DNA of 50,928 nucleotides from an uncultured Lachnospiraceae bacterium (GTDB taxonomy: Bacteria; Bacillota; Clostridia; Lachnospirales; Lachnospiraceae): NCBI GenBank assembly GCA_947382625.1, contig CANDAG010000027.1, positions 1 to 50,928 on the forward strand, read 5' to 3'. The position numbers were made by a program, and so were the translations under genes. This document shows positions 1-50,928 of the stretch, in pieces. Each line of letters opens with the position of its first letter. Within the stretch, counting starts at the first letter, position 1. The notes beneath the pieces were generated by a model that made no database searches, was not told the origin of the DNA, and was given only the letters and a program-made list of their open reading frames with translations.

Positions 1-318
1 AGCGAAAGCCTGAGTACGAGTGAAAGCTTAAGTACAAGCGAGAGCTTAAGCACGAGTGAAAGCCTCAGCACCAGTGAGAGCTTGAGTACGAGCGAAAGCT
101 TAAGCACAAGCGAGAGCTTGAGTACGAGTGAAAGCCTCAGCACCAGTGAAAGCTTGAGTACGAGTGAAAGCCTTAGCACCAGTGAGAGCTTGAGTACGAG
201 TGAAAGCTTGAGCACAAGCGAGAGTTTGAGTACGAGTGAAAGTCTCAGTACAAGCGAGAGTTTGAGTACAAGTGAAAGCTTAAGCACAAGTGAGAGCTTG
301 AGTACAAGTGAAAGCTTA
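1..318 (+). repeat. 18-bp tandem array encoding SLSTSE
   Basis: About 17.7 consecutive 18-base units of the type AGYYTRAGYACRAGYGAR, continuing past the left edge. Units differ almost only at silent third positions (for example AGC/AGT, GAA/GAG, TTA/TTG/CTC/CTG), so the DNA has diverged while the hexapeptide stayed fixed. Such arrays expand and contract by recombination and are a common assembly break point. Confidence 0.95.
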
Positions 319-963
319 ATCATAAGCGAAAGCTCAAGTATTAGCGAGAGTCTTAGCATTAGTGAAAGCAACTCGATTAGCGAAAGTGAGAGTGCTTCTG
401 TAAGTTCAAGCGAGAGTGAAAGTGCATCAATAAGCACAAGTACATCAGACAGTGCAGCAGCCGAGGATGGAACAGGCGGTGGAGCTGGGGAAGATGTTAC
501 ACCTCCTGCAGGTGATGCAGCTGATATAGTAGACACAACCACAGTGCCTACGGTTCCGGCAGCGGATGGCCCGGTTACAGAAGTTGATGAGGGCCTGTTA
601 GAGATTGATGACGGAGTAGTTCCTCTTGTGGCACCTAATTTGATGACTGCAAGAGTTCCGGCAGGAATGGATTTAGGAACACTTGATGAGGTGGTTGCAG
701 AAGTAGACGATATTGATGATGATCTGTTACAGATTGATGATGAGGAAGTACCTCTTGCAGTTATCGGCGATGAGGAGGAAGATATGAATGGTGAGTTGGT
801 AGAAATGGAAGACGAAGAAATACCGCTTACGGCTCCTGTCGCGACAGATAGACTTTGGTGGTCATGGCTTCCTGTAATAGGAGCAATTGCGAGCGCTGTG
901 GATGGGTATCGTCAAAATAAGAAGGATAAAAATAAATCCGACAGCAATAAAAAAGAGGATTGA
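1..963 (+). CDS. Serine-rich repeat surface adhesin, C-terminal part (5' end outside window)
   Basis: The frame is open from base 1, so this is the 3' end of a longer gene; the first in-window ATG (82) lies inside the repeat and is not the start. The protein opens with about 17 copies of the hexapeptide SLSTSE, moves through imperfect SISES/SASES repeats to about base 450, then an acidic Pro/Val/Ala-rich stalk with three copies of a motif like IDDEEVPL (about 600-630, 735-762, 800-831). It ends with a hydrophobic segment ([16 protein letters not shown]) and a Lys/Asn/Asp-rich tail. There is no LPXTG sortase signal. Ser/Thr repeats of this kind are O-glycosylated and exported by the accessory Sec system encoded directly downstream, so this is very probably its substrate. 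The adhesive region lies upstream and cannot be seen. Confidence 0.9.
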
Positions 964-1000
964 TCTTAATTCTTCAAAAGTTAAAAATTCAGTGTAATAT

Positions 1001-1040
1001 ATATATACCTCTCCGGTATCTCTACCGGGGAGGTATATAT
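1001..1040 (+). promoter_or_regulatory. Long hairpin between adhesin and secY2
   Basis: A 17-18 bp stem (arms 1002-1018 and 1023-1039, one G-U pair, loop TCTC) sits in the 91-base gap. No T-run follows, so it is not a standard intrinsic terminator; it may limit read-through or be an RNA processing or stability element between the adhesin and the secretion genes. The 3' arm carries GGGGAGG, an accessible ribosome site only when the stem is open; it lies 5 bases before ATG 1039 of a 9-codon frame (MKGSLFEKE) that overlaps the TTG start of secY2. Confidence 0.6.
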
Positions 1041-1054
1041 GAAGGGAAGTTTAT

Positions 1055-2254
1055 TTGAAAAAGAATAAGACTCATGAATTGAGGAAGAGACTTCTTTTTA
1101 CCTTATTGATTCTTGCAGGTTACATGGTAGGAAGAAGTCTCTTGCTTTATAATGTAGATTCGTCAGCATATCAGTTTGATGAACTTGACTCTCAAAATAT
1201 AATATTTTCAATGATAAGTGGGGACAGACACCGCTATACGTTTTTTGCTCTTGGTATTATGCCATATATAACGGCAAACTTAATTATGTGGGTTATTATG
1301 GCAATAAGGGGAAATGAATACAGATCTCGTCTCTCACCACAAAAAATAGAGCGATTTTCGCTGATATTGATGATTATAATAGCAGTTGCATTTGCACTGT
1401 CACGCGCTAATGAATTGATATTTAAACAATCAAATTTTAATCTGGAGACGTTAAAAGTAATTGCTGTTTCGGAGATGACAGTAGGCGCTGTGATTATATA
1501 TAAAATGGCGACCTCAAATAAAGAACATGGAATAGGTGCACAAATACCAATTATATTGGTAAATGTTTTAGATAATTTGATTTCAACTTTACAAAAATCT
1601 ACATGGGACGAGTTATACAGGCCACTGATTTTATGTTTATGCATGGCTTTGGTAATTTTGGTTATGGAGAATGTAATTATTCGTATTCCAGTTCAGAGAG
1701 TGTCGATCCATAATGTTTACGCAGATAAAAGCTATATAGCCTTTAAACTTGATCCGATAGGGGTAATGCCTGTGATGTTTGCGACGGCCTTTTTTATGAT
1801 ACCGCAGCTATTTATAAGGCTCCTTTTGCTTTTTTATCAAGATAACAATACTTTGTTGCTTATCTATGAAGAGTTGAATCTGACTAATATTATAGGAGTG
1901 ATTGTTTATTTAGGGATAATATTTGCACTGAATGTCATATTTTCATTTGTTATGCTTAGTCCGGGAGAAATGGCCGAACAGTTACAGAGAGGAGGAGACA
2001 GTATAGTAAATGTATATGCTGGGAAGAAGACCAAGAAATATTTACGGAAGAGGGTTTTACAGTTGAGTACTTTTAGTAGTTGTGTATTGTGCTTGATGAT
2101 GGGAATTTCATTGGGGCTTTCATTAAAAGGAGAAATATCATCGCAATTGGCGTTATTTCCTACAACAGGAATGATGCTGATTGGTATATTATGCCCTCTT
2201 TATCGAGAAGTAAAAACATATCGGAGGTTTGATTCTTATTCTTTTTTTATGTGA
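1055..2254 (+). CDS. secY2: Accessory Sec system translocase SecY2
   Basis: 399 aa, highly hydrophobic with about ten membrane segments, close to the usual SecY2 length. It opens with a short charged N-terminus (MKKNKTHELRKR) and a first membrane helix, and has the SecY-like cytoplasmic segments around IRIPVQRVSIHN and MSPGEMAEQLQRGGDSI (here LSPGEMAEQL). It forms the membrane channel of the accessory Sec pathway for the glycosylated serine-rich adhesin and works with SecA2 and Asp1-3. The start is TTG at 1055 with GAAGGGAAG at 1041-1049 as ribosome site. It is the first gene of the secretion block and is followed after 56 bases by asp1. Base composition is clearly A/T-rich compared with genes after about 13 kb. 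Confidence 0.93.
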   Translation: MKKNKTHELRKRLLFTLLILAGYMVGRSLLLYNVDSSAYQFDELDSQNIIFSMISGDRHRYTFFALGIMPYITANLIMWVIMAIRGNEYRSRLSPQKIERFSLILMIIIAVAFALSRANELIFKQSNFNLETLKVIAVSEMTVGAVIIYKMATSNKEHGIGAQIPIILVNVLDNLISTLQKSTWDELYRPLILCLCMALVILVMENVIIRIPVQRVSIHNVYADKSYIAFKLDPIGVMPVMFATAFFMIPQLFIRLLLLFYQDNNTLLLIYEELNLTNIIGVIVYLGIIFALNVIFSFVMLSPGEMAEQLQRGGDSIVNVYAGKKTKKYLRKRVLQLSTFSSCVLCLMMGISLGLSLKGEISSQLALFPTTGMMLIGILCPLYREVKTYRRFDSYSFFM

Positions 2255-2310
2255 TTTATTGAATAAGAAGATTTTTTCACAGAAGTTTTTGAAAGGATGT
2301 AAAATACCTG

Positions 2311-3927
2311 ATGTTGTACTTTATACCGGCATGGTATCAAAAGAATGAGTGGAAAGAAAGTGAACAGTTCTGGTATAGGCGACGTATGCAGACAGAAACT
2401 GACGATACCGTGAAACAAATACAACTATTTCAGCGAAATTCCATTTGTGAGCACAAGATTCTGCTATTGTCCTATGCGCCAAATTTTAGACATTTTTTAC
2501 ATAGACAGAGTGCTTTTAGAGTTCCTTATTGGTCGGTATTTGATGCTATACAAGAAGTAAGAAGAAAAAAGCAGGCAATTCTTTCTTTTCACGATTTAAA
2601 CTGGCCGAAGGGAATTGAGTTTATTTATACGCCGTTCTCAGTTTTAGCTTTGTTAAATCATGAAAGATATGCGCAAATTGAGTTCGGAGAATATGGAAAT
2701 CCGATACAAGTAGACTTATATCGAAACGGACAGATTAATCGAAAGAATATATATGATGATAGAGGATTTGTTTCCTGTACATCTGTGTATGAAAATGGCA
2801 GAAAGTCTTACGAACAATATTTAACGGAAAAAGGTATCTGGAAATTATGCTGTTTTGCAGATGGTCATGTGGTGGTTAATCCTCGCAGCAATCAATACCT
2901 GATTTGCACACACAAAGGAGAGTATCAAATTTCTTTCTCGAGGAACTCTTATGCATCAATGGAACAAGTGATAGAGGAAGTTTTGATATCATATCTTCAG
3001 ACTACTCAAGACTTGGATATCTTTTGCGTAGCGGCGCATGTGCAACATATGAATCTGCTTGATAGATTACTAACAGGTAAACGAACCATATTTTCTATTT
3101 TTGAAAATAGGATTTCTCGTGAGAATATCAGAATGGCTCTGCATAGTCTTTCTCATGGAAATTGTATTGTGACAGATTCTGAGGATAATCTTGAAATCCT
3201 CCTAAAACAAAGCAATCTCAAAAATGTAAGAAAAACGAATATTCCTCCATATGATACGCGTATGGATCATGGAATTAGTCAGCAACTGCACGTACAGAAG
3301 ATATTGTTTCCAGTTGATCATCTGAAAACAGAGGAATTGAAGACTGCCGTGAAGTATTTGGCGTCATATTTGCTAGAAAATCATAATGCTAGGGTGCATT
3401 TGTTTACCAGAAATGCAGAATTTAACAGAGAAGATATATTACTGAGACAGATTAGGGATATTTTAAATACTAATGGTTATCCAGCTGAATGGGCGCGGAA
3501 AGAAAATATGAATAAATTTGAATTTTTGCTGGATAAAGAGGATCAGATTCCTGTTTTATTTATAGTAGAACAATGTGTGGACGAACTATCAGTAAATAAA
3601 TGTGTGAGAGAACAAAGGCTTTTGGTAGATTTGGCAGATCCGCCTGATTTATTTTTGCAAATATCCTGTGTAAGCATGGGGATCCCACAGATTTTGCGGA
3701 TTCCTACTCAGTATATGCGCCCGGGAAAGAATGGGAGGATCAATACAGAGTTATCTAAATTAGGTGAAGATTTAAGATATTATCTGGAAGGCCTAAGCAA
3801 TTGGAATTATGCCATGATTCAGTCATATGATGTGGGAAAAACTCATACGGCACAATATTTGATTGAGCAATGGAAAGAGGTTATTACAGACATTGAAAAC
3901 AGTAAGAGTGTTACAGTTGGGAGCTGA
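2311..3927 (+). CDS. asp1: Accessory Sec secretory protein Asp1
   Basis: 538 aa, usual Asp1 size. The N-terminus MLYFIPAWYQ and the following WYRRR stretch are typical of Asp1. In streptococci Asp1 has a GT-B-like fold without glycosyltransferase activity and forms a cytosolic complex with Asp2 and Asp3 that escorts the serine-rich protein to SecA2. ATG 2311 has GAAAGGATG about 11 bases upstream. The 3' end overlaps asp2 by about 35 bases (more if the upstream TTG at 3863 is used), suggesting translational coupling. Assignment rests on order in the locus and the N-terminal signature; most of the sequence is divergent. Confidence 0.88.
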   Translation: MLYFIPAWYQKNEWKESEQFWYRRRMQTETDDTVKQIQLFQRNSICEHKILLLSYAPNFRHFLHRQSAFRVPYWSVFDAIQEVRRKKQAILSFHDLNWPKGIEFIYTPFSVLALLNHERYAQIEFGEYGNPIQVDLYRNGQINRKNIYDDRGFVSCTSVYENGRKSYEQYLTEKGIWKLCCFADGHVVVNPRSNQYLICTHKGEYQISFSRNSYASMEQVIEEVLISYLQTTQDLDIFCVAAHVQHMNLLDRLLTGKRTIFSIFENRISRENIRMALHSLSHGNCIVTDSEDNLEILLKQSNLKNVRKTNIPPYDTRMDHGISQQLHVQKILFPVDHLKTEELKTAVKYLASYLLENHNARVHLFTRNAEFNREDILLRQIRDILNTNGYPAEWARKENMNKFEFLLDKEDQIPVLFIVEQCVDELSVNKCVREQRLLVDLADPPDLFLQISCVSMGIPQILRIPTQYMRPGKNGRINTELSKLGEDLRYYLEGLSNWNYAMIQSYDVGKTHTAQYLIEQWKEVITDIENSKSVTVGS

Positions 3928-5425
3928 AGATTTTAGCAATATATTGCCTATATCGGATTGTGCAGAGTGGTACTATGAACCAGATTTCTCTGGATTACCG
4001 GAAAAAGATTTTGATGTTGTGATTCTGGATAGGGAAATTACAGCATCTGAATTTGATTATTTGATACGATTTTCAAAAGCTTATACTTTGTTTTTGACAG
4101 ATAAAGTTTCTCTGAAAAAGGGAGACCTTACAAAAAAATATTTTATAAGGAAGATGGGAAAGAGAATTTCCGCTGAGAATCTGTGTATTCTTTTAAAAGA
4201 GGATTTGCCAGATTATTTTTCGGGATCTTATGGGGAGAAATATGTGCCCCATAATATATCTATAGCACAGGGGTATAAAGAAGTTGTTGCATGGCGGGGA
4301 TTTGAGGGGGTAGATTTAGAGGGGAATTTTGGCAGTGAGTTGACGCAGATTGTTTTTTGGAAAAATAATATTCCTATTGAAGGAAATCAGGCTATTGATT
4401 TCTGGCTGGAATATGCAAAGGATGACACGATTGAGATATTATTGGAGATAACAATGATTCAGTTCGGATATGGGACTGATCCTCAATTTCAAAAGATATG
4501 GTCTTTTTCTGAAGAAGAATTGGATGACATTGTTTATATTGAGAATAAAAGCGAAAAATTAGGGTATATATTTGTTTCCCTTAAGGCAAAAGGAAATGGG
4601 AAGCTGACAATAACAGCATTGCATGATCGTCATTCAAGAAGAGGGAAGGGAAATTTTATTCCAGGAGGGCGAAGGGTAGTAACGACTGATCGGGAAGAGA
4701 TTTTTTATTATTTTGATCCTGGTAATTTGACTCCCCCATTAAATGTATATTTCTCTGGTTACAAGACGCAGGAAGGATTTGAAGGATATTATATGATGAG
4801 AGGATTGAAACAACCTTTCCTGTTAATTACAGAGTCCAGATTAGAAGGAGGAGGTTTTTATCTTGGTTCAGAGGAATATGAAAATAAGATTGAGCAGATT
4901 ATTCGAAAGCATATGAAGAAACTAAGATTTCAAAGCTCGGAAGTAATTTTATCGGGGCTTTCTATGGGGACATTCGGAGCATTGTATTATGGATGCAGAG
5001 TTCAACCGAATACGATACTGCTTGGCAAGCCTTTGGCCAGTATTGGGAATGTGGCTGAAAACGAGCGTATTAATCGTCCTGGTGGGTTTCCAACTTCGTT
5101 AGATGTTCTTCATAAAGTTTGTGGGAGTTTGAGCAAGAAGGCAGTTGATCAGTTGAATGACAGGTTTTGGGATGCGTTTGACTGTACGAATTGGGCAAAA
5201 ACCTGTTTTGTGGTAGCTTATATGGTGGAAGATGACTATGACAGAACCGCATATGAAAAACTCCAGTTTCATTTAAAGGATGCTGGTGTGAGGATATATG
5301 GAAAAGGATTGCATGGTCGGCATAATGATAATACATCTGGTATTGTAAATTGGTTTGTGAAGCAATATCAGGAGGTTATAGAAAGCGATTTTAATGAAAT
5401 ACGGAGTAACAGGCAGAAGCAATGA
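3893..5425 (+). CDS. asp2: Accessory Sec protein Asp2 (glycan O-acetyltransferase)
   Basis: About 510 aa. The alpha/beta-hydrolase half carries the nucleophile elbow GLSMGTFGA with Ser at about residue 357, and the late HGRHNDN segment offers the catalytic His (about 474 or 477). In Streptococcus gordonii Asp2 acetylates GlcNAc on the serine-rich adhesin as well as being needed for export; the conserved Ser and His suggest the enzyme is active here. I chose TTG 3893 because the family starts just before a sequence like VRVLQLG; TTG 3863 in the same frame is possible and would add 10 residues. The gene overlaps asp1 at its 5' end and shares an ATGA with asp3 at its 3' end. Confidence 0.9.
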   Translation: MKTVRVLQLGAEDFSNILPISDCAEWYYEPDFSGLPEKDFDVVILDREITASEFDYLIRFSKAYTLFLTDKVSLKKGDLTKKYFIRKMGKRISAENLCILLKEDLPDYFSGSYGEKYVPHNISIAQGYKEVVAWRGFEGVDLEGNFGSELTQIVFWKNNIPIEGNQAIDFWLEYAKDDTIEILLEITMIQFGYGTDPQFQKIWSFSEEELDDIVYIENKSEKLGYIFVSLKAKGNGKLTITALHDRHSRRGKGNFIPGGRRVVTTDREEIFYYFDPGNLTPPLNVYFSGYKTQEGFEGYYMMRGLKQPFLLITESRLEGGGFYLGSEEYENKIEQIIRKHMKKLRFQSSEVILSGLSMGTFGALYYGCRVQPNTILLGKPLASIGNVAENERINRPGGFPTSLDVLHKVCGSLSKKAVDQLNDRFWDAFDCTNWAKTCFVVAYMVEDDYDRTAYEKLQFHLKDAGVRIYGKGLHGRHNDNTSGIVNWFVKQYQEVIESDFNEIRSNRQKQ

Positions 5426-5865
5426 CTGGAGAATCGTGGAAGATTTATTGGAATGAATATATAAAAGACACATATCTGTATGGATCTGAAATATTTTTCC
5501 ATGCAAAAGATGATGTGGAATTCAGAAACGAATTGATGCCGCCGGGGACTGTGATTAAAAGTTGGTTTTCCAAGGTGAATTATCAGGTAATGCGTATAGA
5601 GCCTGCATTGCCTATGATAGACGGGGAAGGTAGCTATCATATTAGTCTGGATGCTTCGGCAGAACCTGCAGATGGATTACTTATAAGACTGATCTTTTAT
5701 GATCGCTATGATGTGGAAGCAGGAAGCCAGATTGTACGTGATGGGGAAAGCGACTTTAGGTGTCCATTGAAGACATTTAGCTATGCAGTGCAATTGATTA
5801 ATTCTGGCGCAACACAGTTTCATTTCCATTCAATAATAATAACGGAAATCACAGATGAAGAATAG
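5422..5865 (+). CDS. asp3: Accessory Sec protein Asp3
   Basis: 147 aa, typical Asp3 length. Contains the family-like segment NELMPPGTVIKSW and a beta-rich remainder (Asp3 has a carbohydrate-binding-module-like fold). It is the third member of the Asp1-2-3 complex that binds the adhesin and SecA2. ATG 5422 overlaps the asp2 stop (ATGA), and the 3' end overlaps secA2 by 11 bases, so asp2, asp3 and secA2 are probably translationally coupled. Confidence 0.9.
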   Translation: MTGESWKIYWNEYIKDTYLYGSEIFFHAKDDVEFRNELMPPGTVIKSWFSKVNYQVMRIEPALPMIDGEGSYHISLDASAEPADGLLIRLIFYDRYDVEAGSQIVRDGESDFRCPLKTFSYAVQLINSGATQFHFHSIIITEITDEE

Positions 5866-8179
5866 AAAGCTTTATCATATACTTAAAAAAGTAAAAAAAG
5901 AGCAGTTGATTATGAAAGAACTCGAAGACGATGTCCTGAGTGGGAAGACAGAAGAGTTCAAAAGACGTATTTCAGAAGGAGCATCGCTAAATAGCCTTCT
6001 TCCGGAGGCATATGCAGTTATATGCGAGTCAGATAGAAGGATTTTAGGCATGGAACCTTATGATTGTCAGATTTTGGGAGCAATTGCCTTGCATTATGAT
6101 TATCTGGCGGAAATGAATACTGGAGAAGGAAAAACCTTGACGGCAACTATGCCACTGTATCTTAATGCATTGACAGGTAAGAGTACCATGCTGGTTACAG
6201 CCAATGATTATTTGGCTGCCCGTGATGCAGAAGAGATGGGGCCAGTATATGAGTTCTTGGGTTTGATTGTGCGTTCGGGGGTAAATATAGATCCCGAAAA
6301 AAGTCTCGATAATGATGAGAAACGTCAGATTTATAATGCAGATATCGTTTATACGACACACCCTGTATTGGGATTTGATTATTTGTTAAATAATCTTGTG
6401 AGCCGTGCGGAAGATCGCTTTATGAGAGAATTTTATTATGTAATTATTGATGAGGCGGATATGGTGCTTATGGATGCAGCAACTATGCCCCTTGTGATAT
6501 CCGGCGTACCGCGGGTTCAATCAAATTTATATGGTATGACGGATTTCTTTGTGACCACATTACAGCCGGAGCGCGACTACATAGAGGAAGATCATGGCGT
6601 GTGGCTTACCGATGAGGGAGTAGCCTATGCGGAACGATATTTTCGTATTGAAGGATTTTATGCAAAGGAAAATTTCGAACTTAACAGACATGTGACTCTT
6701 GCTCTTAAAGCACATATTACTATGGAAAGGGAAAAAAATTATGTAGTTACCGAAAAAGGGGAAGTGTCTCTGCTTGACAATGGTACGGGGCGGATTCTTT
6801 CTGGTATGAAGTTGAGAGGCGGTATGCATCAGGCGATTGAGGCCAAGGAGAAGGTGAACATTACCCAGGAAAACAGATCAGTAGCATCCGTGACTTATCA
6901 AAATCTGTTTCTGCTTTTCCCACGTATGTCAGGCATGAGTGGCACCATTGCTGATGCGAAGAAAGAATTGCGTAAGATATATAAAAAGAAAGTGGCTGTA
7001 ATACCTCCAAACAGACCGCTCCAAAGAGAAGATAAGAAGGATATGTTCTTCAAAAATGCAGAAACACAGTGCAAAGAAGCAGTTAAGGAAGTGATCAGGT
7101 GCCATGAGATAGGACGGCCTGTACTGGTGGTGACGTCAACTATTGCAGATACAGAGATGGTATCCCGTCTCCTGGTCGATCATCAGATTGCCCATAGTGT
7201 ATTGAACGCAAATAGTGCATATTGGGAAGCTCAGATCATTAAGGAAGCTGGACAAAAAGGCACGGTTACCGTATCTACCGGCATGGCAGGGCGTGGTACA
7301 GACATCCGCCTGGGACCGGGAGTCAAGGAATTGGGAGGTCTTGCAGTCATTGGTATTGGTCGTATGGCGAATATCCGTTTGGAGCGGCAGGCTAGAGGGC
7401 GTGCAGGGCGGCAAGGGGATCCGGGAAGCAGTCAGTTTTTTGTTTCTCTTGAAGACGATACGATTTCCTCAGTAGGCGAAAAGGTGCTGGAAAAGTATGT
7501 TGAAAAAGACCGTTGGATTTCAAAGCGTAAACTGAAGAAAATGATTAATGGAACACAGAGGCGTTTGGAGGAACAGGCGGTTGCACAGAGAAAAAGTTCT
7601 GTTGATTATGACAAGGTCATGAAACGCCAGAGGACAATGATGTATGACGTCCGTAACAGGCTGTTGGATGGTGGAAGTCTGGAGTTTGAAGTGGTGTTAG
7701 GGTTGGCATATGAGAGTGTGGATTTATTTTTGAAAGAAAAGCCGCGCCTTGCCACCGGAGATATTACGCGGTATGTGTTGAATAATATTTCGTATAATCT
7801 GGATGACAGATTTTTGCATGTTAACTATATAAAGAAAAAGTCATTGAGAAGAGCCTTGCAGTCTTATATTAATACGGTATGGAAAAAGAAAAAGCGCTCT
7901 TTTTCATCAGAAGAGGAATTAAAGGAATATATCCGTCTGTGCGTCTTGCGGGCAATTGATGATGCCTGGGTAGAGCAGGTAGATTATTTACAGCAGTTGC
8001 AGTATGTGGTCAGCGGCAGAGCGACTGCACAGCGGAATCCTGTGTTTGAATATCATGTGGAGGCCTATGACTCTTTCCGGCGGATGCAGGAAACCATCAA
8101 AAAGGATATTGTAAGGAATATATTTCTGGGAGAAAAAGAATATAACAAGGCAGGAGAAATGTATGTTTTATTCCCGTAG
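5855..8179 (+). CDS. secA2: Accessory Sec ATPase SecA2
   Basis: 774 aa; shorter than housekeeping SecA and without the C-terminal zinc-binding tail, as expected for SecA2. Walker A is NTGEGKT (about residues 88-94), the second motif TANDYLAARDAE about 115-127, Walker B/DEAD is VIIDEAD (about 196-202), and the helicase C-terminal motifs GMAGRGTDIRLG and ARGRAGRQGDPGSSQFF are intact, so an active motor is expected. It drives export of the serine-rich adhesin through SecY2. ATG 5855 lies inside the end of asp3. The 36-base gap to gtfA holds only the next ribosome site. Confidence 0.95.
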   Translation: MKNRKLYHILKKVKKEQLIMKELEDDVLSGKTEEFKRRISEGASLNSLLPEAYAVICESDRRILGMEPYDCQILGAIALHYDYLAEMNTGEGKTLTATMPLYLNALTGKSTMLVTANDYLAARDAEEMGPVYEFLGLIVRSGVNIDPEKSLDNDEKRQIYNADIVYTTHPVLGFDYLLNNLVSRAEDRFMREFYYVIIDEADMVLMDAATMPLVISGVPRVQSNLYGMTDFFVTTLQPERDYIEEDHGVWLTDEGVAYAERYFRIEGFYAKENFELNRHVTLALKAHITMEREKNYVVTEKGEVSLLDNGTGRILSGMKLRGGMHQAIEAKEKVNITQENRSVASVTYQNLFLLFPRMSGMSGTIADAKKELRKIYKKKVAVIPPNRPLQREDKKDMFFKNAETQCKEAVKEVIRCHEIGRPVLVVTSTIADTEMVSRLLVDHQIAHSVLNANSAYWEAQIIKEAGQKGTVTVSTGMAGRGTDIRLGPGVKELGGLAVIGIGRMANIRLERQARGRAGRQGDPGSSQFFVSLEDDTISSVGEKVLEKYVEKDRWISKRKLKKMINGTQRRLEEQAVAQRKSSVDYDKVMKRQRTMMYDVRNRLLDGGSLEFEVVLGLAYESVDLFLKEKPRLATGDITRYVLNNISYNLDDRFLHVNYIKKKSLRRALQSYINTVWKKKKRSFSSEEELKEYIRLCVLRAIDDAWVEQVDYLQQLQYVVSGRATAQRNPVFEYHVEAYDSFRRMQETIKKDIVRNIFLGEKEYNKAGEMYVLFP

Positions 8180-8215
8180 CATTGACAGAAATTATGAGGG
8201 AGAGGATAGAAGGAA

Positions 8216-9706
8216 ATGATTTACAATTTTAATCTTGGTATTGGTTGGGCATCCAGCGGCGTGGAGTACGCCCAGAGCTATCGGGCGGTTATGCTCAGAA
8301 ATATCGGGGCTGACGCGAAATTTGTATTCACGGATCTGATCACAGGAGAGAACATTGAGCATTTGACCAGGAATATTGGTTTTTTGGATTCCGAGATCAT
8401 ATGGCTGTATACCTTTTTTACAGATCAAAAGATCGCACCGGTTTCTTACACACTCAGTGACTTGAAAAAGACACTGCCTACAGATGAGTACACATATAAA
8501 AGGACTGGTAAAACAGGGCAATTGATCTTTGCCGGGCAAAACAATTATTATGCCATTTATTTTGTGGACGAGCAGTCCGAGCGGGTTCACCGGGTGGAGA
8601 TGGTATCGGGAGGACTTCTGATCCGGAAGGATTACTTCACCTATGACAGAATCTTTTCAGAATATTATGCACCTCTGGATAATAAGGCGCATATGTATCT
8701 GCGCAGATTTTTTAACGAGGATGGCACAGTGGCCTATGAGGAGATCAACGATGACGGAAAGGTGATGTATCAGTTTCCGGATAAGATTCTCTGTTCAAAA
8801 GAAGAATTCGTAGGATATATGGTATCCAGACTGAATCTGACCAAAGATGACATCGTACTGATTGATCGCACCACAGGAGTTGGTCAGACCATCCTGCAAA
8901 ATACCGGGAACGCCCGGGTGGGGATTATTATTCATGCAGATCATTTTAGTGAGGGAAGCACAGATGATGACAACATCCTTTGGAACAATTATTATGAGTA
9001 TTCCTTTGCGATGCACAGGCACATCGATTTTTATGTCACAGCTACAGATGAGCAAAACAGGCTGCTCAAGGAACAGTTTCTGAAATATAACGGCACGGAG
9101 CCAACCGTTTATACGGTTCCTGTAGGAAGTCTGGATGAACTGAAGTATCCAACCATCAACCGCAATCCATATTCCATTCTGACAGCTTCCAGGCTAGCTA
9201 CAGAGAAGCATATAGACTGGATCATTGAAGCGGTTGTAAAGGCGCATGAGGTGGTTCCTCAGCTTACACTGGATATCTATGGAAAAGGCGGCGAGGAGCA
9301 GAAGCTGAAGGAATTGATTAGGAAGCTTGGAGCGGAGAATTATATTATTCTTCGCGGACAGCAGAATCTGAAAGAGGTTTATCAGGATTATGAGCTATAC
9401 CTGTCCGGCTCCATGAGTGAGGGATTTGGACTGACCCTGATGGAGGCGATCGGCGGCGGACTCCCGATTATAGGCTTTGATGTAAGATATGGTAATCCCA
9501 CATTTATCGATGACGGGAAGAACGGATATCTGATCCCGGTGGACGAGCATACCTCTCAAAGGGAAAAGATTGAAGCACTGACGGACCGGTTGATACAGCT
9601 GTTTACAGAAGCAGATTTAGACAGCTTTCATGAGCATTCCTATGAAAAGGCAAAAGGATTTCTTACAAAGGAGGTGGAGCTCAGATGGAAAAATATAGTG
9701 GGATGA
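8216..9706 (+). CDS. gtfA: Accessory Sec glycosyltransferase GtfA
   Basis: 496 aa. The N-terminus NLGIGWASSGVEYAQSYR is the hallmark of GtfA, the GT4-type enzyme that transfers GlcNAc from UDP-GlcNAc onto Ser/Thr of the adhesin in the cytoplasm. The donor-binding half has ILTASRLATEKHIDW, YGKGGEEQKL and the EX7E-type segment SEGFGLTLMEAIGGGLP. It works as a complex with GtfB, encoded next with a 22-base overlap. The DNA from here on is visibly more G/C-rich than secY2-asp3. Confidence 0.95.
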   Translation: MIYNFNLGIGWASSGVEYAQSYRAVMLRNIGADAKFVFTDLITGENIEHLTRNIGFLDSEIIWLYTFFTDQKIAPVSYTLSDLKKTLPTDEYTYKRTGKTGQLIFAGQNNYYAIYFVDEQSERVHRVEMVSGGLLIRKDYFTYDRIFSEYYAPLDNKAHMYLRRFFNEDGTVAYEEINDDGKVMYQFPDKILCSKEEFVGYMVSRLNLTKDDIVLIDRTTGVGQTILQNTGNARVGIIIHADHFSEGSTDDDNILWNNYYEYSFAMHRHIDFYVTATDEQNRLLKEQFLKYNGTEPTVYTVPVGSLDELKYPTINRNPYSILTASRLATEKHIDWIIEAVVKAHEVVPQLTLDIYGKGGEEQKLKELIRKLGAENYIILRGQQNLKEVYQDYELYLSGSMSEGFGLTLMEAIGGGLPIIGFDVRYGNPTFIDDGKNGYLIPVDEHTSQREKIEALTDRLIQLFTEADLDSFHEHSYEKAKGFLTKEVELRWKNIVG

Positions 9707-11037
9707 CAGATACAGTTCTTTTGTTGGATAACTATGGAGAAGACAGCGAGATGCTCCATCAGTCCTTTCGGGGGGCGGGATTTACGGGTCCTGTAATCGT
9801 AATTGAAGACGATGGCTTTTTCCCCGAGGATGTGATCTCAGTCTATCAATATTTTTGTGGAGATTTTAAACAGAGTGATAAGATACCGGGAAAGCCGCGC
9901 TATTTTAACCAGATCAATATACCGGACTATTGGGAGATCAATGCTAATAATTCCAGCGGAAAGGTATTTGACCTGCATCATGAAAGGGGACATATTTTTT
10001 ATGCGGAACCCAAACATAAACGACTGGTGCGGGTAGTAGACTGGATGGATGAAAAGGGAGTCGTCAGAGCCAGCGACCATTACAACAGATACGGCGCATT
10101 ATATGCCAGAACCTTTTTCAACAAGGATGCAAAGCGTTTTTGCAAAGCATACTTTGATCCAGAGGGAGGGGAGACGATCCTGGAGAATTTCGTAACCCAC
10201 GATATTATTCTGAACAGAGACGGCAAGGTCTATGTGTATAAAAACAAGGTAGATCTCGCATTAAAGCTTTTGGAAGAGTTGGGAGCTATGGGGAGCAGGA
10301 TATTCTTTAATTCTCTGTCCACTCCGTTGTTTATATCTGAGAGAATGCCAACTGATAGAAAGGAAGATGCATTATTCTGGCAGGAGGGCGTCAGAAATGA
10401 TATACCCGGCAATATGCAGTTGATTCTTGGTGGACAGGCCAGAAGGGCGCGGGCCATTTATGTACAGAAAAAAGACAGCTATGAGAAGCTGGCGGAACTG
10501 GGCGCATCAAAGGAAGTACTTAAACCTCTTGGATTTGCCTATGCATTTGGCAGACAGAATACCTTCAGCAATAAAGCGTTGATTTGTACAAATTCCGATA
10601 ACATTGAAAAGTGTGAGGAACTGGTTAAGGCGCTTCCACAGATGCATTTTCATATTGCAGCAATCACAGAGATGTCATCCAAGCTCATGAGCCTGGCGCA
10701 GTATGAGAATGTGACCTTGTATCCGGGAGCACGTACTGCAATGATAGATGAGTTGTTTGATACATGCGATTACTATTTGGATATCAATCATCAGGCAGAA
10801 ATCGTGTCGGCGGTGAAACAGGCATTTTTACATAACCAGCTGATTCTTGGATTCAGGCAGACATTGCACAATAAGGCGTTCATTGCCCCTGAGCACATAT
10901 TTGATGATTACAGGACAATGATTGATTTCTTAAGAAGTATTATGGGCAATAAGGAAGCCATCAACAGACAAATTGATCTGCAGAAAAAGGCGGCTATGTC
11001 GGAAGATACAGTTGCATATGCGGATCTTTTGAAATAA
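9685..11037 (+). CDS. gtfB: Accessory Sec glycosylation chaperone GtfB
   Basis: 450 aa, usual GtfB length. GtfB resembles a glycosyltransferase but acts as the substrate-recognition and stabilising partner of GtfA. ATG 9685 is favoured by AAGGAGGTGG about 9 bases upstream within the end of gtfA; ATG 9703 is a weaker alternative. No further glycosyltransferases follow, so if the glycan is extended the enzymes are encoded elsewhere. Confidence 0.92.
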   Translation: MEKYSGMTDTVLLLDNYGEDSEMLHQSFRGAGFTGPVIVIEDDGFFPEDVISVYQYFCGDFKQSDKIPGKPRYFNQINIPDYWEINANNSSGKVFDLHHERGHIFYAEPKHKRLVRVVDWMDEKGVVRASDHYNRYGALYARTFFNKDAKRFCKAYFDPEGGETILENFVTHDIILNRDGKVYVYKNKVDLALKLLEELGAMGSRIFFNSLSTPLFISERMPTDRKEDALFWQEGVRNDIPGNMQLILGGQARRARAIYVQKKDSYEKLAELGASKEVLKPLGFAYAFGRQNTFSNKALICTNSDNIEKCEELVKALPQMHFHIAAITEMSSKLMSLAQYENVTLYPGARTAMIDELFDTCDYYLDINHQAEIVSAVKQAFLHNQLILGFRQTLHNKAFIAPEHIFDDYRTMIDFLRSIMGNKEAINRQIDLQKKAAMSEDTVAYADLLK

Positions 11038-11074
11038 GTAACTTTATAAAATTTTAAATCAGGAGGGAAAAGAT

Positions 11075-11248
11075 ATGTTGTTAGGAGCAGGATTAAGTGC
11101 AGTTACGGTTGTGATCATTCTGGAGTTTGTGCTTGCAGTATACAGTATGGCTCTTGCGGCCAGTACAGAGAGAAAGGGACTCAAGATTACACATACGATA
11201 CTTGCAGTGGTGTGGGTAGTGTTGGGGCTGTTGAATATTTTCTTTTAA
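11075..11248 (+). CDS. Small two-helix membrane protein closing the accessory Sec operon (Asp4/Asp5- or SecG-like candidate)
   Basis: 57 codons, starting MLLGAGLSAVTVVIILEF and ending VVLGLLNIFF. Two hydrophobic helices (about residues 5-29 and 39-57) are joined by a short charged loop, STERKGLK. The ribosome site AGGAGGG (11061-11067) and 8-base spacing are excellent, and the gene begins 37 bases after gtfB in the same direction with no terminator between. Streptococcal accessory Sec loci encode small membrane proteins Asp4 and Asp5, proposed to play SecE/SecG roles; size, topology and position fit a SecG-like role here, but I see no decisive sequence signature. This gene is short enough to be missed by length-filtered gene calling. 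Confidence 0.7.
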   Translation: MLLGAGLSAVTVVIILEFVLAVYSMALAASTERKGLKITHTILAVVWVVLGLLNIFF

Positions 11249-11255
11249 CGCACGG

Positions 11256-11459
11256 ATGGGGCTGTTTCACGATGGTGGAGCAGCTCCAAAAATTTTGAGG
11301 GAATGTTATTGTAAGCGTCAAATAATCGTAGGCGAAAAGGAGATCTATCTACTTGAAAGGCTGGAGCCGGAGTTACCTGGGTATTTATTAGTACCGGGCA
11401 GCCAACAGGGAGATTTTCTCAAGGATTTCTGGACATATATTAGGAATATTATATTCTGA
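11256..11459 (+). CDS. Doubtful 67-codon ORF after the accessory Sec operon
   Basis: The frame starts ATG 11256, 7 bases after the preceding stop, but I see no ribosome site and no recognisable domain. The middle (GEKEIYLLERLEPELPGYLL) looks protein-like, so it may be the remnant of a decayed gene. It fills the space before the terminator at 11487. Treat as uncertain. Confidence 0.2.
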   Translation: MGLFHDGGAAPKILRECYCKRQIIVGEKEIYLLERLEPELPGYLLVPGSQQGDFLKDFWTYIRNIIF

Positions 11460-11486
11460 AATCGTGCATTGCCCCTTCCACAAAAC

Positions 11487-11517
11487 AACGGATGGCACGC
11501 TTTGTGAGTCATCCGTT
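11487..11517. terminator. Bidirectional terminator between the accessory Sec operon and the AAA ATPase gene
   Basis: Arms AACGGATG (11487-11494) and CATCCGTT (11510-11517) with a 15-base loop. On the minus strand it overlaps the stop codon of the ATPase gene and is followed by TTGTTTTG; on the plus strand by ATTTAAC. Weak T-tracts on both sides, convergent genes. Confidence 0.6.
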
Positions 11518-13294
11518 ATTTAACATAAGGATGGCTGGCGGAGCCTGGCATCCGTTGTTTCTGCTCTCTCATTCTGGAAACCAGTTCCACCTGCTTCTTA
11601 TAAAATGCAACTCCCATTTCCATAATCTTTGTTATACCGGTTTCCTGCATTTCGCTGGCGTATTCCAGGCTCTGAATCTGTTCCAACGCCTCCTCTGCCA
11701 GCTTTTTCAACTTGGCGGGAACCGAATCTGGCTTCGGCTTTTTCTCCCGAAGCATTTTGAACTCCAAAAGAATTCCCGGAAGCTTTTGGTTATAGGGGCA
11801 CATTTGAATATCGTAACGCCCTGCTCCGGATTCCCTGTTAGATTTGATTTGATATTGATCGCTCATGATCGCACAGATACCCAGCATCAGTCCATGGTAA
11901 AAGCTTTCGCTGCCTGTATCAAAGGAACTGATCGTCTGCATTAAAAACTGGCTTAGTTTTTTCTGGAGCCCCGGGATATCCTGTTTAGTTAAGGCCTGCT
12001 GAATAGATATCGCTGTTGCCTGAGGAATGATCGCAGACATGGATGATAGAATCTCTTTTTCATATACAAGAAATATCTCCCTGTTGGGGATCGCAACGTC
12101 ACAGATCATATTGCCATCATGGCTGGTTATTCCACTTAATGGTTTTAGATATCCGGCTACCAGAAGAAAGCTGTATATAGAGGATGGATTATTCCTGATC
12201 TCCGGATAGATCACGGAGGTATCCACGTATGTTGAGACGCTTTCTCCTTTGAGTAAATTGAGAAGTTCCTCCTGGATTTCAGGAGCAGCGCCTGAAATGA
12301 TTTCGCGGATGATATCATTACTGCCTGTAAATTGCCAGTAAGCCTTTGGAGAACATCCTGAATCCAGGTAATTGACCACAGACCAGGGATTAAAAATTTC
12401 AGTATTCCCAAAGACATATCCGTCATACCATTTACAGATTTCTTCGTATTTAGATGACTGCTCATAATAATCCAGTATGGAATGGATTTCCTCTCTTGTA
12501 AAACCAAAATACTCGCTGTATCGATCGTCCAGCACGGAATTTTCCTTCAGGTTATTCATACCACTGAAAATACTTTCTCTGGCTACACGTAGGATACCTG
12601 TAAGAAACCCATAGGCAAGATGAGGATTATCTTTTAACCCGGCGGAAAAAAGATTGCGCATGAACAGGATAACCTTATCATAATAGCCACGCATATATCC
12701 CTGCTGGATTGGCGTGTCATATTCATCAATTATCAAAATAGGAGCTTCTTCATAATGCTTGTGGAGCATGGCGGACAGGATTGCAAATGCCTGTGTGAGC
12801 TCTACGGCGCTTGTCTCCCCTCGTACTATCTTTTGGAAATATTCTTTCTCGAATTCATTGCAGAGTTTGCTTTTCGCAAGTTCACCATGGCGGCTGAACT
12901 CTATTTGAAGCAGAGTTTGGATTTTCAGGAGAGAGTCTTCCCAGTTATCAAATTTTACATCCTTAAAAGTCAAAAAGATAACAGGGTATTTTCCCTGATG
13001 CCGGGTATATTCAGAGCCACACATCCATATCTTTTTATCCCGAAAAAAGACAGAGGTATCATTTTCCGTTTTTTCAAAGAAGACCCTCAGCATATCCATG
13101 TTCAGAGTCTTCCCAAAACGCCTGGGGCGGGTAAAAAGTGATACTTTTGGAATGGTATCCAGAAAGTCGCGGATGAGCAGCGTTTTGTCCACATAGTAAT
13201 ATTTTAAAACAGTTTCCCTGAAATCAGAAACTCCAATGGGTAGTGGCAGTTTATTTCTGTTTTTGGGCGCTTCATGTATATTCATAGATTCCAT
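11516..13294 (-). CDS. AAA-ATPase-like protein with C-terminal PD-(D/E)XK nuclease domain
   Basis: 592 aa. The N-terminal part has the family's typical opening (PLPIGVSDFRE, YYVDKTLLIRDFL) and the P-loop variant RPRRFGKTLN at about 55-65; Walker B is PILIIDEYDTPIQ. The C-terminal part has GRYDIQM and GILLEFKM, the D...ExK pattern of the PDDEXK_9 nuclease-like domain. These AAA-ATPase_like/PDDEXK_9 proteins are expanded in gut anaerobes; their role is not established, with mobile-element or defence functions often suspected. The start ATG 13294 has AGGAGAGGT upstream; a second ATG follows 3 codons later. The gene is convergent to the accessory Sec operon and divergent from the C-S lyase gene. 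Confidence 0.85.
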   Translation of the reverse strand: MESMNIHEAPKNRNKLPLPIGVSDFRETVLKYYYVDKTLLIRDFLDTIPKVSLFTRPRRFGKTLNMDMLRVFFEKTENDTSVFFRDKKIWMCGSEYTRHQGKYPVIFLTFKDVKFDNWEDSLLKIQTLLQIEFSRHGELAKSKLCNEFEKEYFQKIVRGETSAVELTQAFAILSAMLHKHYEEAPILIIDEYDTPIQQGYMRGYYDKVILFMRNLFSAGLKDNPHLAYGFLTGILRVARESIFSGMNNLKENSVLDDRYSEYFGFTREEIHSILDYYEQSSKYEEICKWYDGYVFGNTEIFNPWSVVNYLDSGCSPKAYWQFTGSNDIIREIISGAAPEIQEELLNLLKGESVSTYVDTSVIYPEIRNNPSSIYSFLLVAGYLKPLSGITSHDGNMICDVAIPNREIFLVYEKEILSSMSAIIPQATAISIQQALTKQDIPGLQKKLSQFLMQTISSFDTGSESFYHGLMLGICAIMSDQYQIKSNRESGAGRYDIQMCPYNQKLPGILLEFKMLREKKPKPDSVPAKLKKLAEEALEQIQSLEYASEMQETGITKIMEMGVAFYKKQVELVSRMREQKQRMPGSASHPYVK

Positions 13295-13385
13295 GCTGTT
13301 TACCTCTCCTATGTTTCTGAAAATAACATACCATGTACAGTGACAAAAAACAAGTTAAGAGAGCAGGGATTCAAAAATTCCTGCT

Positions 13386-13413
13386 TTGATTATTTATCCG
13401 TATAGCATATAAT
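13386..13413 (+). promoter_or_regulatory. Promoter of the MalY/PatB gene
   Basis: TTGATT (13386-13391), 16-base spacer, TATAAT (13408-13413). It lies about 50 bases before the start at 13466. A hairpin of arms AGCAGGGA/TTCCTGCT sits immediately upstream (13362-13385). Confidence 0.6.
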
Positions 13414-13465
13414 AAAAGGAGAGCATGATAAGGTCAGGATTTGATCAGCAAAGGAGAACAAAACC

Positions 13466-14680
13466 ATGAAGTACGATTTTACATCTATCATCGACCGCCA
13501 CGGCAGGGACGCCATTGCAGTGGACGGTCTGCGCCCGGAGGGCGTGGCGGGGATGGCGCCCCAGGCGCCAAAGGAGGGCTTTGACGCCATCCCTATGTGG
13601 GTGGCGGACATGAATTTTGCCACAGCCCCGACCATACAGGAGGCGATTATCGAAAGGGTGAAGCATCCGGCCTTCGGATATTTCGAGCCTACGAAAGCCT
13701 ATTATGACGCTATCATAGAGTGGCAGGCAAAGCGCAACGGCGTCACAGGTCTTGCAAAGGAGCATATCGGCTATGAGAATGGCGTGCTGGGCGGAGTAGT
13801 TTCCACTCTGGAAGCCTTTTCAGCACCGGGAGACTGTGTCTTGCTTCACAGTCCTACTTATATCGGGTTTACCGGATGTATCGAAAACTGCGGAAGGAAG
13901 ATCATCCACAGCCCTTTGAAGCTGGATGAAAAGGGAATCTGGCGTATGGATTTTGAGGATATGGATGCAAAGATCAAGGCCAACAAGATCCATGTGGCTG
14001 TTTTCTGCAATCCTCACAATCCCTGCGGGCGTGTATGGGAGCGTTGGGAGCTGGAGAAAGCCATGGAGGTTTATAAGGCCAATGATTGTGTGGTGATCTC
14101 TGATGAAATCTGGTCTGATATTATCTTAAATGGTCATCATCATATTCCCATGCAAAGTATCAGCGAGGATGCCAGGATGCGGACGGTGGGGATTTATGCC
14201 CCTTCCAAAACCTTTAATCTGGCTGGACTGATTGGTTCTTATCATATTATATACAATCAGTATCTGCGGGAACGGATCGAGGCTCAGGGAAGTAAATCCC
14301 ACTACAATTCCATGAATGTGCTCAGCATGCATGCCCTGATCGGAGCTTACCGCCCTGAGGGACAGGAGTGGGTGGACGAGCTTTGCCAGGTGCTCAGCGG
14401 AAACATCAATTATGCCTGTGACTTTATTGCAGAGCATTTTCCGGGTGTCCAGGTGATGAAGCCGGAGGGAACCTATATGTTGTTTTTGGATTGTACGGAA
14501 TGGCTGGAGGCCCATGAGAGAACCATTGACGAGCTGGAGAAGGCCGGATGGGATGTGGGCGTTGCCTGGCAGGACGGAAGGATGTTCCACGGTGCTAACG
14601 CTATCCGCATGAATCTGGCGCTTCCTCTTTCACGGGTGAAGGAAGCCTTTGAGAGACTGGAGAAGTATGTGTTTGTGTGA
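13466..14680 (+). CDS. MalY/PatB family aminotransferase (cystathionine beta-lyase type)
   Basis: 404 aa, a fold-type I pyridoxal-phosphate enzyme. The opening (YDFTSIIDR, then IPMWVADMNFATAPTI) is characteristic of the MalY/PatB group, which cleaves cystathionine or cysteine S-conjugates. The PLP lysine is K248 in YAPSKTFNLAG; NPHNPCGR and SDEIWSDI supply the cofactor-binding Asn and Asp. AAAGGAGAAC precedes ATG 13466. It stands alone, with its own promoter and a terminator at 14701. Substrate (cystathionine, cystine or S-conjugates) cannot be told from sequence. Confidence 0.9.
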   Translation: MKYDFTSIIDRHGRDAIAVDGLRPEGVAGMAPQAPKEGFDAIPMWVADMNFATAPTIQEAIIERVKHPAFGYFEPTKAYYDAIIEWQAKRNGVTGLAKEHIGYENGVLGGVVSTLEAFSAPGDCVLLHSPTYIGFTGCIENCGRKIIHSPLKLDEKGIWRMDFEDMDAKIKANKIHVAVFCNPHNPCGRVWERWELEKAMEVYKANDCVVISDEIWSDIILNGHHHIPMQSISEDARMRTVGIYAPSKTFNLAGLIGSYHIIYNQYLRERIEAQGSKSHYNSMNVLSMHALIGAYRPEGQEWVDELCQVLSGNINYACDFIAEHFPGVQVMKPEGTYMLFLDCTEWLEAHERTIDELEKAGWDVGVAWQDGRMFHGANAIRMNLALPLSRVKEAFERLEKYVFV

Positions 14681-14700
14681 TGGATCTTGAATAAAAACAG

Positions 14701-14731
14701 CCCGTCTGGATTTCCATTTCATCCAGACGGG
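14701..14731. terminator. Bidirectional intrinsic terminator
   Basis: Perfect 11-bp stem CCCGTCTGGAT/ATCCAGACGGG with a 9-base loop, between two convergent genes. On the minus strand it is followed by CTGTTTTTATTC, a good T-tract; the plus side tail (GTTGTAAAT) is weaker. Confidence 0.85.
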
Positions 14732-14742
14732 TTGTAAATGAG

Positions 14743-15069
14743 TTATGAAATCTGCGCAAGCCGTTTCTTCACTCTCCGCAGTTCTGTCTCAAGAATATTT
14801 ACACGTATTGCTATCATTTCCTTTTCGTTGTCAATTTTTTGGGCATCATCAAGCTTTCGGTACAGGTCAAGATGACCTTCCGCAACACGCATGATATTGG
14901 TGCGGATTTCATTTTCCAGAGTCAGTTTGATGTCGGTCACGTCGCTTTCTATCTTGTCGAACCTTTCATCCATCCTGCCAAACCTTTCATCCATTCTGTC
15001 GAGTCTTTCGTTCATCTGACCAAGCTTGGAAAGTATCAGATCAAGTTTTTCATTTTCTGTCATAAGCAT
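14743..15069 (-). CDS. Small coiled-coil protein
   Basis: 108 aa, charged and almost wholly helical. Residues about 15-50 show heptad-like repeats (NERLDRMDERFGRMDERFDKI), followed by a second coiled coil near the C-terminus. No catalytic or membrane motif. Similar short coiled-coil proteins are common in Lachnospiraceae, but the function is unknown. Start ATG 15069 is preceded by GGGGAGGT, and upstream on the minus strand an extended -10 TGATATACT (15088-15096) could be its promoter. Confidence 0.7.
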   Translation of the reverse strand: MLMTENEKLDLILSKLGQMNERLDRMDERFGRMDERFDKIESDVTDIKLTLENEIRTNIMRVAEGHLDLYRKLDDAQKIDNEKEMIAIRVNILETELRRVKKRLAQIS

Positions 15070-15179
15070 TACCTCCCCGTAATTAAAAGTATATCACAGG
15101 CCAAGTACAAAGTCTACAAAAATATCAAAATATTGTTCAATAATAAACTGCTAATTATTACATCAAACCATACAGAAAA

Positions 15180-16337
15180 TTACATCCTCCCCGAGCTCCT
15201 GCTCACCGCAAGGAGCTTCTTGCGCATTTCATCCTCGATCCGGCCAAGCTCTGCTTCGGCGCTCTTACGCTTGGCGCGGCCGTCCTCCTGGATCTTCAGA
15301 ACCTCGTCTAAGGTGCTGATGAGGGTTTGATTAGTGGCGGTCAGGGTTTCGATGTCCACGATACCCCGCTCGCTTTCACGGGCAGTTTCGATGGTGGCGG
15401 TCTTAAGGGTTTCCGCATTTTTCTTAAGGAGGGCGTTGGTCATGTCCGTTACTTCCTTCTGGGCTCTGGCCGCCTCGCTGGAATGGTTCAGGCCGATGGC
15501 GATCACCATCTGGCTTTTCCACAGGGGGATGGTGTTCACCAGGGTGGACTGGATCTTTTCGGACATTGCGGTGTCGTTGCTCTGGATCAGGCGGATCTGG
15601 GGAGCCATCTGCATGGAAATGGTTCTGGTCAGCTCCAGGTCATAGATCTTTTTTTCAAAACGCTCGCACATGGCGGCGTAGTCGTTGGCTGCCTGGGTAT
15701 CCTCGGGAAGAGAGCTCTGCTCTGCCCTGCGAAGGAGAGCGGGAAGCTCTACGGTTCTGGCCTGGGCGAGCTTTTGTTTTCCGGCAAGGATGTACATGGA
15801 CAATTCCTTGAAGTAATTCAGGTTCAGGTCGTACATTTTGTCGAGCATGGCGGCGTCCTTGAGCAGTGTTACCTGATGCTCCTCCATCACCTTGCTGATC
15901 CTGTTGATGTTTGCCTCTGCCTTGTCGTATTTGACCTTCATATTCTCCAGCTTGTTGCTGCTCTTTTTAAACAGGCCAAGGAAGCCCTTTTCCTCTTCCT
16001 CGTCAAATTCCTTCAGCTCGGTTACCACATTGGCCAGCATCTGCCCGATTTCGCCCATATCCTTGGTACGTACATTGTTTAAGGCGCTTTCGGAGAAGTC
16101 GGCGATCTTTTTCTGGCTGCCGGCTCCGTACTGCATTACCAGCTGAGTGTTGGTGATGTCGATCTTGGAGGCGAAGTCATCCACCATTTTCTGTTCCTCG
16201 GGGGTCAATACCACCTCCGGGATCCGGGGCTCTTCCTCCCCGGCGAGAGAGGTGTTCTCAATGACCTCCGGCTGTGAAAAGGGATCAAGGGTCAGAGTGG
16301 GGGCTTCCTTCAGCATTTCATCCAGTGAATTGTTCAT
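15180..16337 (-). CDS. telA: TelA/YceH-type toxic anion resistance family protein
   Basis: 385 aa, all-helical, with the TelA-family core from about residue 60 to the end (ALNNVRTKDMGEIGQML, FLGLFKKS, MAPQIRLIQSND, NTIPLWKSQM). Named for tellurite resistance in some plasmids, but in Firmicutes the chromosomal copy usually pairs with xpaC and is thought to respond to envelope stress or antimicrobials. It follows xpaC by 88 bases on the same strand with no strong terminator, so a two-gene operon is likely. Confidence 0.9.
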   Translation of the reverse strand: MNNSLDEMLKEAPTLTLDPFSQPEVIENTSLAGEEEPRIPEVVLTPEEQKMVDDFASKIDITNTQLVMQYGAGSQKKIADFSESALNNVRTKDMGEIGQMLANVVTELKEFDEEEEKGFLGLFKKSSNKLENMKVKYDKAEANINRISKVMEEHQVTLLKDAAMLDKMYDLNLNYFKELSMYILAGKQKLAQARTVELPALLRRAEQSSLPEDTQAANDYAAMCERFEKKIYDLELTRTISMQMAPQIRLIQSNDTAMSEKIQSTLVNTIPLWKSQMVIAIGLNHSSEAARAQKEVTDMTNALLKKNAETLKTATIETARESERGIVDIETLTATNQTLISTLDEVLKIQEDGRAKRKSAEAELGRIEDEMRKKLLAVSRSSGRM

Positions 16338-16425
16338 TTTTTACCTCATTTCTGCGTTGCTTTTGCGCTTTTAGGTTTATGTCTGCTATCATATTTCGAT
16401 GCCTGTTTAATCTTTAAAAAAGGAC

Positions 16426-17859
16426 TTAGGTCTCCTTTTTGCCGCCGGGCTGAAAATCCATTTCCCGCATCAGCCCTTCCCGGGCTAACATGGTCTTGAG
16501 CACCTGGGCGTCAGTGGTGGCGTCCAATACGGCGTCCTGAAAAAGATTGTTTAAAAGCTCTGTAAAGGCCTGATTGATCGTGTCAAGGGTATTTTCAATC
16601 TCCGCCTTGGCCTTTAAAATATCCTGGCCCGGCTCTTTGATCCTGTCGAATTCCTCGTAGGCTTCCACCAGCTTCAGGGTGGTAGGGAGATAATAGTCCA
16701 TCATCTTGTGCATCCGGTGCATCTGCTCGGGATGCTCCCGCACGCTGTCAAAAATATCCTTCAGCAGATGCTCCAGTCGGGAGAGCTTGGCGGATATAAT
16801 CTCGCCGGGAATCCGGTCATTGAGGTACCGGAGCTTGCGGACACATTCCATGCCCTCGGCCACCATGGTATTTAATTCCGATTCCTGTTCTCCGGAAAAT
16901 GTCTGGGAGGATGACCCTGCCGCAGAGGCGGTTTCTTCCTTAGAATAAGGATCTTCTGCAGAGGGCGTCTCCGTTTGGCTTGTCTCCGGAATCCTGTGTT
17001 TTTCGGCCTCCCTGAGCCTGCGGCTGTTTTCAGCCTCCTGATACTGTCTGTAAACCTGGTCGGTCAGCATAAAGCAGGTTTTTCGGTCGTCCAGATGTCC
17101 TTCGGGAAACATGCCCAGAGAGAGCATTTTCTGGATGTCCTTTAGGACATTGCGGGTCTTTCTGCCGGTGGCCCTGGCCAGATTTTCGATGGCTGCGAAT
17201 TTTCCGCTGCCGCACAGACGCAAATACCGTTCCGCCCGTCCAAGGCGTTTGTGCTGGATGATCCCAAGCCGGATCATATAGAGAAAGCAGAGCTGGAAAA
17301 TAAAGTTGACCAGCAATCCGCCGCCGCTTATTTCAATGCCGGCCGCCCATACGATCAAAAGGATAAAGGCAACCAGAAGGGTGACTCCAAGGCCGATCCC
17401 GCCGAAGACCTGGTAAAGGATGCTGGAGACGCTGCCCACTTTCTTAAATTCGGAAGGAGGAATGGCGGGAAGAGCCTTTGCCTGTGCCTGCCTTCGCTGT
17501 AGCTGCTGTTCCTGTTTGAGGATCTGTTTTTCTTTTTGACGGATCTGGGTTTGTCTGCGCTGAAGGTGCTTCTGCCAGTTTTGCTGCTGCTTTAGTTGTT
17601 CCCTGGCGATCCGTTCTCTGGCCTGTTGCCAGGTGCCTGTGGGATTGCCTGACTGCCGGCCGTTTTCGCTGCCTGTTTCTCTGCCGGCTTGTCCGCCGTT
17701 TTCAACAAAGGGGATGTGTCTCCCCACCTCGTTTAAGGCGTCGGTCACGGATTGGGACACCAGATCGTTCAGGTTGGTAAAGTCCCCGCTGTGCAGGGCT
17801 TCCTGGAGGGCATCCTTGATGTCCTCCCCCATTTTATTCCAATTTGGTTGATTGCTCAT
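16426..17859 (-). CDS. xpaC: XpaC-family membrane-associated protein
   Basis: 477 aa. A Gln/Arg-rich coiled coil (about 80-130) precedes two membrane helices (about 150-200), then a cytoplasmic winged or helical part and the conserved XpaC-like C-terminus (ELNTMVAEGMECVRKLRYLN, MHKMMDYYLPTTLKLVEAY). XpaC was named for hydrolysis of a chromogenic phosphate in Bacillus, but no catalytic motif is evident. The long Gln-rich N-terminus is larger than in Bacillus XpaC. Partner of telA downstream. Confidence 0.85.
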   Translation of the reverse strand: MSNQPNWNKMGEDIKDALQEALHSGDFTNLNDLVSQSVTDALNEVGRHIPFVENGGQAGRETGSENGRQSGNPTGTWQQARERIAREQLKQQQNWQKHLQRRQTQIRQKEKQILKQEQQLQRRQAQAKALPAIPPSEFKKVGSVSSILYQVFGGIGLGVTLLVAFILLIVWAAGIEISGGGLLVNFIFQLCFLYMIRLGIIQHKRLGRAERYLRLCGSGKFAAIENLARATGRKTRNVLKDIQKMLSLGMFPEGHLDDRKTCFMLTDQVYRQYQEAENSRRLREAEKHRIPETSQTETPSAEDPYSKEETASAAGSSSQTFSGEQESELNTMVAEGMECVRKLRYLNDRIPGEIISAKLSRLEHLLKDIFDSVREHPEQMHRMHKMMDYYLPTTLKLVEAYEEFDRIKEPGQDILKAKAEIENTLDTINQAFTELLNNLFQDAVLDATTDAQVLKTMLAREGLMREMDFQPGGKKET

Positions 17860-17882
17860 AATGTTTTGACCTCGCTGTATCT

Positions 17883-17911
17883 ATTATCACACAACAAGTC
17901 TTACTCCGCAA
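17883..17911 (-). promoter_or_regulatory. Promoter of xpaC-telA
   Basis: On the minus strand TTGCGG (17906-17911), 17-base spacer, GATAAT (17883-17888), about 25 bases before the start of xpaC. Confidence 0.5.
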
Positions 17912-17995
17912 TAAATTTCTTGGCAAAACCCCAAACCAAACCTGAGATCAAAACACCGGATCAAAATCCTGGATCACTCCCTCTGCCCGGAAAAC

Positions 17996-19258
17996 TTAAG
18001 CTCCGGATCCTGTCCGGATGCGCAGACGCACAAACCTCTTTTTTCCTATTTTCAGCACATCCCCGTCGTGGATCGGAGTATCCGGATCGGTCACCTTTTG
18101 GCCGTCTAGCTGGACGCCGCCCTGGGAAAGAAGCCGCCGGAATTCGCTTCCGCTGACGATCAAACCTTCCTTTAAAAGAGAGGGGATAGTATCCCGCAGG
18201 GTTTCTGCGGAATCTGTGACGGCAAGCTCCGGGATATCCTCCGGTATCCCTTTGTTGGTAAAGGCCTGATGAAAAAATGCCTCCGCCGCCAGGGTCTGTT
18301 CCTGCGAGTGGTAAAGGGCGGTGATGGTGCGGGCCAGGAGCAGCTTGCAGTCTTTGGGATTTTGTCCCTCCTCCAGGTCCTTTTTGATCTGATCCAGCTC
18401 CTCCGGCAAAATGTCTGTCGCAAGGGCAAAGTATTTCAGAATAAGGCTGTCCGGAATCTCCATGACCTTTTTGAACATGACTCTGGCCTCCTCCTGGACG
18501 CCGATGTAGTTTCCCAGGCTTTTGCTCATCTTTTCAACGCCGTCCAGACCTTCCAGGATTGGCATAAAAAGAGCAACCTGAGGTTCCATGCCCTGATCCT
18601 TCTGGAGGGAGCGTCCCATAAGGATATTAAAGGTCTGGTCGGTGCCGCCCAGCTCAATATCCGCATGGATGGCAACCGAGTCGTAAGCCTGCATAAGAGG
18701 GTAAAAAAATTCGTGAAGGCCGATGGGAATATTGTGGGTGTAGCGGTTCTGAAAATCATCCCGCTCCAGCATTCTTGCCACTGTGATGGAGGAAGCCAGT
18801 CTTATGATCTCCTCCATGGTCAAAAGCTCCAGCCATTCCCCGTTGTAGCGGACGGTAGTCTTTTTTTCATCCAGAATCCGGAAGACCTGCTCCTGGTAGG
18901 TCTGGGCGTTGATGAGTACCTCCTGATCGGAAAGTGCCCTGCGGCCCTTGGATCTGCCGGTAGGGTCGCCGATCTTTCCCGTAAAATCACCGATGATGAT
19001 CACAATCTGGTGTCCCAGATCCTGGATCTGCCGCAGCTTTCTGAGGACAACGGCGTGGCCTAAATGGATATCCGGCGCACTGGGATCCAACCCCAGCTTT
19101 ACGGTGAGGGGAGCTCCGCTGCGAAGAGAGCGCATCAGCTTGTTCCTCAAATCCTCCTCATTAATGATGCTGGCGGCGCCTTTTTGGATAATTCGCATCT
19201 GCCGTGTGACTTCCTGTGTCAGAGCTTCTTCGCTCATTGTGAGTTGTGTGTGTTCCAT
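17996..19258 (-). CDS. tyrS: Tyrosyl-tRNA synthetase
   Basis: 420 aa class I synthetase. The HIGH signature appears as HLGH (residues 65-68) and KMSKS at 244-248; the tyrosine pocket segments LMQAYDSVAIHADIELGG and GGTDQTFNILMG are intact, and a C-terminal S4 RNA-binding domain covers about 355-415. It charges tRNA-Tyr in the cytoplasm. Expression is governed by a T-box leader more than 240 bases upstream. The start ATG 19258 is preceded by AAAGGAG (minus strand). Confidence 0.97.
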   Translation of the reverse strand: MEHTQLTMSEEALTQEVTRQMRIIQKGAASIINEEDLRNKLMRSLRSGAPLTVKLGLDPSAPDIHLGHAVVLRKLRQIQDLGHQIVIIIGDFTGKIGDPTGRSKGRRALSDQEVLINAQTYQEQVFRILDEKKTTVRYNGEWLELLTMEEIIRLASSITVARMLERDDFQNRYTHNIPIGLHEFFYPLMQAYDSVAIHADIELGGTDQTFNILMGRSLQKDQGMEPQVALFMPILEGLDGVEKMSKSLGNYIGVQEEARVMFKKVMEIPDSLILKYFALATDILPEELDQIKKDLEEGQNPKDCKLLLARTITALYHSQEQTLAAEAFFHQAFTNKGIPEDIPELAVTDSAETLRDTIPSLLKEGLIVSGSEFRRLLSQGGVQLDGQKVTDPDTPIHDGDVLKIGKKRFVRLRIRTGSGA

Positions 19259-19279
19259 AGTAGGACTCCTTTCTTTTAA

Positions 19280-19423
19280 GTAAGTATTCAGCCAGGACTT
19301 TGCACTTGTTGCAAAGTCCGTGAGAAAGCCTGGACTAAGCCAAGAGTGAATCTGCCCCTTCGCCGCAGGCGATTTTAAATGGGCAGATTCATGTAACTAT
19401 GAAGCCGAAGGCTGAATAGTTAC
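19280..19423. repeat. MITE-like 144-bp palindromic element in the tyrS leader
   Basis: Bounded by inverted copies of about 14 bases: GTAAGTATTCAGCC at 19280-19293 and its inverse form GTAACTATTCAGCC read on the minus strand from 19423. Inside are three hairpins: GGACTTTGC/GCAAAGTCC (19295-19319), GAATCTGCCC/GGGCAGATTC (19348-19390) and GTAACTAT/ATAGTTAC (19393-19423). Parts of it recur at 40729-40759 and 48418-48459, so this is a dispersed family. Confidence 0.6.
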
Positions 19424-19427
19424 AATC

Positions 19428-19510
19428 GAGCAGGGAAGATTACTTCCCCTGCTCGCCGCGCGAGCCGTGCGCCACGTCAGTGGCATACTACATCTGCACG
19501 GCTCTGCGCA
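19428..19510. repeat. Two further hairpins between the T-box and tyrS
   Basis: Arms GAGCAGGGAAG and CTTCCCCTGCTC (19428-19454), and a long imperfect stem GCGCGAGCCGTGC/GCACGGCTCTGCGC (19457-19510) that encloses GCCAC-GTCAG-TGGC. Together with the preceding element they fill the whole space from the T-box terminator to tyrS. Confidence 0.55.
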
Positions 19511-19511
19511 T

Positions 19512-19835
19512 AAAAAAAGCTCCCGTCCAACATAGGACGAGAGCGTAACTCCCGTGATACCACCTAATTTTATAAGCAGCTCACACTGCTTACCTCTTCG
19601 AGTACGGCACAAAGATCCGGCTTATACTCTAGCACGTTAACGGGTGCAGGAACCGTCGCAGCCTACTAGATCAAAGATAACCATATGCGGGGCAGGTAGC
19701 TCTTGCCGCAAAATCTTTAACCATTTGGTGCGAAGCTCAAAGATGTATTCACATAAGGTTTCCCACGCGCCTCTCATCCGCCGGCTGCTTTCTGTCTGTT
19801 TCACCTGATGCTACTTCTTCTTATCATTGCTTTTG
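19512..19835 (-). promoter_or_regulatory. Tyrosine T-box leader of tyrS
   Basis: Minus-strand transcript. The T-box core reads AGGTGGTATCACGG (complement of 19553-19566); its TGGT bulge fits the A-CCA end of tRNA-Tyr. The terminator is GCTCTCGTCC/GGACGGGAGC followed by TTTTTTT (complement of 19512-19544), and the preceding ACTCCCGTGATACC region can form the competing antiterminator. In the Stem I region, GAATACATC supplies a candidate UAC specifier (complement of 19745-19747), matching tyrosine. Uncharged tRNA-Tyr should stabilise the antiterminator and raise tyrS expression. The exact 5' limit of Stem I is estimated. Confidence 0.9.
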
Positions 19836-19862
19836 ATCGATCACTTGTATGAAATTGTTGTT

Positions 19863-19891
19863 ATTATACCCGTGGAAATGGCCCTTGTCAA
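19863..19891 (-). promoter_or_regulatory. Promoter of tyrS
   Basis: Consensus sigma-A promoter on the minus strand: TTGACA (19886-19891), 17-base spacer, TATAAT (19863-19868). Transcription would begin near 19856, just before the T-box Stem I. It lies where a long-frame reading of the MATE gene would place coding sequence, which argues for the shorter MATE start at 19987. Confidence 0.92.
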
Positions 19892-19986
19892 TTAAAAAAT
19901 ATTTATGTGGAAAAAGGGAAAGGTTCGTGTTAATATGGAGGAACGGTTTTGTGACAAAAGAAACCAGAGGTGGAAAGGGTATTAAT

Positions 19987-21321
19987 ATGAAGACATACAT
20001 AAAGGATATGACGGAAGGAAAGCCTGCCGGGCTGCTACTGTCGTTTATGCTTCCCATGGTGGTGGGAAATGTGTTTCAGCAGATGTACAATCTGGTGGAC
20101 TCTATGATCGTAGGAAAATATGTGGGGGCGGATGCACTGGCGGCGGTAGGCGCTACCAGCTCCGTGAATTTTTTGTTCTTTTCTCTGTGTGGCGGGATGT
20201 CTAACGGGATCGGAATCGTAATTTCCCAGAATTTCGGGGCAGGTCAGGGCTCCTCCGTAAAAAAGGCCATTGCCAATGCCGCCTATATCATGCTGGCAGC
20301 AGGGCTGGCAATGGGAGCTTTGGGCATTCTGCTCTCAAGGCCGGTGCTTGTATTTTTGAACACGCCGGAAAATATTCTGGATCAGTCTGTGCAGTATATG
20401 AAGATCATGTGCGCCGGCGTTCTGGCGGTGGCGCTTTATAACTGCGTGTCGGCAATTCTCCGGGCCGTGGGAGATTCCAAAACGCCCCTGTATTTTCTGA
20501 TCGTGGCAAGTGTCCTTAATATTGTCCTGGATCTGTTCTTTGTTCGGGTTTTGAACACAGGCGTGGGAGGTGCAGGGATTGCCACCATCATTGCCCAGCT
20601 TTTGGCAGGGGTGGGAAGCATGCTCTTTGCTATGACCAAGAATCCTTATTTCAAAATAGAGAAGGAGCTGCGCAGGGTGGACTGGAATATTATCGGTCAG
20701 TGTGTGAAGATGGGAGTTCCCCTGGCTCTGCAGACTTCTCTGATCGCCATTTCCTGTGTGATCCTCCAAAGCGTGGTAAATACCTTTGGCTCTGTGGTGG
20801 TGGCGGCGTTTACGGCTACCAGCAGGATCGAACAGTTGGTACAGCAGCCTTATAATTCTCTGTGTATGGCAATGTCCACTTATACAGGACAGAATATCGG
20901 TGCAGGCAAGCTTGACCGGGTAAGGCTGGGCTTTCGGAAGGGCTGTCTGATCATGGGGATCTTTTCCCTGATCATGCTGCCGCTGGCACAGTTTGGCGGC
21001 GAGGTGATCATGGAGCTGTTTGTAAACGAAACGGAAGTCATCGATTTCGGTGCAAAGGCCCTTCGGATCACCAGCTGGTTTTATCTGCCTCTGGGTATGA
21101 TCTATGTGGCGAGGGGAACCTTAAACGGCGCCGGGGACGCTGTTTTTGCCTTTGCAAACGGTCTGGTGGAGATGATCGGGCGTATCTGCTTCGCAAAGCC
21201 CTTAACCAGTATTTCCTTTATCGGCGTGTGGGGAATATGGTTCGCCACTGCTTTTACCTGGCTTTTTACGGCAATTTTCAGTATGGTGCGGTATTATCAG
21301 AGGATCGGGAGGCGGAAATAA
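19987..21321 (+). CDS. MATE family multidrug/sodium antiporter
   Basis: 444 aa with about twelve membrane helices in two similar halves. The N-terminal segment LLSFMLPMVVGNVFQQMYNLVDSMIVGKYVG is typical of MATE proteins of the Clostridia (NorM/DinF-like), which export cationic drugs using an ion gradient. The start is ATG 19987 with GGAAAGGG at 19972-19979; the in-frame extension to 19849 has no ribosome site and would run across the tyrS promoter. Substrate unknown. Confidence 0.92.
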   Translation: MKTYIKDMTEGKPAGLLLSFMLPMVVGNVFQQMYNLVDSMIVGKYVGADALAAVGATSSVNFLFFSLCGGMSNGIGIVISQNFGAGQGSSVKKAIANAAYIMLAAGLAMGALGILLSRPVLVFLNTPENILDQSVQYMKIMCAGVLAVALYNCVSAILRAVGDSKTPLYFLIVASVLNIVLDLFFVRVLNTGVGGAGIATIIAQLLAGVGSMLFAMTKNPYFKIEKELRRVDWNIIGQCVKMGVPLALQTSLIAISCVILQSVVNTFGSVVVAAFTATSRIEQLVQQPYNSLCMAMSTYTGQNIGAGKLDRVRLGFRKGCLIMGIFSLIMLPLAQFGGEVIMELFVNETEVIDFGAKALRITSWFYLPLGMIYVARGTLNGAGDAVFAFANGLVEMIGRICFAKPLTSISFIGVWGIWFATAFTWLFTAIFSMVRYYQRIGRRK

Positions 21322-21406
21322 AAAAGTTCATGCGGTCTGTGTATATGCGGTACAGATTACGAAAAATGGTGTAGGGATGATATAAAAATGTATATTTCTG
21401 GACATC

Positions 21407-21958
21407 ATGTCTGGTATGAATGAAAAAAAGATTACTCACGGATTTGATTATTATGTACTATTGTTTTTTCTTCTCTCCTTCATAGGGTGGCTTTGGGAGG
21501 TTGCGTTGTTTCTGGTTACAGAACACGCATTTATTAACAGAGGAGTCTACAGAGGGCCTTATCTGCCCATTTACGGTATTGGCGGGCTTTTGCTCTGTCT
21601 GCTCCTTCGTTCCCTTCGCCAAAAGCCGCTATGGGTGTTTGGGATCTCTCTGTGCAGCTGTTCGGTTCTGGAATACCTTACCAGCTTTTTTCTGGAGCGT
21701 CGCTGGGGGATCCGCTGGTGGGATTACAGCGGCCATTTCCTCAATATCAATGGAAGGATCTGCCTGTTGGGCGCTGTGTTTTTTGGGTTGGGAGGAACGG
21801 CGCTTGTCTGTCTGTTTTTGCCCTTTTTTGAAAAATTATATTGGAAGATTTCAAAGAAATGGAGGGTTTGCATCTGTCTGGCGCTTTTGCTGATATTTGT
21901 GGCAGATGCGGCTTACTGCTCCATGCGTCCGAATGTGGGGTATGGGATTTCGGAGTGA
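21407..21958 (+). CDS. Putative ABC-transporter type IV (CmpB/PF06541-like) membrane protein
   Basis: 183 aa with five or so membrane helices. The sequence SFIGWLWEV, then RGPYLPIYGIGG, YLTSFFLERRWGIRWWDYSG and NINGRICLLGAVFFG match the PF06541 family of small membrane proteins, annotated as putative ABC-transporter type IV but without proven transport. Starts ATG 21407 or 21416; neither has a strong ribosome site. No ABC ATPase is adjacent. Confidence 0.8.
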   Translation: MSGMNEKKITHGFDYYVLLFFLLSFIGWLWEVALFLVTEHAFINRGVYRGPYLPIYGIGGLLLCLLLRSLRQKPLWVFGISLCSCSVLEYLTSFFLERRWGIRWWDYSGHFLNINGRICLLGAVFFGLGGTALVCLFLPFFEKLYWKISKKWRVCICLALLLIFVADAAYCSMRPNVGYGISE

Positions 21959-22107
21959 GTAGTCCCTTTAAGCATGTATTGACTTCTGCACATTGCAAAA
22001 ATAAAATATCAAGCATAAAAGTCAATAGGAGAAATATTGTATTGTGCAACATGCCATAAGCAGGGCCGGTCTGCTTATATCCGCCCCTGCTCATAAACCT
22101 GAGGATG

Positions 22108-22956
22108 TCACCTCTGCTTATTCAAAAATTCCAAAAAGATATCCCAGATCTGTCTGCTCCAGAAGGTGCCTTCGTGTTCGGCGCCCTCCACGCATACAAA
22201 GCTCACATCTGCTCCGCATTCTTCCAGCCGTTTCACCATTTTAACACTGTGGGAAAAATCCACCACCGGGTCATTGTTGCCGTGGGCGATCAGGAAAGGA
22301 ACATAGGCTTTGCCCTCCTGTACGTAACGGATGGGACTCATTTTGGCCAGAAGCTCCAGGTCAAGCTTTCCGCCGCAAAATATGGAAAAGGTTTCCACCG
22401 CATACGCACGGAAAGAGGGATCGGGCGCATTCAGATAATCCGAGAGCTCCGTAGGACCGAAGCAGTCGATGACAGCATCTACATGGTCGGAGACGTCGGG
22501 ATATTCTTCTGTGCGGAACTCTTCCATATCCCCGGTAAGGCCAAGGAGGAGAGAGGTGTTGCCGCCGGAGGAGGTGCCGAAGGCATAGACACGTTCCGGA
22601 TCAATATGATATTTGTCTGCATTGGTCCGAAGAAAACGGATGGCGGTTTTTACGTCCTTTAAGAAGGCCGGAGCCGGATGTCCGTCCTTAATATTTCTGT
22701 GGGTAACGGTGGCAACCACATATCCCTCCTGAGAAATCCGGGAGAGCTGGGGAAGCTGATAATTGGTATCGGGAAATTCCCAGGCACTGCCCTGGATAAA
22801 CACTACCAGAGGAAAACGGCTTTCGGTGTCATCGTCTTTTAAGTGGGGCATTAAAAGATCCAGAGTGATATCCACGCCTGTGGCGGTGGAGTAGATAATG
22901 CCGGGACAGAGAAGAGCACGTCCCTTTAAAGTTGGATTGTTTGAAATTTTGAGCAT
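22108..22956 (-). CDS. Alpha/beta hydrolase (esterase/acetylxylan-esterase-like)
   Basis: 282 aa, no signal peptide. Oxyanion region VVFIQGSAWEFPD, nucleophile elbow GTSSGG (about residues 147-152), acid in HGNNDPVVDF and His in EHEGTFW, so a full Ser-Asp-His triad. The layout fits BD-FAE/carboxylesterase-like enzymes (PF20434) acting on acylated sugars or small esters. The start ATG 22956 has GAGGT at good distance. A minus-strand promoter is possible at 23030-23057. Confidence 0.85.
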   Translation of the reverse strand: MLKISNNPTLKGRALLCPGIIYSTATGVDITLDLLMPHLKDDDTESRFPLVVFIQGSAWEFPDTNYQLPQLSRISQEGYVVATVTHRNIKDGHPAPAFLKDVKTAIRFLRTNADKYHIDPERVYAFGTSSGGNTSLLLGLTGDMEEFRTEEYPDVSDHVDAVIDCFGPTELSDYLNAPDPSFRAYAVETFSIFCGGKLDLELLAKMSPIRYVQEGKAYVPFLIAHGNNDPVVDFSHSVKMVKRLEECGADVSFVCVEGAEHEGTFWSRQIWDIFLEFLNKQR

Positions 22957-23029
22957 GTTTTACCTCGTTTCTGCGCACATTTAAATGTATGTTGCTGGTT
23001 TCTATTCACAGGTTGTTTCCAATATTCAT

Positions 23030-23057
23030 TTTATACTTTAATTTTTTTAAAAGTAAA
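23030..23057 (-). promoter_or_regulatory. Possible promoter of the esterase gene
   Basis: Minus strand TTTACT (23052-23057), 16-base spacer, TATAAA (23030-23035), in the A/T-rich 149-base gap after the lipase gene. Confidence 0.35.
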
Positions 23058-23105
23058 TTACTGCATGAATTGTTGCTTTTTTTGCACCAAAAGCTTCCGA
23101 AAGAT

Positions 23106-24498
23106 TTAAAATCCCCTCTCCTTCAGCTCCGCCACCATCTTCACGTAAGCTTCTATCACATCAAACCCCTTATAGTCCTCCCGCTTCAGGTCGATCATAT
23201 CCCCATGGGAAATCCCTCTCCTTCCGGTGCTTTGAAAGACAGTCCTGAAATTCCCCCACCTGGCGGAGTCTATGGTGACAAGGCCGTCATTTTTGGGAGC
23301 GCCTGCGAGAAACATGAGAAGATTGGGAATGCTCAGCAGGCCGTCGCCCAGGGTATGCTTCATGCAGGAGGCGTAGCTCTGGTAATAGACCCCGGGATCG
23401 TCCGGATATTTTTCATTAAATTCCCGGCAGAATTCCGGGGAAAGCTGCTTGCTTGCGTGGTAACAGTCCGGGTTTTTGTCCCCGAACCGGGTGTAAGCCC
23501 TATCAAAAAGAGAAGAGATCAGACGGTAGATCCTGTCTGGAAGCCGGTTTAAGAGATTTAAAAGCTCCGAGCCTCTGTGAGGGGTGGAAACGGTGGTCAG
23601 GGAGGCCACCTGATCTGCCATATGCAGCCCCGCGATCAGGTAACGGGCATCTAATCCGCCTTTGGAATGGGCGATAATGTTGACCTTGTCACAGTGATTT
23701 TCCTGCAAAACCTCCAGGATTTTTTCCCGGATGATCCCGGCATTTCCTTCAATGGTCCCCCAGGCCTCCTGGTGGCCGTAATAAACGATCGCGCCGTTTC
23801 CTGTGAGCTCCTTAGGGATCCTGCCCCAGTAGTTGAAATAGCGCAGATCACGAAAGCCGATTCCGTGGAGCATGACGATGGGATATCTGGTGGCACAGAT
23901 TTCGGAGTCGGCACGGGCAAGCCTGTTTTCAAACCGGCACAGCTCTGCGTCATATTCGATGCGGGCCCTTCTGGCCAGATATCTGCCCAGGAAAAGATGG
24001 AGCACCGGGACAAAGAGAAAGCAGAAGATACAGACTCTTTTCCAGACGCCAAGGCTGCGGCAGGTGCACAGGATACGGACACAGCCGTTTAAGATCAGCA
24101 GGTAAAAATAAAGAAAGGCAAAGATGCCGTCTATAATGATCACAAAGGGCCACGCCGCATTTGCCGGAGTATACCGTGCAGGGAGCAGAAACAGATAAAA
24201 CCAGTAAACAAGGATCTGTAACAGTAATCCCCGGGAGCAAAGACGTATGAGCTCTGCACCTCCATCCATAATCTTCAGCCGAAGGGAGGAGGGGGTGCGT
24301 TTTTTTGTGAAAAAAGTTTGCAAAGGAGGTGCTTCCAAAGGGCATAATATGCAACATGAGAGACGCAAAGCCCCAGGTGCACAGTAAAAGCGTCCGCAGA
24401 ACAAAGGAAAGGATGCCCGCCATAGAGCCCCAGTAAAGTGCGAGAAATGCTTTGTCACATAACATCCATAATATGGGAACATGAGGGATCAATATCAT
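23106..24498 (-). pseudogene. Membrane-anchored lipase-like alpha/beta hydrolase with a frameshift near its N-terminus
   Basis: The C-terminal frame (open from 24482) has four or so membrane helices followed by a lipase/PGAP1-like domain: PIVMLHGIGFRD (oxyanion), NIIAHSKGGLDARY (nucleophile Ser), KNDGLVTIDSARWG and late His in GISHGDMIDL. Its first 60 residues look unnatural (Cys-rich, hydrophilic) and lack a ribosome site. A different frame starts ATG 24498 behind a strong GGGAGGT and encodes two clean membrane helices (VPILWMLCDKAFLALYWG, LLLCTWGFASLMLHIM). The two join if one base is removed from the A7 run (complement of 24300-24306), giving about 463 aa. So the gene is frameshifted, phase-variable, slippage-corrected, or carries a sequencing error. 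Confidence 0.75.
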
Positions 24499-24585
24499 TT
24501 TGCTACCTCCCGGAATTGAAAGAGTAACTGCTTTCTAATTTTACCACTATCAAATTCAAAAAAACAGAGGCAGAAAAGAAATAGA

Positions 24586-24614
24586 TTGAGGAAAAAAAAC
24601 TTTTGACATATAAT
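24586..24614 (+). promoter_or_regulatory. Promoter of gatCAB
   Basis: TTGAGG (24586-24591), 17-base spacer, TATAAT (24609-24614), about 45 bases before gatC. The spacer includes an unused TTGACA. Confidence 0.65.
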
Positions 24615-24661
24615 AAGGGCGGCGTGGTATGGCTTAAAACAAAAAAGAAAGGATATCAAAG

Positions 24662-24955
24662 ATGGCAAATATCATTTCAGACGAGACCATTGAATATGTA
24701 GGGATCCTTGCAAAGCTCGAGCTTTCCCCTGAGGAAAAGGAGCAGGCTAAGAAGGATATGGGAAGTATGCTGGATTATATTGATAAGCTGGGAGAGCTGG
24801 ATACAGGCGGCGTAGAGCCTATGTCTCATGTGTTTCCGGTAAAGAACGTCTTTCGTGAAGATATTGTGACAAACGGGGATATGCGGGAGGAGATCCTGAA
24901 GAACGCGCCCGAAGAAAAGGACGGCATGTTTGTGGTGCCGCGGACCTTTGAGTAG
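24662..24955 (+). CDS. gatC: Aspartyl/glutamyl-tRNA amidotransferase subunit C
   Basis: 97 aa, normal GatC length, with the family features [16 protein letters not shown] and [23 protein letters not shown]. GatC is the small clamp that holds GatA to GatB in the complex that converts Glu-tRNA-Gln (and Asp-tRNA-Asn) to the amide forms. AAAGGATATC precedes ATG 24662. First gene of gatC-gatA-gatB. Confidence 0.96.
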
Positions 24956-24978
24956 ACCCAGTATAAATTGATTACCAG

Positions 24979-25053
24979 GTGTGCCGACAAATGCCTGAAG
25001 GGGAAGCGTGGCGTTTGAGTACAGATCGCTTCCCCTCAGGCAGCAGGGCACAC
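24979..25053 (+). promoter_or_regulatory. Long intergenic hairpin between gatC and gatA
   Basis: Outer arms GTGTGCC (24979-24985)/GGCACAC (25047-25053), inner arms GCCTGAAGGGGAAGCG and CGCTTCCCCTCAGGC (one bulged A), with an 18-base loop. It ends 5 bases before the gatA ribosome site. No T-tract follows, so it is not a terminator; it may tune processing or relative expression of gatC and gatA. Confidence 0.6.
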
Positions 25054-25067
25054 AGACAGGAGCATAA

Positions 25068-26525
25068 ATGAAAATGATAGATATGACGGCCGCAGAGCTT
25101 GGCGCGGCCATTCAAAAGAAAGAAGTGACGGTAAAAGAGGCTGTGGAAGCGGTTCTTGACCAGATCAAAAAAAGTGAAGACACTTATCACTGTTATGTGA
25201 CTATTGATGAGGAGGGGGCGCTCAGGCAGGCACAGGAAGTGCAAAAGAGGATTGATGCAGGGGAGCTGAAAGGCCCTTTGGCAGGAGTCCCGGTGGCGAT
25301 CAAGGACAACCTTTGTACGGAAGGAATGCTTACCACCTGTTCCTCCAAAATCCTTTATAACTTTGTACCCACCTTTTCTGCCGAGGCGGTGTTAAATCTG
25401 CAGAAGGCAGGGGCGGTGATCCTTGGAAAGACCAACATGGATGAGTTCGCCATGGGCTCTACCACAGAGACCTCTGCCTTTGGCGTAACCAGAAATCCGT
25501 GGAATCCGGAACACGTGCCGGGAGGCTCCTCCGGCGGAAGCGCGGCGGCAGTAGCGGCAGGGGAATGCTTTTATGCCCTTGGCTCCGATACCGGCGGTTC
25601 TATCCGTCAGCCCGCATCCTTCTGCGGGGTGGTAGGCTTAAAGCCCACCTATGGACGGGTATCCCGATACGGATTGATCGCATACGGTTCCTCTCTGGAT
25701 CAGATCGGCCCCTTAAGCAGGGACGTGAGGGACTGCGCCATGATCCTGGAGGCTATTGTGTCCCATGATCCTAAGGATTCTACCTCTGTGCCCTGTCAGG
25801 ATTCGGATTTTACATCTGCCCTGGTGGAGGATGTAAAGGGGATGCGGATCGGGATCCCCAGAGATTATTTTGGGGAAGGGATTGACCCGGAGGTGAAGGC
25901 GGCGGTTTTGAAGGCGGCGGATGCGCTGAAGGAAAAAGGAGCCCTGGTGGAGGAATTCGATCTGAGCCTTGTAGAGTATGCGATCCCTGCCTACTATACC
26001 ATTGCGGCGGCAGAGGCAAGCTCCAATCTGGAGCGATTTGACGGGATCAAGTACGGCTACCGCACGGAAGAATATGAGGGGCTTCACAGCATGTACAAGA
26101 AATCCCGTTCCGAGGGCTTCGGGCCGGAGGTTAAGCGCAGGATCATGCTGGGAAGCTTTGTGTTAAGCTCCGGCTATTATGATGCTTACTATTTGAAAGC
26201 GCTGCGGGTAAAGGCTCTGATCAAAAAGGCCTTTGACCAAGCTTTTGCAAAATATGATGTGATCTTAGGGCCTGTGGCTCCCACCACGGCGCCCAGGCTG
26301 GGGGAGAGCCTGGACGATCCGATCAAAATGTATCTGGGAGATATCTATACGATCTCCGTGAATCTGGCAGGACTTCCGGGACTTAGCATGCCCTGCGGCA
26401 GGGATGCAAAAGGACTGCCTATCGGACTGCAGTTGATCGGAGACTGCTTCCAGGAAAAGAAGCTGATACAGACGGCATACACCTACGAAAAAATACGGGG
26501 CGCATTTGGAAGGCCCGAAGCCTGA
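25068..26525 (+). CDS. gatA: Aspartyl/glutamyl-tRNA amidotransferase subunit A
   Basis: 485 aa amidase-signature enzyme. The Ser-cisSer-Lys triad is complete: K79 (GVPVAIKDN), S154 (PGGSSGGSAA) and S178 (GSDTGGSIRQPA). It releases ammonia from glutamine and channels it to GatB. ATG 25068 has AGGAG 5 bases upstream. Separated from gatC by the hairpin at 24979-25053 and from gatB by 42 bases. Confidence 0.97.
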   Translation: MKMIDMTAAELGAAIQKKEVTVKEAVEAVLDQIKKSEDTYHCYVTIDEEGALRQAQEVQKRIDAGELKGPLAGVPVAIKDNLCTEGMLTTCSSKILYNFVPTFSAEAVLNLQKAGAVILGKTNMDEFAMGSTTETSAFGVTRNPWNPEHVPGGSSGGSAAAVAAGECFYALGSDTGGSIRQPASFCGVVGLKPTYGRVSRYGLIAYGSSLDQIGPLSRDVRDCAMILEAIVSHDPKDSTSVPCQDSDFTSALVEDVKGMRIGIPRDYFGEGIDPEVKAAVLKAADALKEKGALVEEFDLSLVEYAIPAYYTIAAAEASSNLERFDGIKYGYRTEEYEGLHSMYKKSRSEGFGPEVKRRIMLGSFVLSSGYYDAYYLKALRVKALIKKAFDQAFAKYDVILGPVAPTTAPRLGESLDDPIKMYLGDIYTISVNLAGLPGLSMPCGRDAKGLPIGLQLIGDCFQEKKLIQTAYTYEKIRGAFGRPEA

Positions 26526-26567
26526 GGGCAAAGCCTGAGAGGCTTGGAAAGGAGCATGGTTATTACT

Positions 26568-27998
26568 ATGGCAAAGCAATATGAAACGGTGATCGGACTG
26601 GAGGTCCATGTGGAACTGGCCACCAGGACCAAGATTTTCTGTGGCTGCTCCACAGCCTTTGGCGGGGAGCCTAATACCCATACATGCCCGGTCTGTACGG
26701 GCATGCCCGGATCCCTTCCGGTTTTGAATAAACAGGTGTTGGAGTATGCGGTGGCAGTAGGACTTGCCACGGGCTGCACCATTACCCGTAACTGTAAATT
26801 TGACCGGAAAAATTATTTTTATCCGGATAATCCCCAGAACTATCAGATTTCCCAGCTTTATCTTCCTATCTGCAGGGACGGAAAAGTGGAGATCGAGACG
26901 GAAGCGGGAAGGAAATTTGTGGGGATCCACGAGATCCATATGGAGGAGGATGCCGGGAAGCTGATCCACGACGAGTGGGAGGACTGCTCCCTGGTGGATT
27001 ACAACCGCTCCGGCGTACCCCTTATCGAGATCGTGTCGGAGCCGGATATGCGAAACAGTCAGGAGGTCATTGCCTACCTGGAAAAGCTTCGTATGACCAT
27101 CCAGTATCTGGGGGCTTCCGACTGTAAGCTTCAGGAAGGCTCCATGCGGGCGGATGTGAATCTTTCTGTCCGGGAGGTGGGAGCAGAGGAATTCGGTACC
27201 CGTACGGAAATGAAGAACCTGAACTCCTTTAAGGCCATTGCCAGGGCCATTGAGGGAGAGCGGGAGCGGCAGATCGATCTGCTTGAGAGCGGAGAAAAGG
27301 TGGTTCAGGAGACCAGAAGATGGGATGATAATCTGGGAGAGTCCTACGCCATGAGAAGCAAGGAGGACGCTCAGGATTACCGTTATTTTCCGGATCCCGA
27401 TCTGGTGCCTGTTGTTTTAGATGACGATTTCCTGGCACAGATCCGGGCGAAGCAGCCGGAGTTTCGGGAGGAAAAAATGCTCCGCTACAAACAGGAATTT
27501 GAAATTCCCGATTACGATATTGACATTATTACCGGAAGCAAGCATATGGCGGATCTTTTTGAGGCCACAGTGGTGTTGGGAAGCCAGCCCAAAAAGGTAT
27601 CCAACTGGCTGATGGGAGAGACCCTGCGGCTTTTAAAGGAAAAGGATATGGATCCCGAGGATATCTGCTTTTCACCGGAAAATCTTGCAAAGCTCATTGC
27701 ACTGACAGACGGAAAGGTGATCAACAATTCCGTAGCCAAGGAAGTGTTTGAGTTGATGTTTGAAAAGGATATGGATCCGGAAAAATATGTGGATGAGAAG
27801 GGGTTAAAGACGGTAAACGACGAGGGTGCCCTTCGGAAGACAGTAGAGGAAGTCATTGCCGCCAATCCTCAGTCCGTGGCAGATTACAGGAACGGAAAGG
27901 AAAAGGCCATCGGATTTTTAGTGGGACAGACTATGAAGGCCATGAAGGGGAAGGCTGACCCGGGGATGGTGAATCAGGTTTTGCGGGAGTTTTTATAA
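26568..27998 (+). CDS. gatB: Aspartyl/glutamyl-tRNA amidotransferase subunit B
   Basis: 476 aa, the usual length when started at MAKQYETVIGLEVHVEL. GatB activates the mischarged tRNA with ATP and receives ammonia from GatA; the signature NYFYPDNPQNYQISQ, the Zn-binding Cys cluster (FCGCSTAF, CPVC) and the C-terminal YqeY-like tRNA-binding domain are present. An in-frame TTG (26544) and ATG (26556) lie upstream, but AAAGGAG at 26548-26554 is too close to the latter, so 26568 is preferred. Confidence 0.96.
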   Translation: MAKQYETVIGLEVHVELATRTKIFCGCSTAFGGEPNTHTCPVCTGMPGSLPVLNKQVLEYAVAVGLATGCTITRNCKFDRKNYFYPDNPQNYQISQLYLPICRDGKVEIETEAGRKFVGIHEIHMEEDAGKLIHDEWEDCSLVDYNRSGVPLIEIVSEPDMRNSQEVIAYLEKLRMTIQYLGASDCKLQEGSMRADVNLSVREVGAEEFGTRTEMKNLNSFKAIARAIEGERERQIDLLESGEKVVQETRRWDDNLGESYAMRSKEDAQDYRYFPDPDLVPVVLDDDFLAQIRAKQPEFREEKMLRYKQEFEIPDYDIDIITGSKHMADLFEATVVLGSQPKKVSNWLMGETLRLLKEKDMDPEDICFSPENLAKLIALTDGKVINNSVAKEVFELMFEKDMDPEKYVDEKGLKTVNDEGALRKTVEEVIAANPQSVADYRNGKEKAIGFLVGQTMKAMKGKADPGMVNQVLREFL

Positions 27999-28025
27999 AG
28001 TTACCTTTTATAAGTACACCAGCAG

Positions 28026-28185
28026 CCGCCCGAACAAGTGTAAAATTCTACGTCGCCGCGCTCCCGCTCTACAAAAGCAAACGCTGCGCTTATTGCAACA
28101 GCGGACGCTAAGCTCGTGAAAAAACCTCGCTAAGCGCCGGTGTTTTTGAAAGGGCTCCTTAAGACTTTTGCACTTGTTCGGGCTG
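28026..28185. repeat. About 160-bp inverted-repeat element downstream of gatB
   Basis: Ends are near-perfect inverted copies: GCCCGAACAAGTGTAAAA from 28028 and, on the opposite strand from 28183, GCCCGAACAAGTGCAAAA. The interior contains further partial palindromes (around AAACGCTGCGC and GTGAAAAAACC). No protein is supported in either strand. It could be a non-autonomous mobile element or a structured RNA at the gatB 3' end. Confidence 0.55.
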
Positions 28186-28253
28186 GTTTTCTGTCCTGGT
28201 GGTAAAAAAGTAACGTTATAAACAGTGTTCCTGATTTTTTTCATCACATCCTC

Positions 28254-28282
28254 TTGCCATCCACCGGACTTTGTGATACAAT
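28254..28282 (+). promoter_or_regulatory. Promoter of the threonine-branch operon
   Basis: TTGCCA (28254-28259), 17-base spacer, TACAAT (28277-28282). It gives a start near 28290, about 57 bases before the ATG of the ACT gene, and rules out the longer reading of that gene. Confidence 0.7.
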
Positions 28283-28346
28283 TTCTCCCGTTGACAGACA
28301 AATGTCCACGACACAAAAACAAATACGTTGTTTGACGAGGGAGGAT

Positions 28347-28784
28347 ATGGGAACCAAATATTTTGTGGTAAAGGAACAGGCAGTACCGGAGGTGCTCCTT
28401 AAGGTGGTGGAGGCCAAAAAGCTTCTGGACACCGGAAGGGTGCAGACGGTCAATGAGGCGGCAGATAAGGTAGGCATCAGCCGCAGCTCTTTTTATAAGT
28501 ATAAGGATGATATTTTTCAGTTTCATGACAATGCCCAGGGTGTCACCATCACATTAACCTTTCAGATGGAGGACGAGCCGGGGCTTTTGTCGGAGGTGCT
28601 GAACATCATTGCCGGGTTTCAGGCGAATATCCTGACCATCCATCAGAGTGTCCCCATCAATGGCGTGGCATCCTTGAGCTTAAGCGTCCAGGTGCTTCCC
28701 ACCACAGGTGAGATTTCGGATATGGTGGAGGCCATGGAAGGGCACAGAGGTGTAAGAAACGTAAAAATATTGGCGAAGGCGTGA
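28347..28784 (+). CDS. ACT domain protein of the PheB/UPF0735 family
   Basis: 145 aa. The N-terminal half is a helix-turn-helix-like segment (VNEAADKVGISRSSFYKYKD), and the C-terminal half an ACT domain (GVTITLTFQMEDEPGLLSEVLNIIA), the usual PheB layout. ACT domains bind amino acids; position ahead of hom, apgM and lysC suggests sensing of an aspartate-family amino acid and local regulation, which is inference. ATG 28347 is set by GAGG at 28337-28340 and the conserved MGTKYFVVKEQAVPEV opening. Confidence 0.88.
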   Translation: MGTKYFVVKEQAVPEVLLKVVEAKKLLDTGRVQTVNEAADKVGISRSSFYKYKDDIFQFHDNAQGVTITLTFQMEDEPGLLSEVLNIIAGFQANILTIHQSVPINGVASLSLSVQVLPTTGEISDMVEAMEGHRGVRNVKILAKA

Positions 28785-28804
28785 TCAGCAGACGGTCGAA
28801 AATG

Positions 28805-28935
28805 TACAGAACGATGATTGCGGAACTGGAATCAGCAATCATCCGAAAGTGCACAACTCGATTTATGTGAGCGAAGCGAGCAGAAATTGAGTTAGAGGAA
28901 GGTGTACTGAAGGATGATTGCGGAACTTAAAATAG
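28805..28935. repeat. Repeat cluster upstream of hom
   Basis: GATGATTGCGGAACT occurs twice in direct order (28814 and 28913 regions) and part of it once inverted (GCAATCATCC near 28833-28842). Between them lies a hairpin of arms AACTCGATTT and AAATTGAGTT (28855-28893) around GAGCGAAGCGAGC. It fills the 164 bases between the ACT gene and hom. Confidence 0.55.
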
Positions 28936-28948
28936 GAGGAAATGAAGA

Positions 28949-30154
28949 ATGATCCAGGTTGCGGTAATGGGCTACGGCACTGTGGGAAGTGGTGTGGTAG
29001 AGGTGATTGAAAAAAATAAAGAAGAGATCAACAAGAAATCCGGCGAGGACATTGAGATCAAATATATATTGGATCTGCGGGAATTTCCCGGGGATCCTTA
29101 CGAAAATAAGGTGGTTCATGATGTGGAGCAGATTTTAAACGATCAGGATGTGAAGATCATCTGCGAGACCATGGGCGGGATCAAGCCGGCCTATGATTTC
29201 ACCAAAAGGGCGCTGCTTGCAGGGAAGAGTGTGTGTACCTCCAACAAGGAGCTGGTGGCTACCCATGGGCCGGAGCTTATAAGGATTGCCCATGAGAACA
29301 AATGTAATTATCTTTTTGAGGCCAGCGTAGGCGGCGGGATCCCTATTATCCGTCCCTTGAATTATTCTCTGACAGCGGAAAAGGTAGACGCCATTACGGG
29401 AATCCTGAACGGCACCACCAATTATATCCTTTCCAAGATGGAAAAGGAGGGGGCCGGATTTGAGGAGACCCTTAAGGAAGCCCAGGAAAAGGGCTATGCC
29501 GAGAGAAATCCTGAGGCAGATGTGGAAGGGTATGACGCCTGCCGGAAGATTGCTATCCTCTCCTCCCTTATGTGCGGTAAAAATGTGAAATATCAGGATA
29601 TCTATACGGAAGGGATCACAAAGATCACAGAGGCGGATTTTGTGTACGCTCATGCCTGTGGAAAGACCATTAAGTTGCTGGCAAGAAGCTGGGAGGATAA
29701 GGACGGGAGCTTTTATGCCATGGTAGCTCCTTTTATGATCAGTAAGACCCATCCTCTTTTTATGGTAAACGGAGTATTTAATGCGGTTTGTGTTCACGGG
29801 AATATGTTAGGCGATTCCATGTATTACGGGAGGGGAGCCGGAAAGCTTCCCACTGCCAGCGCAGTGGTGTCGGATGTGGTGGATTGTGCAAGGCATATCG
29901 GCAAGGTGATCATGTGCTTCTGGGATGCGGAGGATGTAGCGCTTACCGGGATTGAGGAGGCAAAGAGACGGTTCTTTGTGCGCGTGAGCACAGAGAAGGA
30001 AAGCAAAGCCCTTCAGGTGTTTGAGCAGGCCAGCGTCATCGAGGCGGATGTTCCGGGAGAATTTGCTTTTATCACAGAAGAGATGACGGAAAAGGAATTT
30101 AACAAAAAGGCCGAAGAGACAGGGATCATCAGCCGGATCCGGATAGAGGAGTGA
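28949..30154 (+). CDS. hom: Homoserine dehydrogenase
   Basis: 401 aa, NAD(P)-binding Rossmann start (VAVMGYGTVGSGVVEV), catalytic-core segments TSNKELVATHG, EASVGGGIPIIRPL and GILNGTTNYILSKME, and the conserved GYAERNPEADVEGYDA. It reduces aspartate semialdehyde to homoserine, the branch point to threonine and methionine. It is a shorter form that seems to lack the C-terminal ACT domain found in Bacillus enzymes (about 430 aa); the free ACT protein upstream may compensate. AGGAGG precedes ATG 28949. Confidence 0.95.
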   Translation: MIQVAVMGYGTVGSGVVEVIEKNKEEINKKSGEDIEIKYILDLREFPGDPYENKVVHDVEQILNDQDVKIICETMGGIKPAYDFTKRALLAGKSVCTSNKELVATHGPELIRIAHENKCNYLFEASVGGGIPIIRPLNYSLTAEKVDAITGILNGTTNYILSKMEKEGAGFEETLKEAQEKGYAERNPEADVEGYDACRKIAILSSLMCGKNVKYQDIYTEGITKITEADFVYAHACGKTIKLLARSWEDKDGSFYAMVAPFMISKTHPLFMVNGVFNAVCVHGNMLGDSMYYGRGAGKLPTASAVVSDVVDCARHIGKVIMCFWDAEDVALTGIEEAKRRFFVRVSTEKESKALQVFEQASVIEADVPGEFAFITEEMTEKEFNKKAEETGIISRIRIEE

Positions 30155-30161
30155 CAGGGCC

Positions 30162-31382
30162 ATGAGTAAGAAAAAATATGTGGTGGTCTTAGGGGACGGC
30201 ATGGCAGACGAGCCTATAGCGTCCTTAGGCGGAAAGACTCCCTTAGAATATGCAAAGACTCCGGCCATGGACAGACTCAGCCAAAGGGCAGAGATCGGCA
30301 TGGTGCAGACCATTCCGGAGGGGATGAAGCCGGGGTCTGATACGGCGAATCTTGCGGTTCTGGGCTATGATCCCAGGGTTTATTATTCCGGACGTTCTCC
30401 CCTGGAGGCGTTGAGTATCGGGGTTCCCATGAAGGATACGGATGTGGCGTTGCGCTGCAATATCGTGACACTTTCGGAAGAGAATGTGCCCTTTGAAGAG
30501 CAGACGATCATCGACCACAGCTCGGGAGAGATCAGTACGGAAGAATGTGCGGTCCTGCTGGAGGCTGTAAAGGCCGAGCTTCAAAACGAAACCTACCGGT
30601 TTTATGTGGGAACCAGCTACCGGCATTGCCTGATCTGGGACAGGGGAGAGGCAACTTGGCTTTCCCAGCCCCACGATGTGTTAGGGCAGGTGATCGCTCC
30701 CCATCTTCCAAAGGATGAAAATCTTTTGCGGATGATGAAAAGAAGTTATGATATTCTGAAAGATCATCCAATAAATATAGAAAGAAAGAAAAAAGGCCTT
30801 AACCCGGCCAACTGCTGCTGGTTCTGGGGAGCAGGGACGAAACCGGCTCTTTCTTCCTTTGAGGAAAAGAACGGATTAAAGGGCATGATGGTTTCAGCGG
30901 TGGATCTTCTGAAAGGAATTGCCGTGGGAGCAGGCATGGGCGTCGCCCAGGTAGAAGGCGCAAACGGCGGACTTCACACCAACTATGAGGGTAAGGTGCA
31001 GGCAGCCCTTGACGCCTTGAGGCTGGACTATGATTTTGTCTATATCCATGTGGAAGCGCCGGATGAGATGGGCCATCAGGGCAGTGTGGAAAAGAAGGTT
31101 CAGGCCATTGAATATTTAGACCAGAGAGTCATAGGGCCTCTGACCATGGCACTCGATGAGCAGGCAGTGGATTACCGTCTTCTGGTGATGCCGGATCATC
31201 CCACGCCCATCAGGGTGAGGACCCATACGGCGGAGAGTGTCCCTTATCTTTTGTACGACAGTGGGAAGGATTACGGCAAAGAGCGCCCGAACCTTCTTTA
31301 TAATGAGCGGGAAGCGGCAAAAAGTGAAATTTTTGTACCAAAAGGACACACTATTATTGACAAACTCTTAGAGAAAGAGTGA
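30162..31382 (+). CDS. apgM: ApgM-type phosphoglycerate mutase homologue, probable homoserine kinase
   Basis: 406 aa, alkaline-phosphatase superfamily (archaeal-type cofactor-independent phosphoglycerate mutase). Metal and catalytic motifs: VVLGDGMADEP, KPGSDTANLAVLGYDP (nucleophile Ser), HVEAPDEMGHQG and MPDHPTP. It begins 7 bases after hom and is followed by aspartokinase. No classical thrB is present, and members of this family in such clusters have been proposed or shown to act as homoserine kinases, so that role is more likely than glycolysis. This is inference from context. Confidence 0.88.
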   Translation: MSKKKYVVVLGDGMADEPIASLGGKTPLEYAKTPAMDRLSQRAEIGMVQTIPEGMKPGSDTANLAVLGYDPRVYYSGRSPLEALSIGVPMKDTDVALRCNIVTLSEENVPFEEQTIIDHSSGEISTEECAVLLEAVKAELQNETYRFYVGTSYRHCLIWDRGEATWLSQPHDVLGQVIAPHLPKDENLLRMMKRSYDILKDHPINIERKKKGLNPANCCWFWGAGTKPALSSFEEKNGLKGMMVSAVDLLKGIAVGAGMGVAQVEGANGGLHTNYEGKVQAALDALRLDYDFVYIHVEAPDEMGHQGSVEKKVQAIEYLDQRVIGPLTMALDEQAVDYRLLVMPDHPTPIRVRTHTAESVPYLLYDSGKDYGKERPNLLYNEREAAKSEIFVPKGHTIIDKLLEKE

Positions 31383-31528
31383 TAATGGACAGCGATGGCT
31401 GTAAAGCAGATATGCCTCACAGATGAGGGGCTTTACGGCTGTATGGAAAACGACAAAAACAAAAATTTTTGTCGTTCACTATACATAGAGAAGAGACAGA
31501 AAGAAGATGGATTGAGGAGACAGGTGTC
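31383..31528 (+). promoter_or_regulatory. Structured spacer between apgM and lysC
   Basis: Contains a stem GGCTGTAAAGC/GGCTTTACGGCT (about 31397-31442) around CCTCA-CAGA-TGAGG, and a second stem ACGACAAAAA/TTTTTGTCGT (31449-31474). The AAAAATTTTT core is not followed by a usual terminator tail. I looked for a lysine riboswitch or T-box and do not see one. Confidence 0.4.
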
Positions 31529-32848
31529 ATGAAGAAGGTAGTGAAGTTTGGCGGAAGCTCATTAGCCAGCGCGGAGCAGTTCCGGAAGGCAGGGGAGATC
31601 ATCCGCAGCGATAAGGAGAGGCGTTATGTGGTGCCCTCTGCACCGGGAAAAAGATTTGACGGTGATAATAAGGTTACGGATATGCTCTACGCCTGCTACC
31701 ATTTAGCGGAGGCAGGAAAGGATTTTAAGAAGGAGCTTTCAGAGATCAGGGATCGCTATCAGGAGATCATAGACGGTCTGGGGCTGACAGTTTCTCTAAA
31801 GGAAGAGTTTAAAACCATTGAGAAAAATTTCAGGGAAAAGGCCGGAGAAAACTATGCGGCCTCCCGGGGGGAATACTTAAACAGTATTCTCATGGCAGAT
31901 TATCTTGGCTTTACCTTTGTGGACGCCGCAGAGGTGATCCGTTTTAACGAAAAAGGAGATTTCGATTCCGAGCTCACCAATCTGATTCTGAGGGAGCGGC
32001 TTTCGGAACTGGACTATGCGGTGATACCCGGGTTTTACGGAGCATATGAAGACGGCAGGATTAAGACCTTTTCAAGAGGTGGCTCCGATATCACCGGATC
32101 TATTGTATCCAGGGCGGTGAAGGCTGAGGTCTATGAAAACTGGACCGATGTATCAGGCTTTCTCATTGCAGACCCCAGGATCATAGAAGATCCCGAGGGG
32201 ATCGATACCATCACCTACAGAGAACTCCGGGAGCTCTCTTATATGGGAGCAGGTGTTTTTCATGAGGAGGCAATCTTTCCGGTGAGGCGGGAAGGAATTC
32301 CCATCAATATCCGTAATACCAACCGGCCGGAGGATGACGGTACCTGGATCGTAGAGAGTACCTGCCAGAAATCCAAATATGTGATCACGGGAATTGCAGG
32401 CAAAAAGGGCTTTTGTGCTGTGAACATCGAAAAGTCTATGATGAATACCGAGATCGGTTTTGGCAGAAAGGTTCTGCAGGCTTTTGAAGATCACGGAATT
32501 TCTTTTGAACATATCCCCTCCGGGATCGATACTCTGACCGTTTTTGTACATCAGGATGAATTTATAGATAAGGAACAGAAGGTAGTATCCGCCATCCACA
32601 GACTGGCAGATCCGGACAGCATCGATATCGAGGCTGACCTTGCACTGATCGCAGTGGTGGGACGGGGCATGAAGTCCACAAGAGGAACGGCAGGCCGTAT
32701 TTTTTCCGCCCTTGCCCACGCCAACGTCAATGTAAAGATGATCGATCAGGGCTCCAGCGAGCTGAACATTATTATCGGCGTGGCGAATGAGGATTTTGAA
32801 GCGGCTATCAAGGCAATCTATACGATTTTTGTGATCGCGCAGCTATAA
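31529..32848 (+). CDS. lysC: Aspartate kinase
   Basis: 439 aa. Kinase domain opens MKKVVKFGGSSLASAEQF and includes FSRGGSDITGSIVSRAV and ENWTDVSGFLIADPRI; two ACT domains follow (about 305-439; GFCAVNIEKSMMN and LIAVVGRGMKSTRGTAG), implying feedback control by lysine or threonine. It phosphorylates aspartate at the head of the pathway. GAGGAG 9 bases before ATG 31529 sets the start; an in-frame upstream ATG (31469) lies in structured RNA and lacks a site. Confidence 0.95.
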   Translation: MKKVVKFGGSSLASAEQFRKAGEIIRSDKERRYVVPSAPGKRFDGDNKVTDMLYACYHLAEAGKDFKKELSEIRDRYQEIIDGLGLTVSLKEEFKTIEKNFREKAGENYAASRGEYLNSILMADYLGFTFVDAAEVIRFNEKGDFDSELTNLILRERLSELDYAVIPGFYGAYEDGRIKTFSRGGSDITGSIVSRAVKAEVYENWTDVSGFLIADPRIIEDPEGIDTITYRELRELSYMGAGVFHEEAIFPVRREGIPINIRNTNRPEDDGTWIVESTCQKSKYVITGIAGKKGFCAVNIEKSMMNTEIGFGRKVLQAFEDHGISFEHIPSGIDTLTVFVHQDEFIDKEQKVVSAIHRLADPDSIDIEADLALIAVVGRGMKSTRGTAGRIFSALAHANVNVKMIDQGSSELNIIIGVANEDFEAAIKAIYTIFVIAQL

Positions 32849-32900
32849 CAGCGGATGTCAGGCTTTGCCGACTATCCTTATATAAAAAAGAACGTACCTA

Positions 32901-32940
32901 AAGGGACATTTCGTATAAGGAAGTGTCCCTTGCTGTATTT
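32901..32940 (+). terminator. Probable terminator of the threonine-branch operon
   Basis: Perfect 8-bp stem AAGGGACA (32901-32908)/TGTCCCTT (32924-32931) followed by GCTGTATTTTGC. An alternative stem TCCTTATA/TATAAGGA (from 32875) overlaps it. Confidence 0.5.
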
Positions 32941-32984
32941 TGCGGTACTAAATTTGAGAAGATTCCGGTATTGGTACAGAATTA

Positions 32985-33548
32985 TTATACGGAATGTACG
33001 GAACGTTGTCTGCTGCTGACTACCTGGATATATTTTAAGGTCAGCTTCCAAAATCCCTTTCCGGCCAGGAAAAGGAGAATGCCAAGAAGGACTGAGAGGG
33101 GCAGCGCCAGTAAGGGATGTGCCGTCCAGGAACCAAACTGGAAGGAAACCCAGGGCACATCAAAGCCCATCAGAAATCCTGCCGCTTTGACCAGGCCGCT
33201 GACAGGTGCGATCACGCCGCAGACCAGAAGAGCACCGGCTAAAATGGTGGTAAAAGGAAGGATAAATATTCCTCCAAGTCCGGCAAGGCAGTAAAATAAA
33301 ATGGCATAGATGAGCCTTCGGAGAGAGAAGGCGGCACTTTGGGAGAGGGATTCCCCAAGATAGGCTCCGGCCAGCTCTTTGGGGTTGCCCAATCGTTCTG
33401 TGATCTGGTCTGAAGTGAGACAGTTCCCTGCTTTTAATTCCATCATCTGGCTTTTGATTTCATTAATGATATCTGTCCGTTCGCTTAATGGAAGCGGACG
33501 AAGATACCGGTCGATTTTTTCAAGATAAGCATTCATTATCTGATCCAT
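32985..33548 (-). CDS. HAAS/DUF1700 domain membrane protein
   Basis: 187 aa. The N-terminal HAAS domain (about 1-75; YLEKIDRYLRPLPLSERTDIINEIKSQM, quoted in part) binds regulators or membranes, followed by about four hydrophobic helices. HAAS proteins are almost always next to PadR repressors, as here, and the pair usually controls an envelope or transport function. It starts 55 bases after padR on the same strand. Confidence 0.85.
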   Translation of the reverse strand: MDQIMNAYLEKIDRYLRPLPLSERTDIINEIKSQMMELKAGNCLTSDQITERLGNPKELAGAYLGESLSQSAAFSLRRLIYAILFYCLAGLGGIFILPFTTILAGALLVCGVIAPVSGLVKAAGFLMGFDVPWVSFQFGSWTAHPLLALPLSVLLGILLFLAGKGFWKLTLKYIQVVSSRQRSVHSV

Positions 33549-33603
33549 ATTACACCTCTTTCATTTGACATAAGGACAGTTCGCGAAGCGTGCTGTCCGT
33601 TGC

Positions 33604-33981
33604 CTATTTTCTAAGCTCCGCAATGGCGGACAGAAGATGCTCCCATTCCGCTGACATCGCGGAAAGATATTCCGTCCCTTTATCCGTGACGGCATAATAT
33701 TTCCGCGGAGGAAGGCCCTCTGCTGTGTCCTGCCAGAAGGAGGAAAGATACCCTTCCTTCAAAAGCCTGCGCAGGAGAGGGTAGATCGTGCTTTCTTTGG
33801 CGGCGAGGATCGGCCACTTCTCCAACTGGCTGATGATGTCATAGCCATAGCAGGGCTTTTGGCGTATCATCAAAAGGATGCAGAATTCAAGTGTTCCCCG
33901 TTTGATCTGGGATTTCCATTCCTCGATGGAGACTTCATTCAATAGGTTGGCTTTCGAAGCATGATGTTGACTGCTGTTCAT
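33604..33981 (-). CDS. PadR family transcriptional repressor
   Basis: 125 aa. Winged-helix N-terminal PadR domain: IKRGTLEFCILLMIRQKPCYGYDI, here seen as GTLEFCILLMI then GYDIISQLEKW, ESTIYPLLRRLLKEGYL and the wing GLPPRKYYAVTDKG. ATG 33981 has GGAGGT 8 bases upstream; the frame extends further upstream without a ribosome site. Likely autoregulated: a palindrome overlaps its own -10. Confidence 0.9.
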   Translation of the reverse strand: MNSSQHHASKANLLNEVSIEEWKSQIKRGTLEFCILLMIRQKPCYGYDIISQLEKWPILAAKESTIYPLLRRLLKEGYLSSFWQDTAEGLPPRKYYAVTDKGTEYLSAMSAEWEHLLSAIAELRK

Positions 33982-34002
33982 AGGGATGTACCTCCGTTGA
34001 TA

Positions 34003-34037
34003 TAGTACATCGTACTGCATAGTATACGGAATGTCAA
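34003..34037 (-). promoter_or_regulatory. padR promoter with overlapping palindromic operator
   Basis: Minus strand TTGACA (34032-34037), 17-base spacer, TACGAT (34009-34014). The palindrome AGTACGATGTACT (34005-34017 region) covers the -10, and a partly similar TATACTATGCAGTAC overlaps the spacer. PadR proteins bind such inverted repeats, so this is the probable autoregulatory site. Confidence 0.65.
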
Positions 34038-34141
34038 CCCGGATTTTAGATGATTTTATACTATTCTTTTGAGTTGGAAACAAGATTTCAACAGTGCTAT
34101 AATTGTACAAAATACGGCGTGTAAGGAGGAACTCGCAAAAA

Positions 34142-34360
34142 ATGACAGAAGTGAAGTTTTATGATAGTGTAGATGATCAACTATTAAGGTTTGCAGTTAT
34201 TATAGCGAAAACAAAGGGTAAATGGGTATTTTGCAAGCATAAAGAAAGAGATACCTACGAAGTCCCGGGTGGACATAGAGAAAGCGGCGAAGATATTTCG
34301 GAAAGTGAGTATTCTGTATTGCAGGAGGAAATCCGCTGCGGACAAGCGGATTTCCTGTGA
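34142..34360 (+). pseudogene. Truncated Nudix hydrolase
   Basis: 72 codons from ATG 34142. It begins like a Nudix enzyme (RFAVIIAKTKGKWVFCKHKE, YEVPGGHRESGEDISE), reaching the first part of the Nudix box, then loses the REXXEE half: the frame runs into a perfect 12-bp hairpin (34326-34356) and stops. The full domain needs about 70 more residues, so this is a 3'-truncated gene. AAGGAGG lies about 14 bases upstream of the ATG. Confidence 0.75.
34326..34356. terminator. Perfect hairpin ending the Nudix remnant and the lipoprotein gene
   Basis: AGGAAATCCGCT (34326-34337)/AGCGGATTTCCT (34345-34356), 7-base loop. It lies 27 bases beyond the stop of the minus-strand lipoprotein gene and within the end of the plus-strand Nudix remnant. 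T-tracts are weak on both sides, so termination is likely but not certain. Confidence 0.5.
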
Positions 34361-34382
34361 TTGCGTATATGCGTCAGTGCGC

Positions 34383-35645
34383 TTACGGCAGCATGTATTC
34401 CGCTACCACCTTTTTTATTTCATCCAAAGAATACAGATTATTGAAATCATAGCTGACTGCTTTGGAAAAATCATATACCTTACGGAGCGATTCCTGGTAT
34501 TCTTCTTCATTTACTTTGGCGCCTTCCCATTCATACTGGTAAATGGGATTTCCCTCATCATCAAACTGTACCCTGCTGTTATCCTCTGCGCCATAATAGC
34601 CTTCTGCGATCAGAACCAGTTCTCCGTCTGTCAGGCGATATACCAGATCATAATAGTAATCCATGTTTCCTTCGGAATTGCATAACATATTACTGCCGGG
34701 AATGTAAGAAAAATAAAGCCTGCTGAGCTGGTTTACATGAACCTCTCCGTCAGCATACTGGATAATACGGCAGCCTGTGGCTTCATCGATGCCTACCTCC
34801 ACGAGCTGTGGGATTTCATCGTTACTTAGGGTGATCAAAGTATAACCGGTTTGAGTAATCTCCTGAGAGTCACCATTCAGATATTGGATGTACGCCTGCT
34901 GCCAGGGCTCTGGGCTTTCCTCTGACATAAGGGAAGTCTGCGGCTCGTCTCCGCTTCCTGTCTCCGGCTCGTCTATCCTTTTGCCGCTGACAAAATCCTT
35001 TGCGGTCTGGATGGTGATCTCCGAAAGAGCCGTGGAAGCATTGTCGGACATCTGCGCTTCATAAATGAACCCTCCGCCTGCCGTTCCGCTGTAATAGCGG
35101 ATCAGGGAATGGGGAGTTGCCGCCTGAGGCCCGGCGCCAAGGTAATAACTGACAATGGCAATGATATCGTCATAGTTATCGTTATTATAATCCAAAAAGG
35201 ATACTGCCTCCACCTGACAGAACTGTTCAAGCCCTACATTATCTTCCGTGGTTCCCGAAAGCTGCATCAGGATCTCACCCTTTTTTTCAATCAAAAAGAC
35301 CACATCCGCAAAGGCGTTTTCGGATGTGTCCGGCTCGTAGGCGGCAAAGGTGACCTGTCCTAAGGGATGGAGAGTTACCTCAAAGGTTTGTTCCGGGATA
35401 CCATTGCCTCGGGGGTAACCGTCATCAGGGCGATTGGATGAGTTACCGTTTTGAAGATCAGATGCCGGATCCTTGCCGGATGTCTTTTGATCGCTTCCCA
35501 CCTGTTCCTGTTCCAAAGACTCTGAGGCAGAGTTGCTTTCAGAGCCGTCCTTCCCCGCAGAAGCGCCCGTCAGGCCACAGCCTGTCACGAGCAATCCGGT
35601 CAGAATACCGATCATGGACAGATAAAGCTTTTTCCTGGATTTCAT
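34383..35645 (-). CDS. Hypothetical lipoprotein with FG-GAP-like calcium loop
   Basis: 420 aa. Signal peptide with lipobox LVTGC (Cys about residue 23) followed by a Ser/Gly/Glu-rich linker, so it should be anchored to the outer face of the membrane. LDYNNDNYDDI (about 150-160) resembles the DxDxDG-type calcium loops of integrin-like FG-GAP repeats. The remainder is beta-rich and acidic with no catalytic motif. Function unknown. Start ATG 35645 has GAGGAGG upstream. Confidence 0.8.
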   Translation of the reverse strand: MKSRKKLYLSMIGILTGLLVTGCGLTGASAGKDGSESNSASESLEQEQVGSDQKTSGKDPASDLQNGNSSNRPDDGYPRGNGIPEQTFEVTLHPLGQVTFAAYEPDTSENAFADVVFLIEKKGEILMQLSGTTEDNVGLEQFCQVEAVSFLDYNNDNYDDIIAIVSYYLGAGPQAATPHSLIRYYSGTAGGGFIYEAQMSDNASTALSEITIQTAKDFVSGKRIDEPETGSGDEPQTSLMSEESPEPWQQAYIQYLNGDSQEITQTGYTLITLSNDEIPQLVEVGIDEATGCRIIQYADGEVHVNQLSRLYFSYIPGSNMLCNSEGNMDYYYDLVYRLTDGELVLIAEGYYGAEDNSRVQFDDEGNPIYQYEWEGAKVNEEEYQESLRKVYDFSKAVSYDFNNLYSLDEIKKVVAEYMLP

Positions 35646-35665
35646 AATGTTCCTCCTCTATATGC

Positions 35666-36862
35666 TTACTTCTCCAGAAGCCATTCGGCAATATTGCAGA
35701 CTTCAATGCCCTCATATGTGTATTTCGGATGTTTTGTTCTGGCTATTACTTTTTTGGGATATGCATCCCGTATACTTAAAAGCGGTGTAACCTTCCGTTT
35801 AAAGGTATCTTCGCCAGCAATATTGTCACTGACCTGAATATATATTTTCTCACTTCCACGCTGCGCCACAAAATCAATTTCTTTTTGATACAGTTTTCCC
35901 ACATAGACATCGAAGCCTCTTCGAAGTAACTCCATGCAAACAATATTTTCGTATATCCTTCCATAATCCATGTTCCTGCTGCCCAAAACCGCATAGCGGA
36001 TACCCGTGTCGCACAGATAAAACTTATCCAGGGATTCCAGATACTTCTTTCCACGAATATCATACCTCTTAATATCATAAAACACGAAAGCGTTACACAG
36101 ATATTTGATATACTTTCCAACTGTCATATGATTGGTGGCAATCCTGTTTTCGGACAGGATATTGCTCACTTTATTAGGAGAAGTCAGATTGCTGACATTG
36201 TCCATCAGAAATTCACTAAGCCGCTGCAGTACCGTAGTATCAGGAAGATGATACTTCTGTACAAGATCTCTGGTTACAATTGTTTCATACACTTCTTTTA
36301 TATAATTCGTTCTGTCCTTTTCGGTTCGATATACATAAGAACCCGCCAGTCCGCCGTTCACGGAATAATCCTCAAAAAGCTGTTCCCTGTCTTTGATGTC
36401 ATTGTAATATTCACAATACTCCTCAAAACTAAAAGGAAATACAGGAATCTCAATATATCGCCCGGTAAAAAGTGTCGCCAGATCCGCACTTAATAAAAAT
36501 GCATTTGAGCCGGTAAGATAAATGTCATACTTCCTTTTCGCATACAGGCTGTTAACAGCCAGTTCAAATCCGGGGCACATCTGCACCTCATCTACAAAGA
36601 CATAATTTACCTTTCCTGCCTGGTACCGCTCCTCCACATAATTATGAAGCGCATGATACTCTTTGATTTTCTCAAATGCCAGATCCATATAGTCTATATA
36701 AATAATATTGGCATTATTAAAATGATTCTGCAAATATTCTACATAAGCCTGCATCAACTGAGATTTTCCGGAACGCCTGATTCCTGTAATGATTTTTATG
36801 TCCGGGGTATCCTTCAGATCGATCATTCTGTCCAAATATCGTTTTCTCAAAATTGTCTTCAT
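35666..36862 (-). CDS. AAA_14/DUF4143 family ATPase
   Basis: 398 aa. P-loop GIRRSGKSQLM (about residues 27-37), Walker B VNYVFVDEVQM, sensor YDIYLTGSNAFLLS and the GRY..IPVFPFSFEEY segment of AAA_14, then the C-terminal DUF4143 domain with the nuclease-like EIDFVAQRGSEKIYIQV. Such ATPases are numerous in gut anaerobes; function unknown, though some act with restriction or toxin-like systems. Start ATG 36862 chosen because AAAGGATG lies 6 bases upstream; the frame is open to 36928. Confidence 0.88.
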   Translation of the reverse strand: MKTILRKRYLDRMIDLKDTPDIKIITGIRRSGKSQLMQAYVEYLQNHFNNANIIYIDYMDLAFEKIKEYHALHNYVEERYQAGKVNYVFVDEVQMCPGFELAVNSLYAKRKYDIYLTGSNAFLLSADLATLFTGRYIEIPVFPFSFEEYCEYYNDIKDREQLFEDYSVNGGLAGSYVYRTEKDRTNYIKEVYETIVTRDLVQKYHLPDTTVLQRLSEFLMDNVSNLTSPNKVSNILSENRIATNHMTVGKYIKYLCNAFVFYDIKRYDIRGKKYLESLDKFYLCDTGIRYAVLGSRNMDYGRIYENIVCMELLRRGFDVYVGKLYQKEIDFVAQRGSEKIYIQVSDNIAGEDTFKRKVTPLLSIRDAYPKKVIARTKHPKYTYEGIEVCNIAEWLLEK

Positions 36863-37140
36863 GAATTCATCCTTTTTCAAAAATATGATTTTTTTACTCT
36901 TTTGAAATCGGCATATCATATGTCGCAAGGAGGGACCCGCCGCAGGCGGGAGGATTCCTTACGACCTACGCACGCATCAGCGTGCTTCATTATATCATTT
37001 ATGACAGAATATATGCAATGATCTTACTTTCAAAACACAAAATATTTTCATTTTTAGAAAACGCTTTTGAACCAAATGAGGATACATCAGCAGATACACC
37101 CTTCTAAAATGGTTCCCATGAAATATTTTCTGTTGGGTGC
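36863..37140. other. Non-coding stretch with a structured repeat
   Basis: No gene is supported between the ATPase start and the tRNA promoter. At 36921-36966 a nested hairpin has outer arms GTCGCAAGGA and TCCTTACGAC around CCCGCC-GCA-GGCGGG, followed by GCACGC-ATCA-GCGTGC (36970-36986). The rest is A/T-rich without clear signals. Confidence 0.5.
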
Positions 37141-37169
37141 TTGACAGAACCTCAGGATTGTTATAAAAT
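37141..37169 (+). promoter_or_regulatory. Promoter of tRNA-Arg
   Basis: TTGACA (37141-37146), 17-base spacer, TAAAAT (37164-37169), 28 bases before the mature tRNA. Confidence 0.85.
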
Positions 37170-37197
37170 ATCTATTGTTGCAGATAGGGCAACAGAT

Positions 37198-37271
37198 GTG
37201 CGTTTAGCTCAGCTGGATAGAGCGTTTGGCTACGGACCAAAAGGTCGGGGGTTCGAATCCTCTAACGCACG
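37198..37271 (+). tRNA. tRNA-Arg (anticodon ACG)
   Basis: Full cloverleaf: acceptor GTGCGTT pairs with AACGCAC, D-stem GCTC/GAGC, anticodon stem TTTGG/CCAAA with loop CTACGGA (ACG), and T-loop TTCGAAT. The discriminator is G; CCA is not encoded. A34 is expected to become inosine, reading CGU/CGC/CGA. It stands alone, transcribed from its own promoter, with a terminator 15 bases downstream. Confidence 0.97.
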
Positions 37272-37285
37272 TGCTTAGTAAAGCG

Positions 37286-37324
37286 GCGGAAATGCTGAAT
37301 TTATCAGCGTTTCCGCTTCTTTCA
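37286..37324 (+). terminator. Terminator of tRNA-Arg
   Basis: 13-bp stem GCGGAAATGCTGA (37286-37298)/TCAGCGTTTCCGC (37304-37316), one G-U pair, tail TTCTTTC. Confidence 0.85.
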
Positions 37325-37384
37325 TGCTTGGGATTTACCCTTCTTATTTTTGTTTCATTTTATTTCATTCTGTTTCATTTTCTT

Positions 37385-37520
37385 CTAGACAACACTTTTC
37401 ACTGAAATGGCTTTTAAATAGTCGATAATATCGGTATTTTCCTTCCTTTTCACATAAGCCATGGTCTGCTCTATAGTTTTCGTGCTCCCTTTTCGAAATT
37501 GTGTACCCACTAAAAGAGAG
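37385..37520 (-). pseudogene. C-terminal gene remnant next to tRNA-Arg (recombinase-like?)
   Basis: On the minus strand a frame ending TAG 37385 reads FRKGSTKTIEQTMAYVKRKE and then NTDIIDYLKAISVKSVV, with helical, protein-like composition but no start codon or ribosome site upstream. Its position just past a tRNA 3' end and pointing toward it is where integrases of integrated elements sit, so it may be the tail of a decayed tyrosine recombinase. I cannot recognise catalytic residues; the assignment is tentative. Confidence 0.35.
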
Positions 37521-37534
37521 CTTATAAATATACA

Positions 37535-37563
37535 TTGTAGGCAACAGACATATATTTTATAAT
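37535..37563 (+). promoter_or_regulatory. Promoter of the DUF218 gene
   Basis: TTGTAG (37535-37540), 17-base spacer, TATAAT (37558-37563). Inverted ATATACATT/AATGTATAT copies (around 37528 and 37566) flank it and could be an operator. Confidence 0.55.
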
Positions 37564-37661
37564 CAAATGTATATCTGGTTTTGTGAGCAAGTCAAATTTC
37601 AGTTTATAGAAACGTTACAGATTTAAATGGATTTTCAAAAGATGTAAAGCGGAGAAAAAGT

Positions 37662-38267
37662 ATGTGGGTATCAAAGATAACAAAAGAAGTTTTAACGAAT
37701 GATATGATAGATCGCCTTTTATTTGAAGGCTTGAATGATAATGGAGTGAATGTTGACTGTATTATTGTTTTAGGCAGTATGAAAGCAGCAGAATATAGAG
37801 TTCCGGTAGCGGTTGATGCGTTTTTTACAGGAAAATCTGAAAAGATAATGTTATGTGGAGGAAAAATAAGAAACTTTTCAGGTGAAAGTATGGCAGAAGC
37901 AGAAAATATGTATAAAAAAGCCTTGGAATTAGATGTTCCGGAAGAAAGCATTATGATTGAAAAAAATTCGCAAAATACAATAGAAAACATATTATGTTCC
38001 CTTTTGGAGTTACAACGTTCGATATGGCTTAATAAAGTAAAAAGTGTATTATTGGTGACGACAACATATCATATGCGCCGAAGTTTACATATAGCAAAAT
38101 ATCTTTTTCCATCTCATATAAGTGTATATCCATGTCCGGCAGATGACCCAACAACGAAAAGAGATAATTGGATGAATACATCTGAAGGAATCGACAGAGT
38201 AAAAAGGGAGGCATTGAACATCGTAAGATGTGTTAATAACGGAGTGATTCCTGATTTTGAAATTTAA
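37662..38267 (+). CDS. DUF218/YdcF-like protein
   Basis: 201 aa. DUF218 landmarks: CIIVLGS near the N-terminus, EKIMLCGGK, SMAEAENM, IEKNSQNTIENI and VLLVTTTYHMRRSLHIAK. The family is Rossmann-like and linked to envelope or S-adenosylmethionine-binding roles without a firm reaction. No signal peptide or membrane helix here, unlike many DUF218 proteins. Strikingly A/T-rich relative to its neighbours and close to tRNA-Arg, which hints at acquisition. GCGGAG lies upstream of ATG 37662. Confidence 0.82.
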   Translation: MWVSKITKEVLTNDMIDRLLFEGLNDNGVNVDCIIVLGSMKAAEYRVPVAVDAFFTGKSEKIMLCGGKIRNFSGESMAEAENMYKKALELDVPEESIMIEKNSQNTIENILCSLLELQRSIWLNKVKSVLLVTTTYHMRRSLHIAKYLFPSHISVYPCPADDPTTKRDNWMNTSEGIDRVKREALNIVRCVNNGVIPDFEI

Positions 38268-38294
38268 AAGATAATATATCCCTATTTTTAATCA

Positions 38295-38480
38295 ATGGAC
38301 CTGCTAAGAAGATGTATCCACAGGCTCTTTCATTATGATATCAAGCGCTGCTTTATCTGTAAAAAAGCGGAATTCAAGCATCGATTGATTCCCAAAGGGA
38401 GACTTGATGGGGTATATTGGTTTTGCAAAGAAGCGGACCGGCCGCAGAGACAATCAGCAAAGGAGAGAAAATATGTTTGA
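38295..38480 (+). CDS. Doubtful 61-codon Cys-containing ORF overlapping the XRE gene start
   Basis: The frame encodes a basic peptide with CFIC and a later WFC, and its TGA overlaps the ATG of the next gene by a few bases, as in translational coupling. There is no ribosome site before ATG 38295. It may be a small zinc-binding protein, the remnant of one, or chance. Confidence 0.25.
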   Translation: MDLLRRCIHRLFHYDIKRCFICKKAEFKHRLIPKGRLDGVYWFCKEADRPQRQSAKERKYV

Positions 38481-39237
38481 TATTATGAAAGTAGGTAAGA
38501 CCATCAAAGAAGCAAGGATCGCCCGGGATATGACCCAGATGAATCTGGCGGATGCCATGGAAGTGAGCTATCAGGCTGTCTCCAATTGGGAGAGAGGTAA
38601 TTCCATGCCGGATATTTCCAAGTTAGAGCAGCTCTGCCAGATTTTGCAGATCAGTATTGATCAGCTTCTGGGAGCGGGGGATGAGACCCGAACGATCACA
38701 AGAATCATCCATCAGGAGGAGAATGACGCATCGGTTAGCATGGAAGAGATAGGAGAGATAGCTCCTCTTCTCACACCAAAGGAGGTAAAAAGGCTGGTGC
38801 ATGTCAATCGTCGGGAGGATGCCGGGCAGGAGGACAAAGCAAAGGGAGATGCTGCGTCCGCGCAGGACAATGCCTCGAAAACCGGCAATGAAAAAAAGAG
38901 GATGGATCAATCTGTCATTAAAAAGTTTGCTCCTTTTTTGGATGAGGAGGATTTGGACGAGCTCTTACAGGATTTGGAAGAAGAAATGGATATGAAGACT
39001 CTTACTGGTCTTGCGCCATTCTTAAGCCAACACAGTGTGGACGGACTGGCTTTGCGTCTTATGGATAGGAATGGAATGGAAAGCATCATGAGTCTTGCGC
39101 CATTTTTAAGTCAGGAATGCCTGGAAGAAGTGCTGGGGCGTTGCGAAGATGACGTCTATATGGATCAGGTTATGGCACTTGCTCCATTTTTGAGCAGTAC
39201 GTTTTTGAAGGGGATGATCCGGCGTGCGAGAAATTAG
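38473..39237 (+). CDS. XRE-family regulator with APFL-type C-terminal repeats
   Basis: 254 aa. N-terminal helix-turn-helix (about 5-62; VGKTIKEARIARDMTQMNLA, SYQAVSNWERGNSMPD). A charged linker (about 100-140) leads to helical repeats with a shared core: IAPLLTPKEVKRLV, FAPFLDEEDLDELL, LAPFLSQHSVDGLA, LAPFLSQECLEEVL and LAPFLSSTFLKGMI, spaced about 27 residues apart in the last four. The repeats probably form an alpha-solenoid for protein or ligand binding. AAAGGAG fixes ATG 38473. Targets unknown. Confidence 0.88.
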   Translation: MFDIMKVGKTIKEARIARDMTQMNLADAMEVSYQAVSNWERGNSMPDISKLEQLCQILQISIDQLLGAGDETRTITRIIHQEENDASVSMEEIGEIAPLLTPKEVKRLVHVNRREDAGQEDKAKGDAASAQDNASKTGNEKKRMDQSVIKKFAPFLDEEDLDELLQDLEEEMDMKTLTGLAPFLSQHSVDGLALRLMDRNGMESIMSLAPFLSQECLEEVLGRCEDDVYMDQVMALAPFLSSTFLKGMIRRARN

Positions 39238-39281
39238 AGGCCTGTGTAGTTATAGCCAGAAAAGGAATAAAACCATGATTA

Positions 39282-39317
39282 ACATAGGCCGGTTCGCAGA
39301 GCGGACTGGCCTTATGT
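39282..39317. other. Hairpin after the XRE gene
   Basis: Arms ACATAGGCC and GGCCTTATGT (one bulge) enclose GTTCGC-AGA-GCGGAC, forming a long stem 45 bases after the stop. No T-tract. The surrounding 220 bases up to 39456 have no supported gene. Confidence 0.45.
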
Positions 39318-39456
39318 GAGCTTCATTACGATAGGCTGGGTCACGAAGCGTGCGGTGTTATTCTTTTATCTTATCAGTTTTTATGAGATTTTATTTCCAA
39401 TTTTAAGCAGTGGGGACACTTTTCCGAAAAGGGACTTTTCGTTAATTAGCAATATC

Positions 39457-39699
39457 TCATTTTTTTGCATTGATTATTCTATTCCCAAAAGGTTTATTTT
39501 TCTTTTCATGTTCCAGTTCGATGATCTTATCTTCAAGGAAGGGCAACCAAACGTGATACATGGTCATTGCATTTACAGCAAATTGTATCAGGTCTTGTTC
39601 TGTCCACCCATTTAGACTTTCACACCTTCTTGCAAGTTCTTCCAGTCTGCTTTCCCATTCGGTATTGTCAACGATCAGTCTTACATCAAAGTGTTTCAC
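39457..39699 (-). CDS. Hypothetical small helical protein
   Basis: About 80 aa from GTG 39699, set by AAGGA 8 bases upstream; ATG 39726 or 39768 would extend it but lack ribosome sites. Contains LEELARRCESLNGWTEQDL and MTMYHVWLPFLEDKI, predicted helical, soluble. No known domain recognised. Divergent from the small HTH gene at 39831; the shared upstream region has TTACG/CGTAA palindromes. The size and the pairing with a one-domain HTH gene resemble toxin-antitoxin-sized modules, but nothing specific supports that. Confidence 0.55.
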   Translation of the reverse strand: MKHFDVRLIVDNTEWESRLEELARRCESLNGWTEQDLIQFAVNAMTMYHVWLPFLEDKIIELEHEKKNKPFGNRIINAKK

Positions 39700-39830
39700 C
39701 TTCTCACATCCTTCTGAAATTAACATAACATATTGCGATAATTTACGCAACGTAATTAATTGTAACAAAAATATACGAACTGCAAATTTTCGTAACGTTG
39801 GGAGATAATATAGTCGTGGGAGTGATGAAG

Positions 39831-40031
39831 ATGATTGATTATACGCCGCTGTGGGAGCTTATGAAAGTGAAAGAAATAAGCCAGTATCACCTTATACAGA
39901 ATGGTATCGCCGGCAAGACAATTTATAATATGAAAAGAAGTTGCTATGTTTCTACATCAACTTTGGAGAAACTGTGCAAGATATGTGATTGTACGCCAAA
40001 TGATATTATAAAATTTGTCGATGAATCGTAA
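39831..40031 (+). CDS. Small Cro/CI-type HTH regulator
   Basis: 66 aa, a single helix-turn-helix domain (MIDYTPLWELMKVKEISQYH opening, then GIAGKTIYNMKRSCYVSTST and LEKLCKICDCTPNDIIKF), the YozG-like class. ATG 39831 has GGGAG 8 bases upstream. Followed directly by a good terminator. Confidence 0.88.
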   Translation: MIDYTPLWELMKVKEISQYHLIQNGIAGKTIYNMKRSCYVSTSTLEKLCKICDCTPNDIIKFVDES

Positions 40032-40060
40032 AAGGACACTGAAAGCAGTGCCCTTTTTAT
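40030..40060 (+). terminator. Terminator of the small HTH gene
   Basis: AAAAGGACACTG (40030-40041)/CAGTGCCCTTTT (40046-40057), loop AAAG, one mismatch, tail TTATTATT. Confidence 0.85.
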
Positions 40061-40119
40061 TATTCCTTTAATTTCCTCATCTTTTTTCTTTTATAGAGAA
40101 GACTCCCGAAGAATGGTAA

Positions 40120-40614
40120 CTATATCAATAAATAAATCCCCATCGCCAGTACAAACTGCACGATCGTTGACAACAGCCAGATTCCCGCACAGGCCAGTAC
40201 ACGTATTGCCGTGGGCTTTTGCGTTTTGGAGGCAACCGATGCCATTGCGACGATGATCAATACCTGTATTACGCCGCCGAGGGCCCCGCCGATCAAAAAC
40301 AGGAAATCTATTGCATGTAGAACGACAAAAAACCATACCCAGCCGGGCACCTTCACAGGGATATACTCTTCTCCTGTAGCGCAGTCCCTGCCGTCATAGC
40401 TCAGGATCGTCTTGCCAAACTGTCTGATATGTATGGTAGCTTCTTTTCCTTCGATCATCATGGAATAATTTGTCTCCAGAAGATTGGATTTTCTTGCCAG
40501 CTTGTTCAGCTTCATGGGCTCTGCGCCGTTTACCGATACTTTGTTTTTTTTCAACTCGATCCTGTAGGGAATCCCCTGTGCTTCAAAATTCCAGATAGTT
40601 TCTTTTGCTGCCAT
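40120..40614 (-). CDS. Hypothetical membrane protein
   Basis: 164 aa. The N-terminal half is a beta-rich cytoplasmic domain beginning ETIWNFEAQGIPYRIEL, in style like small FAIM/DUF-type domains; the C-terminal half has three membrane helices (WVWFFVVLHAIDFLFLIGG onward). AGGAAGAAAA precedes ATG 40614. Function unknown. Confidence 0.75.
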   Translation of the reverse strand: MAAKETIWNFEAQGIPYRIELKKNKVSVNGAEPMKLNKLARKSNLLETNYSMMIEGKEATIHIRQFGKTILSYDGRDCATGEEYIPVKVPGWVWFFVVLHAIDFLFLIGGALGGVIQVLIIVAMASVASKTQKPTAIRVLACAGIWLLSTIVQFVLAMGIYLLI

Positions 40615-40728
40615 TTTTCTTCCTCATTTCTTATCCTGAATTTTATGTCATTCCATGACATATTCTTTTCAGATTTTATCATGCCTTTACTTATAATTCA
40701 ATATATGTAATACCCTGGCCAAATAGTT

Positions 40729-40759
40729 GTAACTATTCGGCGTTCGGTTTTATGGTTAC
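40729..40759. repeat. Copy of the GTAACTATTC hairpin repeat
   Basis: GTAACTATTCGGCGTTCGG then ATGGTTAC, matching the inverse of the hairpin at 19393-19423 at about 25 of 31 positions, with arm changes that keep pairing (G-U). It lies 30 bases before the ABC leader promoter. Confidence 0.55.
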
Positions 40760-40788
40760 TCAATATTTATAAGTCCTTGAAGAAAAAC

Positions 40789-40817
40789 TTGACAACTTGC
40801 CCTGGGTGTGATAAATT
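40789..40817 (+). promoter_or_regulatory. Promoter of the ABC transporter leader
   Basis: TTGACA (40789-40794), 17-base spacer, TAAATT (40812-40817). Start expected near 40824, giving a leader of about 300 bases before the ABC ATPase. Confidence 0.7.
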
Positions 40818-40858
40818 GTTTGGAAATTTAAACGGAACAAGTAAGGATAGGAGCAACC

Positions 40859-40936
40859 ATGTTTTATAGAAATAACGTATTATCAAATCTGATCATTATG
40901 GAGCAGCCGATTTTTCAAATTATGGCCATCACCTGA
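40859..40936 (+). CDS. Leader peptide of the ABC transporter operon
   Basis: 25 codons, MFYRNN...QIMAIT, with AGGAG 5 bases before ATG 40859. It is rich in Ile/Asn/Leu and has no drug-binding signature I recognise. Its last codons and stop (TGA 40934-40936) lie in the 5' arm of an RNA stem that governs the downstream terminator, so ribosome position on it should decide read-through. Analogous in layout to bmrB ahead of bmrCD in Bacillus, where antibiotic-slowed ribosomes permit expression. Confidence 0.7.
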   Translation: MFYRNNVLSNLIIMEQPIFQIMAIT

Positions 40937-41066
40937 AACCGGTAAGTAACCGGAAAGCGCATGGCCGTAGGATGGAAAGTCTTATTTGGCTATGCGGTGA
41001 TCAGAGAGGACTAAGAACCGCATTGCAATGTACACTTTGATGTATATGCCATGTGGTTCTTTTTTG
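40921..41066 (+). promoter_or_regulatory. Ribosome-mediated transcription attenuator
   Basis: Four mutually exclusive stems are visible. A: 40921-40929 (TATGGCCAT) with 40961-40969 (ATGGCCGTA). B: 40958-40966 (CGCATGGCC) with 40988-40996 (GGCTATGCG). C, antiterminator: 40992-40998 (ATGCGGT) with 41017-41023 (ACCGCAT). D, terminator: 41013-41023 (AAGAACCGCAT) with 41051-41061 (ATGTGGTTCTT), extended by an inner stem and followed by TTTTTT. A excludes B, B excludes C, C excludes D. A ribosome finishing the leader peptide blocks A and favours termination; a ribosome held upstream allows A and C and read-through. Confidence 0.75.
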
Positions 41067-41129
41067 TTCCATAGAAAAGTGCATCCTATAAGACTATTCT
41101 ATAAATTAATTATGAGGAGGGAATGGAAA

Positions 41130-41939
41130 ATGCATGTGATCGAGGTCGAAGGTTTGTCAAAAACCTTTCGGGTGAAGCGGAAGGAAAAAGGAATGAAGGG
41201 CAGTATTCAGGCGATCTTTAAGCCACGGACAGAGGAGATCAGGGCAGTAAAGGAAGTCTCCTTTACAGTGGACGAGGGAGAGATGCTGGCCTTTATCGGT
41301 CCTAACGGAGCGGGAAAGAGCACGACCATCAAAATGCTGACGGGTATTCTTTATCCGGACGGCGGCAATGTGAAGGTGCTGGGAATTGACCCCACAAAGA
41401 AGCGAAAGCAGCTTGCCTGTCAGATCGGAACTGTGTTCGGGCAAAAGGAGCAGCTTTGGACGCATCTGACGCCCTATGACAATTTCCGATTCTTCGGGGC
41501 CATTTATGATATACCGGATGGAGAAATAGACAGGCGTATCAAGGAGCTTTCGGAGGCCTTTGAGCTCTCCGGGTTTATCAATACTCCTGTCCGGAATCTT
41601 TCACTGGGGCAGCGTATCCGCTGTGAGATCGCCGCTTCCCTGATCCACAGGCCTAAGGTGTTGTTTCTGGATGAGCCCACCATAGGGCTGGATCCAGTGG
41701 TGAAGGAAAATATCCGTTCTCTTATCAGGCAGATGAACAGAGAATTTCATACGACGATCTTTTTGACCAGTCATGATATCGGCGATATCGAAAAGCTTTG
41801 CAGACGTGTGATCATCGTAAACTCCGGGCAGATCGTGCTGGACGATTCCATGGAGCATTTGAAATTTTCCGATGCTTCTCTGGAAAATATCATCATGAAA
41901 ATTTATCAGGAAAAGGGAGAGGAGGCGCGGGTCTTATGA
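41130..41939 (+). CDS. ABC transporter ATP-binding protein (COG4586 type)
   Basis: 269 aa. Walker A GPNGAGKSTT (about 57-66), Q-loop FGQKEQLW, signature LSLGQRIRCEIA, Walker B VLFLDEPTIGLDP and H-loop TSHD, all intact. The N-terminal insertion (VKRKEKGMKGSIQAIFKPR) before the core is typical of the COG4586 subgroup that pairs with ABC-2 permeases of the COG4587/COG3694 kind. ATG 41130 has GGAGGG about 9 bases upstream. The stop overlaps the next start (ATGA). Confidence 0.93.
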   Translation: MHVIEVEGLSKTFRVKRKEKGMKGSIQAIFKPRTEEIRAVKEVSFTVDEGEMLAFIGPNGAGKSTTIKMLTGILYPDGGNVKVLGIDPTKKRKQLACQIGTVFGQKEQLWTHLTPYDNFRFFGAIYDIPDGEIDRRIKELSEAFELSGFINTPVRNLSLGQRIRCEIAASLIHRPKVLFLDEPTIGLDPVVKENIRSLIRQMNREFHTTIFLTSHDIGDIEKLCRRVIIVNSGQIVLDDSMEHLKFSDASLENIIMKIYQEKGEEARVL

Positions 41940-42727
41940 GAAAATATGCGGTGATCTACAGGTCCGTGCTGATGGAAAATCTGCAGTATGCTGCTAATAT
42001 TGCATTGGGATTTGTCAGCTATTTTATCTTTATCTTCGTATTTATCAATCTCTGGGGATATATGTACGCCGAACCCGGAACCCGGATCGGGGGGTACACG
42101 AAGGAGCAAATGATCTGGTATGCAATGATCACGGAAATGATCTGGTTCGGTGCCAGGTCCGGCACGGTAGCCGGGCAGGCCTCATCCGATATCCGGGGCG
42201 GAAACATTGCGTATCTGATGAATAAACCTTACCACTATACCCTTTATATTCTGACCAGATATACCGGAGAATGGAGTATAAGGCTTCCTATGTATATGGT
42301 GCTTGCGGTGGCGGTAGGTATCACAATGGTAGGGCAGCTTCCGGGATTTGGGCTTCCCGCCCTGTTTGCATCGGCGGTCAGTATTTTGCTGGGGATCACC
42401 ATCAACGGGGTGTTCAAGCTTTGCATCAGCCTGATGTCCTTCTGGATCGAGGATTCCACCCCTTTCCAGTGGCTGTATGATAAGCTGATCCTGATCCTGG
42501 GAACGGTGTTTCCCATAGAAATTTTCCCAAAGGCACTGCAGCCTCTGATCAGGCTGACGCCGATCTATACCGTGTGTTATGGACCGGCAAAGCTGGTGGT
42601 GGATTTTCATGGGGATCAGTATCTTGAGATCCTTATGGCACAGCTTTTGTATCTGGCAGTGGGCTGTGGACTGATGTTCTTTGTTTATGGAAAGGGGGTT
42701 AAGAAACTGTATGTTAATGGAGGGTGA
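41936..42727 (+). CDS. ABC-2 type permease subunit 1 (COG4587 type)
   Basis: 263 aa, six membrane helices. MRKYAVIYRSVLMENLQYAA opening and the later ILGTVFPIEIFPKALQPL segment are typical of ABC-2 permeases of this three-gene system. It should form a heterodimer with the next gene's product. Start overlaps the ATPase stop. Whether the system exports a drug, peptide or lipid is unknown. Confidence 0.88.
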   Translation: MRKYAVIYRSVLMENLQYAANIALGFVSYFIFIFVFINLWGYMYAEPGTRIGGYTKEQMIWYAMITEMIWFGARSGTVAGQASSDIRGGNIAYLMNKPYHYTLYILTRYTGEWSIRLPMYMVLAVAVGITMVGQLPGFGLPALFASAVSILLGITINGVFKLCISLMSFWIEDSTPFQWLYDKLILILGTVFPIEIFPKALQPLIRLTPIYTVCYGPAKLVVDFHGDQYLEILMAQLLYLAVGCGLMFFVYGKGVKKLYVNGG

Positions 42728-42749
42728 TTCGTCATTAAAGGTGGATGTT

Positions 42750-43559
42750 ATGGGAAAGACTGATTGGAGAACGGAAGCTAAAAATCAGGTGCGGGTATGT
42801 CTGCTTTCTGTAAAATATAATATTATGAGGGAAATGATCAATAAGGTTACTTTCCTGACCAATATTTGCTTTATGATCCTGAACAATGCATCCTTTCTTG
42901 TTCAATGGGCTATTTTGTTCCGACTGAAGGAGGATATCGGGGGTTATACTTTCAAAGAGGTGATGCTGCTGTGGGGGCTTTCAGCAGGCAGCTATGGACT
43001 GTCCCATATCTTTTTTGCAAGAGTGTTTTCTTTGCCTGAGCTGATCATAAACGGAAAACTGGATGCCTATCTGGTGCTGCCTAAAAATGTATTACTGCAG
43101 GTTATGACTTCCTCCACCAGGACATCGGCCATTGGCGATCTGATTTATGGGCTGATCATTATCTGCTTCTCCGATTTGAGTTTTGGAAAGGTTCTCCTGT
43201 TTTTGCTGTTTACTGTGACCGGCGCTCTGATCATTACAGCCTTTGCGCTTTTGATGGGAAGCCTCTCCTTCTGGTTTGTCCGAATGGAGATTTTCGGGAA
43301 CCAGATGCTGAACGCACTTGTCAGCTTTGCAACCTATCCCGACGGTATCTTTAAAGGGGCTGTAAAATTCCTGCTTTACTTTATCATTCCTACAGGGATG
43401 ATGGTCTATCTGCCGGTGCATGTGATCACGGATTTTGATCTCAGAGGACTGCTTGTGGTATTTGGGTATGCACTTTTGTTGTCAGCGGTTTCTGTGACGG
43501 TGTTTTACCGGGGACTTAGAAGATATTCCTCCGGGAATCTGATGGAGGCAAGGATTTGA
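42750..43559 (+). CDS. ABC-2 type permease subunit 2 (COG3694 type)
   Basis: 269 aa, six membrane helices; the YLVLPKNVLLQVMTSSTR and SFATYPDGIFKGAVKFLL segments match the second permease of this ABC class. Start ATG 42750 chosen because AAAGGTGGA lies 4-5 bases upstream; in-frame ATGs at 42711 and 42717 would overlap the preceding gene. Last gene of the attenuated operon. Confidence 0.87.
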   Translation: MGKTDWRTEAKNQVRVCLLSVKYNIMREMINKVTFLTNICFMILNNASFLVQWAILFRLKEDIGGYTFKEVMLLWGLSAGSYGLSHIFFARVFSLPELIINGKLDAYLVLPKNVLLQVMTSSTRTSAIGDLIYGLIIICFSDLSFGKVLLFLLFTVTGALIITAFALLMGSLSFWFVRMEIFGNQMLNALVSFATYPDGIFKGAVKFLLYFIIPTGMMVYLPVHVITDFDLRGLLVVFGYALLLSAVSVTVFYRGLRRYSSGNLMEARI

Positions 43560-43585
43560 TGGGGATAGAAATTTGGGGCGACATG

Positions 43586-43594
43586 TGGTATAAT
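43586..43594 (+). promoter_or_regulatory. Extended -10 promoter of the pyridoxal kinase gene
   Basis: TGGTATAAT (43586-43594), 25 bases before the ATG. No convincing -35; the TG extension can compensate. The 5' leader would be only about 20 bases. Confidence 0.6.
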
Positions 43595-43619
43595 GAAGCA
43601 ATTTGGAGGCATTGAAGAA

Positions 43620-44456
43620 ATGGCACAGAGTAAACAGAAAAAAATAGCAGCCATCAATGATCTGACCGGGTTTGGCAGGTGCGCACTCACCGTGTCCTTG
43701 CCGGTGATTTCTCATATGAGGCTGCAGTGCTGTCCGGTTCTGACATCCATCTTTTCAAACCATGCAGGTTATCCGGAGTATTTTTTTGACGATTACACCG
43801 AAAGGCTGGGCGGATATCTTGCCATGTGGAAGAAGCTGGAGCTGAAATTTGACGGTATTATGTCAGGTTTTTTGGGGTCTGTGGAACAGATCAGTATGGT
43901 GGAGGAATTTGTGGAAGCCTTCCGGAAGCAGGACACTGTTGTGGTGATCGATCCTGTGATGGGTGACCACGGTAAGATCGTAGGAACCTATACGGAGGAA
44001 ATGTGCAGCGAAATGCGGAAGCTGGTTTCCCTTGCAGATATCATCACTCCTAATCTGACGGAGGGCTGTAAGCTGACGGACACACCCTACAAAGAAAAGG
44101 GATGGAAGAGAGCAGAGCTTCTTTCCATGGCGGAAAAGCTGGGGGAGATGGGACCCGGGAAGATCGTGATCACAGGGATCCCTCAGGGAGAGTTTATTGC
44201 CAACTATCTTTATCAGAAAGGGGAGGAACCGGCACTTTTTCGGACTTTTCGGGTGGGAAGTGAGCGGTGCGGCACCGGAGATATCTTCTCCGCCATCATA
44301 GCGGCAGATGCGGTAAACGGCGTGCCTTTTAAGCGCTCCGTGAGAAAGGCGTCCCTTTTTATCAAAAAGTGTATGATACGTTCTATTGAGATGGATGTGG
44401 AGCAAAAAAACGGAGTCTGCTTTGAGGAGCTGCTTCATTTGCTGGACCGCGCCTGA
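43620..44456 (+). CDS. Pyridoxal/pyridoxamine kinase family protein
   Basis: 278 aa, PfkB/ribokinase superfamily, PdxK/PdxY-like. AAINDLTGFGRCALTVSLPV, VVIDPVMGDHG, ITPNLTEG and the catalytic loop GSERCGTGDIFSA are present. Phosphorylates B6 vitamers with ATP in the salvage route, supplying PLP for enzymes such as the C-S lyase upstream. GGAGG 10 bases before ATG 43620 sets the start. Confidence 0.9.
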   Translation: MAQSKQKKIAAINDLTGFGRCALTVSLPVISHMRLQCCPVLTSIFSNHAGYPEYFFDDYTERLGGYLAMWKKLELKFDGIMSGFLGSVEQISMVEEFVEAFRKQDTVVVIDPVMGDHGKIVGTYTEEMCSEMRKLVSLADIITPNLTEGCKLTDTPYKEKGWKRAELLSMAEKLGEMGPGKIVITGIPQGEFIANYLYQKGEEPALFRTFRVGSERCGTGDIFSAIIAADAVNGVPFKRSVRKASLFIKKCMIRSIEMDVEQKNGVCFEELLHLLDRA

Positions 44457-44521
44457 GCAGGCAGAGAGATGTGATCTGCTTCTGCATATAAAAGAAAGCG
44501 CGTATAAAAGGACTAACGGAT

Positions 44522-46090
44522 ATGGATAAAATAAAAAGAGAGTCAAAACGTTTTTTGGATTTGGTATTTAAAATAGTATTCGGCCGGACGCTGATCATCA
44601 TACTGATGGTAGTCCTGCAGATGCTGGTATTGCTTTCCAGCTTTTTTGAGGTTCGTAATTACTTCCCGTTCATCTGGGAAAGCATGAACATACTGGGCGG
44701 GATTTTGATCATATTTATTGTGAACAAGGACGAACCGGCAGAGTTTAAGATGAGCTGGATCATTCCCATCTGTCTGTTTCCGGTGTTAGGCGCTCTGATC
44801 TATATCTTTATCATGGGAAACTTCGGAGGCCTTGGACTGAAGGCCAAGCTGGGCAGGCGGATCAAGGAGACCAAAGGACTTCTGGCGGCTGACAGCGGGA
44901 CGAAGGAAGCCCTTAAGGAGTGCTCTCCCCAGTTTCAGGGCTTTGTCCATTATATGGAGCATACGGCGAAATTTCCGGCCTATCACAACACCACTGCAGT
45001 GTATTATCCGTTAGGAGAGGATAAGTTTGCGGATATGCTGGTGGAGCTCAGGAAGGCGGAGAAATTTATCTTTCTTGAATATTTTATTGTAGAGCACGGA
45101 AAGATGTGGGACACAGTGCTTGAAGTTCTGAAGGAGAAGGTCAGGGAGGGCGTGGAGGTCCGGGTAATGTATGACGGCATGTGCTCCATTATGCTGCTTC
45201 CCTACAGATATCCCAGGGAATTAAAGAAATACGGGATCAAGGCCAAGATGTTTGCCCCCATCGTGCCCTTTTTATCCACGAGCCAGAATAATCGGGATCA
45301 TAGAAAAATCCTGGTGATCGACGGAAAGGTGGCCTTCACCGGAGGCGTGAATCTGGCAGATGAATATATCAATGAGGTGGAACGGTTCGGTCACTGGAAG
45401 GATGTGGCAGTGAAGATCACCGGAGATGCGGTGCGCAGCTTTACGGTGATGTTCCTGCAAATGTGGAATGTATCTGAGGTCGGAAACGAGAATTATGAGG
45501 CGTATCTGCGGAATGTGTCCTTTGACGCCCCTCTTTCACAGGACGGCTTTGTGATCCCTTACGGGGAGACGCCTACCAGAAGCACGGAGATCGGCAAGAC
45601 GGTTTATGCTTCCATGATCGAAAGATCGGCAAAATACGTCCATATTATGACGCCCTATTTTATTGTGGACAAGGAATTTCTGGATTCCATGCGTTACGCC
45701 GCAAGAAGGGGCGTGGAGGTTGCCATGATCCTGCCTCATATTCCGGACAAAAAGGTGGTTTACTACATTGCCAGGAATTTTTATCCGGATCTTCTGAGGG
45801 CAGGGATCAAGGTGTACGAATACACACCCGGCTTTGTCCACGCCAAGGTGTTTGCTTCGGATGACATCTGTGCCACGGTGGGAACCATCAATCTGGACTA
45901 CCGCAGTTTTTATCATCATTTTGAGTGCGGGGTATATTTCCACGAGAGCTCGGTGGTGGCGAAGATCGAGGAGGATTTTCAGAATACCCTGGCGAAATGT
46001 CAGGAGGTTACCATGGATTATTATAAGAAGATTCCCCTTTACCAGAAAATCGTGGGAAGTGTGGCAAGGCTTTTGGCGCCTCTCATGTAA
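44522..46090 (+). CDS. cls: Cardiolipin synthase
   Basis: 522 aa. Two N-terminal membrane helices (about 20-90; LIIILMVVLQMLVLLSSFF and the next), then two phospholipase D motifs: HRKILVIDGKVAFTGGVN and HAKVFASDDICATVGTINLD. It joins two phosphatidylglycerol molecules to make cardiolipin at the membrane. 65 bases after the kinase gene; possibly co-transcribed with the hypothetical gene downstream. Confidence 0.95.
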   Translation: MDKIKRESKRFLDLVFKIVFGRTLIIILMVVLQMLVLLSSFFEVRNYFPFIWESMNILGGILIIFIVNKDEPAEFKMSWIIPICLFPVLGALIYIFIMGNFGGLGLKAKLGRRIKETKGLLAADSGTKEALKECSPQFQGFVHYMEHTAKFPAYHNTTAVYYPLGEDKFADMLVELRKAEKFIFLEYFIVEHGKMWDTVLEVLKEKVREGVEVRVMYDGMCSIMLLPYRYPRELKKYGIKAKMFAPIVPFLSTSQNNRDHRKILVIDGKVAFTGGVNLADEYINEVERFGHWKDVAVKITGDAVRSFTVMFLQMWNVSEVGNENYEAYLRNVSFDAPLSQDGFVIPYGETPTRSTEIGKTVYASMIERSAKYVHIMTPYFIVDKEFLDSMRYAARRGVEVAMILPHIPDKKVVYYIARNFYPDLLRAGIKVYEYTPGFVHAKVFASDDICATVGTINLDYRSFYHHFECGVYFHESSVVAKIEEDFQNTLAKCQEVTMDYYKKIPLYQKIVGSVARLLAPLM

Positions 46091-46118
46091 GGAGGGATAA
46101 CAGGCTTTTGGAGAAAGG

Positions 46119-46517
46119 ATGGATGGACAGATGCAGGGGATTTTGTATGATGCAACGAAGATAAAGGCCTGCAAGGCTTATTATGAGATCTGTGATTATG
46201 CGGAGCTTTCAAGGGAATGGGCGGACGGGCTCTGGATGGAGATCCTCTCCCATAAGCCTCTTTATGAGGAGCTGGTCTATTATCTGGAGCATCATACCTT
46301 TCTTGATAAGCTGAAGGTGGGCGGCTATGGCCTGTGCGACTTATATGTGTGGCAGATGAACCGCTATAATCTGATCAAGGATACCGGCAAGAATCCCCGG
46401 ACCTGCAATAAAGAAAAAATGGCCATGCAGGCTTTCGGTACTATGGCGGATCTGATCAGGGATCCTGAAAAAAATCTGAAAAAGCTGGAGTATGGACAGG
46501 GAACGGACAGGTTATAA
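46119..46517 (+). CDS. Hypothetical protein, Lachnospiraceae-type
   Basis: 132 aa, soluble, helical, Tyr/Cys/Trp-rich, starting MDGQMQGILYDATKIK and containing YGLCDLYVWQMNRYNLIKD. No known domain. 28 bases after cls, so probably co-transcribed. AAAGGATGG overlaps the region just before ATG 46119; ATG 46131 is an alternative. Confidence 0.7.
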   Translation: MDGQMQGILYDATKIKACKAYYEICDYAELSREWADGLWMEILSHKPLYEELVYYLEHHTFLDKLKVGGYGLCDLYVWQMNRYNLIKDTGKNPRTCNKEKMAMQAFGTMADLIRDPEKNLKKLEYGQGTDRL

Positions 46518-46535
46518 CATCAAACGCCGGACATA

Positions 46536-46568
46536 GTAAAAGTCTGTCAGGAGATGACAGACCTTTAC
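46536..46568. other. Long hairpin after the hypothetical gene
   Basis: GTAAA-GTCTGTCA and TGACAGAC-TTTAC with one opposed mismatch and a GGAGA loop: 13 bp. No T-tract follows; a second stem at 46601 is the likelier terminator. Confidence 0.45.
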
Positions 46569-46600
46569 AGGGGAGTACAAATAGTTAATATAAGGGTTAT

Positions 46601-46640
46601 AAGCGGGAGTTGAAGGGGTCTCCCGTTTATATTTCTATTA
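46601..46640 (+). terminator. Probable terminator of cls operon
   Basis: 9-bp stem AAGCGGGAG (46601-46609)/CTCCCGTTT (46620-46628), one G-U pair, tail ATATTTCTATTA. Confidence 0.55.
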
Positions 46641-46672
46641 TAGTGGATGAAGGATAAATAGACAATATTTAA

Positions 46673-46745
46673 TAGTACTGAAGTACTAAACGCAAAGAAA
46701 GAAAAATTGTGCATTTTGATAGATTTATAGTACTAAAGTACTATA
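46673..46745 (+). promoter_or_regulatory. Twin palindromic operators and promoter of the Asn/Gln-rich mini-gene
   Basis: Two near-identical palindromes: TAGTACTGAAGTACTA (46673-46688) and, extended to 20 bases, TATAGTACTAAAGTACTATA (46726-46745). The promoter TTGATA (46716-46721), 17-base spacer, TACTAT (46739-46744) is embedded so that the second palindrome covers spacer and -10. A dimeric repressor bound there would block it. The shape is like, but not identical to, FapR-type TAGTAC...GTACTA sites. Confidence 0.7.
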
Positions 46746-46821
46746 TTGCAAGAGAATAAAAGCTCTGAAAAAAGAAAATAATACTCCTGTAACCTAAATG
46801 AAAATTCAGGAGGAAACAAAA

Positions 46822-46977
46822 ATGTCTAAGAATGATTATCAGAACAACCAGAACAATCAGAATCAGGAGAACAAGTCCAATCAGAACAGCCAGAACAGCC
46901 AGAAGAACAGCTCTTCCAATTCTTCTTCCAACTCTTCTAACTGCAAGGACAACAACAAGAAGAACAACGAGTTTTAA
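46822..46977 (+). CDS. Tiny Asn/Gln/Ser-rich protein
   Basis: 51 codons, opening MSKNDYQNNQNNQNQENKSN, then NSQNSQ repeats, a Ser/Asn run, one Cys, and a KDNNKKNNEF end. Low complexity and highly hydrophilic, reminiscent of gamma-type small acid-soluble spore proteins or coat fillers of Clostridia, but no proof. AGGAGG 10 bases before ATG 46822 can pair with CTCCTG at 46784-46789 (6 bp), which could mask it. Has its own regulated promoter and a strong terminator. Confidence 0.75.
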   Translation: MSKNDYQNNQNNQNQENKSNQNSQNSQKNSSSNSSSNSSNCKDNNKKNNEF

Positions 46978-46991
46978 ATGGATCTGTAACG

Positions 46992-47019
46992 AAAAAGGCG
47001 CCCGGGTGGCGCCTTTTTT
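46992..47019 (+). terminator. Strong terminator of the Asn/Gln-rich mini-gene
   Basis: AAAAAGGCGCC (46992-47002)/GGCGCCTTTTTT (47008-47019), loop CGGGT. Confidence 0.93.
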
Positions 47020-47054
47020 GTTTCATAGGAAAGTGCGTCCTATGAAACAAAAAG
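47014..47054. repeat. Palindromic repeat TTTCATAGGA...TCCTATGAAA
   Basis: Perfect 10-bp arms (47021-47030 and 47038-47047) around AAGTGCG; the stem extends outward to about 16 bp by pairing the terminator's T-tract with CAAAAAG. Related sequences lie at 41067-41092 (TTCCATAGAAAAGTGCATCC) and as a half copy at 47146-47160. Confidence 0.6.
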
Positions 47055-47178
47055 CGCTCCGCGCAGGAGGCGCAGCTCGCGGAGACGAAATTTGCCGCAA
47101 GCGGCACCGCTCGCGCGCGAAGAGTTCGCATGCGAACTCTTTGTTCTTTCATAGAAAAATCCGTTGGTTCAGGTGAGT
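47055..47178. other. Palindrome-rich spacer upstream of the methyltransferase gene
   Basis: Contains GCGCTCCGCG/CGCGGAG-type stems (47053-47085), TTGCCGC-AA-GCGGCA (47092-47107), and a perfect 20-bp palindrome AGAGTTCGCATGCGAACTCT (47121-47140). No gene is supported. Confidence 0.5.
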
Positions 47179-47206
47179 TTTACAAAAAAAGCACTTGTGC
47201 TATACT
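47179..47206 (+). promoter_or_regulatory. Promoter of the methyltransferase gene
   Basis: TTTACA (47179-47184), 16-base spacer ending TGC, TATACT (47201-47206): extended -10. About 60 bases before ATG 47268. Confidence 0.7.
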
Positions 47207-47267
47207 GTGGATGTGGTATATACTGCGGAAGGAAAGTTAAAGCAGCAAAAGAACAGACGGAGTACTT

Positions 47268-48416
47268 ATGGATCGATATGAACTGATCGCCCCCTGCCAT
47301 TTTGGGCTGGAGGCAGTCTTAAAGCATGAAATTACAGATTTAGGTTATGATGTGGTTAAGGTGGAGGACGGAAGAGTTACCTTTACAGGAGATGCGGAGG
47401 CAATCTGTCGTGCCAATATCTGTCTTCGGAGCGCGGAGCGGATCCTGATCAATGTGGGAAGCTTCCGGGCGGAAACCTATGAGGAGCTTTTTCAGGGAAC
47501 CAAAAGCCTGCCATGGGAGAATTTTATTCCTGCCGACGGCAGATTCTGGGTGACCAAGGCGGCCAGTGTCAAGAGCAAGCTGTTCAGCCCTTCGGACATT
47601 CAGTCGGTGATGAAGAAGGCTATGGTGGAGCGGATGAAGGAGGTACATCACATTCAGTGGTTTTCGGAAGAAGGGGCTTCCTTTCCAATCCGGGTGTTTC
47701 TGATGAAGGACGAGGTCACTGCAGCCCTGGACACTACCGGCGTTTCTCTGCACAAAAGAGGATACCGGAAGCTTACCGTCAAGGCTCCTATTGCCGAAAA
47801 CCTGGCGGCGGCACTGATCATGCTGACGCCATGGAGGAGCGGAAGGATTTTGGTGGATCCCTTTTGCGGGAGCGGAACCTTTGCCATAGAAGCGGCTTTG
47901 ATGGCTGCCAATATAGCGCCGGGCGCGGGCCGGAGCTTTACGGCCGAGGAGTGGCCTCACTTGATTCCGGCCAGAGAGTGGAAGGAGATACGGGAGGAGG
48001 CCGGAGAGCTGGCGGATCTTTCTGTGGAGACCGATATCCAGGCCTATGATATTGACGAAAATGTAGTGGCTCTTGCAAGACAGAACGCCCGGCTGGCAGG
48101 GGTGGAGCATCTGATCCATTTTCAGCAAAGGGATGTAAGAGATCTAAGCCATAGCAAAAAATATGGATTTATCATTACCAATCCCCCTTACGGGGAGCGG
48201 ATAGAAGAGAAGGAAAACCTTCCCGGGCTTTACCGGATGCTGGGGGACCGGTTCAGGTCTCTGGATGCGTGGTCTCTGTATCTGATCACGGCATATGAGC
48301 ATGCAGAGGAAGCCATGGGGCTTAAGGCGGCCAAAAACAGGAAAATCTACAATGGAATGATGAAAACCTATTTTTATCAGTTTCCCGGGCCGAAGCCGCC
48401 CAAAAAGAAAGCATAA
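47268..48416 (+). CDS. THUMP-domain class I RNA methyltransferase (RlmL/YpsC-like)
   Basis: 382 aa. N-terminal ferredoxin-like/THUMP part (about 1-155), then a Rossmann methyltransferase with RGYRKLTVKAPIAENLAAAL, VDPFCGSGTFAIEAAL (SAM-binding) and the catalytic NPPYGER. The group methylates N2 of guanine in 23S rRNA (m2G2445 in E. coli RlmL N-terminal half). It lacks the second methyltransferase of E. coli RlmKL, normal for Firmicutes. First gene of a co-directional run to 50,762. Confidence 0.92.
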   Translation: MDRYELIAPCHFGLEAVLKHEITDLGYDVVKVEDGRVTFTGDAEAICRANICLRSAERILINVGSFRAETYEELFQGTKSLPWENFIPADGRFWVTKAASVKSKLFSPSDIQSVMKKAMVERMKEVHHIQWFSEEGASFPIRVFLMKDEVTAALDTTGVSLHKRGYRKLTVKAPIAENLAAALIMLTPWRSGRILVDPFCGSGTFAIEAALMAANIAPGAGRSFTAEEWPHLIPAREWKEIREEAGELADLSVETDIQAYDIDENVVALARQNARLAGVEHLIHFQQRDVRDLSHSKKYGFIITNPPYGERIEEKENLPGLYRMLGDRFRSLDAWSLYLITAYEHAEEAMGLKAAKNRKIYNGMMKTYFYQFPGPKPPKKKA

Positions 48417-48417
48417 C

Positions 48418-48459
48418 GTAACTATTCAGTCAGGACTTTGTACTTGCTGCAAGGTCCGT
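48418..48459. repeat. Copy of the GTAACTATTCAG repeat
   Basis: 42 bases matching 19280-19321 with 5 differences; the stem GGACTTTGT/GCAAGGTCC keeps pairing through G-U changes relative to GGACTTTGC/GCAAAGTCC. Lies in the 58-base gap before the amidase-like gene. Confidence 0.65.
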
Positions 48460-48474
48460 ATGGCAGGAGTATAA

Positions 48475-49650
48475 ATGGAACATAAGCTGATGAAACGGGC
48501 TGCCCTCTGGAGTCTTTGTTTTTCTGTGGCAGCTGTGGGGATAACTTTATATTTGTCTCTCCAAAAAACTGACGTGCCGGCCCAGGCGCCCGGTGTGCAG
48601 ACGGACGCGGAAATGAACGGGAGTGCGGATGCCGGCAGTGGAGAGAACGGAAAAGGAACGGTTTCCGCCAATGAACTGGCAGAGGAAGCGGCCCGGGGGC
48701 AGACGGTCCCGGAACCGGAGGAGGACGAGGAGGTGCTTTTTCTTCTGGACGGAGAAGAGCAGGAACTCAAAAAGCTTACCTTTTCCCAGGAGGAGACGGA
48801 TACCAGCTATCTGAGGGTCCCTCTGCCGGATGGATGCAGGGCAGAAGATATTTCCATAGAAAATTATTATATGGATCAGGAGCTGTGGATCCTTTTAGAC
48901 GGAGCGGAAGGCGGGTTTTATGAGGAAAATGCTATATCCGGAAATCGGGAGATGGTCAGACAGGGGATTTATGAGGAGGAGGAAGCCGGTACGAAGCTTC
49001 GATTTAAGCTGACAGGTATCTTCGAATATCATACGATCCTGGAAAACAATGAGCTGTATATCAGCTTTTTAAGCCCCGGAGAGGTATATGACAGGATCGT
49101 AGTGATCGATCCGGCCTGGGGCGGCCTTCAGTCAGGATATGCAGAGGATGATCTGAAGGAAAAGGAGATCAACCTTGCCATTGCCGAAAAGTTAAAGGAA
49201 AGGCTGGATCAGACTGATATCAGAGTATATTATACAAGAATGGATGACATTAATCCCGGGAAGGAGAGCAGGATACGGCTTGCCAATGAGACGCGGGCAG
49301 ATCTGTATATCCGTATTGAGCTGGGGACAGACGAGGACAGCTCGGTATATGGCACCACTGCCGTTTACAACAAGGATTTCTTTATTCCCGGGTTCGGCAG
49401 CATGGAGCTGGCAGAGCTCCTGGAGACGGAGATTGTGGACAGTGTGAAAGGAAAGGCCTTAGGTCTTACCGAGGCCGAAGAGTCTGAAGATATTCTCCGG
49501 AATATTACGGTGCCCGCCGTTATTGCACGGGTGGGCTATGCGACCAATAAGCAGGAGGCAACTCTGCTGGTGCGGGAGGAATATCAGGAAAAGATCGCCG
49601 ATGGGATCTATAACGCGATCCTGAAGGCGTTTGAGCAAAAAGACAGTTAG
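48475..49650 (+). CDS. Degenerate N-acetylmuramoyl-L-alanine amidase (Amidase_3) homologue
   Basis: 391 aa: N-terminal membrane anchor (about 8-28), acidic linker (about 30-90), beta-rich AMIN-like region (about 95-200), and an Amidase_3 fold (about 205-388). The zinc/catalytic positions are altered: DPGHGG is DPAWGG (W215), the second His position in SIHAN is R280 (YIRIE), and the catalytic Glu near the end is R352 (VIARVGYATNKQEA). The Glu ligand (E229, LKEKEINL) remains. The protein should sit outside the membrane but cannot be a normal amidase; a binding or activator role is inference. Confidence 0.85.
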   Translation: MEHKLMKRAALWSLCFSVAAVGITLYLSLQKTDVPAQAPGVQTDAEMNGSADAGSGENGKGTVSANELAEEAARGQTVPEPEEDEEVLFLLDGEEQELKKLTFSQEETDTSYLRVPLPDGCRAEDISIENYYMDQELWILLDGAEGGFYEENAISGNREMVRQGIYEEEEAGTKLRFKLTGIFEYHTILENNELYISFLSPGEVYDRIVVIDPAWGGLQSGYAEDDLKEKEINLAIAEKLKERLDQTDIRVYYTRMDDINPGKESRIRLANETRADLYIRIELGTDEDSSVYGTTAVYNKDFFIPGFGSMELAELLETEIVDSVKGKALGLTEAEESEDILRNITVPAVIARVGYATNKQEATLLVREEYQEKIADGIYNAILKAFEQKDS

Positions 49651-49684
49651 ACAAAGTCAGACAAAGAAGGGTTGGGGCAGCACG

Positions 49685-50305
49685 ATGCAGGAGATTATTT
49701 TTGCCACAGGAAATGCCGGAAAAATGAAAGAGATCAGGTCGATCATGGCGGATCTGGTATTAAATGGAGAACCGGTTTCGGTCCGTTCCATGAAGGAGGC
49801 GGGAATCGATGTTCCGATTCTGGAGGATGGAAAAAGCTTTGCAGAAAACGCAATGATCAAGGCCAGGGCAGTTGCGTCCTTTGCAAAAGGGGCGATCGTA
49901 CTGGCAGATGATTCCGGGCTTGAGATCGATCATCTGGGAGGGGAGCCGGGAATCTATTCCGCCAGATATCTGGGGGAAGACACCTCCTACCATATCAAGA
50001 ACCAAAATCTCATAGACAGGCTTGTGGGAGTCCGGGATCCTGAAAGGAGTGCAAGGTTTGTCTGTGCCATTGCCTGTGTGCTGCCGGACGGTACCTCCTT
50101 TACCAAAGAAGCGGCCATAGAGGGCTTCATCGGTTATGAGGAAAAAGGCGAAAACGGTTTTGGATACGATCCCATTTTTATGGTTCCCCAGTACGGCAGA
50201 AGTACCGCCGAGCTGAGCGAGGAGGAAAAAAACCAGATAAGTCACAGGGGAAAAGCACTGCGGGCTGTAAAGGAAGAGCTGAATGAAAATTTTGATCGTA
50301 AGTGA
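49685..50305 (+). CDS. rdgB: RdgB/HAM1 non-canonical purine NTP pyrophosphatase
   Basis: 206 aa. FATGNAGKMKEI at the N-terminus, LADDSGLEIDHLGGEPGIYSARY in the middle (quoted in part) and GFGYDPIF plus ISHRGKAL late are diagnostic. It hydrolyses dITP/XTP to monophosphates, cleaning the nucleotide pool. ATG 49685 is preferred over the upstream frame opening at 49631, which overlaps the preceding gene. Its 3' end overlaps the next gene by 23 bases, a common rdgB-yfcE pairing. Confidence 0.95.
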   Translation: MQEIIFATGNAGKMKEIRSIMADLVLNGEPVSVRSMKEAGIDVPILEDGKSFAENAMIKARAVASFAKGAIVLADDSGLEIDHLGGEPGIYSARYLGEDTSYHIKNQNLIDRLVGVRDPERSARFVCAIACVLPDGTSFTKEAAIEGFIGYEEKGENGFGYDPIFMVPQYGRSTAELSEEEKNQISHRGKALRAVKEELNENFDRK

Positions 50306-50762
50306 CACCCATCGGAGGAATGATAATTACATAAAGGTGCTGGAGCGGGTGGCTCCTGTGGACATGGTGATCCACTGCGGGGACATTGAGGGCAGCGAAT
50401 ATCTGATCGCAAAGAGCGCCGGCTGCCCGGTGCAGATGGTAGTGGGAAACAATGACTTTTTTTCGGACCTTCCCCGGGAAAAGGAGTTTATGATCGGGAA
50501 ATATAAGGTCTGGCTGACTCACGGACATAATTATTTTGTATCCATGGGAAATGAAAATATCAAAAGAGAGGCCAGAATGCGGGGCGTGGACATTGTGATG
50601 TATGGCCATACTCATAAGCCTGTAGTGGACCGGGAAGGGGATCTGACAGCGATCAATCCGGGAAGCCTTACCTATCCCCGGCAGGAGGGAAGACGCCCCT
50701 CTTTTATCATCATGGATCTGGACCGGCAAGGGACGGCCCATTTTACGATTAATTATCTGTGA
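50283..50762 (+). CDS. YfcE/MJ0936-type metallophosphoesterase
   Basis: 159 aa. Metal-binding motifs in order: SDTHRRND (D8/H10 region), HCGDIEG, GNND, HGH and YGHTHKP, all intact. Calcineurin-like phosphodiesterase of the YfcE class; the physiological substrate is not settled. Starts inside rdgB, so translation is coupled. The gene is followed by an A/T-rich gap with a tRNA promoter. Confidence 0.93.
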   Translation: MKILIVSDTHRRNDNYIKVLERVAPVDMVIHCGDIEGSEYLIAKSAGCPVQMVVGNNDFFSDLPREKEFMIGKYKVWLTHGHNYFVSMGNENIKREARMRGVDIVMYGHTHKPVVDREGDLTAINPGSLTYPRQEGRRPSFIIMDLDRQGTAHFTINYL

Positions 50763-50804
50763 AAAAAATAATATATATTTTTAAAATATTTTTTGAAATT
50801 TATG

Positions 50805-50834
50805 TTGACAAAAAGCATGACCATACTATATAAT
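50805..50834 (+). promoter_or_regulatory. Promoter of tRNA-Pro
   Basis: TTGACA (50805-50810), 18-base spacer, TATAAT (50829-50834), about 43 bases before the tRNA. Confidence 0.85.
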
Positions 50835-50876
50835 GTAACATGCGTTGCGTGAGAATGAGAGGCAGGACTAAATCAG

Positions 50877-50928
50877 CGGGGTGTGGCTCAGCTTGGCTAG
50901 AGCGCCTGGTTTGGGACCAGGAGGTCGC
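50877..50928 (+). tRNA. tRNA-Pro (anticodon TGG), 3' end outside window
   Basis: Acceptor 5' strand CGGGGTG, TG, D-stem GCTC/GAGC, anticodon stem CCTGG/CCAGG with loop TTTGGGA (TGG). The window stops in the variable/T region, so T-arm and acceptor 3' strand are not seen. Confidence 0.9.

Follow-up and report, generated by a model that had tools for sequence, protein, structure and literature searches.

Upstream of a three-gene ABC-2 operon in a Lachnospiraceae genome lies a leader that probably acts as a ribosome-mediated transcription attenuator with several hairpin layers, a reading to which we assign a probability of roughly 0.7. The leader was studied within a stretch of 50,928 nucleotides from an uncultured Lachnospiraceae bacterium (GCA_947382625.1, contig CANDAG010000027.1), referred to as the window. 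Its anatomy, its conservation, its synteny with the operon, the pairing and covariation of helices P1 and P2/A and the logic of its folding are all supported in silico. From these we infer translation of the leader ORF (uORF), termination, read-through, pausing and an inducing signal. The leader belongs to a family of apparent translation sensors in the Lachnospiraceae that can be defined by sequence and structure.

Organization of the leader and the downstream operon

The original prediction placed a promoter, a 25-codon ORF with a ribosome site, four stems (A-D) and a T-tract terminator ahead of the ABC ATPase. All of these elements are present (Table 1), and the last codons of the uORF do lie within the first arm, that of stem A. 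The pairs listed for stems A-D are standard on inspection. Neighboring stems share bases (A and B at 40961-40966, B and C at 40992-40996, C and D at 41017-41023), and because they overlap pairwise in series, each stem excludes the next. In the last of these overlaps the 3′ arm of stem C (ACCGCAT) is contained in the 5′ arm of stem D. Stem D was absent from the output of a simple terminator scan and is visible by inspection and by folding.

Table 1. Features of the leader and of the operon behind it, in window coordinates
Feature	Position	Strand	Pairing partner, basis or remark
Promoter TTGACA - 17 nt - TG-A-TAAATT (extended -10)	40789-40817	+	promoter scan; TTGACA at 40789-40794
Shine-Dalgarno AGGAG of the leader ORF	40849-40853	+	sequence
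Leader ORF (uORF), 25 codons, MFYRNNVLSNLIIMEQPIFQIMAIT	40859-40936	+	ORF list
P1 5′ arm, within uORF codons 11-13	40889-40897	+	pairs with 40996-41004; swap test
P2 5′ arm GATTTTTCA	40909-40917	+	pairs with 40973-40981
Stem A (= P3) 5′ arm, codons 21-24	40921-40929	+	pairs with 40961-40969
Apical hairpin CCGGT-AAGTA-ACCGG	40939-40953	+	folding
Stem B 5′ arm, overlapping stem A 3′ arm	40958-40966	+	pairs with 40988-40996
Stem A (P3) 3′ arm	40961-40969	+	alignment
Inner hairpin of stem B	40968-40984	+	40968-40972 with 40980-40984; alignment
P2 3′ arm TGGAAAGTC	40973-40981	+	alignment
TTATTT, matching the NusG pause motif TTNTTT, immediately 3′ of P2	40982-40987	+	motif
Stem B 3′ arm	40988-40996	+	alignment
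Stem C (antiterminator) 5′ arm ATGCGGT	40992-40998	+	pairs with 41017-41023
P1 3′ arm GGTGATCAG	40996-41004	+	alignment, swap test
Stem D, predicted intrinsic terminator, with T-tract	41013-41065	+	41013-41023 with 41051-41061, running into T6 at 41060-41065
ABC ATPase, first gene of the operon	41130-41939	+	PF00005; best NCBIfam match drrA, below cut-off
ABC-2 permease 1	41936-42727	+	PF06182 ABC2_membrane_6
ABC-2 permease 2	42750-43559	+	PF06182

The four-stem chain is real but incomplete, as it lacked helix P2, which is an extension of stem A, and the full extent of P1, which connects the middle of the uORF with the segment 3′ of stem B. A pairing between CTGATCA (40889-40895) and TGATCAG (40998-41004) had been proposed; its seven pairs do form, as one part of the longer, conserved P1. 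Folding of 40829-41076 gave an energy of -81.4 kcal/mol, against a mean of -55.1 for shuffled sequences (sd 4.4; z -5.9; none of 200 shuffles reached it). Rather than the chain of four stems, the minimum-energy fold consists of one long hairpin, reaching from the middle of the uORF to just past stem B, followed by terminator D. A 31-base copy (90% identical) of positions 41059-41089 was also seen on the opposite strand at L002:1501-1531 (G000:C48), between genes that by eye resemble those for ribonuclease III and plsX.

The promoter scan returned 8 promoter-like sites where 5.7 were expected, which is weak evidence taken alone. Among the 57 leaders compared below, a 17-nt spacer together with TG before the -10 element was present in the best-scoring promoter-like pair of 35, a count obtained with a pair score that slightly favoured TG and without a shuffled control.

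The ATPase matches many ABC ATPases among solved structures, with no pointer to a substrate, and permease 1 had no match among solved structures at E values up to 0.01. By eye, the window ATPase (269 aa) lacks about 65 residues near its C terminus that are present in relatives such as that of L031. A pyridoxamine kinase gene (43593-44456) was considered as a further member of the unit and rejected; it is near permease 2 at one of 26 loci with room for it, the window itself.

Distribution of the leader and its synteny with the transporter

When 98 genomes were compared at the DNA level, 11 contained the leader; all 11, among them the window's own, belong to one genus. A covariance model built from 11 leaders (R1) matched in 11 of 37 genomes of the genus (the window's own genome counted), in at least 5 of 397 genomes sampled across the family, belonging to four genera, and in at least one of 392 genomes of the order, the window's own; the family and order counts are lower bounds because the filters were stricter and eight or nine candidates were scored per genome. 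One exact pattern, scanned against genome_contigs (84,980 species genomes), returned 57 loci, all in Lachnospiraceae; their titles read Lachnospiraceae, Parablautia, Acetatifactor or Butyrivibrio, and NCBI places all three genera in this family. One of the leaders, L063, is carried by Acetatifactor muris DSM 23669. The comparisons that follow use 57 distinct leaders, namely the window, L029-L031 and 53 others, after removal of four duplicates.

An ATPase homologue was found 112-644 nt downstream of the leader at 53 of the 57 pattern loci. At the remaining four, the sequence ends too early (L036, L065 and L072) or a remnant of permease 1 is retained (L080); wherever the downstream side is visible, the leader is accompanied by the ABC-2 operon or by its remains. 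Permease 2, searched at E up to 1e-30, occurs in 10 of the 37 genomes of the genus, again counting the window's own, and these are the genomes with the leader minus one (G028) that has a decayed copy and whose contig is as long as that of L080.

Decayed operons behind a retained leader, with a truncated ATPase or a permease remnant, were seen at L034, L080 and L088, of which L034 and L088 are among the 53. L054 and L075 (the same genome as L004 and L014, G023) represent two leader-operon copies, and one permease 2 is interrupted by stop codons.

When the whole window was compared with Rfam 15 at the gathering score, only a tRNA matched; a tRNA-Arg (acg) at 37197-37272 is the sole tRNA gene found in the window. 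A search of 40700-41140 with E values up to 10 added only two chance-level matches (E 3.2 and 8.8), so that, as far as Rfam goes, the original remark that the leader was not recognised from a described family holds. A published description was not found among the top-listed papers of the open-licence PMC literature, a limited negative. Judged by its sequence, the leader represents a new family within a known class of regulators, and its additional layers would tie the response to the position of the ribosome. The exact leader pattern had no occurrence in viral_contigs and a search of plasmids in distant mode gave no match, so there is no sign of a mobile carrier in the collections searched.

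Conservation of the uORF and of the helices

An ATG-started uORF is found at the corresponding place in 57 of 57 distinct leaders, with a length of 19-41 codons and of exactly 25 in 40 of them, and a Shine-Dalgarno-like stretch of at least 3 nt precedes the chosen ATG in every case; the openness of the frame is partly due to selection, because the rule required at least 18 codons. Codons 2-13 carry a mild coding signal (pN/pS 0.75-0.76 vs. 0.81-1.47 in the other frames), and no such signal was found in codons 14-24. In L031 and L043 the ORF ends differently and the RNA pairs are retained (by eye), which argues that the end of the peptide, QIFQITVTA, is at least partly explained by the arms of P2 and stem A.

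Pairing within the leader was assessed helix by helix. For P1, the arms of each leader paired with one another at -12.99 kcal/mol, as compared with -10.55 for swapped arms, and 0 of 5000 permutations were as good (24 leaders less than 80% identical); 21 of these 24 leaders were better than the median of their own swaps. Column alignment captures P1 only partly, because its register shifts between clades; in the first 11 leaders, 87.8% of P1 cells were paired and three pairs were changed on both sides. For P2/A, 92.0% of cells were paired across 55 distinct rows and 9 cells had double changes, against 91.1% and 1.4 in shuffles. One pair of stem A is AU instead of GC in 4 of the 55 rows, and the outermost-loop pair of P2 as drawn fails in 40. 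The apical hairpin differs in sequence and length among relatives.

Stem B with its inner helix was paired in 98.4% of cells (55 distinct rows) and covaried weakly, with two double-change cells; 130 of 500 shuffles had as many pairs with double changes, and the first 11 leaders showed none. Because its arms are shared with A and C, this stem has little room to change. A simple rule for the terminator (a hairpin that uses the same arm, followed by TTTT) held in 52 of the 57 leaders and failed in five. Covariation had been put forward as a check on stems A-D, and the prediction withstood it, with a strong signal in P1 and P2/A only and a weak one in B. Since the controls are inflated by relatedness of the sequences, the covariation is read as support and not as proof.

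The hexamer immediately downstream of P2 invites comparison with a NusG pause site. The genome's NusG reads VVRNTRGVTGFVG, in which the residues NT are presumably N81 and T82 of Bacillus subtilis NusG. The motif TTNTTT lies at -11 to -6 of the paused 3′ end, according to excerpts of a published review (PMC12288461); this geometry would put a paused 3′ end at 40992 and P2, which ends at 40981, in the place expected of a pause hairpin, 11-12 nt upstream of the 3′ end. TTNTTT stands at this place in 54 of the 57 leaders; the search pattern itself fixed TTATTY, so that its constancy in the pattern-derived set is by construction. TTATTY was also present in all 12 leaders found by BLAST without the pattern, and an exact TTNTTT was missing at this place, by eye, in three divergent leaders.

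Ribosome position and the choice between helices

To model the effect of a translating ribosome, the window RNA (assumed start 40825) was cut at 41045 and folded with a ribosome placed at each codon; the footprint extended from the first base of the P site by 14 nt upstream and 16 nt downstream. This is an equilibrium calculation on a shortened RNA, not a kinetic one. With the ribosome at codons 6-16, stem A stood at 0.96-0.99, B at 0 and C at 0.96, and P2 was lost from codon 14 on. C fell to 0.80 at codon 17, and from codon 18 to the stop B was at 0.98-1.00 and C at 0. With each of four footprint sizes the switch point stayed between codons 16 and 18. When 40862-40956 was shuffled, 7 of 200 sequences behaved like the native one, with C above 0.9 for a ribosome at codon 10 and below 0.1 for one at codon 23.

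In the fold without a ribosome, C was 0.53 and P1 0.45 at the same cut, and C was 0.82 and P1 0.15 when the RNA was cut at 41030; the window's leader is not clearly off before D is made. Once D was complete, P1 was 1.00 and C 0 without a ribosome, and D won in every completed fold.

Across 56 leaders C averaged 0.40 without a ribosome; a ribosome at codons 1-3 gave a mean of 0.34, one at codons 7-14 a mean of 0.57 and one at the end a mean of 0.07. C was higher with the ribosome in the middle of the uORF than at its end in 53 of 56 leaders (exceptions L031, L039 and L068), and the mid-uORF value exceeded 0.5 in 35. It was also higher than the ribosome-free value in 44, the reverse holding in 12, and it stayed below 0.1 in 11. 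When folded freely, L013 forms B instead of P2/A. In these models, mutually exclusive terminator and antiterminator structures are chosen by the position of the ribosome, the exceptions being the 11 leaders of 56 just mentioned and L117, a leader from another family described below.

These folds suggest the following sequence of events. P2 and stem A would form first as RNA polymerase makes the leader. A ribosome that reaches the end of the uORF would break both, whereupon stem B could form and capture ATGCGGT; with ATGCGGT held in B, the 5′ arm of the terminator would be free and transcription would stop at D. A ribosome arrested at about codons 6-16 would instead cover the 5′ arm of P1 and spare stem A. 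With A kept, B would be blocked, ATGCGGT would pair with ACCGCAT as stem C, and polymerase would read through into the pump genes. In the absence of a ribosome P1 could enclose P2 and A, in competition with C, and the degree to which the operon is off would differ between leaders. In addition, NusG may cause polymerase to pause at TTATTT and so hold it in step with the ribosome. This scheme makes a precise prediction: arrest at codons 6-16 should turn the operon ON, and arrest at the end of the ORF should not.

The inducing signal can be conceived in more than one way. We entertain, tentatively and at odds well short of even, that the leader is a position-gated sensor, off both without translation and on completed translation, that fires only on arrest within about ten codons. 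The hydrophobic stretch V-L-F-[IM]-x-I-[IM] (codons 7-13) would serve as an arrest peptide in the nascent chain, responsive to a class of ribosome-binding compounds, and the NusG pause would time the decision. The state that is off without a ribosome is clearest in two divergent leaders, L107 and L108, and less clear in the window. If true, this would be an inducible export system spread through the Lachnospiraceae, with a hairpin layer beyond the descriptions of bmrB or vmlR. Whatever the signal, the compounds that trigger the leader would show what an uncharacterised ABC-2 exporter with PF06182 permeases responds to.

The same attenuator might respond, like the classical leaders of amino-acid operons, to shortage of a charged tRNA, for example that for Ile or Met at codons 10-13, and not to a ribosome-binding drug; we consider this improbable. 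Ile makes up 15% of codons 2-16, Ile or Met occupies codon 12 in 43 of 48 leaders and codon 13 in 46 of 48, and these two codons fall inside the ON window of the folding. They also coincide with the P1 arm, however, and RNA pairing may therefore explain the preference. The leaders do not preserve a run of control codons for any single amino acid, and codons 7-13 are of mixed hydrophobic character. It also counts against tRNA shortage that, to our knowledge, amino-acid control would not be expected of an ABC-2 exporter.

The wiring first proposed, in which a ribosome slowed on the last leader codons, within stem A, turns the operon ON, now appears very unlikely. Stem A does overlap these codons, and in three of the 56 leaders (L031, L034 and L075) C still exceeds 0.5 when the ribosome has reached the end position. 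In the window and in the mean of the 56 leaders, by contrast, C is at or near zero there (0 for codons 18 to stop and 0.07, respectively), as a ribosome on the last codons removes A and frees B, which captures the arm of stem C, so that D is favoured and the operon would be OFF. Of the original prediction, then, the class of mechanism, uORF-coupled attenuation before an ABC-2 operon, is upheld by conservation, synteny and covariation, and the wiring is not; slowed translation would switch the operon ON in the constrained folds only with the ribosome at about codons 6-16.

Comparison with known attenuators

The proposed ribosome-mediated attenuator, with ON positions in the middle of the uORF, has several partial parallels. 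One is bmrB-bmrCD of B. subtilis, where ribosome-targeting drugs raise read-through and a translated leader ORF together with a terminator, an antiterminator and an anti-antiterminator controls a multidrug ABC transporter (PMC4191407, in excerpt); for the present uORF, translation is predicted. With this system as a model, the idea has been raised that a ribosome-targeting drug might be the trigger and the same drug the substrate of the pump. The bmrB ORF has 53 residues and its coding region contains the terminator (same excerpt), whereas the 25-codon uORF described here ends at 40936, 77 nt before the terminator stem begins at 41013, and the terminator lies outside it. Two further helices, P1 and P2, would decide here which ribosome position is ON. 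The permeases also differ: those of the window are PF06182 proteins, and BmrCD is another exporter type.

The vmlR leader of B. subtilis combines a uORF, an anti-antiterminator, an antiterminator, a terminator and the NusG motif TTNTTT (PMC9226507, in the portion available), parts that are also predicted here, with TTATTT as a candidate for the NusG motif. According to that portion, its uORF has three codons and lies inside the anti-antiterminator hairpin, so that stalling breaks this hairpin directly, and the target is an ABC-F protein. In the present leader, stalling would instead protect an upstream hairpin, P2/A, which blocks the anti-antiterminator B.

In the Escherichia coli trp attenuator, too, which of the mutually exclusive hairpins forms depends on where the ribosome stands on a leader ORF, and finished translation terminates transcription, as summarized in part of PMC4191407. 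The leader family described here differs from it in that no run of control codons is present and a mid-ORF position would be ON. The trp leader also has fewer helices. The toiL uORF of E. coli topAI-yjhQ is likewise read as a sensor of translation stress; it affects the ribosome-binding site of topAI and, by way of this site, Rho (PMC12121999, in excerpt), whereas the output here is a predicted intrinsic terminator.

Divergent leaders on orthologous operons

Orthologues of permease 2 without an R1 match were found in three genomes of the family and in seven from other families within the order. In one of the three family genomes the contig (L109) begins too near the permease operon to show a leader. 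In the other two, L107 and L108, the ATPase is 71-72% identical and R1 is not significant (best E 0.065 and 0.26, respectively, with filters off). Both loci have a uORF, of 18 codons in L107 and 17 in L108, together with P1, P2/A, B, C and D (by eye and in folds). Under constrained folding, C in L107 was 0.22 without a ribosome, 0.97-1.00 at codons 1-11 and 0.00-0.07 from codon 12 on; in L108 it was 0.01 without a ribosome, 0.97-1.00 at codons 2-12 and 0.00-0.07 from codon 14 on. A third divergent leader, L117, has a 20-codon uORF and the same parts; its C is near 0 in all states because B dominates. The switch logic is thus the same in two of three divergent leaders.

These leaders bear on whether the RNA might be a metabolite- or drug-binding riboswitch with an incidental leader ORF, as its strongly conserved core and a long hairpin that is stable without a ribosome could suggest. 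L107 and L108 keep the uORF and the logic though their core letters largely differ; most core letters belong to two pairings, and an ATG, a Shine-Dalgarno-like stretch and an open frame occur in 57 of 57 leaders, all of which leaves a riboswitch little credence. A leaky constitutive terminator that sets a low, fixed level of expression, with upstream structure of no regulatory role, would fit the dominance of D in every completed fold and is the least credible reading of all, given that divergent lineages retain the mutually exclusive helices and that P1 and P2/A covary.

Beyond the proposed ribosome-mediated attenuator and its divergent forms, the loci L118-L122, which are more distant orthologues, carry leaders of another kind or no leader that was recognised, and the sequence of L123 stops short of the region upstream of the ATPase. 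L107, L108 and L117-L122 gave no match to Rfam at the gathering score. L120 and L121, the orthologous ABC-2 operons of two genomes from another family of the order, share a different structured leader, found from L120:2105 on, 159 nt ahead of the start of the ATPase, and from L121:2171 on, 135 nt ahead of it. It reads GAGTGTAC...AGGCA..GCTGAGC.GTACAGGCA, followed by a terminator-like hairpin, and could represent a separate RNA family on the same transporter.
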